Below, piece by piece: positions 1 through 61,476 of a stretch of DNA of 61,476 bases. This DNA comes from Acidobacteriota bacterium (GTDB taxonomy: Bacteria > Acidobacteriota > UBA6911 > JACOSC01). The position numbers were made by a program, and so were the translations under genes. The first letter of the stretch is position 1. The number at the start of each line of letters is the position of its first letter. Below the pieces are notes generated by a model that ran no database searches, was not told the origin of the DNA, and worked only from the letters and a program-made list of their open reading frames with translations. The DNA is taken from the NCBI GenBank assembly GCA_016179055.1, contig JACOSC010000075.1, forward strand, positions 1 through 61,476. The letters run 5' to 3'.

Positions 1-299
1 ATCACCACGGAGGGTAACTTAGCGATGACTGTGCGTTCTCAGCTAATCAGCGTAAAACAACGCTGAAGCCTTGTTTCCAGACGATCCTGGTGATTCTCGT
101 GCAAAATTCAGGTATAAACAGGCCGCTCCTACGGAGCTAAAGGAACTGGCTGAGTAGTTACGAAATCTTTGGAAATGAAATCCAAGCATCATCGCCCGAC
201 CCCTGGCCCCCGGGAACAGTTACAAGCGCACGAAAGTAGAGCGCCGCGTCGATAGGTACTAGGATGGGGAAGATACGGAAATACGCCGAATTCGTGCGA
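1..299. other. Intergenic or edge region with repeat fragments
   Basis: No supported coding region is seen here. Bases 157-223 are a shortened, inverted copy of the repeat family that occurs in full at 7289-7470: they run between GTTAC and AACAGTTAC and keep the family's internal words around 'gaaatccaagca' and 'gcccgacccctgg'. Bases 121-140 resemble the 'gctcctncggagct' hairpin found near the ends of the ~500 bp family A elements. The region therefore looks like repeat debris downstream of the transporter gene. Confidence 0.5.
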
Positions 300-1622
300 T
301 TATCCGGATAGAAATTTTGGGAAGAGTGTGCTCAGGATCAACAAGACCGTCAGCGCCATCATCACCACGCAAGTGACCCAAGCGATGACGTTAAACAATC
401 GACTGTTGCGGTATTGGCCCATGAGGTCGGCGCGATTGCACAACCGCAGCATAAAGATTAAAACGAAGGGCAGCAGGATCCCATTGGCGACCTGCGAGAA
501 CAGTATGACCGGCACCTGCATTTTTTCGCTCAGCAGAAGAACCGCCAAGGCGCCCAGAAAAATCAATCCGGTAAAGAGCGCGTAAAATGTCGGTGCTTCG
601 TGGACTCGTTTATTGATGCCCGATTCAAAACCCAGCCCCTCACACACGTAATAAGCCGTTGCCAGCGGCAGTATGCACGCGGAAAAAAGCGAGGCATTGC
701 ACAGGCCGAAGGCAAAGAGCGCCGACGCGGCTCGTCCGGCCAGCGGCCGCAAGGCGAGCGCCGCGTCACCGGCGTCGGCAATTTCGCGTTGGCCCGAAAC
801 ATAAATGGTCGCCGCGCAGGCTATAATGATAAACAATGCGACTACGTCGGTGATAATGCAACCGACAATGACGTCAAGCCGCGCGTGAAAATAATTCTTG
901 AGCTTAATTCCCTTCTCCACCATGGCGGATTGCAGATAAAACTGCATCCAGGGCGCAATGGTCGTCCCGACCAGACCGATCACCATGTACACCATGCCCG
1001 AATCCCAGCGTATGGTCGGCTTGACCGTGCTCACCATAGCGCCCTTCCAATCCGGGCGCGCCAGAAATCCGGAAATAATGTAGGACACGTAGAAGAGGCA
1101 AGCGAAGAGAAAAACCTTTTCCACGATACGATACGTTCCCTTCACCACCAGGAACCAAACGGTGATCGCCCCCAACGGAACCGCAATGTATCGGCTGACG
1201 CCAAAGACCGACATGCCGGAAGCCAGTCCGGCAAACTCGGAAATGGTGTTGCCGAGATCGGCCAGCAGTAACAGTATCATTAAAACAAACGTCGTACGAA
1301 AGCCATATTCCTCGCGGATCAAATCGGCTAGCCCCTTGCCGGTGACCACGCCCATGCGCGCGACCATTTCCTGAACCACAACCAACGCCACCGTGATGGG
1401 AATCAGCGTCCATAACAATGTGTAACCGAAGCGGGCGCCGGCCAAGGAATACGTGTAAATTCCGCCGGCATCGTTATCCACATTGGCCGTAATGATGCCC
1501 GGGCCGAGGACCGATAAGAAAATCAGCAGATTAATACGAAACCGTTTCCAGCGTGTCACGCGCATAGGACCCAGCCGAGGAAAGTGCTCACCGATTGTTA
1601 AGGAATAGCTCCAAGACATCAT
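300..1622 (-). CDS. NRAMP-related divalent metal transporter (probable Mg2+/Mn2+, NRMT-like)
   Basis: This 440-residue protein consists almost entirely of membrane segments and aligns by eye with the NRAMP fold. The TM1 region (about 41-54) reads GPGIITANVDNDAGG where classical MntH has the DPGN metal site. The TM6 region (about 219-232) reads TTIAPWMQFYLQSA where MntH has MPHNLYLHS, so the transition-metal-selecting methionine appears to be alanine (A223-P224). From family knowledge, NRAMP relatives lacking that methionine include the NRMT group, which carries Mg2+ and Mn2+. The start at 1622 overlaps the end of the upstream regulator gene by 35 bp; Met20 (1565) would give a 22 bp gap instead. 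Neither start has a clear ribosome binding site. Co-transcription with an MgtE-type sensor supports magnesium as substrate, but that is inference. Confidence 0.85.
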   Translation of the reverse strand: MMSWSYSLTIGEHFPRLGPMRVTRWKRFRINLLIFLSVLGPGIITANVDNDAGGIYTYSLAGARFGYTLLWTLIPITVALVVVQEMVARMGVVTGKGLADLIREEYGFRTTFVLMILLLLADLGNTISEFAGLASGMSVFGVSRYIAVPLGAITVWFLVVKGTYRIVEKVFLFACLFYVSYIISGFLARPDWKGAMVSTVKPTIRWDSGMVYMVIGLVGTTIAPWMQFYLQSAMVEKGIKLKNYFHARLDVIVGCIITDVVALFIIIACAATIYVSGQREIADAGDAALALRPLAGRAASALFAFGLCNASLFSACILPLATAYYVCEGLGFESGINKRVHEAPTFYALFTGLIFLGALAVLLLSEKMQVPVILFSQVANGILLPFVLIFMLRLCNRADLMGQYRNSRLFNVIAWVTCVVMMALTVLLILSTLFPKFLSG

Positions 1623-2829
1623 CGGCCGTAACCACGCCCAGCATGCGGCCGTTGTCGTCTACCACCGGAAGCGATAGCAGATTATACTTGTTGAACATTT
1701 CAGCCACGGATTTCTCACTGGCGTAGGACTGAACGGAAATCACCGGATCCTTGGACAGAGTGATCAACGGCGTTCCTGAATCCGCCAGAAAAATTCGGGC
1801 CAGGGGAACCACGCCCACGAGCGCCGCCTGGTCGTCAATCAAATAAACGGCATGCACGGATTCAACCGGACCGTCAAACATTTTTAGCGAGGCCATCGCG
1901 GCCTCTACGGCAGCCGTATCCCCGGCCACGATAAATTCCGTGGTCATCAGCCCGCCGGCGGTGTTTTCCTCGAATCCCAGCAAGTCGCGAACTTCCTTGG
2001 CTTCTTCCTTCTCCATATTGGCAAGAAGTTGCGCCGAGGCTTCCGGCAGCATTTCCTGAAGCACGTCGGCCGCTTTGTCCGGCGGCATTTCCTCGACGAT
2101 GTCTGCGGCGCGACTGGCCGGTATGCTTTCCAGCAAGGCTATCTGCATACGCGCCGGAATTTCAGAGACCGCTTGCGCGGCGGTTTCATCGTCCAAGGAC
2201 TCGATGACCGACTTCTGTTCATCGCGGCTAAGCTCCTCCAGAATATCGGCCAAGTCCGCCGGGTGCAGTTCGGCCAGCCGGTCGTAGGAAATGCGCAGTT
2301 TGAGACGCCGCGCCGGGTCGGGTTCAATCAAATTCACGCACTCCCACGGAATCGTTTTCTGGGAAAACAGATGGGCGACTTGGCGTATAGTGTGCTTGGC
2401 CACAAAGCCTTTCAGCAAGCGTCGCACGGCGGCTTCCCACCCGACATTAACCGCGATAATTTTTAAATCGGTATGACCCTCGGTTGGCCGTATGTCAAAA
2501 TCGACGTCAGTAACGCGAACTACTTTCTTATGATTGACGTCGATGATCTGCTGATCCAAAACATCCTTCTTAATTCGGATCATGGCCTCGTCGGCCGTGT
2601 AAGGACGAATATCCGCGGTGGTCACACTGGTTTGCGCCGCCCGCACGGAAATGGAAGGCATCTGATCGTGCGTAATGTTCAGCATTTGATTCTTTGGCGT
2701 CTTCACGAGGTAGGTCGCCACTTGCAAGGGATTTTGGCTTGGGTCAATTCCCAGATCCACCAGGCGGCCCAAATACTCTCCCTTGGCATCGTAGATTGGC
2801 AAGTTTTCAAGCTCGGTGAAGTAAATCAT
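1588..2829 (-). CDS. PRC-barrel / MgtE N-domain / tandem CBS regulator without membrane domain
   Basis: The 413-residue protein has no membrane segments. Residues about 1-115 resemble two PRC-barrel units (for example IYDAKGEYLGRLVDLGI). Residues about 175-285 match the helical MgtE_N superhelix (ELHPADLADILEELSRDEQ, then repeated EIPARMQ and EMPPDKAADVLQEM units). The end, about 295-413, holds two CBS domains closing with VDDNGRMLGVVTADDVLELF. In MgtE channels the N and CBS domains bind Mg2+ and close the pore, and the membrane domain follows them. Here the protein stops after CBS2 and the next gene is an NRAMP-related transporter, overlapping by up to 35 bp. It is probably a cytosolic Mg2+ sensor acting on that transporter. 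Domain calls are from motif recognition. Confidence 0.85.
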   Translation of the reverse strand: MIYFTELENLPIYDAKGEYLGRLVDLGIDPSQNPLQVATYLVKTPKNQMLNITHDQMPSISVRAAQTSVTTADIRPYTADEAMIRIKKDVLDQQIIDVNHKKVVRVTDVDFDIRPTEGHTDLKIIAVNVGWEAAVRRLLKGFVAKHTIRQVAHLFSQKTIPWECVNLIEPDPARRLKLRISYDRLAELHPADLADILEELSRDEQKSVIESLDDETAAQAVSEIPARMQIALLESIPASRAADIVEEMPPDKAADVLQEMLPEASAQLLANMEKEEAKEVRDLLGFEENTAGGLMTTEFIVAGDTAAVEAAMASLKMFDGPVESVHAVYLIDDQAALVGVVPLARIFLADSGTPLITLSKDPVISVQSYASEKSVAEMFNKYNLLSLPVVDDNGRMLGVVTADDVLELFLNNR

Positions 2830-3013
2830 CGTCGGCCCCCTGGGTCGTCGGCGAGTCCCTGGGCGCCTCTCAAGAAAATGAGCGCCCCAGCCTGACGGTT
2901 GCTTGATTCCGGTTGCTCACCATCCCGTGCAACGTTCGCGCAACCGTGTCTCAATAACCCCGCTGCATCTTATATATTGGCGACGAATCTTCGTCAAGCC
3001 GAAAGCAGCAATC

Positions 3014-3516
3014 CTGAAGTTTGATCATAAGAAGCACGCGGCTGCCAATATCCAGCCCTCGGGGTCCCGGATTGTGGACAATTGTAAGGAGTGGCTACCG
3101 CTTACAATTCAAAGCTCCGAAGGAGCGAGATGTAATAGCCAGGGGCAAGCGAAGCGCAGCCCCTGGAAGCAAGGCGTCCCCAGCACGCCAGCCCTGTAAG
3201 GGCGCACTAATGGAGATCAATTCCTAGGCCGCCGTCGTTTTCTTCAATACGTATCCATCGAGCAGAAGGGTATCGCGCCCTTTCAGGGCTTATAACTTAT
3301 ATAATCTTACATACCAGGGGCGGCGCTGCGCTTGCCCCTGGCTATTATAGAACGCTCTTTCAGAGCTACGCGAACCAGCTTCGAGCTATGGCGGGGCGCT
3401 CGCTTGAAGCGATGGTACAAAAGAATCGCACGGGGATGTGGCCATAGTCCAAACTCTAGAACCCCCTTGCGTAGCCAACTTCGCTACCGTCTGATTGGCT
3501 TATGATCGAATCTCAG
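3014..3516. repeat. Family A ~500 bp inverted-terminal-repeat element, copy 1
   Basis: The element starts CTGAAGTTTGATCATAAG and ends CTTATGATCGAATCTCAG, which are imperfect inverted copies. Inside, the left and right halves are imperfect inverted repeats of each other. Each half holds an AATAGCCAGGGGC... hairpin (stem CCAGGGGC/GCCCCTGG) and a GCCCTGAAAGGGC-like stem, around a short unique centre with the words GGAGATCAATTCC and GCCGCCGTCGTT. Copies lie at 5629-6130, 9503-10105 and (inverted) 59111-59568. The flank from 2830 to 3013 and from 3517 to 3609 shows nothing else that I can support. Confidence 0.85.
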
Positions 3517-3609
3517 TATATTCTGAAAAAGACCGACGCACTAACCTCGCCTGGGCGGACGGACTGCTCACGCCTGCGGAGTTGCTATTATTCAAGAGAC
3601 GGTCGTTGC

Positions 3610-4413
3610 CTATCTCATCAGCAAGTAAAGGTACATGGTTGGGATAGCAAAGAGCAGGCTGTCAATACGGTCCAGTATGCCGCCATGGCCGGGAATGAGC
3701 GCAGAGGAATCCTTCATCCCGGCGCCCCGTTTGAGCAGTGACTCGGCCGCGTCCCCAAACTGCCCAACAACGGAAATAACCGTGGCCAATATCGCGATTC
3801 CCACCGCGGTGTCATGCAGTGAATAAAAGCGGTGAAAGACCAGGCCGGCCGCCACGCTGGCCAGCACGCCGCCGGCGGCGCCTTCGAGCGTCTTTTTCGG
3901 ACTGACCCGCGGCGCCAGCTTATGTCGGCCGAAACGACGACCAACATAATAAGCGCCAATGTCTCCGGCCCACGTCACGATCATTGGAAAGAAAATATAA
4001 GGGTAATTCGCCGCTGCCGAAGGACCTGAAAAGGCTCGTATGGGTATCAACAGACCTAGTAGAAATGTCGTATAGAAGACTCCAAAACAGGTTGCCGAAA
4101 TGGAAGTCAGCGCGGCGTGAAGGTCATCTAAGGCGGCTAAGGCCACTAGGAAAGATACAAGTAGAAGGCTAATCAGAAGCGCCAGGATGATTTGCAGGTC
4201 CAGCCGAAATAGACTAAAGATCATGGCTGCGCCGCTGACGTATCCAAAGATAGTAAAACAGCGCACATTTGAGGCGGCGGCCAGTGTGAAAAACTCGTAG
4301 AGCGCCAGCAACGACACGCCGCCTACCCAGAACGCAAAAAGCCACGACGGCGAGTATAGCACCGCCAAAATAACCAGGGGAACCATCACCAAGGCTGTTA
4401 GAAAGCGCTTCAT
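3610..4413 (-). CDS. cdsA: Phosphatidate cytidylyltransferase
   Basis: CdsA converts phosphatidic acid and CTP to CDP-diacylglycerol in the inner membrane, feeding phospholipid synthesis. The 267-residue product has about eight hydrophobic segments. Its C-terminal part holds the family signature: SPKKTLEGAAGG followed by a conserved stretch reading DSSALIPGHGGILDRIDSLLF, interpretable as the classic S-x3-RIK/KD-x-GxxxPGHGGxxDRxDS motif. It lies 142 bp downstream of uppS on the same strand, the usual frr-uppS-cdsA-dxr type of neighbourhood, although frr and dxr are not seen here. No strong ribosome binding site precedes the ATG. Confidence 0.93.
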   Translation of the reverse strand: MKRFLTALVMVPLVILAVLYSPSWLFAFWVGGVSLLALYEFFTLAAASNVRCFTIFGYVSGAAMIFSLFRLDLQIILALLISLLLVSFLVALAALDDLHAALTSISATCFGVFYTTFLLGLLIPIRAFSGPSAAANYPYIFFPMIVTWAGDIGAYYVGRRFGRHKLAPRVSPKKTLEGAAGGVLASVAAGLVFHRFYSLHDTAVGIAILATVISVVGQFGDAAESLLKRGAGMKDSSALIPGHGGILDRIDSLLFAIPTMYLYLLMR

Positions 4414-4555
4414 GAATTGACCTATGGCTAACTCTTTAGGGTAATGTCCCAGCGACGGCGCGCCGGGAATGATGGGCCGAAGGTGAAGTTTTCCCCATCG
4501 AAGACGCGGCGCGTATTCCCGAGCTCATCGATCATGGCGCATCACCCTCGTTCTC

Positions 4556-5323
4556 TTAGAGCCCACCATAGCGACGGTCGCGTTTTTGATAATCAACAAT
4601 GGCCTGCAGGAGATGTTCTCGGCGAAAATCCGGCCAATAGACCGGCGTCATCCATATCTCCGCATAAGCAATTTGCCAGAGCAGGAAGTTGCTGATACGC
4701 ATCTCCCCACTGGTTCTGATCAAAAGATCAGGATCATCCAGCCCGGAAGTGTATAGGTGATCGGAAATTAATTGCTCCGTAATGACCGTATCCCGATGGC
4801 CGTTCTGAGCGACCTGTCGCATTATGGACTGGAAGGCGTCAACCAGTTCCGCTCGCCCCCCGTAATTGAGCGCGATATTCATGATCATACCGTTGTTTTG
4901 ACTGGTTTCGGCTATGGCCTTCTGCAACGACTGTTGAATATCCGGGGCCAGATCATTCACTCGTCCAATCGTGCAAAAGCGAATGTTATTTTTTATTATG
5001 GATGAGAGTTCCTTTTGCAAGTACTCTTTCAAGAGAGACATGAGAGTACTGATTTCAGATTTTGGCCTTTTCCAGTTCTCTACTGAGAAAGCATAGAGTG
5101 TCAGTACACGGATGCCAAGACGAGCCGAGGTTTCCACAACCTCTTTTACAGAAGCAATGCCGGCGCGGTGGCCGGCTACACGCGGTAGCCTGCGGGCGGC
5201 GGCCCAGCGGCCGTTGCCATCCATAATCACCGCGATATGTTGAGGGAGTCTGTCGAAATCGATGGCTTGCAGCAGAGAGTATCCCCTGGAGCCTCGGGGG
5301 GCTATTTCTTCAAGATTGGCCAT
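4556..5323 (-). CDS. uppS: Isoprenyl (undecaprenyl diphosphate) transferase
   Basis: UppS condenses isopentenyl diphosphate onto farnesyl diphosphate in the cis configuration to make the C55 carrier lipid for peptidoglycan and O-antigen synthesis. The 255-residue protein has the diagnostic IAVIMDGNGRWA near residue 31, with the catalytic Asp in MDGNGRW, then LTLYAFSVENWKRP, NIALNYGGRAELVDA and the C-terminal DLLIRTSGEMRISNFLLWQ. An AGAGG ribosome binding site sits 7 bases before the ATG at 5323. It is probably co-transcribed with cdsA. The upstream region 5393-5421 has a weak TTGATT-17-TAACAT match on the minus strand. Confidence 0.95.
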   Translation of the reverse strand: MANLEEIAPRGSRGYSLLQAIDFDRLPQHIAVIMDGNGRWAAARRLPRVAGHRAGIASVKEVVETSARLGIRVLTLYAFSVENWKRPKSEISTLMSLLKEYLQKELSSIIKNNIRFCTIGRVNDLAPDIQQSLQKAIAETSQNNGMIMNIALNYGGRAELVDAFQSIMRQVAQNGHRDTVITEQLISDHLYTSGLDDPDLLIRTSGEMRISNFLLWQIAYAEIWMTPVYWPDFRREHLLQAIVDYQKRDRRYGGL

Positions 5324-5565
5324 GAATGCCTCTTCAGCACGGAACGGTCACCTCTTCAGGATAGCGATTTCACCTAACCTAAGAGAGAGCTAATGTTAGC
5401 ATACCCCCCTGTACTAATCAAGCCGAGCCCCGCCGGCTATGGCTTACTGAATAATGGTTGACAAATCATGCCTAGCCTGAGCGGAACGACTAAAGAACGT
5501 ACATATGCGAATTCAATCGCCGCCGGCCGGCTACGTTTTCATGCGGGCCAAGGTTTGTAACCCTT

Positions 5566-6130
5566 CTTGAAGTTCGATCATAAGAACCGCAGGGATGACC
5601 GATGATCACCTCTGAGATCACATCCTAGCTTGAAATTCGATCATAAGAAACGCGCGGATGCCAAGCTCCAGTCCCGCGGAGTCCCTGAGTTTGGACATTT
5701 GTAGGGAGTGGGGTACCGCTTACAAACCCAAGCTCCGAAGGAGCGCTCTATAATAGCCAGGGGCAAGCGCAGCCCCTGGAAAGAAAGCGTCCCTAACACG
5801 CCAGCCCTGTAAGGGCGCACTAAGGGAGATCAATTCCGAGGCCGCCGTCGTTGTCTTCTATACGTATTCATCGAGCCGCAGGGTATCCCGCCCTTTCAGG
5901 GCTTATTACTTATATAATTTTTCGTACCAGGGGCTGCGCTGCGCTTGCCCCTGGCTATTATTGCCCGCTCCTTCAGAGCTACACGAGCCCGCTTAGGGCT
6001 ATGGCGGGGTGCTCGCTCGAAGAGGTGGGGACGAAAGGATCGCGCGGGGCTGTGGCCAATGTCCAAACTCCAGAGCCCCTGTGCAGGACCGGCACCGCCA
6101 CCGTCTCATTGGCTTATGATCGAATCTCAG
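5566..6130. repeat. Family A ~500 bp element, copy 2, with tandem left ends
   Basis: A left end reading CTTGAAATTCGATCATAAG begins at 5629, and a second near-identical left end (CTTGAAGTTCGATCATAAG) begins 63 bp earlier at 5566. The right end (CTTATGATCGAATCTCAG) stops at 6130. The interior matches the copy at 3014-3516, including the CCAGGGGC/GCCCCTGG hairpins, the GGAGATCAATTCC centre and the CGCCCTTTCAGGGC stem. The remaining intergenic sequence from 5324 to 5565 shows only a weak uppS promoter candidate. The element ends 81 bp before the start of the kinase gene. Confidence 0.8.
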
Positions 6131-6211
6131 ATCCCGGCGAAACTTCTTATTTTTTGCGATGGATTCTGGTACAATGTGAGCCGTCATCTTCATCGTGCAG
6201 GGAGGGAGATT

Positions 6212-7258
6212 ATGGTATCGTCGTGTCGTTGGGAAGACGAGTTCCCAAAGCTGGACAGTGGTCCCGGCACAGTCATCATGGTCATTGGGGGACCAGATAC
6301 CGGAAAAACTACATTTGTTAATTTCCTTGTCTCCAAATTCGTAGAGACCGGCCGAAAAGTAGCGTATATTGATGCGGACATTGGCCAGTCTACACTAGGT
6401 CCGCCCGCCACCATTGGGCTGGCCGTGTACGAAACACCGGAACAATTAAACCAACCGCAGCCGTCAATAAATTTACAATTTGTTGGATCGATTAACCCCG
6501 TCGGATTTCTGGTTCCTATACTACTTGGCGTCCGGTGTCTGCTGGATAGGGCCCTGGCTTTAGGCGCTCAGGCCATCGTTATGGATACTACCGGTCTCGT
6601 ACGAGGAGCCGCGGCGCAAGAGCTCAAACAACGCAAGATTGATATCACGCAGCCCAACCATGTGGTCGCCTTGCAGAAATCGGCGGAGTTGGAACCCATA
6701 CTGGCCCCTTACCGTTTCTCGCAAAGAATTCTGTTTCATCGACTGGAAGCTCCGCTTGAGATCAAACAGAAATCTGTAGAGTTTCGGCGCAACTATCGTG
6801 AAGGGAAATTCCGGCAATATTTCGCGAATGCCTCGACCCTCGAGATTCCCCTAAGGGACGTGGGATTGTGTGGAACGTGGATCCAGAAAGGCAGGCGTCT
6901 TAACGGGGACGAGACACGCTATCTCGCCAAGATTCTCGCGGTTGACGTTTTATACGGAGAATACGAGTTCGATTGCATCTACGCGGTCACCAATGGAACC
7001 CATTCTACTCGCGAGCTGTATCGTGTAAGAAATCATTTTGGATCGAGCAACCTCAAGCTCGTAACCGCCGAATCGTTGGATAACAAGTTATTATCATTAA
7101 ACGCTGATGATAAGCTGCTGGCGCTCGGCCTTCTCCAGAGAATAGATTTCCAAGATATGAAAATGCGGGTCCTAACCCCTTTAAAAAATTTGGAAAGGAT
7201 ACAACGGCTGAACTTGGGCGCCCTGCGGTTGAAACCGACCGGCAAAGAACTCGCCTAA
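6212..7258 (+). CDS. Clp1/Grc3-like polynucleotide 5'-hydroxyl kinase family protein
   Basis: Clp1, Grc3/NOL9 and their archaeal relatives phosphorylate the 5'-OH ends of RNA. This 348-residue protein has a Walker A loop GGPDTGKT at about 26-33, then YIDADIGQSTLGPP at about 52-65, matching the DxDxGQ motif typical of the Clp1 family, and a Walker B-like VMDTTGLVRG near 123-132. The reading frame is open further upstream, but the ATG at 6212 is preceded by a strong GGAGGGAG site at 6201-6208 and matches the expected domain start. The last ~150 residues look like the small beta-rich C-terminal domain of the family. It is unusual in bacteria. A role in RNA end repair is inference; a GTPase-like or unrelated P-loop function is not excluded. 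Confidence 0.75.
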   Translation: MVSSCRWEDEFPKLDSGPGTVIMVIGGPDTGKTTFVNFLVSKFVETGRKVAYIDADIGQSTLGPPATIGLAVYETPEQLNQPQPSINLQFVGSINPVGFLVPILLGVRCLLDRALALGAQAIVMDTTGLVRGAAAQELKQRKIDITQPNHVVALQKSAELEPILAPYRFSQRILFHRLEAPLEIKQKSVEFRRNYREGKFRQYFANASTLEIPLRDVGLCGTWIQKGRRLNGDETRYLAKILAVDVLYGEYEFDCIYAVTNGTHSTRELYRVRNHFGSSNLKLVTAESLDNKLLSLNADDKLLALGLLQRIDFQDMKMRVLTPLKNLERIQRLNLGALRLKPTGKELA

Positions 7259-7288
7259 GACTCGCGCTTTATCATTCGTTAAGGCCGG

Positions 7289-7470
7289 GTAACTGTTCAC
7301 GGGGATCGGGGGTCAGGGGTCGGGGTCGGGCATTATTACTTGGATTTCTTTACCAAAGACTTCCGCAATCCGTGAAGGATCCGCCGCACTACCGGATTTA
7401 TAAGTCACGATAATTCCTGACAGACATCGGCAGCCCTGGCCCCTGACCCCCGATCCCCGTGAACAGTTAC
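7289..7470. repeat. Family B ~185 bp palindromic element, copy 1
   Basis: The element runs from GTAACTGTTCACGGGG to CCCCGTGAACAGTTAC, a perfect 16 bp terminal inverted repeat. The inner flanks are rich in GGGGTCGGGG-type words. The core reads 'ttggatttctttaccaaagacttccgcaatcc'-like sequence shared with the copies at 35096-35279 and 46662-46860. It has no coding content and resembles a miniature inverted-repeat element. It fills most of the gap between the kinase and the JAMM gene. Confidence 0.85.
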
Positions 7471-7543
7471 CAAAATCCCTAGTTAATGGCGATGAGTAAT
7501 GCGAGGGTCGCACATGGCGGCCTTTGTTTTCGGAAAAACTACT

Positions 7544-7978
7544 ATGCTCCAGGTTATTATTCGCCGTAAAGATATAGAAGCCATTTACCGCCACGCTCAG
7601 GAGTCTTATCCTAATGAGTGCTGCGGCATTTTGACAGGAGTCGCCCATCGGCCTAGACGGGTTATGGGAGTGCATCGCGGCGAGAACATTGCTCTTGATA
7701 AAAGTATCCGCTATCAACTAAATCCCTTGGACCAACTGAAGGTATTAAAGCTGTGCGACCAGCAGAACTTGGAAATAATTGGTTATTATCACTCACATAC
7801 GGATGGCCCTAGCTTGCCTTCGCAAACGGATGCCGAAAACGCATGGCCCAATTACTCATACCTAATTGTGTCCGTTGTGAGAGGAGCTATAGCTAAAGTG
7901 GCTTCATGGGTTTTTAACTCAAGTTTGCTTAAATTCGAGGAAGAGCGTATAATTATCGAAGAGATAGAAGATCGTTAA
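7544..7978 (+). CDS. JAMM/MPN-family metallopeptidase
   Basis: The 144-residue product carries the full JAMM zinc motif. Glu25 lies in NECCGIL, and H83-S-H85, S93 and D96 lie in HSHTDGPSLPSQTD, which matches HxH-x7-S-x2-D exactly. Bacterial members cut isopeptide or peptide bonds, for example removing the tail of sulfur-carrier proteins such as ThiS/MoaD or CysO. No ThiS-like, MoaD-like or E1-like gene lies next to it here. An in-frame ATG at 7514 with a GAGGGT upstream is an alternative start and would add ten residues. The +strand neighbour upstream is the Clp1-like kinase, with a family B repeat between them. Confidence 0.85.
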   Translation: MLQVIIRRKDIEAIYRHAQESYPNECCGILTGVAHRPRRVMGVHRGENIALDKSIRYQLNPLDQLKVLKLCDQQNLEIIGYYHSHTDGPSLPSQTDAENAWPNYSYLIVSVVRGAIAKVASWVFNSSLLKFEEERIIIEEIEDR

Positions 7979-8385
7979 GAGGAAGTTCAAGAGTCGGGCG
8001 ATGAAAACAACCCCATCACATATATGGAAAAAGGCGTCGATGATTATGTGCGCTCGCGTGTAGATTAGCTTTTTTTGGAAGCGCCAAGGAGGGCCGCCAA
8101 TTACTCTAAAAAGAACGTTCAAGGCAAGCGGCTATCGCAAAGGTACCTTGACCATCCTTCATGACACGAGTCTTTATCCCCCCCCATTAGTCCAAGAAAT
8201 ACTAATAAGGACCCACGTCATTACAATGCTATAGTAGCCGCAGGTATTCTCTATCAGCCGTGCTATCCCAGAGACGGATCGTGACCTGGTTTAGCAGGAG
8301 CCTTAATTTTGAACAACTCGGCCCCGCCGCAACCCGCGTACGGTTTCGGCCAATTAAGTGAAGGAAAGGGTAGGATATTAAACCT
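7979..8385. other. 407 bp intergenic region
   Basis: I see no credible gene between the JAMM peptidase and the rodZ-like gene. The longest open frames lack ribosome binding sites and family resemblance. An 8-C run occurs near 8179. A TAGGAT box ends 9 bases before the rodZ-like ATG and could serve as its -10 element, but no matching -35 was identified. Confidence 0.4.
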
Positions 8386-9360
8386 ATGAGCAGCATTGGG
8401 GACGATCTCAGAAGGCATCGGGAGTCGAAGCGCATCCTTCTGGAACAAGCCGCCCAAGACACTAAAATCGGCACACGCTATCTTAAAGCCATCGAGGAAA
8501 ACCGCTTTGAGATTCTCCCAGGATCCGTATACGCCAAGGCCTATATTCGGCTTTACGCGGTTTTTCTCGGCCTTGATCCGGAAGATCTGTCGCGCCGCTA
8601 CCAAAGCTTAATCACACCAGCGCCCATGGATGTCCTAGTTACTGAGGAGCCAACGCCGTCTGTACGCTATCCGCATCGTCGACCCTACTCTATATCTTCT
8701 ATAGCGGCCGTGCTTCTTATTGCCGCGGGGATTTACATTTCACGGCAGGATAATCCGCGCTGGTTAAAGTTCTTCGATCGTAACGACAGCCGCTATTCTG
8801 ACCAGACCCATTCCAGCAACGTCCGTTTGACGGAGCCGCCAAGAACAATGCCGGTACTGACCACTGACAGCAAACCTACTAATGCCACGCCTGCCGCCCC
8901 AATCGCGCCGGACCAGTCCAGCGACCATACGACTATCGAACGGCAGGTAACCAATCCCCCAGAGGCGGCGGCCGCTAGCCCAGGGAAAGAGCTTCGCTCG
9001 CCCATTGAGATCCATGAGAATCGCTCGCAGGTCGTCCCGGTAACCATACAAAACGAGGATTTGGTTTCATCCCCGACACCAAGCTCTCCATCACTCAATG
9101 GCCTGATGACCTTGGAAGTACTGGCCAATAGTAGGTGCTGGATTGAAGCCTACGCCGATCAAGCCCGTGCGGTCGGAACCGTAATCGATATGGGACAAAA
9201 GCTGGATTTGCATGCGCATAATAGCTTCCTGGTCACGCTGGGAAGCGCGGGGGCCGTGGATTTACGCCTAAACGGCCAGTCCATGAAACGACTGGGACGG
9301 TTAGGCGAAGTTAAGCAGATTACGATTACCGCCGAAAATTATAAAGAATTTCTCCATTAA
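8386..9360 (+). CDS. RodZ-like helix-turn-helix membrane protein (DUF4115 type)
   Basis: RodZ links the MreB cytoskeleton to the cell envelope in rod-shaped bacteria. The 324-residue protein begins with a Cro-type HTH of the HTH_25 kind (IGDDLRRHRESKRILLEQAA, with YLKAIEENRFEILPG and YAKAYIRLYA following, residues 4-66). One membrane segment lies at about 103-118 (ISSIAAVLLIAAGIYI). A Pro/Ser/Thr-rich linker of about 110 residues follows. The C-terminal periplasmic domain (about 238-324, LEVLANSRCWIEAYAD to ITITAENYKEF) matches the DUF4115 beta domain. Length and order agree with RodZ. No mreB is nearby, so the symbol is withheld. Confidence 0.85.
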   Translation: MSSIGDDLRRHRESKRILLEQAAQDTKIGTRYLKAIEENRFEILPGSVYAKAYIRLYAVFLGLDPEDLSRRYQSLITPAPMDVLVTEEPTPSVRYPHRRPYSISSIAAVLLIAAGIYISRQDNPRWLKFFDRNDSRYSDQTHSSNVRLTEPPRTMPVLTTDSKPTNATPAAPIAPDQSSDHTTIERQVTNPPEAAAASPGKELRSPIEIHENRSQVVPVTIQNEDLVSSPTPSSPSLNGLMTLEVLANSRCWIEAYADQARAVGTVIDMGQKLDLHAHNSFLVTLGSAGAVDLRLNGQSMKRLGRLGEVKQITITAENYKEFLH

Positions 9361-9502
9361 GCCTCCCTCGCCAATAGCTCTCATTTCTATTATTGGCATC
9401 CTCCCTCACCGCCACCACCGTAGCAACGCCGCGTACGGAAACAAGATTAAGCGCAACCCTCCCCTCGACGGAATTAATCAAACAATGCTCAGGAAGAGGA
9501 TA

Positions 9503-10105
9503 CTTAAATTCGATCATAAGAAAGCCTGCTCAAAATTAGAGGAAATTAGCAAGTGGGCATGAGGGAGAAAAAATTGGCAAAGGCCTCAGCCGGTTTCTTA
9601 GGGGTTAGTAACACCAGCGACTGGAGTTTGGACATTTGGTATGGATTGGATTGCAGCATACTATCCAAGCTCCAAAGGAGCGAGATATAATAGCCAGGGG
9701 CAAGCGCAGCGCAGCCCCTGGAAAGCAAGTGTCCCCAGCACGCCAGCCCTGTAAGGGCGCACTAATGAAGATCAATTCCTACACCAGCGCCACTCGTTTC
9801 AGGATGAGCTACGCGTCTTGTGCCGGAAAAACGGAGTCGGGTTGGATGAGCGTTTTGTCTGGGGTTGTGGTCGGTAGTTTCGCCGAAGGGTATTGCGCCC
9901 TTTCAGGGCTTATAATTTCTATAGTCTTACAGACCAGGGGCGGCGCTGCGCTTGCCCCTGGCTATTATATCTCGCTCCTGCGGAGCTACGAGAACAAGCT
10001 TCAAGCTATAGCGGGGCGCCGCGTGGACTGCGGCAAATGTCCAAACTTTAGGGGTTGGTAACACCAGCCACTGGACAAACTAAGATCCTTATGATCGAAC
10101 TTCAG
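9503..10105. repeat. Family A element, copy 3
   Basis: This copy runs from CTTAAATTCGATCATAAG to CTTATGATCGAACTTCAG, about 603 bp, longer than the others. It contains the CCAGGGGC/GCCCCTGG hairpins, GCCCTGTAAGGGCGC, AGATCAATTCC and CGCCCTTTCAGGGC words in the same order as copy 1. The phrase 'ggttagtaacaccagc..ctgga' occurs near both ends and forms an extra inverted pair. Its right end touches the ribosome binding site of the gene at 10118. The stretch 9361-9502 upstream shows nothing I can support. Confidence 0.8.
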
Positions 10106-10117
10106 AGAGGATAAGAC

Positions 10118-11110
10118 ATGCGTGACGGTTTGAAAAACGTTCTTGAAGATCAAGACACAAATCCCGACGCGCCGCAGACGGATTTCACGAATAGTGCGCG
10201 TAGCCTCTTAAACACTTTAGAGGAATTGGTAAGCGATGCACTTGGCGCAGACCCGTCTAAGGCCGTAGCCGCTGAGGCCAGCCTCAGAAGCTGGCCGACG
10301 GAGCGCATGGTGACGGCGTTGACGTCCACAGTTGTCAGTGCGCAGACCCTTTCGCATATTGGGCTCGGGCCGGGCTGGAAAGACTCCATACGAGCGGCGG
10401 CGGTATGCCATACGGCTTTCCCCAGCGCGCGGCTGCAAGAGATGTTGAAACAGCCCGATCCTGATACCCAAGAATTGCTCATGGAAAGAGCGCGCCGTCT
10501 GCAGGACGACGGACTGCTCCGCCAAATGCACGCCAGCCCCGCCACGTCGCCGAAAGTTCGAGAGCGGCTCGAGAACCTTATCGTCGAAACGCTGACCGCG
10601 CAGGCCGGCCAAAAGGGACCAACCGAGGAACGTTTTAGCGATGACAAAGTTGATAGTATAAGTGAAGCGGAGAACACGCAGGACAATCCTTCGCGGGAAA
10701 CCATCTTTCAGCGCTTAAATAAAATGACTGTGGCCGGCAAAGTTCGTGCCGCGCTCTTCGGAAGCAAGGAGGAGCGCATGATTTTGGTTAAGAGCATGAA
10801 TCGGATCATCGCCGGCGCCGTTCTTACGAGCCCAAAGACTTCCGACACGGAAGTGGAGCTTATCTCACAAATGCGAAATGTCCACCTCGACGTCCTCACG
10901 ACCATCGCCATTACGCCGGCGTGGTCCAGAAAGCGCACCATTGCACTTAATTTAATTCGTAATCCACGCACGCCGGTAGCGTTGTCTCTAAGATTGCTAA
11001 AGCAGATCACTTCGCGCGATATGCAATTTGTAGCGCGCGACCGAGGGATACCGGAGGTGATACGTCGAACGGCTACGCGCGCCGTGCTTGCGGCAAAGAA
11101 GCGTGAATGA
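10118..11110 (+). CDS. Conserved helical protein of unknown function
   Basis: The 330-residue product has no signal peptide and no membrane segment and appears almost all alpha-helical. Residues about 20-165 form one helical block. After a polar linker (about 170-200), a second block (about 205-330) contains KVRAALFGSKEERMILVKS, then DTEVELISQMRNVHLDVLTTIA, then ALNLIRNPRTPVALSLRLL and ARDRGIPEVIRRTA. I recognise the second block as resembling a helical repeat family seen in uncharacterised proteins of delta-proteobacteria and relatives, related in style to DUF2336/leucine-rich-repeat-variant units, but no function is known to me. A GAGAGGATAAGAC ribosome binding site precedes the ATG and abuts the end of a family A repeat. 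Convergent gene at 11175. Confidence 0.75.
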   Translation: MRDGLKNVLEDQDTNPDAPQTDFTNSARSLLNTLEELVSDALGADPSKAVAAEASLRSWPTERMVTALTSTVVSAQTLSHIGLGPGWKDSIRAAAVCHTAFPSARLQEMLKQPDPDTQELLMERARRLQDDGLLRQMHASPATSPKVRERLENLIVETLTAQAGQKGPTEERFSDDKVDSISEAENTQDNPSRETIFQRLNKMTVAGKVRAALFGSKEERMILVKSMNRIIAGAVLTSPKTSDTEVELISQMRNVHLDVLTTIAITPAWSRKRTIALNLIRNPRTPVALSLRLLKQITSRDMQFVARDRGIPEVIRRTATRAVLAAKKRE

Positions 11111-11174
11111 ATGGCCGCAGGCGCTTCGCGCAGGCCCTGTGGCGTCTTGCCTATGCACCGGCCAAGGAAGCGGA

Positions 11175-11678
11175 CTATTCCGTATACGAGTGCCCCGACC
11201 AAGAAAGTCGCACATGACCAGCTTGAAAGCGACCCCGGGATGGATCGTTCGGCACCCTCATCAATAGATCGTAATAGCCGTGGGTCCGACTTTGTAGAAC
11301 TCCCAATATCTGTCCTTGGGCGATGGCCGACCAGGCCCGTCCACGGCCGGAGAAGACAGTTACATTCGGCAGCGAGCGCGGGTCGGTAAAGCGGAGCACG
11401 AAGTATTCAACGGTCCCGTCTTGATTCAAATCGAAAGATCGTACGATGATTCCCTGTCGTGAGTCATCGGACGACATCTTCAATTCATTCGGCCAATCCG
11501 GCGGGGCCACGAGGGGAAGCGTCGCTAGCGGATTGAATCCATGCGTTGAAGCTCTTTTAAAATAGATTCCCAAGCTCAGGATCGTTAATGCGAATACCAG
11601 CACGCCCATCATCACCCAGGGGCGGGGCAGATCGTTCGAGGGCCGTCCATTTTTCTTTTCGGAATTGGACTCGCGCAT
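11175..11678 (-). CDS. Hypothetical single-pass membrane protein
   Basis: The 167-residue product has a charged N-terminus (about 1-20), one membrane helix at about 22-42 (PWVMMGVLVFALTILSLGIYF) and an extracytoplasmic domain. That domain contains FDLNQDGTVEYFVLRFTDP, an EF-like or FG-GAP-like DxNxDGxxE stretch often seen in secreted proteins that hold a VCBS/FG-GAP repeat. I do not recognise the whole protein. It overlaps no other gene and is convergent with the helical protein that ends at 11110. Confidence 0.6.
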   Translation of the reverse strand: MRESNSEKKNGRPSNDLPRPWVMMGVLVFALTILSLGIYFKRASTHGFNPLATLPLVAPPDWPNELKMSSDDSRQGIIVRSFDLNQDGTVEYFVLRFTDPRSLPNVTVFSGRGRAWSAIAQGQILGVLQSRTHGYYDLLMRVPNDPSRGRFQAGHVRLSWSGHSYTE

Positions 11679-11929
11679 CAGACCTATTTCCTACGAACGG
11701 GATCAGCCCTTTAATGGCCTACACGTACTTCGCGTTCATTGGCGTTCATTAGCAGTTCTAACCGCGAATACACGCGAATTAACGCTGACCCGGACGAGCC
11801 GGAACGACTCAAGTAAAATTCAAAAAGTTTGAGGCGCTGGAAAACCGTCAAATACCCGCATGACTAAACCACTACCGGCTAAAAGTCGCCAGAATCGCCA
11901 TGGGTAGTATTTTCCAGGATCGACGAGAT

Positions 11930-12364
11930 TTATCGGCGATTCGTCTTCCGCAAAACCCGATCGCCATCCAGTGAAAGGATTCGCCCGCTGCCGGCCGTGC
12001 AAAGCGCCAATTGCGCCCCCAGAATCGCGAAATTCTTTATGAGCGGTCCGAGCGGATGATACATCAAATCGGGATAACCAATGATTAGAAACGTGGTGAA
12101 CCCAATCACCATGATGGACTGCAAGCCGGCCGCCAACCGCGTACGAAACCCAAACAATACGCACGCGCCAAGGACAATCTCGATAACACCAAGGACAGGT
12201 ACCCAGGGCTTTACGTTGATAGAGCTCGGCAGCAGCCGCGTGCCCATCACAAGGTCGACAAGTTCATGGGGAGAAAATCGAATCTTAGTAGCCCCTTCCC
12301 ACAGCCATAGAAAACCGAGGCCCAATCTGAGAAATAACGGCACAACATCGTTGCTGACGTTCAT
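11930..12364 (-). CDS. DoxX-family membrane protein
   Basis: The ~144-residue protein has four predicted membrane segments. It shows the DoxX pattern LRLGLGFLWLWEGATKI near the start and VLGVIEIVLGACVLFGFRTRLAAGLQSIMVIGFTTFLIIGYPDLMYHPLGPLIKNFAILGAQLAL, which I quote only as family-typical spacing of GFRT, P and KN motifs. DoxX relatives are poorly characterised; some act with thiosulfate oxidation or oxidoreductases. The ATG at 12364 is chosen because the earlier in-frame start is a TTG with no ribosome binding site. It precedes a small two-helix membrane protein on the same strand. Confidence 0.75.
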   Translation of the reverse strand: MNVSNDVVPLFLRLGLGFLWLWEGATKIRFSPHELVDLVMGTRLLPSSINVKPWVPVLGVIEIVLGACVLFGFRTRLAAGLQSIMVIGFTTFLIIGYPDLMYHPLGPLIKNFAILGAQLALCTAGSGRILSLDGDRVLRKTNRR

Positions 12365-12412
12365 AATTACAATCCGCAAAACCTTCTTAGGATAATCCGG
12401 AGTAAGGGCGCC

Positions 12413-12577
12413 TCAACGATAGCCCCCTTGAACAAACCGACCCAGATAGAACACGGCAATACCGATTATCGCCTTTTTCAACATGGGACCCATATCCCCA
12501 AAATGCATAATCAGCGAATGCGCAGTCACCACCAGACCGATTAATTGAAGGCCTCGTCCAAGATAATATCGGACCAC
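12413..12577 (-). CDS. Small two-helix membrane protein
   Basis: A GTG start at 12577 is preceded by AGGAGG with five bases between, which argues for this start rather than an in-frame ATG 45 bases upstream. The 54-residue product (VVRYYLGRGLQLIGLVVTAH at the N-terminus) has two hydrophobic stretches, about 7-24 and 35-49, and a short basic tail. Proteins of this size and type ('GRxLQxxG...AxxMxFG', then a second helix 'xKxxxxGxxxFYxGR') are common next to membrane genes in environmental genomes and have no known function. It lies upstream of the doxX-like gene on the same strand, so the two may form a small operon. Confidence 0.65.
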   Translation of the reverse strand: MVRYYLGRGLQLIGLVVTAHSLIMHFGDMGPMLKKAIIGIAVFYLGRFVQGGYR

Positions 12578-12675
12578 GACTTCCTCCTGACAGCGTATCG
12601 ATGCAAGTATAGCACAGGCCATTGGAGTTGGAGGGTCGCTCTAATGAAAGAGAAGGCCACAGGGGAGGCGCCGCG

Positions 12676-13962
12676 CTAGTTTTCGGTGAGCTGTTTGAGG
12701 AGAAAATCCCACTCCTGCTCCAGAGTCGGCCAAGGCACTCCGAGCGATTGGGCGAGCCGGCTGGAGACGGGCTCCGGGGAACGCGCGTTGAAGTCTTGGT
12801 CATTCGGCCATTGGCGCAACACATTGAAAAAGTTTTCCCGGTGGCTGGACATAAGCGAATAGACTAGCAGCCATGACTGCGAATAGGCCGCCTTGACCCA
12901 AGTTGGCTCGCCGGCGACAAAGCCTCGGGCGCTCTGAAACTGAACCAAGTCGCGCCAGGGAATAGTCTTGTTCTCGGCGACTAGCGCTTTCAAATCTTGT
13001 ATGCGGTATGGATTTGGTTTCCCGATGGTGGGCGTCTCGCAGTAGGCGGCCATACCTTCCTCCAACCACGAAATGCGAAACCGAGATTTCAGTACACCAT
13101 AGCTATGAAATAATTGATGAGCCGCTTCATGGCGAATGACCATATAAGTATATTCCAAACCGCGGCTCTCAAGCAGGCGGAGCTCTGCCTCAATCGCCGG
13201 GGGTATCCCACCGGGAGTGGCTAGCCACTTGCGGCGAAGATTGGCTATCTTGCCCTGTAATTCCTTAAGGTCTTCCGAAGCGGTCTGATTGAACAAGACC
13301 AGCCGGCTCTTCTCAATCGAATAGAAACCGGAAGCGGATTCCATGAGGGGCATCTCCTTGGCGGCGTAACGGCGGAAGGCTTCTTGATCGCCAAAGAATA
13401 CAATGTGGACGGCTAGGGGAGACTGAGCCGGCCCGACCCAATCGGCAAACGTGGAGTAGAACTGCCTATATAGATCTTCCAGAGCATCCATAGCGTTACG
13501 AACCAAAAAATAGGATTCGTCCGTTACCACGGAGTACGGCGGGCGCTTAAAAAACTTCAAGCCGGGAAATTCCATCTTTAGCTTCACATCTTCGGCGGTG
13601 ATGACCAGTACCGGCAAGGCTTCCACGCTTAAGATCTCGGACTTACTGTAGGGAACCGATAGGTAGTTCTGGGGACCAAATGATTGCTTGAGAGTTATTG
13701 TTGTATTGGTCTCTTCAACGATAATGCCTTCTACCGCGCGACTGTTCTTGAGCCGTAAGCGATGCGTGGGAGAGAAAGCGGTGAGATCATCGGCCATGGC
13801 CTTACGAACCTTTTCCTCTTGAGGGGAGAGCGGCGCCGGCGCCGGCGGCCGCCTCGATTGAGAAAATAGCTCACTGCGCAATAGGGCGAGTCCGAAAAAT
13901 AGAATTCCGCCCACGCCTACAACGGCGAGAAGCAATCGTCGAGAGCTTGAAACTGCAACCAT
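12676..13962 (-). CDS. Membrane-anchored peptidase MA-like (DUF1570-type) protein
   Basis: The 428-residue protein begins with an N-terminal membrane anchor or signal (about 9-28, LLLAVVGVGGILFFGLALL). The catalytic-looking centre reads VIRHEAAHQLFHSYG, an HExxH zinc site, followed about 25 residues later by SWLEEGMAAYCE, the third-ligand glutamate helix of gluzincins. This arrangement fits the peptidase MA/DUF1570 family. A middle segment with FFGDQEAFRRYAAKEMP resembles the family too. The substrate is unknown. A CAGGA site precedes the ATG at 13962. A long gap separates it from enolase, whose stop lies at 14084. Confidence 0.8.
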   Translation of the reverse strand: MVAVSSSRRLLLAVVGVGGILFFGLALLRSELFSQSRRPPAPAPLSPQEEKVRKAMADDLTAFSPTHRLRLKNSRAVEGIIVEETNTTITLKQSFGPQNYLSVPYSKSEILSVEALPVLVITAEDVKLKMEFPGLKFFKRPPYSVVTDESYFLVRNAMDALEDLYRQFYSTFADWVGPAQSPLAVHIVFFGDQEAFRRYAAKEMPLMESASGFYSIEKSRLVLFNQTASEDLKELQGKIANLRRKWLATPGGIPPAIEAELRLLESRGLEYTYMVIRHEAAHQLFHSYGVLKSRFRISWLEEGMAAYCETPTIGKPNPYRIQDLKALVAENKTIPWRDLVQFQSARGFVAGEPTWVKAAYSQSWLLVYSLMSSHRENFFNVLRQWPNDQDFNARSPEPVSSRLAQSLGVPWPTLEQEWDFLLKQLTEN

Positions 13963-14083
13963 TTTGTTCCTGAGGAAAGGGCGACCTATTAACTTAAAGA
14001 CGGCGCAGGGAAGCTTTTGAACTCTAGGGAGGAAGGCGAAAACCCATCGAATCGGGATGAATCACTTCCTGTCGCGGCCGGCC

Positions 14084-15562
<1,479 letters not shown>

Positions 15563-15583
15563 TCACGTCGGTAGGACCGTCGT

Positions 15584-16606
15584 TTAGCCTCGCCATGGCG
15601 TTCGTTGGCGACGTGCTTGTGCCTGTAACACGGTGATGGCCGCCGCGTTCACAATATCTTCCGCGCTACAGCCACGCGATAAATCATTGGCCGGTTTATC
15701 CAACCCTTGCAGGATTGGACCAATGGCCTGAGCATGCGCTAAACGCTCAACCAGTTTATATCCAATGTTGCCGGAATTCAAATCGGGAAAGACCAGCGTA
15801 TTAGCTTTCCCGCGCAGTAAGCTGTTGGGGGCCTTGGCGGTCGCCACTTCCGGCAACAGGGCCGCATCGACTTGCAGCTCGCCATCAACAAGGATTTCCG
15901 GGGCGCGGGCTCGCACCGTGCGCAATGCGTCAATCACTTTGTCGGCCAGCGGATCCTTAGCGCTGCCGTGGGTAGAGAATGAAAGCAGCGCCACACGCGG
16001 CTCGCAATCCAGAAATAATCGGGCGCTGGCCGCCGCGCTGAGGGCAATTTCCGCCAGTTGCACGGCGTTCGGATTGGGAACCACGCCGCAATCCGAAAAC
16101 ACCAGAGCGCCCTCCTCGCCAAACCGCTGATCGGGAACAACCATCAGGAAGAAGCTGGATACCAGCGAAAAACCCGGCTGCAGGCCGATACAGTGCAGAG
16201 CGGCCCGCACCGTGACCGCAGTCGTATTGCGCGCTCCCGCCACCGACCCGTCAACGTCGCCGGCGCCCACCATCATGTCGCCAAAATAGAGCGGATTGGT
16301 TATGGTTTGCTTGGCCTCGTCCCATGTGATTCCCTTGGACCGGCGTCGCTCATAAAAAAGTCGTATATATTTTTCCGCGCGGGAGGTCGTGGCGGGGTCA
16401 ATAATTTCTGCGTTGGAAATATCGAGAGCTTTTTCGCGGGCCAGGCGATGGATCTTTTCCGGCGTTCCGAGGATTACGAGGTCCGCCAGTTTCTGTTGTA
16501 GGATCTTGGCCGCCGCTTCTATCGTCCGCTCATCCTGACCTTCAGGCAACACAATTCGGCAGGGGGCGGCCCGCGCCCGTTGCCGAATCCTCGCTAGAAT
16601 ATCCAT
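15584..16606 (-). CDS. pta: Phosphate acetyltransferase
   Basis: Pta converts acetyl-CoA and phosphate to acetyl phosphate and CoA. The 340-residue product starts [24 protein letters not shown], the family opening, and contains [57 protein letters not shown] and [18 protein letters not shown], the conserved PTA_PTB core. Its length fits the short single-domain Pta. No ackA is seen in the window, so acetate formation from this locus alone is not shown. It is the upstream neighbour of eno on the same strand. Confidence 0.95.
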
Positions 16607-16965
16607 AAGAACTCCGTTGTGCGATTCGACCTTTCTTATAGCATGTAATTATATAAATGTCGAGGGCGAGAGGAATCCGGCAAGAAGTCCTGTTATGGTT
16701 TCCTCCGTTCCCATTTCGCCCCGGCGTTCCTTTGATGAAATCCTCAATTAATGACTATAGCGGTGACTTTCAAGGCACGGTAGGTCCGGCGGCGGAAATC
16801 CTTTTTGTGTCTTCGTGTCTTTGTGGTTAAATGAATCCTACCATAAATATACAAAACCATCGCCAGAAAATACTCCTGGTTGATTCAAACCAAAAACAAA
16901 TTTGACTCACACTACGGCGCGGGCCATTCATTGCAAAGCGAGAAAACTGTGGTTAAAATATCTTT
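16607..16965. other. Intergenic region with divergent genes and a fossil repeat
   Basis: The gap separates the divergent pta and gmhA-like genes. Near 16806-16830 it contains the phrase TTTGTGTCTTCGTGTCTTTG, a low-complexity GTGTCTT tandem I associate with decayed interspersed repeats in environmental bacterial genomes. The only promoter I can support is the one at 16931-16959. Confidence 0.4.
16931..16959 (+). promoter_or_regulatory. Candidate sigma70 promoter for the gmhA-like gene
   Basis: TTGCAA at 16931-16936 and TAAAAT at 16954-16959 are separated by 17 bases. The -10 box ends 6 bases before the GTG start at 16966, so transcription would begin at or beside the start codon and the message would be leaderless. 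No ribosome binding site is visible before that GTG, which fits. Confidence 0.5.
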
Positions 16966-17589
16966 GTGGGTAGAGATGCCGGCCATATCAAAGAACTTAT
17001 TCAGGCAAGCATTCGTGAAAGTCTGTCGCTCAAAGAGAGATTCTTTGCGGAAAACCTGGAACGATTAGTCCGCGTGGGCGATGTGCTGATCGAAGCGTTA
17101 CGCCACGGCCATAAGATTTTCCTTTTCGGCAACGGCGGCAGCGCCGCCGATGCGCAACATATCGCCGCCGAACTGGTGAATCATTTTGAAGTGACTCGCC
17201 GCGGGTTGCCGGCCTTGGCCTTGACCACTGACGCCTCCGCGCTGACTTCAATCGGCAATGACCTGGGCTTTGAGCAGATCTTTAGCCGTCAGATTGAGGC
17301 CCTGGGTCAGGCCGGCGACGTCGCCATCGGGATTAGCACCAGCGGCCGCTCGCCCAATGTCGTGCGCGCGCTCGAGTCCGCCAAATCGATGGGTCTGGTA
17401 ACCGTGGGACTGACCGGAAGAGACGGCGGGCCCATAGCGGCGCAGGTGGACTACACTATCAATGTTCCGCACGCCTCTACTGCGCGAGTGCAAGAGGTCC
17501 ATGGCATGATCGGCCATATATTGTCTCTGGTCATCGACCAGGCATTCTCGGCGGGCGAGCGAAGCCTTACTAGCCCACGTTTGAAATAA
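16966..17589 (+). CDS. gmhA: SIS-domain phosphosugar isomerase, GmhA-like
   Basis: GmhA converts sedoheptulose 7-phosphate to heptose 7-phosphate for LPS core. The 207-residue SIS protein has FLFGNGGSAADAQHIAAELVNHF, then LGFEQIFSRQIEALGQAGDVAIGISTSGRSPNV and VTVGLTGRDGG, with an ending HASTARVQEVHGMIGHILSLVID, all in the GmhA/DiaA arrangement. The GTG at 16966 is the best-placed start, but there is no ribosome binding site. The gene heads a plus-strand run leading to waaA and lpxK, which agrees with an LPS role. A DiaA-like function cannot be excluded from sequence alone. Confidence 0.85.
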   Translation: MGRDAGHIKELIQASIRESLSLKERFFAENLERLVRVGDVLIEALRHGHKIFLFGNGGSAADAQHIAAELVNHFEVTRRGLPALALTTDASALTSIGNDLGFEQIFSRQIEALGQAGDVAIGISTSGRSPNVVRALESAKSMGLVTVGLTGRDGGPIAAQVDYTINVPHASTARVQEVHGMIGHILSLVIDQAFSAGERSLTSPRLK

Positions 17590-17676
17590 GCCCGCGGCCT
17601 TCTTGGCTCTGCCGATTACCGTTGTCAGTCGTCAGTGGTTAGTGGCCCAACCGACTACGAACCGAAGGGTTTCATT

Positions 17677-18630
17677 ATGTCTGTATACCCAATCAAACCA
17701 TTCGACCTATCTAAGGTTAGGACCTATCCGCTGCGCGACCGCCCCAGCAAAGTGTGTTACTCCAGCTTCGCGCGCACTTTTCACAAAGGCGGTTCGTTTT
17801 TGGATTTCCTGGCGAGTCTTCCTGAGATACTGGCCGGAGCGGATCTGCGCGCGCTCATCACCGCGTTGGCCGAGGCTAAGAGCCACGGGCGCGCTATTCT
17901 TTGGGGGTTAGGCGGACATGTTATTAAGGTGGGTCTAGGACCGACACTCATCGATTTGATGACCCATGGGTTTGTTTCAGGTTTGGCCATCAATGGGTCC
18001 GCCATGATCCATGATTTTGAGATTGCGCTGGTTGGGGCTACCTCTGAAGATGTGGAGGCCGAGCTGGGCCATGGACGGTTCGGGATGGCGGAAGAAACCG
18101 GCCGGTTCATCAATGAAGCCATCAACGCCGGTTTCCTCCAAGGGCTTGGCCTGGGTGAATCGGTGGGCAGATTTCTAGCTTCATTAAAACCGGAGTTCGC
18201 CGATTACAGTTTGCTGGCACAGGCTTATCGGCTCGGAATCCCTGTGACGGTTCACTTGGCCATCGGGACCGACATTATAAATAACCATCCGACGACCAAC
18301 GGCGCCGCCCTCGGGGAAGGCAGTCATATCGATTTTCGCTTGTTCTCCACTCTGGTGGAAGAGATCCACAACGGCGGCGTTTATCTCAATGTAGGTTCTG
18401 CGGTAGTTTTACCCGAGGTGTTTCTTAAAGCGGTCACGCTTGTCCGCAATGCCGGCGCTTCGCTCGAGCGGTTTACCACAGTCAATTTGGATTTCGTTCA
18501 ACACTATCGTCCTACCCAAAATGTCGTGAAGCGGCCTACCAAGAACAGTGGGCAAGGATTGGCTCTTACCGGACATCATGAGATTTTGATCCCGCTCATC
18601 GCCGCCGCTTTAATTGAGAAGTGCCACTAG
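17677..18630 (+). CDS. Deoxyhypusine synthase-like protein
   Basis: The protein is 317 residues from the ATG at 17677, which has a GAAGGG site upstream. It resembles the deoxyhypusine synthase superfamily by several blocks: INGSAMIHDFEIALVGATSEDVE near 105-127, GRFGMAEETGRFINEAI, and a C-terminal stretch where NVVKRPTK (282-289) precedes GLALTGHHEILIPLIAAAL. In the eukaryotic enzyme the catalytic lysine sits in a VSWGK motif just before VYADASLVFPLLVA, so Lys285 or Lys289 may be equivalent. Bacteria lack eIF5A, so the true substrate is unknown; a polyamine-related reaction is a guess. It lies between gmhA and tsaE on the same strand. Confidence 0.7.
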   Translation: MSVYPIKPFDLSKVRTYPLRDRPSKVCYSSFARTFHKGGSFLDFLASLPEILAGADLRALITALAEAKSHGRAILWGLGGHVIKVGLGPTLIDLMTHGFVSGLAINGSAMIHDFEIALVGATSEDVEAELGHGRFGMAEETGRFINEAINAGFLQGLGLGESVGRFLASLKPEFADYSLLAQAYRLGIPVTVHLAIGTDIINNHPTTNGAALGEGSHIDFRLFSTLVEEIHNGGVYLNVGSAVVLPEVFLKAVTLVRNAGASLERFTTVNLDFVQHYRPTQNVVKRPTKNSGQGLALTGHHEILIPLIAAALIEKCH

Positions 18631-18734
18631 CAAGGGCGGCGAAGGGAGCCAGACGGCGGAAATCCTACCTTAGAATAATTTGAGGAGTCTCCTTACACTG
18701 GAATAGGCCAACGTCGCCGGCCGGTATAGTAAGC

Positions 18735-19184
18735 ATGGACCGTAAGACATTGATCGGAAGTTTCGTGACGCATTCGGAGGAAGCGACGATTCGCTTGGGC
18801 CGCCGTCTGGGAAAGAGTATTGAACCGCCCCAGGTCATATTGCTTTTTGGCAACCTGGGGGCGGGCAAGACAACGCTTACCAAAGGGATTGCCCAAGGGC
18901 TCGGCTTCCGTAAACCGTATGAGGTCATTAGTCCGACATTCGTAATTGTCAACGAGTACCAGGGGCGAGCAAAAATATTTCATGTGGATTTATTCCGGCT
19001 GAGTAGCGGTCGCGATCTGGAAAGCGTGGGGCTGTATGAGATGATGCAGCAGCCTGTGGTCACCATCATTGAATGGGCGGAAAAACTGGTTGATCCTCCG
19101 GAGAGCGCCCTATCGATCAACATACAGGACTTGGGCGAAGATAATAGGAAAATCCGTATTGAATGGATTGGGCGGGCCTTATAG
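18735..19184 (+). CDS. tsaE: tRNA N6-threonylcarbamoyladenosine biosynthesis ATPase TsaE
   Basis: TsaE works with TsaB and TsaD to make t6A at position 37 of ANN-decoding tRNAs. The 149-residue protein has the Walker A LFGNLGAGKTTLTKGIAQGLG near residue 36, SPTFVIVNEYQG, HVDLFRLSSGRDLESVGLYEM and ITIIEWAEKL-type Walker B sequence (here VVTIIEWAEKL). These blocks are the family hallmarks. A TATAGT box ends four bases before the ATG, too close for a normal leader. A family C repeat begins at the stop codon. Confidence 0.95.
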   Translation: MDRKTLIGSFVTHSEEATIRLGRRLGKSIEPPQVILLFGNLGAGKTTLTKGIAQGLGFRKPYEVISPTFVIVNEYQGRAKIFHVDLFRLSSGRDLESVGLYEMMQQPVVTIIEWAEKLVDPPESALSINIQDLGEDNRKIRIEWIGRAL

Positions 19185-19330
19185 CAGTCTGCAATTGCAT
19201 GCGCCCTTCCTGGGAGCGCCGACTTCCAGCCGGCACGTCGGCTATCCGCAGGAACGGCCTTTGCCGGCAAGATGCCGGCGCTCCCAGGTGTGTCTTAGGG
19301 TTGCATGCCAGTGAAACCCGGTATAGACTG
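19181..19330. repeat. Family C ~145 bp repeat, copy 2
   Basis: It overlaps the last bases of tsaE (stop at 19182-19184) and matches 15404-15546. The core inverted repeat runs from CTGGGAGCGCC at 19210 to GGCGCTCCCAG ending at 19287, with a few changed bases relative to copy 1 (for example GACTTCCAGCC for GGCTTCCAGCC). It sits between tsaE and the aldolase gene. Confidence 0.8.
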
Positions 19331-19425
19331 CCAAAGGTAATTAACGTTTCACGTAAAGTTTCGCTCGTGAATAGCCGTTGGCCGCAGCAAGGTCCGTCCG
19401 CTCAGTTCTACGCGGCGCGGTACGT

Positions 19426-20307
19426 ATGGATTTAAGGGGGATTCTTCCACCGGTCGCCACTCCCTTCGACCCATTGGGGGAGATTGATATAGCGGCACTG
19501 GTCAGTAACCTCAGACGCTGGCAGGGCACGGGCCTTGCCGGCTATGTTTTGCTTGGCTCCACCAGCGAAACCGTGTACTTGACCGAAGCCGAGCGCGCTC
19601 GCGTTCTCGAGGCCGCACGTTCCGTTATTCCGTCGGATCAACTTATGATTTCCGGCGTTATTTACGAAGCCACCGGCCAAGCGATCGCTTTCTCTAAGGC
19701 CGCGGCCGCTCTTGGAGTGAACTACGTGCTGGTAGGAGCGCCCAATTATTATAAGGACCGTATGACGGAGGCCGTGTTGCATGCTTTCTACACCGAAGTG
19801 GCGGAGCATTCACCGACTCCGGTGCTTTTATATAATGTCCCACAATTTACCGGCGTGTCGCTTTCGCCTAACCTGATCGCCAAGCTTTCCGAACATCCCA
19901 ACATTGTGGGGATGAAAGACAGTTCCGGCAACATGGCCGGACTTTCGGAAATCTTGCGACGCGTGGTCGCGCCTTTTCCGGTCTTTGTCGGCGCCCCTTT
20001 TATGCTACTGCCGAGTCTGGTCTTGGGAGCGGTGGGCGGGATCCTTGGTATTGCCCATTTTGCGCCGCGCTTGTGCGTTGAACTATTCCAGGCCTGTACC
20101 CGCCGCGATTTTTTGCAAGCGCGCACGTTGCACTTTCAACTGGCGCCGGCGATGGCGGTCACGGCCGCCTATGGCGTTCCCGCCATTAAAGCGGCGATGG
20201 ATATGTTGGGGTACGTGGGCGGCCCTTGCCGGCGGCCACTACAACCTGTAGATGAAACAACGCGAGAAATCGTCAAGCAGGCGTTGTCAGCCGCCAAGCT
20301 GCTATAA
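19426..20307 (+). CDS. DapA/4-hydroxy-2-oxoglutarate aldolase-family lyase
   Basis: This class I aldolase has the N-acetylneuraminate lyase/DHDPS fold. Motifs are LGSTSETVYLTEAER, YNVPQFTGVSLSP with the conserved Tyr, and VGMKDSSGNMAGL with the Schiff-base lysine. The region AVTAAYGVPAIKAAMDMLGYVGGPCRRPLQ and the APNYYKDRMTEA block look closer to 4-hydroxy-2-oxoglutarate aldolase (HOGA1) than to E. coli DapA, which has PYYNKPTQ and a distinct tail. Substrate assignment is therefore open. ATG at 19426 gives about 293 residues; the frame is open upstream with only a TTG. It is followed by waaA. Confidence 0.8.
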   Translation: MDLRGILPPVATPFDPLGEIDIAALVSNLRRWQGTGLAGYVLLGSTSETVYLTEAERARVLEAARSVIPSDQLMISGVIYEATGQAIAFSKAAAALGVNYVLVGAPNYYKDRMTEAVLHAFYTEVAEHSPTPVLLYNVPQFTGVSLSPNLIAKLSEHPNIVGMKDSSGNMAGLSEILRRVVAPFPVFVGAPFMLLPSLVLGAVGGILGIAHFAPRLCVELFQACTRRDFLQARTLHFQLAPAMAVTAAYGVPAIKAAMDMLGYVGGPCRRPLQPVDETTREIVKQALSAAKLL

Positions 20308-20472
20308 TCACCAGCGCAGAATCCAGTCACGACCTTGTGTGAAAATCACATCCGATGATAATCATCACGGTGTTGCAACCTGCAGCGGTCGACACGTTGT
20401 GAAAGGTCTATTCCAATGCTATTCTGATACGGGCTACTGACGTATCGACTCCGGGGTAGGCACGAATTGTTT

Positions 20473-21765
20473 ATGTACATGGTTTATAGCATCGCATTGG
20501 CTCTAGGTATTCTGATGGCTATGCCCTATTTTTTGTTTAAGGCATGGACAGACAAGAAGTACTGGCAAAATTTACCGGCACGGTTAGGTTTTTTTAAAAC
20601 GCTGGAGAGCAACGGCTTTGAAAAAGTCCTATGGGTTCATGCCGTGTCCGTGGGGGAGACGTTAGCTTGCAAGCCGCTGATCTCATTGATCAAGCGACAA
20701 CACCCGAGTTGGCAAGTCATCTTGTCCACTACGACACTGACCGGCCACCGATTGGCCCGAGAGCAACTGCGGCCGCCGGTGGATGAAATCATTTATTTTC
20801 CGATTGACTTGCCCTTTGCGGTGCGCCGGGCGGTCGCGCGAACGCAGCCCGATCTTGTTATGGTGGCCGAGACCGAAATCTGGCCAAACTTCTTACGAGA
20901 GTGCGCTCGTCGAGATATTCCCTGCGTGCTGGTTAACGGCCGGCTCTCCACGCGCTCCTTCCGCCGATATCGATGGGTACGCCGGTTTATGCAAGACGTG
21001 CTACATCACTTCGATTTATTATTGGCACAAAGCAATGACGATGCGGAGCGACTAAGAGCGCTTGGCGCTCCCGATGCGCGTCTGCAGGTCATCGGCAACA
21101 TGAAGTACGACATTCAACCCTCCACGCCGGCGGCGGCAGCCTCGCTGCACCAACTCGTAAAGGATTCGCTCGGCATCGATAAGGGCGGAGTTCTGTTGCT
21201 GGCCGGCAGCACGGTAGACGGCGAGGACAAGATTATCTTGTCCACTTTCGTTAAGCTCAAAGCCAAGCATAAGAGTTTTCGGCTGATTTTGGCTCCCCGG
21301 CACCCAGAACGCTTTTCATTAGTTGAGCAATTAATTAATAGACTGGGTCTGAAATACGCGCGTCGGAGCCGGCTTGGCGATGGGGTGCTGCCGCGGGAGG
21401 CTATTGAAGTTCTGTTGCTCGATACGATGGGGGAGCTTGCCGGGCTTTATGAATTGGCGGATCTTGTGTTCATCGGCGGGAGCCTGGTTCCCAAGGGCGG
21501 ACACAACATTATCGAGCCGGCCCTTTATGCAAAGCCGATTCTGTTTGGTCCATACACGCAAAATTTCTCCCACATCGTCAAAACTTTCCTCGACGAGCAC
21601 GCCGCGGTTGAAGCACGAGACCCTGACCATTTGCTGACTCTCTTGGATGAGTTGCTTATTGATCCGCGGGCACGGGCGCAGCTTGGACGAAATGCCAGAG
21701 CGATCATAGAACGCAACGGTGGAGCCACGCAGAGGACGCTGGCCTGTATCGAGAGGCTGCTGTGA
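20473..21765 (+). CDS. waaA: 3-deoxy-D-manno-octulosonic acid (Kdo) transferase
   Basis: WaaA/KdtA transfers Kdo to lipid A precursors at the inner membrane. The protein has an N-terminal membrane helix (about 2-22), KYWQNLPARLGFF, VWVHAVSVGETLACKPLI-type sequence (here VLWVHAVSVGETLACKPLI), TTTLTGHRLAREQL, VAETEIWPNFLRECA, GNMKYD, APRHPERF, and VFIGGSLVPKGGHNIIEPALYAKPILFGPY, which are the GT30 signatures. The ATG at 20473 is used; the in-frame TTG at 20467 is less likely. It overlaps lpxK by 4 bases, a typical translational coupling. Confidence 0.95.
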   Translation: MYMVYSIALALGILMAMPYFLFKAWTDKKYWQNLPARLGFFKTLESNGFEKVLWVHAVSVGETLACKPLISLIKRQHPSWQVILSTTTLTGHRLAREQLRPPVDEIIYFPIDLPFAVRRAVARTQPDLVMVAETEIWPNFLRECARRDIPCVLVNGRLSTRSFRRYRWVRRFMQDVLHHFDLLLAQSNDDAERLRALGAPDARLQVIGNMKYDIQPSTPAAAASLHQLVKDSLGIDKGGVLLLAGSTVDGEDKIILSTFVKLKAKHKSFRLILAPRHPERFSLVEQLINRLGLKYARRSRLGDGVLPREAIEVLLLDTMGELAGLYELADLVFIGGSLVPKGGHNIIEPALYAKPILFGPYTQNFSHIVKTFLDEHAAVEARDPDHLLTLLDELLIDPRARAQLGRNARAIIERNGGATQRTLACIERLL

Positions 21766-22856
21766 TACCGGCTACAATTATGAAGAAAGCGCTACTCGTG
21801 TTACCGGCGGCCCTTTACGGATTAGCTGTACAAATACGATTGTGGCTGTACCGATCGGGTATTATTAAACCGCGCAAACTGCATAACCCAGTCATTAGCG
21901 TCGGCAACTTAACAGTTGGAGGGACCGGCAAGACGCCCATCGTAGAGCTTATTGCTCGCCGGCTCAGAGAGTATGGAGAAGCGCCGGTCATCCTTAGTCG
22001 TGGCTATAAAGCCATAGACATCTCAAAAAATCTATTGGTGTCTGACGGAACAAACATCCTAATGGACTGGGAGGACGCGGGGGATGAGCCTTTTCAACTG
22101 GCACGCAACCTTACCTCCACAAAAGTGTACATCGGTAAGAACCGTTACATCAGCGGGCAACAAGCGGAAGGTAAGGGCGAAAGCTGCGTTTTTATTCTGG
22201 ATGACGGCTATCAACATGTCCAGTTGAAGCGGAATCTCAATATACTACTTATCGACGCAACCGATCCCTTTGGCGGCGGCGCGTTGCTTCCCATCGGGCG
22301 CCTGCGAGAGCCGATCAGAGAGATACGAAGAGCCGATATCATTGTTATTACTCGGAGCGATAGCCCCTTTGATGAGGAGACGTTGACAGGTGCGATTAGG
22401 AGATACAAGCCTGCCATTCCAATACTCTTTGCCTACCATGATGTGATCGGCTTGTTTCCGGTTAAAGAGGTTGACCGCCGAACTGATCTCAACGAAAGGC
22501 GGTTGAACCCCATTGATATTGGCGAGTTCTTCGGCCAATCGGTATTGACCGTCGCGGGAATTGCTCGGCCGGATCTCTTTGTTAAGGACGTTCAGCATTT
22601 TCAAATACAGGTTGCCGGTCATATGAGCTTCCCGGATCACCACACCTATTGCGCGTCGGATGTCGACACCATACTGGCCGAGGCTCGGCGGCTTGGCGTG
22701 CGCGCCATACTGACCACAGAAAAAGATGCGATTCGCTTATCCCATCTCTACTCTGATGAATCACCTTTATATTATCTCCGCATCGAGGCACGGATAATGG
22801 ACGAAGAGCGGCTTAAGTTTTACATAGAAAGCTGTCTTGGCCGTTTCGGCGCCTAG
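21762..22856 (+). CDS. lpxK: Tetraacyldisaccharide 4'-kinase
   Basis: LpxK phosphorylates lipid A disaccharide at the 4' position. The protein carries SVGNLTVGGTGKTPIVELIARRLRE near residue 46, with the family's displaced P-loop, then APVILSRGYK, VFILDDGYQHVQLKRNLNILLIDA with the DDGYQH motif, and PIGRLREPIREIRRADIIVITR. A C-terminal VAGIARPDLF and FPDHHTY block follows. The GTG at 21762 overlaps the waaA stop; an ATG at 21780 is an alternative. Confidence in function is high. Confidence 0.95.
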   Translation: MIPATIMKKALLVLPAALYGLAVQIRLWLYRSGIIKPRKLHNPVISVGNLTVGGTGKTPIVELIARRLREYGEAPVILSRGYKAIDISKNLLVSDGTNILMDWEDAGDEPFQLARNLTSTKVYIGKNRYISGQQAEGKGESCVFILDDGYQHVQLKRNLNILLIDATDPFGGGALLPIGRLREPIREIRRADIIVITRSDSPFDEETLTGAIRRYKPAIPILFAYHDVIGLFPVKEVDRRTDLNERRLNPIDIGEFFGQSVLTVAGIARPDLFVKDVQHFQIQVAGHMSFPDHHTYCASDVDTILAEARRLGVRAILTTEKDAIRLSHLYSDESPLYYLRIEARIMDEERLKFYIESCLGRFGA

Positions 22857-23318
22857 CCACCACTGCCGCCCGATGTAAAGGTAGCTATCGGAACCCTATC
22901 GCCAATCGAACCAACCGGCATTCTTAATCTCACATGTCCGGGACACGGCTTCCTCGCCGGAATGGAAATTGATGATCGGCCGTCGTTCGGTGGGGCTGGT
23001 CCTTGAGACCTGTATGGTGCATTAACGCGAGGCCATACTTCTTGGCATGACTTCGTGCCAAAGCTGCCCTTTCCGTGTTCAGCCACACACAAATGCAGAA
23101 ATTATTATTTATCAGATAATTATATGGATTGTTCGACCGTCTGTGTAATTTCAGCCACATTCTAAATTTATTTGCGGTGGCCATGAAAACCGGATACCTA
23201 ACGGACGGCCTCATCAATAGAGAAGATAGCGCGCAGAAGCGGTGAAAAAAATTTAGAGATGGCTGGCATATTTATTGCGGTGCACTCCGCCGTGACCTGT
23301 GTGAAGGAGACTTAAGGT
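22857..23318. other. 462 bp intergenic region
   Basis: I see no credible gene between lpxK and the HEAT-repeat protein. The stretch 23095-23180 is AT-rich and includes TTATTATTTATCAG and ATAATTATATGG. The downstream gene has an AAGGAGA site at 23304-23310. No promoter pair could be assigned with confidence. Confidence 0.4.
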
Positions 23319-24551
23319 ATGAAGGTCAAGCTGATTTTTTTCACGACTATCCTCGGGCTGATGGGCCCATTAGTTCTTGCCGGCAACTCAGGCTATACAA
23401 GCCTGCGTGACGTTGATTTTGAGAACTTCAGATATCAATACGGCGGCCAATCGATGGTGGTCCAAGATGGCCATTTTGAAGGCGCAGAGGAGGAGTTGGG
23501 GAGAGAGTCGCTGGATGTCATCCTTGTAAAGTTTGGTTTTTTAACACAATCCGCAAACGAGGACGCCATAGTCCTTACCCGTTATAACGGCGGCGGAACG
23601 GGATTATTTGATTCTCTTTACCTATTCAAATTAGCAGACAACCAGCCAGTTCTGGTTAGCACGCTTGAGTGTGGTGATCGGGCCATGGGTGGGGTAAGAA
23701 GCTTTTATGTTGAAAACGGCTCGTTATATGTTACCCGCTATGATGACCAACTCAATCCATGCAACGCTTGTTTTGATTTCGAGCGGACTGTGGAATTCAA
23801 GTTGAAAGATCAGACCTTAGCGGTGGTATGGAAGTCCGAGCCTCAGCCCACCTCTGACGATGAAAAGCAATCCTGGATGGGCGAAGAGAATGAAGAGCTT
23901 GACGACTGCGAAGCCGGCGAAGAACTTCCAGAAGTTCCTACGTTGCAAGCCCTCAATGAAACGCATTCCACAGATTCCATATTTGCAAATAATCTCCTTC
24001 TGCCTGTAAACCCAGCCATTAATAGCTATAATACGGATACGCTAACTTATTACGAGACCCTCGCACTTAGCTTTGATCAAATAATAGAGTATTTAGGCAG
24101 TTCTAGTCCTGAGGCAAGAAGCCGCGCCGTGTTGATGCTTGCCAATCAAGGCGGGCAACGGTCAGCCGATTATTTGCACAAACACTTGTCGGGCGAGACG
24201 GATGGAGGAGTTCGCTCAGATGCCCTTTGGGCTCTTGGCGAGCTACGAGACCTGCGGTCCGTTGACCTAATCATACGGGTCTACGAGAAAACTGTGGCTG
24301 AGAACCAGCCGGTGGCTGGAGATGAGGCCATTGAGGCGCTTGGCAAGATAAGATCTAAAGAAGCGCTACCCCTCCTGGTAGCTACGCTTGACAATGTTAA
24401 TCCGGACCGTCGGGCCGCGGCGGCATGGGCCATAGGAGAAATTGGCGATACCACGGCAGTCCCGGCCTTGCAGAAAGCTCTCGCTTCGGAGACCCAGCCC
24501 TATGTTCGGCCCGCATTCGTGAGCGCCTTACAGAAGCTTGGTACTCAATAA
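23319..24551 (+). CDS. Secreted HEAT-repeat protein
   Basis: The 410-residue product has a signal peptide ending near VLA|GN at residue 21 (KVKLIFFTTILGLMGPLVLA). The N-terminal half is not recognised; it contains two close Cys (NPCNACFD, about 145-152) and an acidic region with many Glu (about 180-210). The second half, about 250-410, is a set of HEAT/PBS-lyase-type repeats, each reading like EARSRAVLMLANQG, VRSDALWALGELRD, AGDEAIEALGKIRS, RRAAAAWAIGEIGD and VRPAFVSALQKLG. Such repeats bind proteins or cofactors. A ribosome binding site AAGGAG precedes the ATG. It may share a transcript with the 37-residue peptide gene downstream. Confidence 0.75.
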   Translation: MKVKLIFFTTILGLMGPLVLAGNSGYTSLRDVDFENFRYQYGGQSMVVQDGHFEGAEEELGRESLDVILVKFGFLTQSANEDAIVLTRYNGGGTGLFDSLYLFKLADNQPVLVSTLECGDRAMGGVRSFYVENGSLYVTRYDDQLNPCNACFDFERTVEFKLKDQTLAVVWKSEPQPTSDDEKQSWMGEENEELDDCEAGEELPEVPTLQALNETHSTDSIFANNLLLPVNPAINSYNTDTLTYYETLALSFDQIIEYLGSSSPEARSRAVLMLANQGGQRSADYLHKHLSGETDGGVRSDALWALGELRDLRSVDLIIRVYEKTVAENQPVAGDEAIEALGKIRSKEALPLLVATLDNVNPDRRAAAAWAIGEIGDTTAVPALQKALASETQPYVRPAFVSALQKLGTQ

Positions 24552-24648
24552 GTTGGGCTATCGATGTAGGACCGTTAGCGATAGATTATAAGAATTGGCT
24601 TTCTACACATCGGGCACAAGGGCGAAACAATAGAGAGGAGAACGTAGC

Positions 24649-24762
24649 ATGGAAACAGCCTTACTGGCAATGGGTGCGGTAGTCTCATCATTCGCAATTA
24701 CCCTTGTGGTGGATTGGGCTATCTTGAAAGCCATCTTAAAACTAATGACTTGGAAATCATAA
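24649..24762 (+). CDS. 37-residue membrane peptide
   Basis: This short open frame begins ATG at 24649 after a strong AGAGGAG site at 24634-24640 (8-base spacer). The product METALLAMGAVVSSFAITLV then VDWAILKAILKLMTWKS has one hydrophobic helix over most of its length, with an acidic residue (Asp22) in the middle and a basic tail. It follows the HEAT protein by 97 bp. It is too short for most gene finders. I do not recognise a family; single-helix regulators or small stress proteins are possible. The strong ribosome binding site is the main support. Confidence 0.55.
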   Translation: METALLAMGAVVSSFAITLVVDWAILKAILKLMTWKS

Positions 24763-25235
24763 AATATTAAGACCGACTGCTATTCATTGGCTTTGCCTCA
24801 TTTTTTTGACTCGCCGCGTTTATTTGTAAATACCTTAAGCTAATTTTCATTTGAGCCAAGCCGCATTCTTTTACACCGTTTTTTTTCGGTAGCGCAATTG
24901 TTACCATTCTCATCAGCATCAATATAAAACGCGAAGAACTTGTTTAGTTAGTGCCTCCCACATCTTTGATCCGTTATGTCATTAGTCCCTAAGCCTATCT
25001 AAGAGTAGCAGAGCAGGTCAACGGCTTGGAGATCGGCGACATGCTTTTCAAGTGGATGGTCTTGTTTCGATTCATTTCCCGTTGACTTCACGTCGGAATG
25101 GATTCGAAGACCGCGGCTCACCTTGAATTTCCAATGCGTATGTGATAACGTTCTTAACAAAAAACAGAGGAGAGTCTGGGGGGATGGCTTGAACTATAGT
25201 GTAGTCGTTTGCTCAATTCATGGAAGGGAATGATT
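24763..25235. other. 473 bp intergenic region
   Basis: The region has runs of T (7-8 T at 24802 and 24880) but no stable stem directly before them that I could build. No coding frame with a ribosome binding site is seen. A TATAGT box lies about 40 bases before the dehydrogenase ATG without a clear -35 partner. Confidence 0.35.
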
Positions 25236-26294
25236 ATGAAGCGTATTGCAGTGATACCAGGAGACGGAATCGGAATTGATGTAACCAGAGAAGCGGTAAA
25301 GGTCATTGAGACCATCACACAGGTAACCGGAACAAGGGTTGAGTTGGTCCATTTTGATTATGGCGCAGAGAAATACTTACGGGAAGGCATCAGTTTACCG
25401 GAGGGCATGCTGGAAACATTCCGCCGTGAGTACGACGCCATATTTCTTGGCGCGCTGGGCGATCCGCGGGTTCCAGATATGAAACATGCCGCGGATATCC
25501 TCTTTGGCCTACGCTTTGGCCTTGATCTTTTTGCCAATGTACGGCCGATTAAGCTGCTCCACCCTAAGTTGACTCCTTTAAAGAACTGCACGGAGAAGGA
25601 CCTTAACTTTACGGTTGTTCGTGAGAATACCGAGGATATGTACGTGGGCATCGGCGGCTTTTTTAAGAAGAACACGGACGATGAAGTGGCCATTCAAGAG
25701 AGTATCAATACTCGCAAAGGTGTGGAGAGGGTAATTGAGTTCGCCTTTAAGTTGGCCGAAGCCGAAGGCGCGACCACGCTAACCATGTCTGATAAGAGCA
25801 ATGCGTTGCGGTACGGACACGATCTATGGCAACGTGTCTTTGAGATCGTCGGAAAGCGATACCCCCACATTAAGCAAAATCATTGGTATATTGATGCGCT
25901 ATCCATGCAAATGGTCAAGAAGCCAAGTCAGTTTAAGGTCGTAGTCACCAGCAACGTTTTCGGTGATATCGTTACGGATCTAGGTGCGCAGTTGCAAGGC
26001 GGGCTAGGACTGGCGGCTTCGGCCAATATTAATCCAAATGGCGTTTGCATGTTTGAGCCCGTGCACGGCTCAGCCCCCAAGTATGCCGGCAAGAATGTCG
26101 CCAATCCTTTTGGCGCGATCCTTACCGTGCAATTGATGCTGGAACACCTGGGCTATAAGACCGAAGGTCGCCTCATTGAGAACGCGGTCCGCCATTGCAT
26201 CGTTGAGGACCAGACGACGCAAGATCTTGGAGGCCCCCTCTCCACCGTTGAAGCGGGGAATGCCGTGTGCCATGCCATACGCGCCCAAGCTTAG
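25236..26294 (+). CDS. Isocitrate/isopropylmalate/tartrate dehydrogenase-family enzyme
   Basis: The 352-residue protein is an NAD(P)-dependent beta-decarboxylating dehydrogenase. It begins KRIAVIPGDGIGIDVTREA and contains FGLRFGLDLFANVRPIKL, TVVRENTEDMYVGIGG, the metal and substrate region YIDALSMQMVKKPSQFKVVVTSNVFGDIVTDLGAQLQGGLGLAASANINPNG-like blocks (cited only in part), and FEPVHGSAPKYAGKNVANPFG. It could be LeuB, isocitrate dehydrogenase or TtuC-like; NVRPIKL plus RENTED resembles the broader family and no leuC/leuD is nearby. The ATG at 25236 has GGAAGGGA 6 bases upstream, which decides the start against two earlier in-frame options. Confidence 0.85.
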   Translation: MKRIAVIPGDGIGIDVTREAVKVIETITQVTGTRVELVHFDYGAEKYLREGISLPEGMLETFRREYDAIFLGALGDPRVPDMKHAADILFGLRFGLDLFANVRPIKLLHPKLTPLKNCTEKDLNFTVVRENTEDMYVGIGGFFKKNTDDEVAIQESINTRKGVERVIEFAFKLAEAEGATTLTMSDKSNALRYGHDLWQRVFEIVGKRYPHIKQNHWYIDALSMQMVKKPSQFKVVVTSNVFGDIVTDLGAQLQGGLGLAASANINPNGVCMFEPVHGSAPKYAGKNVANPFGAILTVQLMLEHLGYKTEGRLIENAVRHCIVEDQTTQDLGGPLSTVEAGNAVCHAIRAQA

Positions 26295-26360
26295 TTTTAC
26301 TGATTCCCACATGGGCCTGCCATTGGCCGTGTAAGAGAGGCGTAGACGGGCCCGGTAAGT

Positions 26361-27491
26361 ATGAAAGCGGGCATTTACATACATATTCCCTTTTGCAAGA
26401 CCAAGTGTAGTTACTGCAACTTTAGTTTTGTAATAAATTACCCAAAAACCCTGCCTGAGCGGTACACTTCCGCCTTAATCAGAGAAATCGCCTCGTGTAG
26501 CGATCCGCCCTTAGAAACCGTGGACACGATCTATTTAGGGGGCGGCACGCCTTCCAACGTTACAGCCGAGATCATTGATCGCATTCTTTCGGCCTGTCGG
26601 GCGCAATTTCAGATCGCAGAAGATTCAGAAATCACGATAGAGATCAACCCCGATACGATAACTCCGGAGAAAGCGCGGCAGTACCGCAAGTTAGGCGTGA
26701 ACCGAGCCAGTTTGGGGGCGCAGAGTTTCAATGACGCCGAGCTGCGCGCGGTTGGCCGCAGCCATCGCGCCAATCATATCCTTCAGGCCTTCGAAATTCT
26801 ACGAGCAGAGGACTTCGGCAATATCAGCCTTGATCTGATAATTGGGTTGCCCAGGCAGACGCAGGACTCATGGTTAAACAGCCTGCTGCAGTTGCGGAAA
26901 CTCCATCCGGAACATGTTTCTCTCTATATGTTGGATCTGGATAGAGAGACGCGCCTGGGCAAGGATTTCGATCGTGGCCGAACACAATTACCCGACGATG
27001 AACTTACTTCAGCATGCTTTATCGATGCGATTAGTCAGTTAGCTTCCGACCATTATGATCATTATGAGATTTCCAACTTGGCACTCGCCGGCTGGGAGTC
27101 ACGCCACAATCTCAAATACTGGATGGATGCGCCCTATTATGGATTCGGCGCGAGCAGCCACTCCTACGTTGATGGCCTACGCTTCAAAGTTGAGCCGGAC
27201 CCTGAGCGGTACATCGAGCAAATTAATTTGACGGGGAGCGCTGTCGTCGAGCGCACCGCACTATCACGAGAGCGCATGCGTAACGAGGCTTTTTACCTTA
27301 GGCTGCGCCGAACCGAAGGCGTCGATCTGGAGGCCTTTGACAGGATCTATCATGGGAGTATCACCGATGCCCACGCCGAAGCCATCGTTAGGCTAACCGA
27401 TGCTGGTCTACTAATCAAAGAAGGTGGGCGATTGCGTCTAACTCCACGCGGTATCCTACTCTCGAACGAAGTCTTTCAGGAGTTCCTCTAA
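26361..27491 (+). CDS. hemW: Radical SAM heme chaperone HemW
   Basis: HemW delivers heme to respiratory enzymes and was long annotated as oxygen-independent coproporphyrinogen oxidase. The 376-residue protein has AGIYIHIPFCKTKCSYCNFSF near the N-terminus, a CxxxCxxC radical-SAM cluster site followed by N-F rather than the fourth Cys of true HemN. It also has IYLGGGTPSN, EINPDT, GVNRASLGAQSFND, DLIIGLPRQT, HVSLYMLDLD and the HemN-C domain RNEAFYLRLRRTEGVDL. The start at 26361 lacks a strong ribosome binding site but fits the family. Confidence 0.92.
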   Translation: MKAGIYIHIPFCKTKCSYCNFSFVINYPKTLPERYTSALIREIASCSDPPLETVDTIYLGGGTPSNVTAEIIDRILSACRAQFQIAEDSEITIEINPDTITPEKARQYRKLGVNRASLGAQSFNDAELRAVGRSHRANHILQAFEILRAEDFGNISLDLIIGLPRQTQDSWLNSLLQLRKLHPEHVSLYMLDLDRETRLGKDFDRGRTQLPDDELTSACFIDAISQLASDHYDHYEISNLALAGWESRHNLKYWMDAPYYGFGASSHSYVDGLRFKVEPDPERYIEQINLTGSAVVERTALSRERMRNEAFYLRLRRTEGVDLEAFDRIYHGSITDAHAEAIVRLTDAGLLIKEGGRLRLTPRGILLSNEVFQEFL

Positions 27492-27644
27492 TAGCCATGC
27501 GCGGCGAGCGAGAATCCGTCGAAAGAAAAAAGCCCTGCTCTCGGTACGCAGTTCCGAATCTTGGCCACGCCGCGGCAGCGGGAATAGTTCGTCAGAGGGC
27601 TTCGCGCGGGATGACGCGCGGCTCAAGCGGGCGGGAGGGGCTTC

Positions 27645-27795
27645 ACCAAGCCGGAGGGTTTCCGCGCGATTCCTGATTTCAAATTTCGTACTTGTTCAGC
27701 CACCCACGTCTCAGGGCGCCCAGCCGATACAGTGCCATGAGCGGTAGCAACCGGGTAAGAGCCTTATGGCCCCCACAGAACCCCTGAATCATTAC
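27645..27795. repeat. Family D repeat, copy 1 (within intergenic 27492-27845)
   Basis: ACCAAGCCGGAGGGTTTCC and the following ~70 bases (through 'ttgttcagccacccacg') match 38667-38727. The phrase GAGCGGTAGCAACCGGGT at 27740 also resembles the arms of the inverted repeat at 30755-30892. There is no gene in this interval. The bases 27492-27644 hold only short GC-rich inverted words (GCGCGGGATGACGCGCGG) that I cannot assign. Confidence 0.6.
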
Positions 27796-27845
27796 AAAAA
27801 AAGGAGGTCGCTGAACGCGCAAATACGTTTACTTCCGACTGGCTC

Positions 27846-28886
27846 CTAGGGTTTTTTAGCTACAATAACCGTATCCAACCAAGTATAGCCGTGTATCGGA
27901 CGGACCTCCGGCTCCGCAAAACCGGTTTCCTTTAGCCAGCCTACAATCTCGCTACTCGTGTAGGTGGCGCCCATCGTCATATTCAAGCTAAACAAAGCGG
28001 GGAGTAACGGTCCGGATTTATCTTCGTCAATCAATAGCTCCTGCACAAGCACAAGCCCGCCGGGTACCAACGCATCAAAAGATTTTCGTAGCATTAGTTG
28101 CGCTTCGGGGGGGCCAAAACCATGAATAAGGCCTGAAAGCAGGATAATGTCATGCCCCCAGCCATAAGAATCACGGAGGAAGTTGCAGGACCGAGTCCGT
28201 ACGCGACTACTCATGTCGGCTTGTCGGATTTGCTCATCGGCCAGAGTTGTGATTTCTGCGACATCAAGAACTAGGGCCTGCAAGTTCGGATAACGACGGC
28301 ACAATGCAATAGAGTAAGAACCGGCTCCCCCACCCACATCACAAAGCCGAGACCGTCCGCTTAAATCAATCATTTCGGCCAAGGCCACTGCTTGTCCTCC
28401 TACGGCAATGTTGTGCATTCCTCGCACCCATGTGCGATTGGCCTCCATGGCCTCCGCCTCGGAGCGGGAGTTTCGCGCACTCATCTCTCTTGGCCCGCGC
28501 TGTCCAGTTTGGACGGTCATGGCTAGTTCACCGAAACGCTCCCAAAGCTCATTAAAATGCATTACCAGATCTCCCTGATAGGCTGGACTAGTCTTAACCA
28601 AGTATTGTTGCGCGCTGGCGCAATTGTGGTAATGGAAGCCAATTTTTTTAACCAGACCCAGCGCACTGCATGCGATAAGCAGTTTTTCCATCCAGCGAGC
28701 TTGGGCGTTGCATTGCGCGGCCAGTTCGGTAACGGTAGACAAGCCGTTGGCCAAGTGCGTAAACACATTAAGCCTGATAGCCGCCATGAGCGTTCCGGCC
28801 TGCCAGTGCGCCGTCATGATGCGGTAAATCTCATGAATCGGATTGATGATTTCATCGGATGAGCCCACATTAATATCCGCGTCCAT
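27846..28886 (-). CDS. SAM-dependent O-methyltransferase (plant-type/acetylserotonin family)
   Basis: The 346-residue protein matches the two-domain COMT-like arrangement. An N-terminal winged-helix dimerisation domain (about 15-90) reads AIRLNVFTHLANGLSTVTELAAQC, then MEKLLIACSALGLVKK. The Rossmann domain has LCDVGGGAGSYSIALCRRYP (about 192-211, SAM motif I), VLDVAEI, DIILLSGLIHGFGPPEAQLML and LVLVQELLIDEDKSGPLLPALFSLNMTMGATYT-type sequence, of which parts are quoted. Related bacterial enzymes methylate small aromatic or polyketide substrates. The substrate is unknown and no biosynthetic cluster is adjacent. A GAGGT site lies 11 bases before the ATG. Confidence 0.85.
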   Translation of the reverse strand: MDADINVGSSDEIINPIHEIYRIMTAHWQAGTLMAAIRLNVFTHLANGLSTVTELAAQCNAQARWMEKLLIACSALGLVKKIGFHYHNCASAQQYLVKTSPAYQGDLVMHFNELWERFGELAMTVQTGQRGPREMSARNSRSEAEAMEANRTWVRGMHNIAVGGQAVALAEMIDLSGRSRLCDVGGGAGSYSIALCRRYPNLQALVLDVAEITTLADEQIRQADMSSRVRTRSCNFLRDSYGWGHDIILLSGLIHGFGPPEAQLMLRKSFDALVPGGLVLVQELLIDEDKSGPLLPALFSLNMTMGATYTSSEIVGWLKETGFAEPEVRPIHGYTWLDTVIVAKKP

Positions 28887-29078
28887 AGTCGGTTTTACCT
28901 CAGTACATAATTTTCCAATCTTTATTGCATGGGAGAATACCTTGAAATTAAGTCTTGCGCGTCAAGGTCGCACAGAGCCCCCTCATACATCGACAAAGAC
29001 ACAGGATTGCACCCACACATACCTCTCTAAATATACCGTTATTGACCCTAGCTAGACAATATAAATGTAGTAAACGGC

Positions 29079-29333
29079 TTGAATTCGATCATAAGAAATG
29101 CGACTTGTCCTATATAGATGAGAATTCTCAGCGAAACTATCCCTGACAGACGGATGATTTTATCATGGTTGGGGAGGCGCGTCTTGAGCGAATTCTCAGC
29201 TAAAATATCCCTGAAAGGGATGCGGTTAATAGCCGGGGGTGGAGCAGAGCGGAACCCCCGGTACCAAGGCCACCCCAAGACCTCGACCCTGAAAGGGTCG
29301 CAGTTAACCACCGTGGCCCAAATCTCCAGAGGC
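29079..29333. repeat. Left arm of the REP-associated transposase locus
   Basis: It starts with CTTGAATTCGATCATAAG, the same end as the family A elements. After it come CCCTGAAAGGGATGCGGTTAA, a hairpin with GGGGGT...ACCCCC-type arms (about 29233-29262), and CGACCCTGAAAGGGTCGCAG at about 29284-29303. The order (AATAGCC hairpin, then a CCCTGAAAGGG stem) equals that of the family A halves. The stretch 28887-29078 has no gene that I can support. Confidence 0.65.
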
Positions 29334-29785
29334 TCAGTCCCACAGATACCTCGCGTCGTACACGATCTCGTATTTTTCCAGAAGTTCCATCAGCCCCTCT
29401 TGAAACGTTTTCTTCCGGTGATGTTGCTTCTGTCGGGCAAAATAAGACATCAAGACGGGAACCTGGGACTTTCCGATCGAGAAACCCCCATACTCGTCTT
29501 GCCAGTGAAAACGAGCAAATTCCCGGCCGTTGGTCTTTTGCCACGCGGAAGAAGCTTTCTTTAATTCGCCCACTAAAGGCCTGAGCGCCACGTTTTTTGA
29601 TTGGGACATGAGCAGGGGAATGTGATTAGCCGACCGCCGGCGGCCAGAAGACGCGATTGTTGTGTTCTGGCTATTCCCCCAAAGTAGGCATAAAGATCAG
29701 CCTCCATTTCCGAGGGTATCCAGTTCTCGCGGTGCTTGGTAGAAAAGATCAGGTGAACCAGCAAACTGACCAACGTTTGTGCCAT
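29334..29785 (-). pseudogene. REP-associated tyrosine transposase (Y1_Tnp), frameshifted
   Basis: Two overlapping reading frames make one recognisable protein. The first gives MAQTLVSLLVHLIFSTKHRE, then PSEMEADLYAYFGGIARTQQSRLLAAGG, and the second (reached by one missing base near 29631-29636) gives ANHIPLLMSQSKNVALRP, ELKKASSAWQKT, FHWQDEYGGFSIGKSQV, YFARQKQHHRKKTFQEGLM and EIVYDARYLWD, the typical family C-terminus. The HUH metal-binding motif should read H-I-H; here it reads H-I-P. The frameshift plus this change argue for an inactive remnant. RAYTs move short palindromes by a single-strand mechanism. A GGAG site precedes the ATG. Confidence 0.85.
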
Positions 29786-30234
29786 CGCTTCCGCTCCTTA
29801 TTTATGTCGTGACTGCGACCCTTTCAGGGTCGGGATAGGGTGGGGGGGCCTTGTTTCCGTGGGTTTCACCCACGGCTATTAACCGCTGCCCTTTCAGGGC
29901 AGGCTGCGTGACCCAATAATAGAAAATACCGTAAGGCTGCCACCCAGCAGGCCAGGTGCGTGCCATACGCCTCCAACTCATTTCTGGCAAAGACGCCAAA
30001 GAAAATTCTTGAATCGAACACCACCTCCCCGTCCGAAACTTACCCATCGCCGGCACTGTGCAAACGCGTTTTTTTCGCCAGGATCCAGGCGTAATGGAAA
30101 AAGAGCGAAGCAGGCGGATCATCCCGCAGAATCGGTGGCTCAACCAGCCATTGAAGAAGTCCGACAAGAATGTAAGCCGGCAGGCCTGGGAGCGCCGGGC
30201 GCGTCATTAGGGAGACCAGTCTCAGTGTCGTGGC
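29786..30234. repeat. Right arm of the REP-associated transposase locus and repeat debris
   Basis: CTGCGACCCTTTCAGGGTCG at about 29814-29833, then a GTGGGTTTCACCCACGGCTATTAACC hairpin and GCCCTTTCAGGGC at about 29889-29901 are inverted relative to the left arm at 29233-29303. Bases near 30187-30197 hold a fragment of the family C core (CTGGGAGCGCCGG). No gene is supported; a minus-strand frame here gives FDSRIFFGVFARNELEA-type words but is interrupted. Confidence 0.6.
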
Positions 30235-30636
30235 TCATTCCAACTTTCGGTGAGTTTGTATGAAATCGACGATCTCTTTCAGAGAGGCGCCCGGCTGAAA
30301 GATGGCGTCGAGCCCCATGGCTTTAAGCTTGGGCACGTCAACGTCGGGGATGATTCCGCCTACCACCAGCCGAACGTCATCGAGCCCTTTTTCATGGCGA
30401 AGTTCTAAAATGCGGGAGCAGACGTGCATGTGTGCACCGGACAGTATCGAGAGGCCAATCACATCTACGTCCTCCTGCAAGGCTGCCTGAATAATTTGAT
30501 CGGGCGTCTGCCGTAAACCCGTATAGACGACCTCCATGCCGGCATCTCTCAGCGCGCGCGCGATCACCTTCGCCCCGCGATCATGGCCATCAAGTCCGGG
30601 CTTAGCTACCAATACTCGAATCTTTCTTTCCGTCAT
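30235..30636 (-). CDS. Cobalamin-binding protein, methylmalonyl-CoA mutase small/C-terminal domain type
   Basis: The 133-residue protein is a stand-alone B12-binding domain. It has [23 protein letters not shown] with the DxHxxG motif supplying the lower histidine ligand to cobalt (His17), then [10 protein letters not shown] and [26 protein letters not shown], the conserved SxL and GG contacts. In split methylmalonyl-CoA or isobutyryl-CoA type mutases this is the small subunit. No catalytic large subunit is in the window, so its partner must lie elsewhere. A GAGG ribosome binding site precedes the ATG. Confidence 0.9.
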
Positions 30637-30729
30637 GGTCCATCCTCAACGTTTTTCAAGAAAATAGACGATACCATACCGGTTGGCGTGTGACAAGGGA
30701 AGATGGTTGGAAGAAACGTATTTACCTTC

Positions 30730-30923
30730 GTAACCGTTCAGGGGGTCTGATGAATACAGAACCGGGAGCGGTAGCGACCGGGTCGGCACGTTGTTGTCAT
30801 CGCTCATGTATCATTCCGAGCTCGGGAGAATACATGATCGCTGACAGTTGTCGCCAGGCGCGCACCCGGTCGCTACCGCTCCCGGTTCTGTATCAGTGCC
30901 GCCTCCATGGGCTGAGCAGATAC
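30730..30923. repeat. Family D element with a perfect 29 bp inverted repeat, copy 2
   Basis: The element runs between GTAACCGTTCAGGGGG and GGGCTGAGCAGATAC. Inside it, bases 30755-30783 and 30864-30892 are perfect inverted copies of 29 bp (arms contain GAACCGGGAGCGGTAGCGAC), separated by 80 bp. The GAGCGGTAGC..ACCGGGT words also occur at 27740. The element lies between the B12 protein gene and the cytochrome-porin gene and could form a long hairpin in RNA. Confidence 0.75.
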
Positions 30924-30987
30924 AAATATTCCGTTACAGAATCTTAACTACATCCCTCCGAATAAGGGCCATGATTATAGGGACTTT

Positions 30988-32244
30988 TCACTTAATGAAT
31001 ATGAAGCGCACCTGGAAGGCGTCATCTTTTCGATTGGGACCCACAGGAAATCTCGCGTCCTTGTGCTGATACTCCGCAATGAACTGGAGGCCATTTTGAA
31101 TGGGCACATTGGCAAAAGTCGTAAGACCCCATAAGTCGTTATTTTTTTTGTCACGCGCCCGGTCGAACCAGTCATAGCGGAGACCAGCCGTCACGTAATC
31201 ATTGATGGGCACATCCACTTCCGCGAACGCCCCACGGCTGGTGAAGGTGTCCTTCGTCACCGTATGGTCACGACCGCTTTGGAAGCCGCCGAGTAGGTGC
31301 AGTTGCTTGGCGATCGGATAACTCCCATAAATCGCCACGCGGTCAAAATTATTCCTAAAAAACCCGGCGACCGAATTCACACCATTTATGGGTAGGCCTA
31401 AATTCCCATGATAGTAGTACACCGAAATGGCCCCGCCCTGCTCATGGATTATTTGGTTGAAGAACATTTGAACGTCGGGCGTGTTGTGCGCCGGTGTCAC
31501 TGTAGCCTTGTTGAGTACCCCTCCCTGAGCGGCAAAAGGCTTTAGTACCCCATCTTCCTCGCGCAGCAAGAGGCCATTGAACATGGTCACGCGAAACGAG
31601 GTTCGGCCATAATCAACTCCAACCTCGGCGCCGGCTTGATCAAAATTCCACGGCGTAAAGAAAGTCGGTTGAGTAAAGTTTGCACCATTAGTTTGGAAAA
31701 AAGGTCGGGAGAGTGAAACGGGACGGTCGGAGGCCCCATAACCTTCGAAGGGATGGAAAATGCCGACTCTGCCGCCGACGAACATCTTGGAATCGCCGCG
31801 GCTGGCCCGTATGTACGCGTTTTCGATTTCAGCATGATCTTCCGGCAAGTAAGATAACTCCACGAGAGAGGAGAAATACTTACCCCATGAGCCGGTCACC
31901 GGATAGACCGTCAACTCGTGGAAAGTCAGCCGATTATTGCGACTTGATACAAGTCCTCTGCTCATTCGATTGGCGTCATATCTTGCCTGTATGCGACCCG
32001 AAAAATAATCGCCAAGATCAAAAGTCTTCGCTTCCGGCTTGCCGATTTCATCGGGTAGTCGGAAACCGGCGGCACGGAACTTAAAGCCGACTTCATTCAG
32101 CTTGGGTATTGTCGTATGGCAGAAAGCACATTCTACGCCGAGTTTACGCGCGAAATTAGGCATCGCCATTGTATTGTCATTGCCTATAAGAATGACCGCC
32201 GTTAGAAACAAGAACAACGATATTATTACTTGGGATCTTCTCAT
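30988..32244 (-). CDS. Monoheme cytochrome-porin fusion (Cyc2-like)
   Basis: The 418-residue product has a signal peptide (about 1-27, ending TMA|MP). It then shows MPNFARKLGVECAFCHTTIP followed by KLNEVGFKFRAAGF: a single CxxCH (C39, C42, H43) inside a sequence pattern close to Cyc2-type fused cytochrome-porins, in which one c-type heme domain leads into an outer-membrane beta-barrel. The rest, about 75-418, is rich in alternating polar/aromatic strands (for example GRIQARYDANRM, FSSLVELSYL, AEVGVDYGRTSFRVTMFNG, AGLRYDWFDRA, QFIAEYQHKD) as expected for a porin. Cyc2 proteins oxidise Fe(II) at the surface. Here function is inferred; related fusions occur in non-iron oxidisers. GAGAGG precedes the ATG. 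Confidence 0.75.
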   Translation of the reverse strand: MRRSQVIISLFLFLTAVILIGNDNTMAMPNFARKLGVECAFCHTTIPKLNEVGFKFRAAGFRLPDEIGKPEAKTFDLGDYFSGRIQARYDANRMSRGLVSSRNNRLTFHELTVYPVTGSWGKYFSSLVELSYLPEDHAEIENAYIRASRGDSKMFVGGRVGIFHPFEGYGASDRPVSLSRPFFQTNGANFTQPTFFTPWNFDQAGAEVGVDYGRTSFRVTMFNGLLLREEDGVLKPFAAQGGVLNKATVTPAHNTPDVQMFFNQIIHEQGGAISVYYYHGNLGLPINGVNSVAGFFRNNFDRVAIYGSYPIAKQLHLLGGFQSGRDHTVTKDTFTSRGAFAEVDVPINDYVTAGLRYDWFDRARDKKNNDLWGLTTFANVPIQNGLQFIAEYQHKDARFPVGPNRKDDAFQVRFIFIK

Positions 32245-32513
32245 TTTTGGTATCCTCTCAATTGAAGGGGGAAACGCCTATGGCGATTGCCACGACGCCC
32301 CCCAAGTTTAGCTCTTTTGTCGGCTCACGGATCAGGTCCGCGAGACTTGGCCCTTGATCAGCGCCGCTGATCCGGTCATAGACCTATTGCTAGAAACTGA
32401 CGCTCAATTTTTTTCGCCGTCGCTACCCGGGTCAAGAACGTATCCCGCTCCCGAAAGTTCGACGGCAACCACACACTCTCTGAAGACCGACGCTTGAATT
32501 CTCCGGGGCACGC

Positions 32514-33659
32514 CTAGCGGGCGGCTTTCTTGCGGACGAAGGCCGGGATGTCGTGCGCATCGTGCAAATACGTATTAATTCCGTCACTCTCGGGTATGCC
32601 ATATTCCCGGTCCAGACGAATCGGCTCAATCACCGGCAGCACTTTGTTTCGAGCCGCCGCGGACACCGCCTTAAGCTCTTGCGGCCGTTCGAAACCGGTG
32701 GCGATGACCGTAATCTTTATCTTATCGCCAAGCTTCTCATCAAAGACGGCGCCAAAAATTATATGAGCTTCCGGATGCGCGGCCTCGTGGATAATGCTCA
32801 GCGCCTCATTGACCTCGTGTAGCGATAAACTCTCCCGGCTTCCCGAAACATTGACCAGCACACCTTTCGCCCCGCGAATCGAGGATTCCTCCAGCAATGG
32901 GCTGGCAATCACCTTTTGTACCGCCTCGGTGGCGCGGTTCTCACCTGATCCCATGCCGGTACCCATCAACGCAATTCCCATGTCGCACATTACGGTCTTA
33001 ACGTCTTGGAAGTCGACGTTGATCACACCGGGCACCAGAATCAGGTCAGATATGCCTTGCACGGCTTGGCGTAGCACATCATCTGCAATGCGAAACGCCT
33101 CCGCCAAACTGGTCCCGCGCTCCACCGTGCCGAGCAGTCGTTCGTTAGGAATCGTAATCACGGTATCGGCCCGCTCCTTTAGTTCTCTTAAGCCTTCCTC
33201 GGCATGGGCCAGGCGCTTCTTGCCTTCAAAATTAAAAGGACGGGTGACCACGGCGACGGTCAAGGCGTTCATTTCGGCGGCCAGATTCGCAATAATCGGG
33301 GCCGCGCCGGTCCCGGTTCCGCCGCCTAATCCGGCCGTGATAAAAACCATATCGGCGCCTTCCAAAAGCTCAAGAATTTTTTCCGTGTCTTCCAAGGCCG
33401 CCCGTTTGCCGATTTCAGGATTTGAACCGGTTCCCCGTCCGCGCGTCAACTTGGCGCCAAGCTGCAAGCGCGTCGGCGCCAAGGAATCTCTCAGCGCCTG
33501 CATGTCGGTGTTGGCCGAAATGAAATCGACGCCTTCGATCCCGGCCTCGATCATGCGATTGATGGAGTTGCCGCCCCCGCCTCCGACGCCTATGACTTTG
33601 ATTCGGGCTTCGCTCAAGCTCCCATCGTCCATCGAAATTTTTATTCCATTCTCACCCAT
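32514..33659 (-). CDS. ftsZ: Cell division protein FtsZ
   Basis: FtsZ is the GTPase that forms the division ring. The 381-residue protein has [18 protein letters not shown], the tubulin signature [10 protein letters not shown], and a T7-type [12 protein letters not shown] conserved C-terminal peptide, [10 protein letters not shown], would bind FtsA. An ATG at 33659 is chosen because AGGAGG lies five bases upstream, better than the GTG three bases earlier. ftsZ is the last gene of the minus-strand dcw cluster. The bases 32245-32513 downstream contain a GATCAGC-GCC-GCTGATC stem at 32356-32372 but no T tract. Confidence 0.98.
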
Positions 33660-33734
33660 CACTACCTCCTATGTTTTACCCGTTAGCTGTCAGCCGGCCA
33701 TTTCCGGTCCCCAACTGCCGATTGCTGGAGTCAA

Positions 33735-34997
33735 TTAAAAAAGCATGCTGCGTAACCACTCGCGTGCCTCTGCCACGGCGTGCGGCACAAACCTTACAAC
33801 CTTATGCCCATTCCCCTCGCTACGCGGCGGCTGCACGGTAGAGTTAAACCCATGACGAACCAAACCCACGGCCGTGGCGTACATCGGCTGCAGCCAGTCG
33901 GACGAGAGCGTAGAGACGTTATTCTGATCGAGAATGCACCCGCGCCGCGCAGTCATCCCCAACACCTGCTCGCTGAGTTCCACCATTCCGCTCAGCAGCG
34001 AACCGCCGCCGGTCAACACCACACCGGCGGTCAGTTGTTTGCTCAGCCCGGTCCGCTCCACTTCCTCACGCACAAACTCCAAGATTTCTTCGGCGCGTGG
34101 CTGGACTATCTCATAGATTAATTCCCGTGCTACCGGCCGTGAAGGGCGTCCGCCGACTCCCGACACTTCGATCATTTCGCCTTTGCCTATCGAGGTGGCT
34201 ATCGCCGAACCGAATTCTCGCTTGATACGCTCGGCCTCCTGGATCGGCGTGCATAATCCCACGGCCAAGTCGCGCGTAAAGTTGTCGCCGCCGACCGGCA
34301 ATATGGCGGAATGCCAAACTGTCCCGCGGTAGAAAACCGCCAGATCCGTGGTCCCGCCGCCAATGTCCACGATCAGGCAACCCAGCTCCTTTTCATCTTG
34401 GGTCAGGACCGCTTCCGCCGCGGCCAACTGCTGCAGCACCAGATTGGTTACCATGAGACCGCAGCGGTTAATCGCCGTCACGATATTCTGCGCTGCGGTG
34501 ATCGAGGCCGTGATGATATGAACATTCACTTCCAGGCGACTGCCGGTCATCCCCAAGGGATCGGTAATGCCTTCGTCGCCATCCACACTAAAACACTGCG
34601 GAAGGATATGAATTATTTCTTTGTCCGCCGGCAAGCTGATCGCCCGCGCCGCTTCAACCACGCGTTTGACGTCGTCTACAGAGATCTCGTGGTTGCGCCC
34701 CTTGGTGGGTATGAGTCCACGGTTATTGAAGCCGCGCACATGGCCGCCTGATAAGCCGACAAACGCCGACTCCATCGCCACGCCGGCCTGCGTCTCGGCC
34801 TCGGCCATTACCTTTTTTACCGCGCATACTACCGCTTCCAAGTTGATCACCACACCTTTGCGTAAGCCGTGGCACTCGGTACTGGCGGCGCCCACAAACT
34901 CAAGGCTATTGGACCCGTTAATCTTACCGATAAATGCGCTGACTTTGGTGCTGCCTATATCAATTCCCGAGATGATTCTTTCTTTTTTCTTTGCCAT
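33735..34997 (-). CDS. ftsA: Cell division protein FtsA
   Basis: FtsA is the actin-like membrane tether for FtsZ. The 420-residue protein opens MAKKKERIISGIDIGSTKVS and has LGCLIVDIGGGTTDLAVFYRG, TPIQEAERIK, VVLTGGGSLLSGM, the ATPase-fold motifs, and a C-terminal amphipathic tail AREWLRSMLF. The frame is open for another 62 codons upstream, but that part lies in and next to a family B repeat; the ATG at 34997 follows AAGAGG and matches the family. It sits between ftsQ and ftsZ. Confidence 0.97.
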   Translation of the reverse strand: MAKKKERIISGIDIGSTKVSAFIGKINGSNSLEFVGAASTECHGLRKGVVINLEAVVCAVKKVMAEAETQAGVAMESAFVGLSGGHVRGFNNRGLIPTKGRNHEISVDDVKRVVEAARAISLPADKEIIHILPQCFSVDGDEGITDPLGMTGSRLEVNVHIITASITAAQNIVTAINRCGLMVTNLVLQQLAAAEAVLTQDEKELGCLIVDIGGGTTDLAVFYRGTVWHSAILPVGGDNFTRDLAVGLCTPIQEAERIKREFGSAIATSIGKGEMIEVSGVGGRPSRPVARELIYEIVQPRAEEILEFVREEVERTGLSKQLTAGVVLTGGGSLLSGMVELSEQVLGMTARRGCILDQNNVSTLSSDWLQPMYATAVGLVRHGFNSTVQPPRSEGNGHKVVRFVPHAVAEAREWLRSMLF

Positions 34998-35095
34998 AAT
35001 AAACCTCTTAATCCAAAAACTCATAGGGGTGTACCGCCGGTCCCTCGCCGCGTTAGTCGGTTGGAGAACAGCGACATCATTTTCTGAATAAATTC

Positions 35096-35279
35096 GTAAC
35101 TGTTCACGGGGGTCGGGGATCGGGCAATATTTCTTGGATATCATTTCCAAAGACTTCCGCAATCCGTTAAGCATCCGTCCCACTACCCAATCTCTAAATC
35201 ACGATAATTTATAACAGTCATCGGTACCACCGGGACCTTGGCTCCTGATCCCTGACCCCCGATCCCCGTGAACAGTTAC
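35096..35279. repeat. Family B palindromic element, copy 2, between ftsQ and ftsA
   Basis: It runs from GTAACTGTTCACGGGG to CCCCGTGAACAGTTAC, the same perfect 16 bp inverted ends as the copy at 7289-7470. The core shares CCAAAGACTTCCGCAATCCG and AATCACGATAATT-type words. It ends six bases before the ftsQ stop (35286-35288), so it lies inside the dcw transcript and could fold into a long RNA hairpin there. Confidence 0.85.
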
Positions 35280-35285
35280 ATAAAT

Positions 35286-36170
35286 TCATGGGGTCTGGGC
35301 CGGCACAAATACGACTTGATCCTCAAACCGCAGATCAACGGCCTCGATACGCCCATGGGTTTCTTTCAATTTCAGGTATTCGTTCATGTGCGCGCTGAAA
35401 TTCATATAACGTTGCAGGAAATCTTTATCACCCAAATGAACGACCACCGGATCGTTCATCGGCAGAAAGACCGGGTCATCGAGCCGGCTCACATCTATTT
35501 CAGAAATATTTTTAGAATGTTTGACCTCTGCAGAATCCAGCGCTTCAACAATATTGAAAAAGAGCGCAGCGCGCGGCTTGTTCTCTGCCAAATAATTCCC
35601 TTGGTCCGGCGCCAATAGCCCTTTCAAAATTGGTAGATCAAACTTCCCATAACTCGGACCATATTTCCCCAGCAGCCTGCCCTCGCGGTCGACCAGTGTT
35701 AACACCCCCCCGACCATTCCAACCGCTCTAGGAACGCGCTCGACGACCTGCACGATGAGACGGCCCGGCAACACGCGCCGTATCTCGGCACGCTGGATCC
35801 AGGTTTCCGTCTCCAGCCGCGTCTGCAACCGTTTTAAATCAACCCGCAAGACCGCTCCTGGAAATTCATTGCGAATAATGGCCCCTAAGGCGGAGCTTTC
35901 CATAAAGTGATTGCCGGCGATGCTGATATCGGTAATTTCAAAGCGATCCGAAACATAGGCGTGATTGAAAATCTTCCAAAAGAAAAAAACGCCGGCGGCG
36001 AGCAACAGAAGTTTTAAACAGGCAATCAACAGCCGCGTCGCCGGCCCGGCGAATTGCCGCGTCTGACGGATGGAGCGGCTGTTCGAGCGCTTGAGCGGGG
36101 CATCGGCCTCAAGGGCGCGCTCCAGCCACGCGCTCTCGCGCAGCGTCCTGGCGCCCGGTTTTACTTCCAT
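35286..36170 (-). CDS. ftsQ: Cell division protein FtsQ
   Basis: FtsQ links FtsL/FtsB and peptidoglycan synthases at the septum. The ~294-residue protein has a cytosolic basic N-terminus, one membrane helix (LLIACLKLLLLAAGVFFFW), and then a POTRA-type domain ITDISIAGNHFMESSALGAII followed by the FtsQ domain RLETETWIQRAEIRRVLPGRLIVQVVERVPRAV. The ATG at 36170 overlaps the end of murB by 10 bases and follows an AGGAGGAAG site, which decides the start. No ddl gene intervenes between murB and ftsQ. Confidence 0.93.
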   Translation of the reverse strand: MEVKPGARTLRESAWLERALEADAPLKRSNSRSIRQTRQFAGPATRLLIACLKLLLLAAGVFFFWKIFNHAYVSDRFEITDISIAGNHFMESSALGAIIRNEFPGAVLRVDLKRLQTRLETETWIQRAEIRRVLPGRLIVQVVERVPRAVGMVGGVLTLVDREGRLLGKYGPSYGKFDLPILKGLLAPDQGNYLAENKPRAALFFNIVEALDSAEVKHSKNISEIDVSRLDDPVFLPMNDPVVVHLGDKDFLQRYMNFSAHMNEYLKLKETHGRIEAVDLRFEDQVVFVPAQTP

Positions 36171-37102
36171 ATCTCGACTTCCTCCTCCAGCGTTATTCCG
36201 GTCTCTTTTAGCACTATGGCCTTGACCACGTCGATCAACGCAAAAATGTCCGAGCACGTGGCCTTATGGCGATTGACAATGAAATTCCCATGCTTTTCCG
36301 AAACGACGGCGCCGCCCATCGTTTTGCCTTTAAGGCTTAAATCTTCGATAAGCTTTCCTGCCGGCACAATCGTCCCCGACTGGTCGGTAGGGTTTTTAAA
36401 GATGCAGCCGGCGCTTTTCTCATGAAGCGGCTGCGAGCGTTTGCGTTCCTGCCGATCGAACTTCACGCGCCGCGCGATCTCCCGCGGGTCATCCGAATGC
36501 AGCAGCAAACAAGCCTGCAGCACAATCTCGTCCGTCCCGATCGCCGAGTGCCGATAAGCGAAGTCCAATTGCGACCGTGAAAGATGGCGCACGCCCGTGC
36601 CGGAGCGGGCCGTTATGACCTCCTTGACCACCTCCTTCATTTCTTTGCCATAGGCGCCGGCATTCATGCGCACCATGCCGCCTACCGACCCGGGAATGCC
36701 GCCCAACTCTTCCAGGCCGGCCAGACTCTTGTCCATAGCCTTGCGCACCAGGCGAGGCATGTAGAAATTGGCGGACACTTCCAACTCATTCCCGGCAAAG
36801 CGAGCCGACTTCTCCAAATCGTTCAAGCTGACCACTACAAACGGCAAGCGCGCGTCCGTTACCAGTAGATTGCTTCCCCAACCGATCACTCGCCAGGGAA
36901 TGCTCTCGCCGGCCATGGCTGATAGGAAATCCGCGACCTGCGAAATCGTTCTGGGAAAAGCCAGCGCCGCCGGCCCGCCCACTCCCATAGTCGTGTAGTC
37001 CGCCATCGAGTGGTCGCCGACCCAGCGCACGCCTACCTCCTGGGCGGCCCGCTCGGCGGCTTTCCAGTCATAAGCGATTTTTGGTTCACAACACATGCCC
37101 AC
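36161..37102 (-). CDS. murB: UDP-N-acetylenolpyruvoylglucosamine reductase
   Basis: MurB reduces the enolpyruvyl group to form UDP-MurNAc using FAD and NADPH. The 313-residue protein has the FAD-binding pattern MADYTTMGVGGPAALAF, VIGWGSNLLVTD, ELGGIPGSVGGMVRMNAGAYGKEM, and the catalytic-tail KSAGCIFKNP and GGAVVSEKHGNFIVN. The C-terminal region resembles the shorter type II MurB. The start may be residue 3 (37096). It is upstream of ftsQ with a 10-base overlap and 151 bp downstream of murC. Confidence 0.97.
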   Translation of the reverse strand: MGMCCEPKIAYDWKAAERAAQEVGVRWVGDHSMADYTTMGVGGPAALAFPRTISQVADFLSAMAGESIPWRVIGWGSNLLVTDARLPFVVVSLNDLEKSARFAGNELEVSANFYMPRLVRKAMDKSLAGLEELGGIPGSVGGMVRMNAGAYGKEMKEVVKEVITARSGTGVRHLSRSQLDFAYRHSAIGTDEIVLQACLLLHSDDPREIARRVKFDRQERKRSQPLHEKSAGCIFKNPTDQSGTIVPAGKLIEDLSLKGKTMGGAVVSEKHGNFIVNRHKATCSDIFALIDVVKAIVLKETGITLEEEVEIWK

Positions 37103-37253
37103 TTCCTATCTGAAACCCTTCGGAGCCGCGTGTGCGGCTTGCTCCATTCGCTTCCCGGCAATCGGCGGCCTCCCACCGTCTCTGACTCGCTTGCGATTTC
37201 GTCGCATAGCCGCGAAGTGTGAAGGGTGAGAGAATTCCATGCAGGCAATGCCT

Positions 37254-38630
37254 TCACACTTCGCTCGTATATTCCTTTAGAAAACGCTCGCCAACTTTCC
37301 ATATGTCGCCGGCGCCCAGCGTTATGATTAGATCATTAGCGACCGCCTCGGCCTTAAGCCGCATGACAATGTCATCAAACTTTTCAATGTACATCGTTTT
37401 CTTATGGCCGTACCGCTGGATGTTTTCGACCAGCTTTTGCGCGGATACGCCCGCCACCGGCGTTTCGCCGGCCGCGTAAATGTCCGTGACAATGAGCAGA
37501 TCCGCGTCATAAAAAGCGTGCGAAAACTCTTCAAAAAGATCACAAGTGCGTGTGTAGCGATGTGGCTGGAACACCACCACGAGTCGATGGTCATCCAGCG
37601 ATTTGGCGGCGGCCAGTGTAGCGCGTATTTCCGTGGGATGGTGCCCATAGTCGTCTACGACTTGTATACCATTGACCTCGCCTTTGACCTGGAAGCGTCG
37701 ATCAGCGCCCTGGAAACTTTCCAAAGCCGAGGCGATTACGGCAAAATCCATATCCAGATCCAGACCCACAGCGACCGCGGCCAGCGCGTTCAAGGCATTA
37801 TGTCGTCCCGGCACTTTAATCTTTACGTCGCCTAGCACTTGGTCGCGATAGCGAACCGTCATCGCCGAGCCGAGACCGGAAAGCCGTAGCTTCACCGCCA
37901 CCACGTCGGCTTGCCGGGAAGTGCCATAGCTAATGATCGGCCGCTCTATCTTAGGAAGAATCTCCCGCACTCCGATATCATCAAGACACACAACGGCGGC
38001 GCCATAAAACGGAACCTTGTTGGCGAATTGCACAAAGGCTTGTTTCAAATCGCCGAGGTCGGCGTAATGATCCATGTGCTCTCGATCAATATTCGTGAGC
38101 ACGGCAATAGTCGGGGTTAACTTCAAAAATGACCGGTCACTTTCATCGGCCTCAGCGACGAGGAAATCCCCGCGGCCCAGACGAGCATTGCTGCCCAGAG
38201 CATTGAGACGACCGCCCACCACAATGGTCGGATCAAAGCCTCCCCGCTCCAATACGACCGCCACCATGGAAGTCGTGGTGGTTTTGCCGTGGGACCCGGC
38301 CACCGCGATGCTGTACTTCAGTCGCATTAACTCGGCCAGCATTTCCGCCCGCGGAATGACCGGAATCCCCCGTCGCTTGGCTTCAACTACTTCGGGATTG
38401 TCGGCGCGCACGGCCGACGAAGTGACCACGACATCGGCATCCACCACATGATCGGCCACGTGGCCTTCGCGTATGGCCCCGCCCAAGGCCGCCAAGCGTT
38501 CCGTGATCGGAGAAAGTTTCTGGTCCGAACCGGAAATTTTATAACCCAGATTCAGCAGAACCTCGGCGATGCCGCTCATGCCGATCCCGCCGATTCCAAC
38601 AAAATGAATATGTTTGATCCGCTTAAACAT
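37254..38630 (-). CDS. murC: UDP-N-acetylmuramate--L-alanine ligase
   Basis: MurC adds L-Ala to UDP-MurNAc in peptidoglycan precursor synthesis. The 458-residue protein has [18 protein letters not shown] at the N-terminus, the ATP-binding [38 protein letters not shown] and a C-terminal [14 protein letters not shown] with FQPHRYTRT, all typical of MurC. The gene is followed downstream by murB and preceded by murG, with a family D repeat in the murG-murC gap. Confidence 0.98.
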
Positions 38631-38639
38631 AAATTACGA

Positions 38640-38777
38640 GTAACTGTTCAGCCACACCTTCGACCAAGCCGGAGGGTTTCCGCGCGATTCCAGATTTCAA
38701 ATTTCGTAATTGTTCAACCACCCACGCATTAGGCTATCCTGCCGATACGGAACCGCCGCCAGGGCCTGAGCAGTTAC
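38640..38777. repeat. Family D element, copy 3, between murG and murC
   Basis: The 138 bp element runs from GTAACTGTTCAG to CTGAGCAGTTAC-like ends (GAGCAGTTAC). It contains ACCAAGCCGGAGGGTTTCC and a stretch matching 27645-27720. It fills nearly all of the gap between the murC start (38630) and the murG stop (38780), so it is inside the dcw operon. Confidence 0.75.
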
Positions 38778-38779
38778 AA

Positions 38780-39856
38780 TTACGATTTCATGGCCGCCAG
38801 GGCCAAGTCTACGATTTGAGCCGCGGCGGCCGGTTTCCCTAAAGCGCGGCAGGCCGCCGACATGGCGACCAGCTTTTCCGGGCGCTCGATAAACGCGCGA
38901 ATCTCATCAGCCAAGCGCGCCCCGGTCAATTCCGCTTGCTCCAGCACGCGCGCCGCGCCGCGCACGGCCAGCGCTTCGGCGTTCTTGCGTTGATGGTCGT
39001 CCGCGGCCGTCGGCAACGGAATTAGTAGCGCCGCCTTGCCTGCGGCCGCCAACTCAGCTACGGTGGCCGCGCCGGCCCGCCCGATGATAAGATCAGCCTT
39101 GTCGAATTCCTCGGGCATATTATGAATAAAGGCGCACACGCCGGCCATCATGCCTTCCCGCTGATAACGCTCACGGACCCACACCAAGTCGGCAGCCCCG
39201 GTTTGATGAACAATGCGCAGCCGACGGCCATAGTCCTTCAGATGCGGCAGGGCGTCGCACATGGCATGATTGAGCGCCCGGCTTCCCTGGCTGCCGCCGG
39301 ATAACAATATGGAAAATGGCCGGCCTGGAGGGCGCTGGGCCAGCTTAAAAAATTCCCGACGCACGGGGATGCCGGTCTCGACGCCCTTGCCGCCAAGACG
39401 CGCACGCGCCTCGGTAAACGCCACGGCGGCCTGGCGAACGATCCTGGCGAGCAGACGGTTGGCCAAGCCGGGAAACGCGTTGGGCTCGACAATTATAGTG
39501 GGCAGACGGAGCAGCGCCGCCGCCAACAAAACCGGCCCCGAGGAATAGCCGCCGACTCCGAGCACTACATGCGGCCGAAAGCGCCGCAGAATACGCCAGG
39601 ACTGCGTCAGACTCCTGGGAAGCAACAGCAGATTGGCAACAAGCCGCATCCCGCTCATGCCTTTCAGTCCTCCTACGTCGATCACTTCCAAGGGGAATCC
39701 TTCTCGCTTCAAAATATCTGATTCAAGGGGCCGCGCCGTGCCGACGAAGCATACATCGCAGTCCGGGTCGCGCGCCTGGAACTCACGCGCAATGGAGACC
39801 CCTACAAACACGTGACCCCCTGTTCCACCACCCGCCATAATAACTCGCAATGCCAT
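38780..39856 (-). CDS. murG: Undecaprenyldiphospho-muramoylpentapeptide beta-N-acetylglucosaminyltransferase
   Basis: MurG adds GlcNAc to lipid I to give lipid II on the inner face of the membrane. The 358-residue GT28 protein opens RVIMAGGGTGGHVFVGVSIA, and has VLGVGGYSSGPVLLAA, PTIIVEPNAFPGLANRLL, ILLSGGSQGSRALNHAM, and GRAGAATVAELAAAGKAALLIPLPTAADDHQRKNAEALA-type acceptor motifs, cited in part. The ATG at 39856 lies 27 bases beyond the ftsW stop. Confidence 0.98.
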   Translation of the reverse strand: MALRVIMAGGGTGGHVFVGVSIAREFQARDPDCDVCFVGTARPLESDILKREGFPLEVIDVGGLKGMSGMRLVANLLLLPRSLTQSWRILRRFRPHVVLGVGGYSSGPVLLAAALLRLPTIIVEPNAFPGLANRLLARIVRQAAVAFTEARARLGGKGVETGIPVRREFFKLAQRPPGRPFSILLSGGSQGSRALNHAMCDALPHLKDYGRRLRIVHQTGAADLVWVRERYQREGMMAGVCAFIHNMPEEFDKADLIIGRAGAATVAELAAAGKAALLIPLPTAADDHQRKNAEALAVRGAARVLEQAELTGARLADEIRAFIERPEKLVAMSAACRALGKPAAAAQIVDLALAAMKS

Positions 39857-39883
39857 ACGATGGATGTTTGCAAACCCGCAACC

Positions 39884-41026
39884 TCAACCCCGTGCCGCGG
39901 AGGAATTCATGGACATGGATCGCAAATCGGCCGGGCTCGAATACTGGGAGACATTCAGCAGAATTCCAACCGCGACGAGGCTTACTATAATCGAAGAGCC
40001 GCCCATGCTGACGAAAGGCAACGGAATCCCTTTCGTGGGCAGCAGTTTCAAGACGACACCCATGTTGATGAAAGCCTGTACGACAATCAGCAAAGTCAGC
40101 CCGAGCGCCAAGAAGAAGCCGAAGCGATCCGGCGCCCGCACCGCCGCCTTGAGCCCGCGCCAGAAAAACACCAGAAACAAGAATGAAACCAACGTTGTCC
40201 CAATCAATCCGAATTCCTCACCAATCACTGAAAAAATAAAATCGGTGTGCGGTTGCGGTAAGAAGAACAGTTTCTGTTTACCATCACCGAGGCCCAAGCC
40301 GGTAATTCCGCCCGAGCCAATGGCAATTAAAGATTGCGTGATCTGGTACCCGGCGCCCAGTCGATCTGCCCCATCGCCAAAAAAGAACGTGAGCATCCGC
40401 TGCAGTTGATAAGGGTTCCTTAGAATCACGGCGGCTAAGGCGATACTCGCCGCGGCCGCCGCGCTGATTAAGTAGCGCCATCGCAACCCGGCCGTAAAAA
40501 GCATCAGTACGGCCACGATCAACAGACAGGCCGCCGTGCCCAGATCCGGCTCGATCATGATCAACCAAGCGAAAAGACCAACGACTAGGAAGTACGGCAA
40601 CAAGCCGCGGCTAAATTGATTTATTGGTTGCCCACGCCGGGATAAGAACCCAGCCATGAACAGAACCATCGTCAGCTTGGCCGCCTCTGAAGGTTGGAAA
40701 CCCAGCGGCCCCCATTGCAACCAGCGATGGACATTGGCGGACGGGCCCTGCCGCAAAACCAACAGCAGCAGCACAAGGCACAGCCCCAACCCTGAAAAGA
40801 CCACCGCAGCATTGTTATAGCGCCGGTAATTGATTCGCATAAAAATCCACATCAGCGATAAACCGAGCAGCGCCACAACCGATTGATGCAAGAAAGCGTA
40901 CGAGAAAATGCCAAGCTGCTTGTTATTGAGAAGAGCGGAAGCGCTGTTGACCATGACGATCCCAAACAACACCAGAGCCACGGTTACGGCAAACAACCAT
41001 TTATCCGGCGAAAGTTTTCTAGGCAT
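39884..41026 (-). CDS. ftsW: Lipid II polymerase/flippase FtsW (SEDS family)
   Basis: FtsW is the septal SEDS glycosyltransferase that works with FtsI. The 380-residue protein has about ten membrane segments, beginning KWLFAVTVALVLFGIVMVNSASA, with GPSANVHRWLQWGPLGFQPSEAAKLTMVL (the family's conserved W and QPSE), then TDFIFSVIGEEFGLIG and a C-terminal PTKGIPLPFVSMGGSSI, all signature sites; Lys/Pro-rich parts are cytosolic. It starts 6 bases after the murD stop and probably shares its transcript. Confidence 0.97.
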   Translation of the reverse strand: MPRKLSPDKWLFAVTVALVLFGIVMVNSASALLNNKQLGIFSYAFLHQSVVALLGLSLMWIFMRINYRRYNNAAVVFSGLGLCLVLLLLVLRQGPSANVHRWLQWGPLGFQPSEAAKLTMVLFMAGFLSRRGQPINQFSRGLLPYFLVVGLFAWLIMIEPDLGTAACLLIVAVLMLFTAGLRWRYLISAAAAASIALAAVILRNPYQLQRMLTFFFGDGADRLGAGYQITQSLIAIGSGGITGLGLGDGKQKLFFLPQPHTDFIFSVIGEEFGLIGTTLVSFLFLVFFWRGLKAAVRAPDRFGFFLALGLTLLIVVQAFINMGVVLKLLPTKGIPLPFVSMGGSSIIVSLVAVGILLNVSQYSSPADLRSMSMNSSAARG

Positions 41027-41032
41027 AGTGGT

Positions 41033-42418
41033 TCACGACGGTATTGAGTTTTTATACGCCAACACCTCGGCTTTGAACACACGGCCACGGTGCTCGAAAT
41101 TGTCAAACATGTCAAAACTGGCGCAGGCCGGCGCCAGCACTATCGTATCGCCAGGCCTAGCCATGGCGGCCGCTTTAGCGACAACATCGTTCAGGTCGGC
41201 GCAGCGCGTCATCGGCACACAGCCTTCCAGGGCGCGCGCAATCGTATCGCCGGCTGCCCCGATAAGGAGAACGTGTTTCACACGGCCACTCATGCCCGCC
41301 CGCAACGTCGTAAAGTCGCCGCCCTTGTCTTTCCCCCCCAGGATCAACAGAAGGTTGCCGGCAAAGCTCTCAATCACCTTGATCGTAGCGTCCACACTCG
41401 TGGCTTTGGAGTCGTTGTAATAATCGACTCCGTTAATCGCACAGACAAATTCCAACCTATGCTCGACGCCGGGGAAGCGCGACACGACGCCCTGCATGGT
41501 CTGTGCCTCCACACGGCAAAGTATCCCCACGGCCAAAGCGGCAAGGACATTCTCCTGATTATGACCGCCCTTCAACGGTATATCGGAGGTGGACAGTAGG
41601 GTTTGTTCCTGATCGCCGTTGCGGAAAATAAAATGATCGCCGCGGCGGAAGAGACCTTGGTCAAGCTCTTGGTGTCGACTGAACCACATAAGGTTGCTGC
41701 GCAAAGCGGACGCCGCACCTGCCGCGGGCGCGTTGTCGGCGTTCAAAATGGCGTAGTCGGCCGCGGTCTGGTTGCCGAACAGGCCGTACTTGGCCTTGGC
41801 ATAGGCGGCGAAGGAGCTATACCGGTCCATGTGATTCGGAGTAATGTTGAGCAAGACGCCGATGAAGGGTCGGAAGCGGGCGATCCCTTCCAACTGGAAG
41901 CTGGAAATTTCCGTCACATAGAGATCCTCCGGCGTAGAATCCTCCACGAAACCGATCAAGGGCGAACCGATATTTCCGGCCACGCAGCAGCGCAGGCCAC
42001 CGGCCTTTAACACTTCTCCCGCCAGCGTTGTGGTTGTAGTTTTGCCATTAGACCCGGTAATGCCAATGATGCGGCCGCGTAGGTGACGGAAGGCCAGCTC
42101 GATCTCGCTGATGACGGCGATCCCGGCCGCCAGCGCGGCTTGAATGGGCGCCATCGCCATAGGCACGCCGGGACTGACTACCACGAGCTCCGCCTGGCGA
42201 AACGTTTGCGGGTCATGCCGGCCCAATTCGAAACGCACCTCGCCCCCAAATCGCTTGGCCGCCGCTCTTATTTCCTGAACGGGCGCCGCCAACGCCGATT
42301 CGGCTTGAATATCATTGATGATGATTTCGGCGCCGTTTTGCAGAAGGAACTCGGCGGCGGCAATACCGGTGCGGGCCAACCCGACCACTAGGACTTTCTT
42401 ACCCTTATACAGCTTCAT
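41033..42418 (-). CDS. murD: UDP-N-acetylmuramoyl-L-alanine--D-glutamate ligase
   Basis: MurD adds D-Glu to the peptidoglycan precursor. The 461-residue product has VLVVGLARTGIAAAEFLL, SPGVPM, the ATP site IGITGSNGKTTTTTLAGEVL, EISSFQLEGI, LNITPNHMDRY, and C-terminal INGVDYYNDSKATSVDATI, LILGGKDKGGDFT and VLLAPACASFDMFDNFEHRG-type sequence (here IVLAPACASFDMFDNFEHRG), all MurD specific. It lies between mraY and ftsW in the dcw cluster. Confidence 0.98.
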   Translation of the reverse strand: MKLYKGKKVLVVGLARTGIAAAEFLLQNGAEIIINDIQAESALAAPVQEIRAAAKRFGGEVRFELGRHDPQTFRQAELVVVSPGVPMAMAPIQAALAAGIAVISEIELAFRHLRGRIIGITGSNGKTTTTTLAGEVLKAGGLRCCVAGNIGSPLIGFVEDSTPEDLYVTEISSFQLEGIARFRPFIGVLLNITPNHMDRYSSFAAYAKAKYGLFGNQTAADYAILNADNAPAAGAASALRSNLMWFSRHQELDQGLFRRGDHFIFRNGDQEQTLLSTSDIPLKGGHNQENVLAALAVGILCRVEAQTMQGVVSRFPGVEHRLEFVCAINGVDYYNDSKATSVDATIKVIESFAGNLLLILGGKDKGGDFTTLRAGMSGRVKHVLLIGAAGDTIARALEGCVPMTRCADLNDVVAKAAAMARPGDTIVLAPACASFDMFDNFEHRGRVFKAEVLAYKNSIPS

Positions 42419-42540
42419 ACTTTCAAATTCCGGCCAAGGGGCCGCAGACTCAAGACTTCACGTTTTGGGCCTCTGACATCTTCATTCGACATCGGCGGTC
42501 TGAGCTCTGGATCGCAACGTTTTCATAGGGGCTATGGGCG

Positions 42541-43656
42541 TCAGCGCAATTTTAGTGTCGTGAGGCTAAACAGCGTGAAGACAATAGCGGCAATCCAGAA
42601 TCGTATAACGATCTTTGACTCTTTCCAGCCCAGCAATTCAAAATGGTGGTGCAAAGGCGACATGAGGAAAATTCGCTTGCCGGTCATCTTAAAGGAGGCG
42701 ACCTGCAGAATCACCGAAAGGGCCTCCATAACAAACACGCCCCCAATCATAATTAACAACAATTCCTGCTTAATCAAAACCGCCACGGTTCCCAGCGCCC
42801 CGCCCAAGGAGAGCGATCCCACGTCGCCCATAAAGATTTCGGCCGGGTAGGCGTTGTACCATAGGAATCCCAACGAGGCGCCGACCATCGCGCCACAAAA
42901 AATGACCAGCTCACTAACTTTAGGATTCCATATCAGCCCTAGGTGATGCGCGAACACGCTATGGCCGGTGACATAGGTAAGCACCGTCAATGCGGAGGCG
43001 GCGATCAAAACGCAGCCGACCGCCAAACCATCTAGTCCATCGGTAAGATTGACGGCGTTGGAAGATCCCACAATGACTGTGGTCACAAACAGAAGTAATG
43101 GGCTCAGCAGAGGCAAGCCCAGCACACAATAGGCGGCCAAGTCCGGGGTGAATCGCTTAAAAAAGGGAACGCTGAGACGCGTACTGTAGGAGCCATAGTT
43201 CGACAGAATAATGAGCGCGCCGCAAATGGCTACGCTCAGCCCCACCTGCACCAGGATCTTCTTGCGCCCGGTTAACCCCAACGAACGTTGCCGGACTAAC
43301 TTCAAATAGTCATCCATGAATCCCAGCACGCCCAAGGTCAGTGTGGACAGAATTACAATCCATATATAAGGATTGCCAAGATCGGCCCAAAGCAGCGTCG
43401 GAACTATGATGCTGATCAATATAAGAATGCCGCCCATGGTCGGCGTGCCCGCTTTAGCCTGATGCGAAGCTGGACCTTCTTGGCGTATCTGTTGCCCAAT
43501 CTGAAACTCTTTCAATCGACCTATTAACCAGGGGCCGAGCAACAGACTGATCAAGAGCGCGGTCAGCGAGGCATAGGCAGTCCTAAACGTAATGTAGCGA
43601 AATACGTTGAAAACGATGGAGTATGAATGTAAAGGATAAAACAAGTAGTAAAGCAC
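42541..43656 (-). CDS. mraY: Phospho-N-acetylmuramoyl-pentapeptide-transferase
   Basis: MraY transfers phospho-MurNAc-pentapeptide to undecaprenyl phosphate, making lipid I. The 371-residue protein has ten membrane segments, with [49 protein letters not shown] (acidic catalytic loop), the region [17 protein letters not shown], and the C-terminal [19 protein letters not shown]. The start is GTG at 43656, directly after the murF stop, with AGAGG eight bases upstream. Confidence 0.98.
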
Positions 43657-45063
43657 CTAATCGCCTCTCAGCTTGAAAGTCTCCTTAATCTTGGCTACGG
43701 CTCGATCCATGCGAATACCCCGGGAGCCTTTCACCAGGAGCAGGTCCCCATGACCTGCCAGCGTGCAGAGAAAGGCTCCCGCGGACACAGCGTCTGGAAA
43801 AAAATGTACATGACTCGGAGATAGGCCCTCGGCCATCGCGCCTTCACCCAACCGTCGGCTTTCTTCGCCGACGCAAAGCAGCTCGTCCACCGGGGCGCGT
43901 GCGATAAAACGGCCACATTCCCTGTGCAACTCGCCGCTCTGGGGACCGAGTTCCAACATTGCGCCGACCGCGACCATGCGGCGTCGGTATCCTGTTATTT
44001 GACTAAATGTGGTTATCATCTCTCGTAGCGCTTGGGGATTGGAATTATAGGAGTCGTCAATTAAGGTAAACCCCTCGATGAAATGCAGGACCTCCCCGCG
44101 CCGGGCGCTCGGACACAACGTCGCCATTTGCCGCGCGATCAAAGAAAGATTCAACCCAAAGTGCACGCCGGTCGCGATCGCTGCCAGCGCGTTATACACG
44201 TTGTGCTTCCCAATCATGGCGATGGTGACTTCTTGGGCCTGATCACGATAACATGCCGTAAAGCGAGTCGTCGAAAGGCCGCCGGCCACGATGTCGTGCG
44301 CGGTGACCTCCGCCGCCGAGTCGACGCCGTAAGAGAGCGTTGCCCCGCGGAATGAGCGGCCAATTCTTTCAACGTAAGGATCATCCATGTTGTAAATCAC
44401 GGTTCCCCGGCTATCCATATAATGAGCCAGCTCCGCTTTGGCCGCGGCGATCGCTTCGACGGATGAAAAATTCTCCAGGTGGACAGGCGCGACATTGGTA
44501 TACACGCCGACCGACGGTTCGGCGATTTCGCAGAGTCGAACAAGCTCCCCTGGGTGATTCATCCCCATTTCTACCACCGCCAAGTCATGCGACGCGTCAA
44601 GTTGATATAACGTGAGGGGCAGTCCAAATTGATTATTCAAGTTACCCTGCGACTTTAGCACGCTACCGACGCCTTCCAGGACCTTGGCGATCATGTCCTT
44701 GGTGGTCGTCTTTCCCATGCTGCCGGTAACGGCCACCACCGGCCGGCGCCAACGGGCGCGGGCCAGGGCGCCGACTTCTTGCAAAGCCCGTGTGGTGTCG
44801 GCCACCTGAATAATCGTCGCGCCGGTCAACCCTCGAAATTGTGAATGGTCTTGCGAGACCACCGCCCCACAGGCGCCGCGGTTGAGGGCCTCTTCCACAA
44901 ACGAGTGGCCGTCAAAGTGGGGACCGCTAATCGCAAAAAAAAGATCGCCGGCGTTGAGCGTGCGCGAGTCTATCGATAAGGAAGGCGCATCACCCTCTGC
45001 GGAGCCGGCCAGTAGCCGGCCTCCCGTCGCTTCAATGATTTCTTTAAAACTCAGACCCGACAT
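43657..45063 (-). CDS. murF: UDP-N-acetylmuramoyl-tripeptide--D-alanyl-D-alanine ligase
   Basis: MurF adds the D-Ala-D-Ala dipeptide. The protein has VVAVTGSMGKTTTKDMIAKVL (ATP site), HDLAVVEMGMNHPGELVRL, VYTNVAPVHLENF, YNALAAIA and SYNSNPQALREM. The ATG at 45063 opens MSGLSFKEIIEATGG, the usual N-terminus; the frame is open to 45117, where an ATG with a GAGGA directly abutting is a poorer candidate. Since no ddl is nearby, the D-Ala-D-Ala supply must be encoded elsewhere. Confidence 0.95.
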   Translation of the reverse strand: MSGLSFKEIIEATGGRLLAGSAEGDAPSLSIDSRTLNAGDLFFAISGPHFDGHSFVEEALNRGACGAVVSQDHSQFRGLTGATIIQVADTTRALQEVGALARARWRRPVVAVTGSMGKTTTKDMIAKVLEGVGSVLKSQGNLNNQFGLPLTLYQLDASHDLAVVEMGMNHPGELVRLCEIAEPSVGVYTNVAPVHLENFSSVEAIAAAKAELAHYMDSRGTVIYNMDDPYVERIGRSFRGATLSYGVDSAAEVTAHDIVAGGLSTTRFTACYRDQAQEVTIAMIGKHNVYNALAAIATGVHFGLNLSLIARQMATLCPSARRGEVLHFIEGFTLIDDSYNSNPQALREMITTFSQITGYRRRMVAVGAMLELGPQSGELHRECGRFIARAPVDELLCVGEESRRLGEGAMAEGLSPSHVHFFPDAVSAGAFLCTLAGHGDLLLVKGSRGIRMDRAVAKIKETFKLRGD

Positions 45064-45150
45064 AAACCGGCGTACACATTCTATAATCAGCCACGTTGAG
45101 TAACGGGCCGACGACATTCCTCGGAGAAGCCACAGACCTCTACGGTCCTG

Positions 45151-46626
45151 TTAACGTCGGCCCGCCAGCCACTCTTGTAATAATTCGCGAGCGACCAGCC
45201 GATCGTCGAACGGGATAGCTTGGTGGCCGACGGTCTGCGTTGTTTCATGCCCTTTTCCGGCCACGACAACCACATCCGTGGGCTGCGCCTGAGTTATCGC
45301 ATGTCGAATAGCGGCCCGCCGATCGGCGATCAAAATATAAGCGCCTCCGGAAGCTTTCAACCCAGGTTCGATCTCTTTTAAAATCTCATACGGGTCTTCA
45401 CGGCGCGGGTTGTCCGATGTCGCCACGGTGAGATCGCTGTAACGGCCGGCAACCTCACCCATCAACGGCCGCTTGCTTCGGTCGCGATCCCCGCCGCAGC
45501 CAAATACGGTAATAATGCGCCCCGTGGTGCAATCCTTCATTAACTCAAGTAGGTTGCGCAAGGCATCATCGGTATGCGCGTAATCCACCAGCAATTCAAA
45601 TGGCTGACCCTCGCAGATCCGCTCCACTCGCCCGGGCACGCACGGCAGAGCTGCTATGCCGTGCTGTATCGTTTGATCCGACAGCTTGAGACCGGCACAA
45701 GTCGCCACGGTAGCGAGGATATTATAAACGTTCGCCTTGCCCGGCAAGGTTGATTCGATTTCTAAGGAGCGCCCGGCGATACCGACTTCAACACGTATAT
45801 GCTTAACGTCATACGTATAGCTGACGGCATGAACTGCGGCCAAATCGCTGAGACCGTAGGTGACGGCCGCAGGCAACTCAGCGGCCAAACGGCGGCCCCA
45901 GGGATCATCAATATTAATCACGCAAAGGTCAGGCGCGACGCCGGTTTCGTTGACGAAGAGCCGTCGCTTGGCTTGAAAGTACGATTCAAAATCACCGTGG
46001 TAATCCAGGTGATCGCGCGTCAAGTTGGTAAAAACGGCGACTCGAAAGCGGAACCCGTAGACTCGCGAACGATCCAGCGCGTGGGATGAAACTTCCATCA
46101 CCCCATAGCGGCACCCGCGCGCGCAAGCTTGATCGAGCAAAGCCAAGAGATCCGGCGCTTCCGGGGTTGTGCGCTCGGCCGGCCGTATATCCTCATCCCC
46201 AATTCGGGCATTGATGGTCCCCACCAAACATACTTTCTCGCCACCGACGCGCAAGACCGAGTCAACCAGATAGGCCGTCGTCGTCTTGCCATTAGTACCG
46301 GTAATCCCAACCATTTCCATACGCGCCGTAGGATCGTGATAAAAGGCGGCCGACACCTGGGCCAGCGCCTTGCGGGCATCGGCTACCGATACCCACGCAA
46401 CGTCGTTGTCGATCGGCGCCCGCTCCGAAAGGATGGCCGTGGCGCCGTTGGCAATGGCCTGACGAACGTAGAGATGGCCGTCGGTCTGTTCGCCTTTCAT
46501 GGCCACAAATAAAGACCCGGGAATCACCCGACGAGAATCGTATACGACCGCGGTAACCGGTTGCGACGGCGAGCCCGTATGCGTATAACGCTGCTTAATG
46601 GCTGATAGAATGGTGCCGAGAATCAC
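45151..46626 (-). CDS. murE: UDP-N-acetylmuramoyl-tripeptide synthetase MurE (meso-DAP type)
   Basis: MurE adds the third amino acid of the stem peptide. The 491-residue protein has VVYDSRRVIPGSLFVAMKGEQTDGH, the ATP motif MVGITGTNGKTTTAYLVDS, EVSSHALDRSRVYG, NLTRDHLDYH and VTVFGCGGDRDRSKRPLMG-like blocks. The C-terminal TSDNPRREDP motif (DNPR) is the signature for meso-diaminopimelate. The gene starts at 46626 and its upstream gap to ftsI contains a family B element. Confidence 0.97.
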   Translation of the reverse strand: MILGTILSAIKQRYTHTGSPSQPVTAVVYDSRRVIPGSLFVAMKGEQTDGHLYVRQAIANGATAILSERAPIDNDVAWVSVADARKALAQVSAAFYHDPTARMEMVGITGTNGKTTTAYLVDSVLRVGGEKVCLVGTINARIGDEDIRPAERTTPEAPDLLALLDQACARGCRYGVMEVSSHALDRSRVYGFRFRVAVFTNLTRDHLDYHGDFESYFQAKRRLFVNETGVAPDLCVINIDDPWGRRLAAELPAAVTYGLSDLAAVHAVSYTYDVKHIRVEVGIAGRSLEIESTLPGKANVYNILATVATCAGLKLSDQTIQHGIAALPCVPGRVERICEGQPFELLVDYAHTDDALRNLLELMKDCTTGRIITVFGCGGDRDRSKRPLMGEVAGRYSDLTVATSDNPRREDPYEILKEIEPGLKASGGAYILIADRRAAIRHAITQAQPTDVVVVAGKGHETTQTVGHQAIPFDDRLVARELLQEWLAGRR

Positions 46627-46661
46627 ACATACCCCTAAAAAAGCTACGCCCTAAAAATTAG

Positions 46662-46860
46662 GTAACGGTTCACGGGGGACAGGGGTCGGGGATCGGGCGA
46701 TATAGCTTGGATTTCTTTTCCAAAGACTTCCGCCATTCGTTAAGCATCCGCCCCCTCCACCCAATCTCTAAATCACGTTAATTCCCAACAGTCATCGGTG
46801 CCAGCGGGCCCTTGGCCCCCGACCCCTGATCCCCGATCCCCGATCCCCGTGAACAGTTAC
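46662..46860. repeat. Family B palindromic element, copy 3, between ftsI and murE
   Basis: The element runs from GTAACGGTTCACGGGG to CCCCGTGAACAGTTAC with one base change in the left end relative to other copies. The internal 'ttggatttcttttccaaagacttccgcc' stretch matches copies at 7289-7470 and 35096-35279. The right side carries tandem GATCCCC words (CCCGATCCCCGATCCCC). It ends four bases before the ftsI stop (46865-46867). Confidence 0.85.
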
Positions 46861-46864
46861 AAAA

Positions 46865-49006
46865 TTAGTTCGCCATGAGTTTCGGTAAAGGCGCTGGAAA
46901 TGGCTTGGGCTCGTTGGGTCTCGCTCTGTCATTCGCGCTACGCGTCCCCGCTTCGCCGGCCGAGCCAGGAATTCCAAACCGCAGTTGACATTGCATTCCC
47001 GGCCCAACTAAACTTCCGGGCGGAGGATCCTGCGCAAGGGCAAGGCCTGAGCCGATGGGCTTGAGTGTAATCCCCAGCCTATTACACTGCTGACTGACCT
47101 CGCGCAAGCTCTTACCACGGAAGTCCGGCATCATGGTCATACCGGGCTTGGCAGCAATGATAACGCGCTCTTTCGTCTGCGCAGCCGCGGGGGAACGGGA
47201 CGCGGCCGTCCACTCCACTTCCTGCGCCGGCGCGTCAAGTCGACCGCGCGAACTGTCAGCACGCATAACCGGTTTTTGCCTGGCCTTCCCGACTTTCCGG
47301 GTCGTTAGAATGGGTTCCTTGGTCTGTTGCACGCCCATCGAAATCAATACGCGCTCGCTGACTTGTTTAAACACAGGTGCGGCAATGTCGCCACCATGAT
47401 ACTTTCCGATCGGTTCATCCAATACGACGATCGCGGCCATCGCGGGATTCTCGGCCGGAGCAAAGCCGACAAATGAGGCTACGTACTTGTTACGAGAATA
47501 CGCGCCATTGATGATCTTCTGAGCGGTCCCGGTCTTCCCGCCCGCGGAATAGCTTTGCATCAACGCCTTCTTGGCGGTGCCATGCTCTACGACACCGTGC
47601 ATCATATCGGTGACGGCTTCCGCTACAGGCGAACTGAGAATGGGTGTTCGAAAGGGCTGGGCTTGATAGACCGTGCGGCCATCGGCCGCTTCAATCCGCT
47701 CGACCACATAAGGCTTAACTAGGTAACCACCATTGGCAATAGCGCCAACCGCGCGCAGCATCTGCAAGGCGGTAACGCCGACCTCCTGACCAAAGGAAAT
47801 GGCGCCAATTGAAATTCCCGACCATTTGTGCGGCGGCTGAAATAGGCCGAAGTGCTCACCGGGTAGATCGATTCCGGTTCTTTGCCCAATACCAAAAGTC
47901 CGCACGTATTGGTACAGCCTTTCCGTGCCCAGTCGTAGACCAAGTTTGATGGCTCCCACATCGCTGGACTTGGCGATGATATCGGAAACACTGAGGACGC
48001 CGAAACGCTTGTGGTCATGGAACCGATGGCGGCCCACCAATATGCTGCCCATCTGGCAGTCAATCGTTTCTTCGGGTCTCGCCAAATTTTCTTCCAACGC
48101 CGCGGCGGCAATCAAGACTTTAAATGTGGAACCTGGCTCAAAGGCATCGCTAATGGCTCGGTTCCGCCGCACTTCCGCGTCCGACCATTGATACTGATTT
48201 GGATCATACGTCGGCTCATTGGCCATGGCCAGTACTTGCCCCGTATGGGGATCCATCACAATAATTGTACCAGCAATGGCGTGGCTATTGCGCATCACCT
48301 CGGCCAGCGCTGCTTCGGCCGCGTATTGCACCGGGCGGGAGATACTAAGCACCACCTGCTTTCCCGTAATCGCCGGCTTTATAATCTCTGTTCTAAACGA
48401 ATGTTGCTTGGCGTCGCGGCGTATCGTCATAACGCCGGAAGTCCCGCGCAAGTCGGCGTCATACAATTGCTCCAACCCGGCGAGGCCCTTATTGTCCGTG
48501 TCTACAAAGCCCAGGACGTGAGCCGCCAACTGGGCGTTTGGGTAAAACCGCTGATCCTCCTTAATGAAGTCTACGCCTGGAATACCCAGCGCGACGATTC
48601 CCGCCGCTTCTTGGTTCGATATCTTCCGTTTGATCCATACGAAAGCTTTGGTCGGGGAATTGGTTAGGCGACGGAGAACAAATGCCGGCGACAGGGCAAG
48701 CACTTTGGACAGCTTTTCGGCAACCGCGCCGGCCTCTTCCCCCACAATCATGCGAGGATTGGCATAGACGGAAGATACCTCTGTGCTGATCGCCAATTCA
48801 TGTCGGTTGCGATCATACACCACGCCCCGTTTGGCATTAACCTCAATAACGCTCCTTTGCTGTTCGTCGGCCAACTTGGCATATCGGTCATAACATAGGA
48901 CCTGAACGTACGTCAGCCGACCGATGATCACTAAGAACCAAAGGAGGACACCGATCACTAAGATGTATAATCGAGCTTCTTGTTGAAGAGGAGTCCCATC
49001 CGTCAT
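46865..49006 (-). CDS. ftsI: Septal peptidoglycan transpeptidase FtsI/PBP3 with a PASTA domain
   Basis: FtsI cross-links septal peptidoglycan. The 713-residue protein has a short cytosolic tail, one membrane helix (about 14-32), a pedestal domain (about 60-215), and the transpeptidase domain with S293-TFK296 (in FEPGSTFKVLIAA), SSD at 346-348 and K490-TGT. A C-terminal PASTA-type domain (about 622-680, MTMMPDFRGKSLREVSQQCN to MQCQLRFG) follows; this is common in spoVD-like and some diderm PBPs, absent from E. coli FtsI. It is followed by a family B repeat and murE. Confidence 0.95.
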   Translation of the reverse strand: MTDGTPLQQEARLYILVIGVLLWFLVIIGRLTYVQVLCYDRYAKLADEQQRSVIEVNAKRGVVYDRNRHELAISTEVSSVYANPRMIVGEEAGAVAEKLSKVLALSPAFVLRRLTNSPTKAFVWIKRKISNQEAAGIVALGIPGVDFIKEDQRFYPNAQLAAHVLGFVDTDNKGLAGLEQLYDADLRGTSGVMTIRRDAKQHSFRTEIIKPAITGKQVVLSISRPVQYAAEAALAEVMRNSHAIAGTIIVMDPHTGQVLAMANEPTYDPNQYQWSDAEVRRNRAISDAFEPGSTFKVLIAAAALEENLARPEETIDCQMGSILVGRHRFHDHKRFGVLSVSDIIAKSSDVGAIKLGLRLGTERLYQYVRTFGIGQRTGIDLPGEHFGLFQPPHKWSGISIGAISFGQEVGVTALQMLRAVGAIANGGYLVKPYVVERIEAADGRTVYQAQPFRTPILSSPVAEAVTDMMHGVVEHGTAKKALMQSYSAGGKTGTAQKIINGAYSRNKYVASFVGFAPAENPAMAAIVVLDEPIGKYHGGDIAAPVFKQVSERVLISMGVQQTKEPILTTRKVGKARQKPVMRADSSRGRLDAPAQEVEWTAASRSPAAAQTKERVIIAAKPGMTMMPDFRGKSLREVSQQCNRLGITLKPIGSGLALAQDPPPGSLVGPGMQCQLRFGIPGSAGEAGTRSANDRARPNEPKPFPAPLPKLMAN

Positions 49007-49066
49007 AGTCGCTCACCCGCCGTCGCGTAAACGGTAAGAGCTGAATACCCGTAAAGCAGTGCTTGA

Positions 49067-49471
49067 CTAATTCTTGCCGCCACTCGCATGGTCAAGTGCC
49101 AATAAAGTATCTTGGGACATCGGCGCGTCTCTCTTCTGACGAAAGATGATCTGATGGCTAAGCGGTGGCGCCAAGCTTAGGTTCTTTCTCGCATAGGCAT
49201 CAATGCGATGAGGGGCTCGCAAAGCGGCGCGCTCCAGCAGCAGCTTAAGGTAGAGTTCATCAGCGCTGGCCTGCTCCTTTTTCAGTTGTTCGATTTGATA
49301 TCCGCGCTTGATGATGGCCTGCCCTTCCAGGCAATAAACCGTCGTCAGAAGGGCGGCTACAATTCCCAGAGCTGCGTAGCGAGCAAGGTTTCGAAGGCTA
49401 ACCCAATCTGTTTCATGAGTGATCTTCACACGCTGCCGCACGGGTCCTTCCCGTGGATTAAAGTCAACCAT
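49067..49471 (-). CDS. ftsL: Cell division protein FtsL
   Basis: FtsL is a small bitopic protein that forms a coiled coil with FtsB/FtsQ. The 134-residue product has a basic cytosolic N-terminus, one membrane segment (about 29-47, YAALGIVAALLTTVYCLEG) and a predicted coiled coil (IIKRGYQIEQLKKEQASADE, then LYLKLLLERAALRAPHRID). The family is weakly conserved, but position between rsmH and ftsI, size and layout make this the ftsL slot. A GGGGGGA ribosome binding site lies before the ATG. Confidence 0.85.
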   Translation of the reverse strand: MVDFNPREGPVRQRVKITHETDWVSLRNLARYAALGIVAALLTTVYCLEGQAIIKRGYQIEQLKKEQASADELYLKLLLERAALRAPHRIDAYARKNLSLAPPLSHQIIFRQKRDAPMSQDTLLALDHASGGKN

Positions 49472-49531
49472 ATATATCCCCCCCTCGGGATAGATTCAAA
49501 GTAGTGCCCTTCGCAATAAGCCGCCGTACGA

Positions 49532-50527
49532 TCAATCAGCCGGGACCGTCGATTTTTTTTCGCAGGCCCTTAAAATGGCGCTTCTCGCTCGGGGATTTGC
49601 GCGAACTTCATCCATTGAAGGTCGTAAAGGTTTTCGAGTTAGAATCATCACCTGGGATTTCTTTTCGCAACGGCACAGTTCCGGCGGCATCGAACAAACG
49701 CAGCGGCCAGATAAACGTCGAAATGCGCGCTTAATAATTCGATCCTCGAGTGATTGGAAGGAAATGACTACCAGGCGTCCGCCTGGCTTTAGGTAATCGA
49801 CAAGGGATAGAATCGTCGCTTCCAACCCGGTGAGCTCATCATTGGTGGCAATCCGCAGTGCCTGGAAAACTTGTGTGGCCGGGTGTATGCGCGATTGGCG
49901 CCCCCTTGGAACGATCTTTTCAACGAGCGCGCTAAGCTGGGTCGTTTTGGTTATGGGAGTATGAGCGCGCTCACGCACTATGGCCTTGGCGATTTTTCGA
50001 GATCTGGGCTCCTCGCCGTATTTGAAGAAAATCTCTGATAACTCGGCTTCCGAAAGATGATTTACCAAGGTGGCCGCCGTCAACTTCTGTTCGCGATCCA
50101 TGCGCATGTCAAGGGGAGCCTCGATCTGAAAACTAAACCCGCGATTCGAATGCAGCAATTGGTAAGAAGAAACGCCAAGATCCAACAAAATGCCATCCAC
50201 GGGGGTCTGTCCCAAATTATTAAGGATCAAAGGCAGATTCTTAAAATTATCGGCATAGAGTTTGCAGTTCGAATATATCTCCAACCGCTTGCGACTAAGA
50301 GTCAGCGACTCGCTATCCCGGTCAACCCCAATCAACCTACCGCTTGGGCCGATCTGCTCGAGAATCTTCTCGGCGTGGCCACCCATGCCAACCGTGCCAT
50401 CAACCACGACTGAGCCGAGCCGGCAACCAAGGAAGTCAATAACTTGGTCGACCAGGACAGGCACGTGGGAGGGCTCCGGCGACAATCCACTTTCATTGGG
50501 CGAAAATAAGCAATATACGGTGATCAT
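49532..50527 (-). CDS. rsmH: 16S rRNA m4C1402 methyltransferase RsmH
   Basis: RsmH (MraW) methylates N4 of C1402 of 16S rRNA. The 331-residue protein has HVPVLVDQVIDFL, VVDGTVGMGGHAEKIL (SAM motif), LIGVDRDSESL, GILLDLGVSSYQL, FSFQIEAPLDMRMD, SRKIAKAIVRER and TRVFQALRIATNDEL-type motifs (here TQVFQALRIATNDEL), VISFQSLEDRIIKRAFR. The ATG at 50527 has no clear ribosome binding site. It is second in the dcw order, between mraZ and ftsL. Confidence 0.97.
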   Translation of the reverse strand: MITVYCLFSPNESGLSPEPSHVPVLVDQVIDFLGCRLGSVVVDGTVGMGGHAEKILEQIGPSGRLIGVDRDSESLTLSRKRLEIYSNCKLYADNFKNLPLILNNLGQTPVDGILLDLGVSSYQLLHSNRGFSFQIEAPLDMRMDREQKLTAATLVNHLSEAELSEIFFKYGEEPRSRKIAKAIVRERAHTPITKTTQLSALVEKIVPRGRQSRIHPATQVFQALRIATNDELTGLEATILSLVDYLKPGGRLVVISFQSLEDRIIKRAFRRLSGRCVCSMPPELCRCEKKSQVMILTRKPLRPSMDEVRANPRARSAILRACEKKSTVPAD

Positions 50528-50558
50528 AGGCTAAACACGTGGGCCGCGCCGTCGCATC

Positions 50559-51011
50559 TCAGACTTTTCCCGGACCCAAAGTATTGGCTAACCGTTCCGC
50601 ATCTTCCATTGTGAAAGGATGCGCCTCCACACGAGACTTCAACTCGGCATTATTCCAGACCTCAAGGTAGTTCACATTGCCGACAACGGCGACTTCTCCT
50701 TGAATCCGCGCAAACTCGCGCAATCGAACATGAATAAGTACCCTCCCCTGGTTATCCATGGCAGTTTCTTGGCCCCAATAATTCGCCACTGATAGAAACT
50801 TGATCCTTTCTGGTCTCATCAGGGGAGGGGGACTAATTTTCTCTTCCATCTCGGTCCAAATCTTTAATGGGTAAATTCGCGCGCACGACCCGTCTAGGCT
50901 AGTGATGAAGACTTCGTTGCCGAAGCTTTTCTCAATGAGTTTGCGGAAAGAAGCCGGTATTTTCAGGCGCCCCTTTTCATCAACTTTTGCGAGGAGATTT
51001 CCTCTAAGCAT
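50559..51011 (-). CDS. mraZ: Transcriptional regulator MraZ
   Basis: MraZ is a SpoVT/AbrB-fold regulator that represses its own operon. The 150-residue product starts MLRGNLLAKVDEKGRLKIPASFR, then EVFITSLDGSCARIYPL, and a second half with NQGRVLIHVRLREFARIQGEVAVVGNVNYLEVWN, showing the two repeated AbrB-type domains. It is the first gene of the dcw cluster. Candidate operators lie at 51149-51168. Confidence 0.96.
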   Translation of the reverse strand: MLRGNLLAKVDEKGRLKIPASFRKLIEKSFGNEVFITSLDGSCARIYPLKIWTEMEEKISPPPLMRPERIKFLSVANYWGQETAMDNQGRVLIHVRLREFARIQGEVAVVGNVNYLEVWNNAELKSRVEAHPFTMEDAERLANTLGPGKV

Positions 51012-51148
51012 TTCGCGTCACCAGTATCTACCGACCCTACGGGGTCTGCCGAGAATTCGGAGGGGCTTACCATTTATCCTAATACTATGGCGTGTTCATA
51101 GGTCTTCGCTTGGAACTAAAGTCACGGGGGAACCTCTCTGAAATTTTA

Positions 51149-51198
51149 CTCCATTTTAGTCCACTCCATCATTATATACGCTGGCGTTTTCTTGTCAA
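51149..51198 (-). promoter_or_regulatory. dcw promoter with candidate MraZ operator repeats
   Basis: On the minus strand, TTGACA (51193-51198) and TATAAT (51171-51176) are exact sigma70 consensus boxes with a 16-base spacer. Just downstream, three TGGAN words occur in 5-base phase: TGGAG at 51164-51168, TGGAC at 51159-51163 and TGGAG at 51149-51153, i.e. at the expected start of transcription. MraZ boxes known elsewhere are short G-rich direct repeats in 10-base phase, so the last two TGGAN words (10 bases apart) are the best operator candidates. Binding is inferred. Confidence 0.75.
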
Positions 51199-51204
51199 GA
51201 AAAA

Positions 51205-51425
51205 AGATCATGCTAGATTAAAATTAATTTATATACTTGATAATAAAAAGATTATAACGATAACTTCGCAAATTACCATTGATAAATGATGTGTGATTAA
51301 CTAGCATTTAAGTTACGTCGTATATTCATAATATACCTTATAACTATAGTAAATATATGACAATTATCTAAGTGGACTATAGTGGTCAATTAAGGAAACT
51401 ATTGATTTCAAGAAATATTACTGTC
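51205..51425. other. AT-rich island upstream of the dcw promoter
   Basis: About 220 bases have strikingly low GC compared with their neighbours, with runs such as TTAATTTATATACTTG and ATATTCATAATATACC. No gene is seen in it. The interval 51426-52098 beyond it also holds no well-supported gene, apart from a direct-repeat cluster at 51910-51977. Confidence 0.5.
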
Positions 51426-51909
51426 AGACGTAAATCTTTAAAAACAATTTTGAGGATTGCCGTTTTCGACCAATAGTATGACCAAGAGATCTCCTGGTGG
51501 CCTTAAGTGGACCGTGAAAAAGAGCCGCTGAAGTAGGATCACTCTCTAAATGGTATAGCTCAAAATATGAGGGCTCCAATTTACAGATTCGCAAAGTGAT
51601 CAGGTAGGCGTCCATCCCGGCGTTGTTCATAATCGGCGGCCCACCCTCTGAGTTAAGATCATGGCCGGCGACCCGCCGCGCGAAGCAAGCCCTGAGCCTA
51701 GGGTGTGTCGGGGATAGATTGGAATTGGGTTAGTATATGAGAAATATTTTGTGAAAGGAACTAAATTTTCTCGTCTGAGAGATAAATCATACAGTCACTT
51801 GGACTCAGTGGCCATCTGCATAAATCATCAAATAACCAGCCACCAGAAGAACCTACTTGATGAAAGTTAAAAGTGTCTATCACAAGGGTTGGGAGGATCG
51901 CCAGCTAAC

Positions 51910-51977
51910 TTTGGTGCCAAGCAGGAGCCTGGCAAGCAGGAGCCTGGCACCAAGCACGTGCCTGGCGCCAAAGTTTG
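51910..51977. repeat. GGTGCC/GGCACC short repeat cluster downstream of the astacin gene
   Basis: The stretch contains two direct copies of AGCAGGAGCCTGGCA and further GTGCCTGGCGCCAAAG units. GGTGCC and GGCACC words can pair. The segment GCTAACTTTGGTGCC at its start resembles GCTAACTGGTGCC at 54573-54585 on the other side of the astacin gene. Confidence 0.55.
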
Positions 51978-52098
51978 GATCTTACAAAAACGTAACCAGC
52001 CCTGAGTGGCCTGCCGATTGTCGAACGAAAGCCTTGCGCTGGGTGCGTCGTCAGACGGCCTTGCTATAGAATTCCTCGTTGGTGCCGGATCGGCCAGG

Positions 52099-54372
52099 TC
52101 AAGGGGCCGCCGCGGCCGGGTCTTGGACAAAAAACGGTCGAGCAGCGAAGGCTGAGCATGGCGATCCTGTCGGAAAGTTCGAGACGCCGACCTGGAAAGC
52201 CCCCGCCGTTGCAATGTCGTCCGCCGAAATCTCCACACTCAATTCCGTCGGGCTCATAAATGTGGAAGTGCGAAAGATCCCATTCACAAAAACAAGACTA
52301 TCGCGTGTGAATCCCGTGCCATTTATGGTGAGCGTCATCCCGTCGCCACCGGCGATGGTCATGGGAGGCCTTAAATTGGTCACCGTGAGCGGCGCCGTCG
52401 TTGTGTTGTAAAGGGCCTGCACCAGTGGTTCATCGCGGACCGACAGCGATTGGGGGCTGGCCGTGCCCGATAAGTCGCCCTGCCAACCGGCGAATATCCA
52501 TCCGTTATTTGGGGTCTGTGCGAAGGTCAAACGCGTTCCGTCGCTGTAGTACCCGTCGGGAGACAGCTGAGAAACCGCCATGAATCCGGCGCAGCCGGGA
52601 GTGACAAACTGAACTAGAGCATACTGAGGTGTGAAGTTGGCCGTAAGGGTGAAATTGCCTGAGGGCACTGTAATGGTGTGCGATGGCGCGCCGCCATCGC
52701 TCCATACGGCGAACGCATACCGCGAATTAATGCTATAGGGAAGTTGAGGCGAAATCATGATGTTTACGTTATGGGAACTGCCGGGCGTCCATGCGGGGTT
52801 GTATGGCAATGCGAAGTTTTGCGGACCAAAATAGAAAACACCATCCACCCATATCCAGCGCCCGGCCGGGTTCGTTGTGATCGTAGTGATGGGTGATGAA
52901 GTGAACGCCGCGCTGATGTTTCCCGGCGTCCTTATAACTTTTGGATTGCTGCTGCCGGGCCCTGAGAGACCAAACCATTGGTAGAAGTTATATCCAGGGT
53001 TCGCCGTGGCCTGCAGAGTTACCGCCTGGCGAGCAACGTAGAAGAGACCTGGGGCGGGCGGATAACTCGCCGGCAGGGGGCTTGCAGTAATGCTCCCACT
53101 GCCCTGCGGAGTGACCGTTTGCGTAAACGGGACTAATTCGATGAAATGGGCTGTGTACACGGTCACCGCCGGCGACGTAACCGGGGAGGCGGGCAATCCG
53201 TTGCCCGGCGAGATTGTGATGGTATGGTTCGCCGCCACGTCATCATTCCACCGTCCGTAGGTGTAAGTGATGCCTGCCAGGGGTTGCGAACCGTTTGGGA
53301 CGCCCAACTCGTGGGTGGAATTCAGCACGAAATCGAAAGTCTGCGGTGTGGTTATGGCGACACCGTCGACCATGACTTGCAACCCCGGCGGGTTACTGGC
53401 AATGGTAACCGCCGTGGGCGCGGCGGCGTAAAGCCGCTGTAGGCCGTCAATATCGCCCTCTGTATAACCCACGCGATTTGATAATGGAATGCCGGGCGGA
53501 ATGGACTCAAGGGTTGGCTCGCCGTTGCGAGTGAAGCCGTAAGCCTCGTAATGCATGAGGGAGCGATAATCGTAGAGCCCCAAAGATTGCGCATTATCGA
53601 GCAACTGATCAAAGTTTGATTGGGAACCCTTGATAATATTGCGGAATTGTACGTCGATGTACGTATCGCGGTCGGCCCGCGATTGCTCGTGCCAAAGCCC
53701 CAGGGTGTGTCCCATCTCGTGAAGGAGAGTATCGGCGGCGCAATTGGCGGAGCCCGAAATCTCCTGCCGTCCACCGACGCGGCCCACGGATGAAAAGCAA
53801 ACGCCGCTCGGATTTCCCGCGTTGAGATTGATGTCCACGTAATCGGTTTCCGTTGCCCTCGGCACAAACTGAATGAACCCGGTGAACGTATCATTGAACG
53901 AGGCGATGGCGGCTGCCACGCTTCCCGGAGCGCCGGTCACAATAAAGGGAACTTGGTATGCGCCACCGACTGGTGGCCACAAAGCCGATGAATAAGTAAC
54001 CCCGATGCCTTGCGCAAAAGACCTATCCACCGCGGCTTCCAATTCATGGGCCGCGCCGAGAATTATGTCGCCCTCGTAGACGGCTTGTCTGTCCACTTCC
54101 ACGAAGGTGACCTGACGCCCGCGATAGACTCCGGTACGGAGAGGGTAACCCTCAGCGTGGGTCAGAGCGGCTCCAGCTCTATCGGTTTGAGTTCGGGTTT
54201 GCGGAGTGGCACGGGATTCCAGTCTATAAATCCCCGGTTGACGCTGATCCGCGGCAGGATTCTCTTCTGCGTCTACCGGATAGATGAGAAGTGATAGTGT
54301 AAAGACTGCTGCGACCATTGCTGGACGCCAGCGTCCTATCGGTCGGCGTGCGCACACTGCGTTGCCTTTCAT
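52099..54372 (-). CDS. Secreted astacin-family (M12A) metalloprotease with Ig-like tail
   Basis: The 757-residue protein starts with a signal peptide (about 18-35). The astacin domain (about 110-315) has H218-E-M-G-H222-TLGLW-H228-EQSR (HExxHxxGxxH) and the Met-turn S271-L-M-H-Y275, whose Tyr is the fifth zinc ligand in this family. After it come beta-rich repeats of the bacterial-surface type (VTIASNPPGLQVMVDGVAI and ITTNPAGRWIWVDGVFYF; YTYGRWNDD and AFAVWSDGG). A final IPT/TIG-like domain (about 660-745, TLTINGTGFTRDSLVFVNG) closes it. Such multidomain proteases degrade extracellular protein. An AAGGGGTGGA site lies before the ATG. Confidence 0.92.
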   Translation of the reverse strand: MKGNAVCARRPIGRWRPAMVAAVFTLSLLIYPVDAEENPAADQRQPGIYRLESRATPQTRTQTDRAGAALTHAEGYPLRTGVYRGRQVTFVEVDRQAVYEGDIILGAAHELEAAVDRSFAQGIGVTYSSALWPPVGGAYQVPFIVTGAPGSVAAAIASFNDTFTGFIQFVPRATETDYVDINLNAGNPSGVCFSSVGRVGGRQEISGSANCAADTLLHEMGHTLGLWHEQSRADRDTYIDVQFRNIIKGSQSNFDQLLDNAQSLGLYDYRSLMHYEAYGFTRNGEPTLESIPPGIPLSNRVGYTEGDIDGLQRLYAAAPTAVTIASNPPGLQVMVDGVAITTPQTFDFVLNSTHELGVPNGSQPLAGITYTYGRWNDDVAANHTITISPGNGLPASPVTSPAVTVYTAHFIELVPFTQTVTPQGSGSITASPLPASYPPAPGLFYVARQAVTLQATANPGYNFYQWFGLSGPGSSNPKVIRTPGNISAAFTSSPITTITTNPAGRWIWVDGVFYFGPQNFALPYNPAWTPGSSHNVNIMISPQLPYSINSRYAFAVWSDGGAPSHTITVPSGNFTLTANFTPQYALVQFVTPGCAGFMAVSQLSPDGYYSDGTRLTFAQTPNNGWIFAGWQGDLSGTASPQSLSVRDEPLVQALYNTTTAPLTVTNLRPPMTIAGGDGMTLTINGTGFTRDSLVFVNGIFRTSTFMSPTELSVEISADDIATAGAFQVGVSNFPTGSPCSAFAARPFFVQDPAAAAP

Positions 54373-54571
54373 AGTCCACCCCTTGTTTTAGATCAAGATC
54401 CTCGATCGGATCGGTTCCCTTTAGCTTAGTAATCTGCCAGAAGTGTACATTAAGAGAAGCGGCGCTGCGCTTAGATCGCTCACTGATAACCAAGCCAGAT
54501 GCTTCTAGTCTATATTCATTGACAACGCCCGTCAACCATTTTTTCGCAGCCGTTTGTAATACGTTAGTCTC

Positions 54572-54609
54572 GGCTAACTGGTGCCTGGCAAGCGCCAGGC
54601 ACCAAAATT
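54572..54609. repeat. Perfect GGTGCCTGGC hairpin upstream of the astacin gene
   Basis: GGTGCCTGGC-AAGC-GCCAGGCACC forms a 10 bp stem with a 4-base loop. It shares the GCTAACT..GGTGCC lead and the GCCTGGCA words with the cluster at 51910-51977, so the astacin gene is bracketed by related short repeats. The rest of the gap 54373-54766 shows no gene that I can support. Confidence 0.6.
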
Positions 54610-54766
54610 CGCCACGCAGGCAAAATAATTTAAGATAAATTATTCCATTGTGGTCAGTTGGTTCGACTTTCTTTCATCGAAGCCCGCGCGCCTGCAGTGT
54701 CAATGGGGATCGAAATTAGACAGAGTGCCTAGTTTGAGGTGGTCGCAATTTGGAACCTTGAGGCGT

Positions 54767-55138
54767 CTATACCTTCGCCAGCCCCAAGCTAAGAAGCAAC
54801 GCCCGGTCTACCTCCTGCATGGTCTCCGGCTTCACGCTCCCCAGGCGCCGCACAAGCCGCTGCTTGTCCACGGAGCGGATTTGCCTGAGCAATACCACGG
54901 AGTCAGTTTTGAGGCCCCCTTCCGGGGCGGCAATGAGCACCTGGGTAGGATAGAGCGGCTCCTCAAACTTCGAGGTGATCGCCGCCACTATGGTGATCGA
55001 GCCGTAGCGGTTGTAAATATCGTGTTGCACGATGAGCGCGGGGCGAGTCTTTTGAATTTCAACGCCCAGGGTGGGATCAAAATTCGTCAAGTACACCTCG
55101 CCTCGTTGTGGGTAGGTTACTTTTCGATATGCTGACAT
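54767..55138 (-). CDS. MazF/PemK-family toxin
   Basis: MazF-type toxins are sequence-specific endoribonucleases. The 123-residue protein from ATG 55138 has YPQRGEVYLTNFDPTLGVEI and TRPALIVQHDIYNRYGSITIVAAITS, the PemK/MazF signature with the conserved RGEVY and RPALIVQ blocks, and KTDSVVLLRQIRSVDKQRLV. It overlaps the antitoxin stop by 22 bases, a standard TA coupling. The ATG at 55162 is an alternative but gives an unusual leader. Confidence 0.92.
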   Translation of the reverse strand: MSAYRKVTYPQRGEVYLTNFDPTLGVEIQKTRPALIVQHDIYNRYGSITIVAAITSKFEEPLYPTQVLIAAPEGGLKTDSVVLLRQIRSVDKQRLVRRLGSVKPETMQEVDRALLLSLGLAKV

Positions 55139-55362
55139 GCTTCTTCTTCGAGAGGGAACCACTCCTCAGCCAACTTCAAATCTCGTTCAGCCCAGCGAAT
55201 GGCCTCTTCCTTCATGAGCATTCTCAGGTTCCTTCGACCAGCTTCATCGACGTAACGCTTCACCGCCCTATCAATGAAGCGACTCCGGTTTCCCCGCTTG
55301 GTCACTCGGTCAATCAGCCGAATGGTCTCATCCGGCAAGGTGATATTAATTCGTTTGTACAC
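55117..55362 (-). CDS. Ribbon-helix-helix antitoxin
   Basis: The ~81-residue protein begins VYKRINITLPDETIRLIDRV, the first strand of a CopG/RHH domain, and ends with an acidic tail (EEWFPLEEEACQHIEK) that would wrap the toxin. A GTG at 55362 is chosen: a GGAGGT site is 9 bases upstream, and the promoter at 55393-55421 makes the ATGs at 55383 or 55401 too close to the transcription start. It shares an operon with the MazF-like toxin. Confidence 0.85.
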   Translation of the reverse strand: MYKRINITLPDETIRLIDRVTKRGNRSRFIDRAVKRYVDEAGRRNLRMLMKEEAIRWAERDLKLAEEWFPLEEEACQHIEK

Positions 55363-55392
55363 GTCGGTGTGACCTCCATTCATGTTAAGGTC

Positions 55393-55421
55393 AATATACA
55401 CACTGGCAGTAGGTATGTCAA
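55393..55421 (-). promoter_or_regulatory. Candidate promoter of the toxin-antitoxin operon
   Basis: On the minus strand TTGACA (55416-55421) and TATATT (55393-55398) have a 17-base spacer. The transcription start would be near 55386, giving a leader of about 24 bases to the GTG at 55362. In the same gap (55422-55719), a CTCCTT-GCGA-AAGGAG stem lies at 55484-55499, of unknown use, and nothing else is supported. Confidence 0.6.
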
Positions 55422-55719
55422 TGACGAGCGGGGGCGAACTGAGTTATCGTTACACTTTATTGCAGATGAAGTCATGTTTTAACCTCCTTGCGAAAGGAGA
55501 AATTTACGATTATTGCAAATCACGCTGTAATACGAGGGTGTGTCGGAGAATTCAGGAATCGGTCTTTGGGCGGGTGTGTTTGTCATTTTCACCCGGCTAT
55601 TTTGTAGAAACCAGGGGTTGCCAAACGCTCAAATAGGGTATCTCCGATAGGCGCCGAGACGGTGAGAAGCCGTCCTGATGAACTCATCAGGAACTACGAC
55701 TTTCAAAGGAAGTTTTACA

Positions 55720-55748
55720 TTGTCATTAATGACAGATCCCCTTATAAT
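55720..55748 (+). promoter_or_regulatory. Candidate promoter of the patatin-like gene
   Basis: TTGTCA (55720-55725) and TATAAT (55743-55748) are 17 bases apart. The -10 box ends 6 bases before the ATG at 55755, which points to a leaderless transcript. Confidence 0.6.
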
Positions 55749-55754
55749 CAAGAC

Positions 55755-56567
55755 ATGAAAGACAGGTACCCAAAGGTTGGGCTGGCGCTCAGCGGGGGCG
55801 CTGCGCGTGGTCTTGCCCACATTGGCGTACTTAAGGTCCTGGACGAATATAAAATCCCCATTCACTACATTGCCGCCACCAGCGTCGGCAGTATCATCGG
55901 CGCGGCCTATGCGGCCCGAGTGCCTATTACCAATATGATAAAAATAGCCGAGACGATGCGCTGGCGAGATTTGGGCTCCGTTAGTTTCCGTCTCATGGGC
56001 TTGTCTGACAGCAGCCGCATGGAAAAGTTCTTGCGAGGCATCCTGCCCGTTGCCACTTTTGAAGAGCTGGAAATTCCGTTGCAAGTCACCGCCACCAACC
56101 TTACCACCGGCGAACTGATCGTATTCAAACAGGGTGATCTGTTCCGGGCGATCCGCAGCAGTTGTGCCCTTCCCTGGGTTTATGCGCCGGTCGATGTGGA
56201 TGGCGTCTTGGTGGCCGATGGCGGATTGACCATGAGCATCCCTTGTCGTGTCGTTAAAGACATGGGAGCCGACATTATCCTTGCCGTCGATATTCGCGGC
56301 AACCTCTCCGCGAAGATCCCACGCAATATGTTTCAGGTGGTAATGCAATCAATGGCTATACTGGGATATGGCATGCGCGATTATCAAGTGCAAGAGGCCG
56401 ATCTGGTCATCGCACCGGACGTCAATGATATCGGCTGGGACGAGCTGGCCAGAGCCAAAGAGGCTATTGCCGCAGGCGAGAAAGAAGCTCGACTAAGACT
56501 CTCCGAGCTACTCAAGATTGTGAAACCTAATTTCTATCGATGGCTGGGTTCGATCTTCCGAGGATAA
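55755..56567 (+). CDS. Patatin-like phospholipase (RssA-type)
   Basis: The ~270-residue protein has the patatin oxyanion hole GLALSGGAARGLAHIGVL, the nucleophile GxSxG as ATSVGSIIGAAYA, and the catalytic Asp in VADGGLTMSIPCRVVKDMGAD (DGG). These serve a Ser/Asp dyad acting on acyl esters. The family includes E. coli RssA. The start at 55755 agrees with the promoter; the earlier in-frame start at 55662 would precede that promoter. It is followed by the amidohydrolase gene on the same strand. Confidence 0.88.
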   Translation: MKDRYPKVGLALSGGAARGLAHIGVLKVLDEYKIPIHYIAATSVGSIIGAAYAARVPITNMIKIAETMRWRDLGSVSFRLMGLSDSSRMEKFLRGILPVATFEELEIPLQVTATNLTTGELIVFKQGDLFRAIRSSCALPWVYAPVDVDGVLVADGGLTMSIPCRVVKDMGADIILAVDIRGNLSAKIPRNMFQVVMQSMAILGYGMRDYQVQEADLVIAPDVNDIGWDELARAKEAIAAGEKEARLRLSELLKIVKPNFYRWLGSIFRG

Positions 56568-56611
56568 GCACTATACAGTCCCTCCTCACTCGATATCCAA
56601 CAAGGACCTTC

Positions 56612-57961
56612 ATGAGTACTATTCAAGAGTATGATCTTCTAATCACGGGCGGCCTCGTGGTCACGATGAATCCGGGACTCGATTTGATTGAGGAGGGGTA
56701 CTTGCTGGTGCGAAATGGTCGCATTATTGAGATTGGTCCCCGATCACAGTTGCGGCCGGCTATTGCCGCCAAGCGCGTGCTGGACGCCGGCGAGAAACTC
56801 GTCATGCCTGGATTGATTAATGCCCACACGCACGCCCCTATGGCCCTGTTCCGAGGAATAGCCGATGACCGCGAACTCATGGATTGGCTAGCAAATTACA
56901 TTTTCCCAGCCGAAGCGACCGCCGTTACCCCGGATTTTGTTGACTGGGGCACTCGCCTGGCCTGTTGGGAAATGATCCGCTCCGGCACTACCACCTTTGC
57001 GGATATGTATTTCTTCGAGGATACGATGGCTGACGCCGCCGCCCAAGCCGGTATGCGAGCCCTCCTCAGCCAAGGTATAGCCGAAGGGCCCACGCCGGAC
57101 AGCGCCACCGCGGCGGATGGATTGGCACGCGCCGAAGCATTTATTGCCAAATGGAAGGGCCATCCTTTAATTTACCCGGCCGTAGGCCCACACTCCGCCT
57201 ACGCCTGCAAACCAAGCACACTGCTACGCGCCAAGCAGATCGCCGATCAATGCGCCGTGCCGCTCCTAATACATTTGGCCGAATCACAAAGCGAAAACCG
57301 CCTTATTCAGGAGCAATATCATACGACGCCGGTTCGCCACTTGGGAAAATTGGGCTTGTTGGACAAGAACCTGGTTGCGGCGCATTGCGTGTGGATAGAC
57401 GAAGAAGAAATCGAAATGCTTTACCGACACGACGTCGGAATTGTGCACTGCCCCCAAAGCAATATGAAGCTGGGCAGCGGGATTGCGCCGGTTCCCCACT
57501 TCTTGAAACTCGGGATTAAGTTAGGCTTGGGGACGGATTCACCGGCCTCAAACAATCGTTTAAACATGGTCAGCGAGATTAGCGCCGTGGCGAAGCTGCA
57601 TAAGGCGGCAGCCCTTGACCCGACGGTGGTGACGGCTCAGCAATCGATCGCTATGGCCACTATGGGCGCGGCGCGCGCCTTGGGTATGGCCGACGAGATT
57701 GGATCGCTCGAGGTAGGCAAGCGGGCTGATATTGTTGTCGTCACACTCGACGAGCCGAATGCCCTACCGCTGTACGATATATACTCTCACATGGCTTACG
57801 CGCTGGAGTCCAGCAATATTGAGACGGTGATCATTGATGGGCGAGTGGTCATGGAGAATCAAGTCATGATGACCTTGGATACGGAAGCAATCCGAGTGCA
57901 GGCACGGCAAATAAAAACCAAGATATTAGGCAGCCTGTCCGTGCCACACAAAGGCCATTAA
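56612..57961 (+). CDS. mtaD: 5-methylthioadenosine/S-adenosylhomocysteine deaminase-like amidohydrolase
   Basis: The ~449-residue protein belongs to the TrzN/AtzA/MtaD branch of metal-dependent amidohydrolases. It has VMPGLINAHTHAPMALFRGIADD (the HxH metal site), IHLAESQSENRL, VAAHCVWIDEEEIEML, the HCPQSNMKLGSGIAPVP motif and LGLGTDSPASNNRLNM with the TDS metal Asp. The MTA/SAH deaminase assignment rests on this pattern; hydrolysis of related aromatic amines is possible. ATG 56612 has AAGGA five bases upstream. The 3' end overlaps the convergent GNAT gene by 36 bases. Confidence 0.85.
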   Translation: MSTIQEYDLLITGGLVVTMNPGLDLIEEGYLLVRNGRIIEIGPRSQLRPAIAAKRVLDAGEKLVMPGLINAHTHAPMALFRGIADDRELMDWLANYIFPAEATAVTPDFVDWGTRLACWEMIRSGTTTFADMYFFEDTMADAAAQAGMRALLSQGIAEGPTPDSATAADGLARAEAFIAKWKGHPLIYPAVGPHSAYACKPSTLLRAKQIADQCAVPLLIHLAESQSENRLIQEQYHTTPVRHLGKLGLLDKNLVAAHCVWIDEEEIEMLYRHDVGIVHCPQSNMKLGSGIAPVPHFLKLGIKLGLGTDSPASNNRLNMVSEISAVAKLHKAAALDPTVVTAQQSIAMATMGAARALGMADEIGSLEVGKRADIVVVTLDEPNALPLYDIYSHMAYALESSNIETVIIDGRVVMENQVMMTLDTEAIRVQARQIKTKILGSLSVPHKGH

Positions 57962-58876
57962 TTCCTGGTACCGTTGGAAGCCAATCTGCTGATACCACGT
58001 ATAGGCTCTTTGGTTTTGCTCCGAAACGGAAAGGCACACTTGCGAATACCCGAGCTCCTTTAGGGCGGTAAAGGCGCGGTCCATCAATAGCGACCCCAGA
58101 CCAAGCCCTTGATAACCGGGAAGGACGGAGATTTGCGCGATCAAGGCCGTAGCCGCCGAAAGCTGTGAGACCAGAATCACTCCGCTCAGCAACTCATTTT
58201 CATCCAAGATCATGAACGATGCTTGCGGAAGGAACTTGCCGCATCCCGGATTGCTGACGAGATTACGCAGGAACACAAGGCAAGACGTATAAGAGGCGTA
58301 TTCACTACAGATCTCCCGATCAATAGAGCCAGCGTAACCGGACTGAATTACAATGGCAGCGCCATCCACCAGCTCTTCGGTCCAGGGCATGAGCCGGAAG
58401 GATTGCTGTTTATGGAGAACTCCCGGCGAGTTAGCCGCGGGAAAATCCGAGAGAAACTTGCGCAGATAATGACGCCGGTAATACTTGAAGCCAAAGTGTG
58501 CAAAGGCGGGAATAAGATCAATGCCGAAGGGGAAGATTTGCGCTTCTAAACGATCAATGCGAGAGAAGCGCCGCAAGCAATCCAGCGTTGTCGTCAGCAA
58601 ATCCACCACCGCTTGGTGCCGGCGGTGTGTGCGAACCAAATACAGCGTACCGAGGATACCTACGAGGTCCCTGGTCAAGTAATAGGTATATCCGACGGCG
58701 CGTCCTTCCTCGAAAGCCGCAAAGCCGGGGAGCAACCGTTGCCCAACGTACCTCAATATAAGTTGTTGGACTTCACCGGGATCCCAGCTTAACTCCTCAA
58801 TCCAATCACGGCGCTCCTCAGCCAGCAGATCGGTCAGCAACGAGGGATCTACCTCAATCAACGGATGGAATTCCAA
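57926..58876 (-). CDS. GNAT-family N-acetyltransferase
   Basis: The 316-residue protein has a C-terminal GNAT fold. The acetyl-CoA binding motif A appears as AQISVLPGYQGLGLGSLLMDRAFTAL, followed by VCLSVSEQNQRAYTWYQQIGFQRY with motif B. The N-terminal half, with EEGRAVGYTYYLTRDLVG, resembles a second, degenerate GNAT unit. The start codon is TTG at 58876, with GGAGAAAG four bases upstream. The substrate is unknown. It converges on the mtaD-like gene, with a 36-base overlap. Confidence 0.8.
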   Translation of the reverse strand: MEFHPLIEVDPSLLTDLLAEERRDWIEELSWDPGEVQQLILRYVGQRLLPGFAAFEEGRAVGYTYYLTRDLVGILGTLYLVRTHRRHQAVVDLLTTTLDCLRRFSRIDRLEAQIFPFGIDLIPAFAHFGFKYYRRHYLRKFLSDFPAANSPGVLHKQQSFRLMPWTEELVDGAAIVIQSGYAGSIDREICSEYASYTSCLVFLRNLVSNPGCGKFLPQASFMILDENELLSGVILVSQLSAATALIAQISVLPGYQGLGLGSLLMDRAFTALKELGYSQVCLSVSEQNQRAYTWYQQIGFQRYQELMAFVWHGQAA

Positions 58877-59110
58877 AAGGCTTTCTCCACGTCAAGGCGG
58901 GGCCTTTATTGTCATTGACGTTATGGCCACCGACGAATAGCCCTACTGGCGCCCTGAACCGTATTTTAATAGTCTGCCCCCTCAGGTTCAACCGATAACT
59001 CTCGCAAGGTCGAGCAAGTTCGAAATCAATTTGTCGGTGCGTTGGGCAGTTGCCTGTTCACGGGTAGTTTACCATTCTTCTTTGTGGATTTGCAAAACAC
59101 GTCAACCATC

Positions 59111-59568
59111 CTGAAGTTCGATCATAAGCCAATCAGACGATAGCGGTGCCAGCCCCGCAAGGGGGCTCTGGAGTTTGGACAGTGGCCACAGCCCCGCGCG
59201 ATCCTTTCGTTCCCGCCACTTTGAGCGGTCTATAATAGCCAGGGGCAAGCGAAGCGCAGCCCCTGGTACGTAACATGGCGAAGATATGCGCCCTGAAAGG
59301 GCGCGATACCCTTCTGATCGATGAATACCTAATGGAAGAAAACGACGGCGGCCTGGGAATTGATCTCCATTAGTGCGCCCTTTCAGGGCTGGCGAGCTGG
59401 AGATGCTTGCTTTCCAGGGGCTGCGCTTCGCTTGCCCCTGGCTATTATAGCTCGCTCCTTCGAAGCTTCGGATTGTAAGCGCTACCCCACTCCTTACATA
59501 TGTCCAAATTCCAGGCCCCGCGGAACTGGAGTTCGGTCCCGTCTGATAGGCTTATGATCGAATCTCGG
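59111..59568. repeat. Family A element, copy 4, inverted orientation
   Basis: The segment runs from CTGAAGTTCGATCATAAG to CTTATGATCGAATCTCGG. Read in reverse complement it aligns with the copy at 3014-3516: CCAGGGGC/GCCCCTGG hairpins, CGCACTAATGGAGATCAATTCC-like centre, GGTATCGCGCCC stem. The remaining gaps 58877-59110 and 59569-59748 hold no gene that I can support. Confidence 0.85.
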
Positions 59569-59748
59569 GAATTCCTGATTTGCCCTTGACGACCGGCACT
59601 GTAGAAGTTAAGATCCCCCATGGATCTGAATTAGTACAGTGATCAGTCTGTGAGATTCGCCGCTGACGCCCACGAGCGGAAGCGATAGGGCTTGGTTATG
59701 GAAGCGTGGCCTGGCAAGGCGGAGTTTCTCAATTGGGAGTGAGACGTC

Positions 59749-60414
59749 ATGGAAAAAAATAAAGAATCCGGAGCCAAGTTGATTGATAAATCCAAAGCCG
59801 CATCCTACGCCATTTTGGTCGGGTCACTTGGGTTAATTATCGGATTCAGTATCGGTTTTTATTTATCCAATCGGTGGAATATGGAAGCGCAGGCCAACCG
59901 CCATGCCTCGCCGGGCAAGCCGGCCGATGCGGCGCACGTACATGAAGGCGGTGATAGCGCGCAACAGATGGACATGGTACGGAAGCATCTGGACGCCCTC
60001 AAGCAAAAAGTGGAGAAGGACCCAAAGGACGCGCAAGCCAGAATCGATATGGGTAACATGTACTACGAAGTCGGCAAAATGGAGCAAGCCATCGAATGGT
60101 ACAAGCAGGCCCTGGATTTGGAACCAAACAACGTAGACGTGAGGACCGATTTGGCTACGGCCTACTTCACGCTAGGACAACTGGACAAGGCGGAAATCGA
60201 ATTACAAAAATCTTTATCCATTAATCCGAGTCACGTCAATAGTCTAATCAACCTCGGTATCGTTAAGATACGGGGGAAGAATGATACACAGGGCGCTGTG
60301 CAACTTTGGGAAAAAGTCCTGGCCCTAAACACGAGTCTTCCAGCGGATAAGTTGGATCAGATTAAGCAATGGGTCAGCCTCGCCAAGCAAGGCAATAACC
60401 CATTCCCCAAGTAA
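59749..60414 (+). CDS. TPR-containing membrane-anchored protein
   Basis: The 221-residue protein has a basic N-terminus and one membrane helix (about 20-38, YAILVGSLGLIIGFSIGFYL). It then has a polar linker and about three tetratricopeptide units: KDAQARIDMGNMYYEVGKMEQAIEWYKQALDLEP, VDVRTDLATAYFTLGQLDKAEIELQKSLSINP and a third reading VNSLINLGIVKIRGKNDTQGAVQLWEKVL (quoted in part as pattern only). A protein-protein scaffold role, for example in cytochrome c maturation or envelope assembly, is plausible. A GGGAGTGAG site precedes the ATG. Confidence 0.8.
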   Translation: MEKNKESGAKLIDKSKAASYAILVGSLGLIIGFSIGFYLSNRWNMEAQANRHASPGKPADAAHVHEGGDSAQQMDMVRKHLDALKQKVEKDPKDAQARIDMGNMYYEVGKMEQAIEWYKQALDLEPNNVDVRTDLATAYFTLGQLDKAEIELQKSLSINPSHVNSLINLGIVKIRGKNDTQGAVQLWEKVLALNTSLPADKLDQIKQWVSLAKQGNNPFPK

Positions 60415-60597
60415 CTAAATTCCTCATCTGCGATTCATGCCCAGTACAGCGGGCACTAGACTTGGACATCAAGGCTTCCGGTGCTGAGAAGTAAGTTCTC
60501 TGAAAAGAAAATAATCTATCGGTGGTTAACCCGTTGGCATTGAAAAGCCGGTCGCCTACCGTCTAAAGGTCCGGGGTCAAGATGTATAATAAACACT

Positions 60598-60912
60598 ATG
60601 ATCATCCTTAGAGTGTTCTTTTCAATTTTGCGGCTGCTGTTTTTCATAGCTCTGTTTGCGTTCATTTGGCGAGTGGTTTCCGTGTGGCTGAAAAAAATCG
60701 CGGCCAGTGGCATACCCGCGGATCGAGAGCCGCATATACGATCATCGACCCAAGCCAACGGCTCTCCCATGATTACCGGTAAGACGGTGCGCGATCCCGT
60801 CTGTGGGACGTACGTGGCCACCGAGCTGGCCGTTCCGCTAACTCGACCTACCGCCACGGTGTTCTTCTGCTCTGAAGACTGCAAGCGCAAGTACCAATCC
60901 GTTAAATCTTGA
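60598..60912 (+). CDS. Small membrane protein with YHS/zinc-ribbon-like C-terminus
   Basis: The 104-residue product has a membrane helix at about 6-25 (VFFSILRLLFFIALFAFIWR). Its C-terminal part has RDPVCGTYVATELAVPL, then ATVFFCSEDCKRKYQ, a Cys-x(n)-Cys-x3-Cys arrangement resembling YHS or PP0621-type zinc-binding domains. A TATAAT box (60585-60590) ends 7 bases before the ATG at 60598 and no ribosome binding site is visible, so a leaderless message is possible; no good -35 was found. Confidence 0.7.
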   Translation: MIILRVFFSILRLLFFIALFAFIWRVVSVWLKKIAASGIPADREPHIRSSTQANGSPMITGKTVRDPVCGTYVATELAVPLTRPTATVFFCSEDCKRKYQSVKS

Positions 60913-61476
60913 AACCCCACCGAGAATATTCCTTGGTAGGGGTATAATACTCCTCTGAATATTACCTATTTTCATTCGTAGTGGTGTGCCCACGGGGCGG
61001 ATGAACGACTCCCCAAAAACTGGACTGGCGGTTATTGAAAAGGGGCTCTTTTCAATCTTACAGGGCCGATCACAAACTCATGTTGACAACGGTGGGGAAT
61101 CGGTATAAGCTTGCCCTAGCTTTATCGTAGTTTGAAAGACTAAGAATGTACTTAAGCCAGCCCCCGCGAGGGCGCGCCGTGCTTGGGGCGCCGCGAGCGG
61201 TGGTGATCTCAGTGGAAGGCCGAGACGCCCCATCGCCCGAGGGCCGATAGGGCTCGGGTCTGTGGCTCCGTAGTCCTAATCCAGCAATTCCCGTTGTAGC
61301 GTGTGAGGCTCTAAAATAGGGGGTATGACGAAAAAGTTTTTGCGTTTGCCTAAAGCCGCCCTCACCATCGCCTTTCTAGCTCCTGCAATTTTTGGCTGAA
61401 CAATTGGCGTTCGCTCTGCTATGCTAGGATGCGGATTGGCGAGCGAAGCGGACGCCGAGCGCTTCGGCCGCGCGGC
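60913..61476. other. 564 bp terminal region with hairpins and a candidate promoter
   Basis: TTGAAAAG-GGGCT-CTTTTCAA (61035-61055) is a terminator-like hairpin, but the T tract is weak. TTGACA (61083-61088) and TAAGCT (61106-61111) are 17 bases apart and may form a promoter. From about 61150 to 61330 the sequence is GC-rich with several stems, for example GGCGC..GCGCC near 61173-61193 and CCCGAG..CTCGGG near 61238-61260. A small RNA is possible but I cannot match it to a known family. The final bases contain GCGAGCGAAGC..GCTTCGG stems. Confidence 0.4.

Follow-up and report, generated by a model that had tools for sequence, protein, structure and literature searches.

The window analyzed here is the whole 61,476 nt stretch from an Acidobacteriota bacterium (GCA_016179055.1, contig JACOSC010000075.1, positions 1–61,476, forward strand), and the gene of interest, an ORF with an ATG start at 30988..32244 on the minus strand, encodes a 418 amino acid Cyc2-like monohaem cytochrome-porin. 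The gene stands alone between ftsZ (32514..33662, minus strand), the upstream neighbor that closes the dcw cell-division/wall cluster, and the downstream gene for a methylmalonyl-CoA mutase C-terminal (B12-binding) domain protein (30235..30636, minus strand; NCBIfam TIGR00640, 166 bits); neither neighbor is a partner, and no redox gene is linked to it. None of the 14 class-level relatives with ftsA-ftsZ kept has a homolog next to ftsZ (within flanks of 1.5 kb, two of the loci stopping just past ftsZ), in agreement with the original prediction, which had called the gene setting unexpected, and the slot 3' of ftsZ differs from relative to relative. The G+C content of the cytochrome-porin gene (0.506, third position 0.563) is somewhat lower than that of the dcw genes (0.54–0.63), which would fit lateral arrival, a weak indication; promoter and terminator scans gave results near the chance level.

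The protein starts with a probable Sec signal peptide (residues 1–27, 32164..32244), recognized by inspection from an RR n-region, a hydrophobic core and the site TMA|MPN, with cleavage before MPN. This putative signal peptide is followed by the Cyc2-type haem patch, AMPNFARKLGVECAFCHTTIPKL; the sequence PNFARKLGVECAFCHTTIPKLN is also found in the protein. The characteristic elements, all on the minus strand like the signal peptide, are AMPNFARKL (32140..32166), the counterpart of the Cyc2 motif AXPXFAR[Q/K][T/Y] (PMC8406198) with L in the last position; the haem c attachment site CAFCH (residues 39–43, 32116..32130); PKL (residues 47–49, 32098..32106), which corresponds to the PXL motif that follows CXXCH (PMC8406198); and HPFEG (residues 164–168, 31741..31755), of which H164, P165, E167 and G168 do not vary among the aligned clade members. 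Of the features on which the original prediction had relied, the single CxxCH in a Cyc2-like pattern is seen in the sequence and the signal peptide is probable by inspection. The motif occurs once in the protein and arises in 0.009% of its shuffled versions.

Across the 61 kb window, this gene is the only CxxCH-containing ORF of at least 60 amino acids, and no multihaem gene was found among the ORFs scanned for CxxCH. The earlier claim that no multihaem cytochromes lie nearby is therefore right. The absence of potential partners is confined to the window, as the genome has ACIII and Rieske/cytochrome b clusters, haem-copper oxidases and an MtrB/PioB porin, all described below. A profile search identified no paralog elsewhere in the genome, so that the cytochrome-porin is a single-copy gene. 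The protein has no match among the Pfam families, and its NCBIfam match to c-type cytochrome is weak and confined to residues 26–51; no conserved candidate for a second axial haem ligand was identified. With the window protein as the query, an IMG/VR scan and a plasmid search produced no matches; two further clade types, likewise used as queries against plasmids, gave none either. A sequence match to the PDB entry 9myp (a HORMA protein, E 0.0007) was dismissed as chance because the aligned stretch does not contain the CxxCH.

The remainder of the protein, residues 74–418 (30991..32025, minus strand), is predicted by AlphaFold and Foldseek to form a beta-barrel of about 15–16 strands. AlphaFold was run twice, on the full-length protein and on the mature form lacking the signal peptide, and both models are barrels of about 15–17 strands with moderate confidence (pLDDT 56, pTM 0.59–0.60), the haem segment being poorly modelled (pLDDT about 24–45). 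Every top Foldseek match in the PDB is an outer-membrane barrel, with porins (PorB, Omp32, DcaP, OmpT) in first place; the E values for the PorB-led matches are 3e-10 and 3e-7 (best 3e-10), and the TM-scores reach only about 0.3–0.5. The long beta-barrel-like tail noticed originally is accordingly recovered at this moderate confidence, and the product, as modelled, is a probable outer-membrane pore with one built-in haem.

Under the published description (PMC8406198), Cyc2 has a porin domain, a minimum length of 365 amino acids and three motifs: AXPXFAR[Q/K][T/Y], CXXCH and, a short distance beyond the latter, PXL. The window protein has CAFCH at residues 39–43, the PXL (CHTTIPKL), a length of 418 amino acids and, according to the two moderate-confidence models and Foldseek, a C-terminal beta-barrel porin. 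It fails the strict Cyc2 screening filter PXFAR[Q/K][T/Y], having PNFARKL with L where T/Y is required, as do all five members of its clade. In common with Cyc2 of Mariprofundus PV-1 and Acidithiobacillus ferrooxidans and with Leptospirillum Cyt572, it has an N-terminal single CxxCH flanked by a preceding FAR-type motif and a subsequent PxL, and a beta-barrel following the haem patch in a protein of more than 365 amino acids whose barrel sequence is poorly conserved; it differs from them in the motif end, L as opposed to T/Y. The MtrAB/MtoAB/PioAB systems likewise lead electrons through an outer-membrane barrel but consist of two or more proteins with about ten haems. The window gene is not a member of the MtrB/PioB family: in this genome, TIGR03509 matches contig C113 only.

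Comparison with a home-made HMM built from 11 FARQT-type Cyc2 rows, a substitute for the FeGenie Cluster 1–3 HMMs, narrows the similarity down to the haem patch. The window protein scored 36 bits versus up to 35.2 bits with a shuffled barrel, that is, the haem patch alone accounts for the score and the barrel adds nothing detectable. The corresponding values are 83.5 versus at most 46.7 bits for an HMM of the sister clade and 113.5 versus at most 65.4 bits for an HMM of other clades. Judging by these scores, the barrel is homologous to those of other cytochrome-porins, but not detectably to that of FARQT-type Cyc2, though little similarity in the barrel is usual even between accepted members of Cyc2 (PMC5566968; PMC7029218).

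In a tree of 53 rows, the window protein belongs to a clade of five members (with L059, L060, L027/L053 and L089/L096) that comes from Acidobacteriota and one Myxococcales MAG and is supported at 100/100; the sister group consists of Acidobacteriota cytochrome-porins (support 94/91). FARQT-type Cyc2, which includes plasmid-borne sequences from Caballeronia, Paraburkholderia, Methylocystis and A. ferrooxidans, branches apart as a long-branched clade of its own (support 100/100), and only the haem patch is alike between the two; the AU test did not reject joining the window clade to it (p 0.067). Clear orthologs are few and show about 40–47% identity: the scan of named genomes yielded four loci, one of them a fragment, and the class of G338 ('Acidobacteria bacterium', contig JACQDB010000065, phylum Acidobacteriota) has orthologs in 4 of 162 genomes, one partial. 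The fragment, from an Acidobacteria gp5 MAG (L062, 8545–9138), consists of two matching pieces in separate open frames, which probably reflects either decay of this copy or a break in the assembly. Across the aligned clade members, CxxCH, PxL and the flanking patch are conserved while the barrel diverges.

Taken together, the motif, the HMM scores and the tree position support the original interpretation in part: the protein falls within the broad class of Cyc2-like fused monohaem cytochrome-porins, but placement in canonical Cyc2 is not supported, given the strict motif, the similarity limited to the haem patch and the separate clade (joining not rejected, AU p 0.067).

Most informative are the gene neighborhoods of the relatives. 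A complex III module (quinol:cytochrome c oxidoreductase) adjoins all four of the other clade members with readable flanks, two of them with alternative complex III (ACIII) and two with Rieske/cytochrome b. ACIII adjoins the gene in G338 (L053/L061) and in Chloracidobacterium UBA7656 (L060); the L061 cluster has Pfam matches to Molybdopterin, Fer4, NrfD, ActD (PF11821) and monohaem cytochrome c, and the ACIII pentahaem cytochrome is recognized by PF14522 in L060 and by similarity in L053. In G481 (L096), the gene adjoins Rieske, cytochrome b and a monohaem cytochrome c, and in the Myxococcales MAG (L059), a multihaem cytochrome together with Rieske and cytochrome b. With a length of just 5.9 kb and a stated coverage of 2.8, the L059 contig may owe its placement in Myxococcales to faulty binning; the multihaem cytochrome gene (5030–5869; PF13447, octahaem/HAO-like) lies directly 3' of cytochrome b, and its ORF leaves the contig.

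The sister clade (L058, L057/L030, L100, L055, L105 and others) has the same architecture at about 20–24% identity to the window protein, without the H164-P-x-E-G motif as such, and its genes often adjoin a monohaem cytochrome c and Rieske/cytochrome b. One of them (L105, 2396–4468, G282), next to a c-Rieske-cytochrome b cluster, is a Cyc2-like ORF with three CxxCH motifs, not one.

Over the window and sister clades combined, a complex III module lies no more than 6 kb away from 9 of the 13 genes, whereas none of the 11 genes in remote clades has one so close (Fisher p 0.0006, a value that ignores shared ancestry and refers to a remote set picked by search rank); the window gene is among the four without one. 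Such modules are also found at three FARQT-type and two AWARKY-type loci, so that complex III linkage is not unique to the window clade, and the gene order differs from that of the rus operon of Cyc2, cyc2-cyc1-cup-cox (PMC10654088). The window copy thus is an orphan of a small, separate, complex III-linked clade, and the linkage in its relatives backs the originally proposed role in electron transfer at the outer membrane.

The search for partners in the genome itself, which the original prediction had suggested, was productive. Targeted searches identified two ACIII-type clusters (contigs C120 and C76), with gene sets resembling the L061 ACIII cluster, an ActE-like cytochrome c on C120, a Rieske/cytochrome b cluster with multihaem cytochromes (C37), a monohaem cytochrome c, two haem-copper oxidases (C325 and C36) and the periplasmic nitrate reductase NapA (C128). 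Because ACIII, Rieske/cytochrome b and the oxidases are encoded on other contigs, candidate partners for the path proposed below exist but are unlinked to the window gene. RuBisCO was not found in the genome; lithoautotrophy on Fe(II) is therefore not indicated, RuBisCO being the sole carbon-fixation route looked for. The MtrB/PioB-family barrel on C113 (L134, 5716–8931), separate from the window gene, is preceded by a multihaem gene that is split by an in-frame TAG inside a CxxCH motif. Another contig (C278) encodes an alpha subunit of the type II DMSO reductase family (L080, 4821–7775; TIGR03479), with a score of 843 bits where the cut-off is 985.

We propose, with a probability of about 0.6, that the protein is an outer-membrane cytochrome-porin working as an electron relay with complex III. 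In this scheme, a barrel of about 16 strands would form the pore, and a short N-terminal segment with one haem c would sit in or at it, presumably as a plug. A small dissolved redox partner could enter the pore and swap one electron with the haem. On the periplasmic side, the haem would exchange electrons with an ActE-type monohaem cytochrome c, itself connected both to the haem-copper oxidases and to ACIII or Rieske/cytochrome b; in this organism, the partners would presumably be the proteins encoded on other contigs. Most likely, a dissolved donor would supply the electrons and the flow would be inward, complex III acting in uphill electron flow or as a junction with the quinone pool. An inward direction is reasonable in view of Sideroxydans ES-1, whose ACIII genes show a sharp rise with Fe(II) and are assigned to reverse electron transport (PMC8788666). 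As to the substrate, Fe(II) would be only one candidate donor.

Proteins of this kind are already known, and the most useful part of the analysis is the linkage pattern in the relatives. The route from a porin to complex III, as put forward previously (PMC5566968; PMC8788666), rests on co-occurrence and expression data; linkage to two types of complex III would give it genetic support. A clade that fails the published motif filter yet repeatedly lies next to complex III defines a testable path, from porin to monohaem cytochrome c to complex III. A further possibility, for which we would offer less than even odds, is that these proteins are an undescribed group of single-haem outer-membrane porins with dedicated complex III partners, paired with either of two unrelated types (ACIII or Rieske/cytochrome b), and thus provide Acidobacteriota with an electron route free of multihaem cytochromes and with a substrate other than iron or not iron alone.

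The normal direction of complex III is the opposite one, oxidation of quinol with reduction of cytochrome c, so outward flow deserves consideration: electrons from quinol would pass through complex III and the monohaem cytochrome c to the porin haem and on to a dissolved acceptor, or else the relay would serve another pair (Mn, organic or nitrogen compounds). In the tested ortholog clusters, complex III is also the respiratory complex recognized next to these genes, and the L059 cluster adds the multihaem cytochrome with PF13447. Against outward flow, we know of no case of it through a monohaem porin, and a single haem in a pore suits small dissolved donors. With respect to other substrates, Cyc2 has been proposed to act on Mn(II), too (PMC9040806). 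On balance, we view this alternative as possible but on the unlikely side.

Cyc2-like genes serve as markers of iron oxidation, and many of them occur in bacteria without known iron oxidation; a Cyc2-like match outside the known clusters is no evidence for this process. A true Cyc2 Fe(II) oxidase, in which Fe2+ would enter the pore and be oxidized at the haem, with the electron ending up on O2 or nitrate and, in an uphill branch, on quinones, appears unlikely for this protein. The Cyc2-type haem patch with a barrel, the Cyc2-like gene and ACIII side by side in two relatives, and the terminal oxidases and NapA in the genome would all suit such an enzyme, as would the Fe(II) oxidation by PV-1 Cyc2 (PMC8406198) and the pairing of Cyc2 with ACIII in microaerobic iron oxidizers (PMC5566968; PMC8788666). 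Conversely, the protein is not grouped with the FARQT-type Cyc2 clade by the free tree (joining not rejected, AU p 0.067), has the haem patch alone in common with this clade, fails the strict motif, and comes from a genome in which RuBisCO was not found. Finally, it is highly improbable that the protein is mainly a nutrient porin whose haem has a structural role or is a vestige, as the separation of the window gene from redox genes and the variable slot after ftsZ might suggest, considering that CxxCH, PxL and the flanking patch are conserved while the barrel diverges and that the relatives are linked to complex III.

A separate feature of the locus, 3' of the gene, is a REPIN-like palindromic repeat (30756..30893, no strand assigned) with inverted arms that form a near-perfect predicted hairpin (z -11.4). 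The 19 nt core of its arms, ACCGGGAGCGGTAGCGACC, occurs in 296 copies in the genome versus 0 in the control, often as inverted pairs spaced by about 45–51 bases, and this dispersed repeat is also present on contigs C76 and C113.
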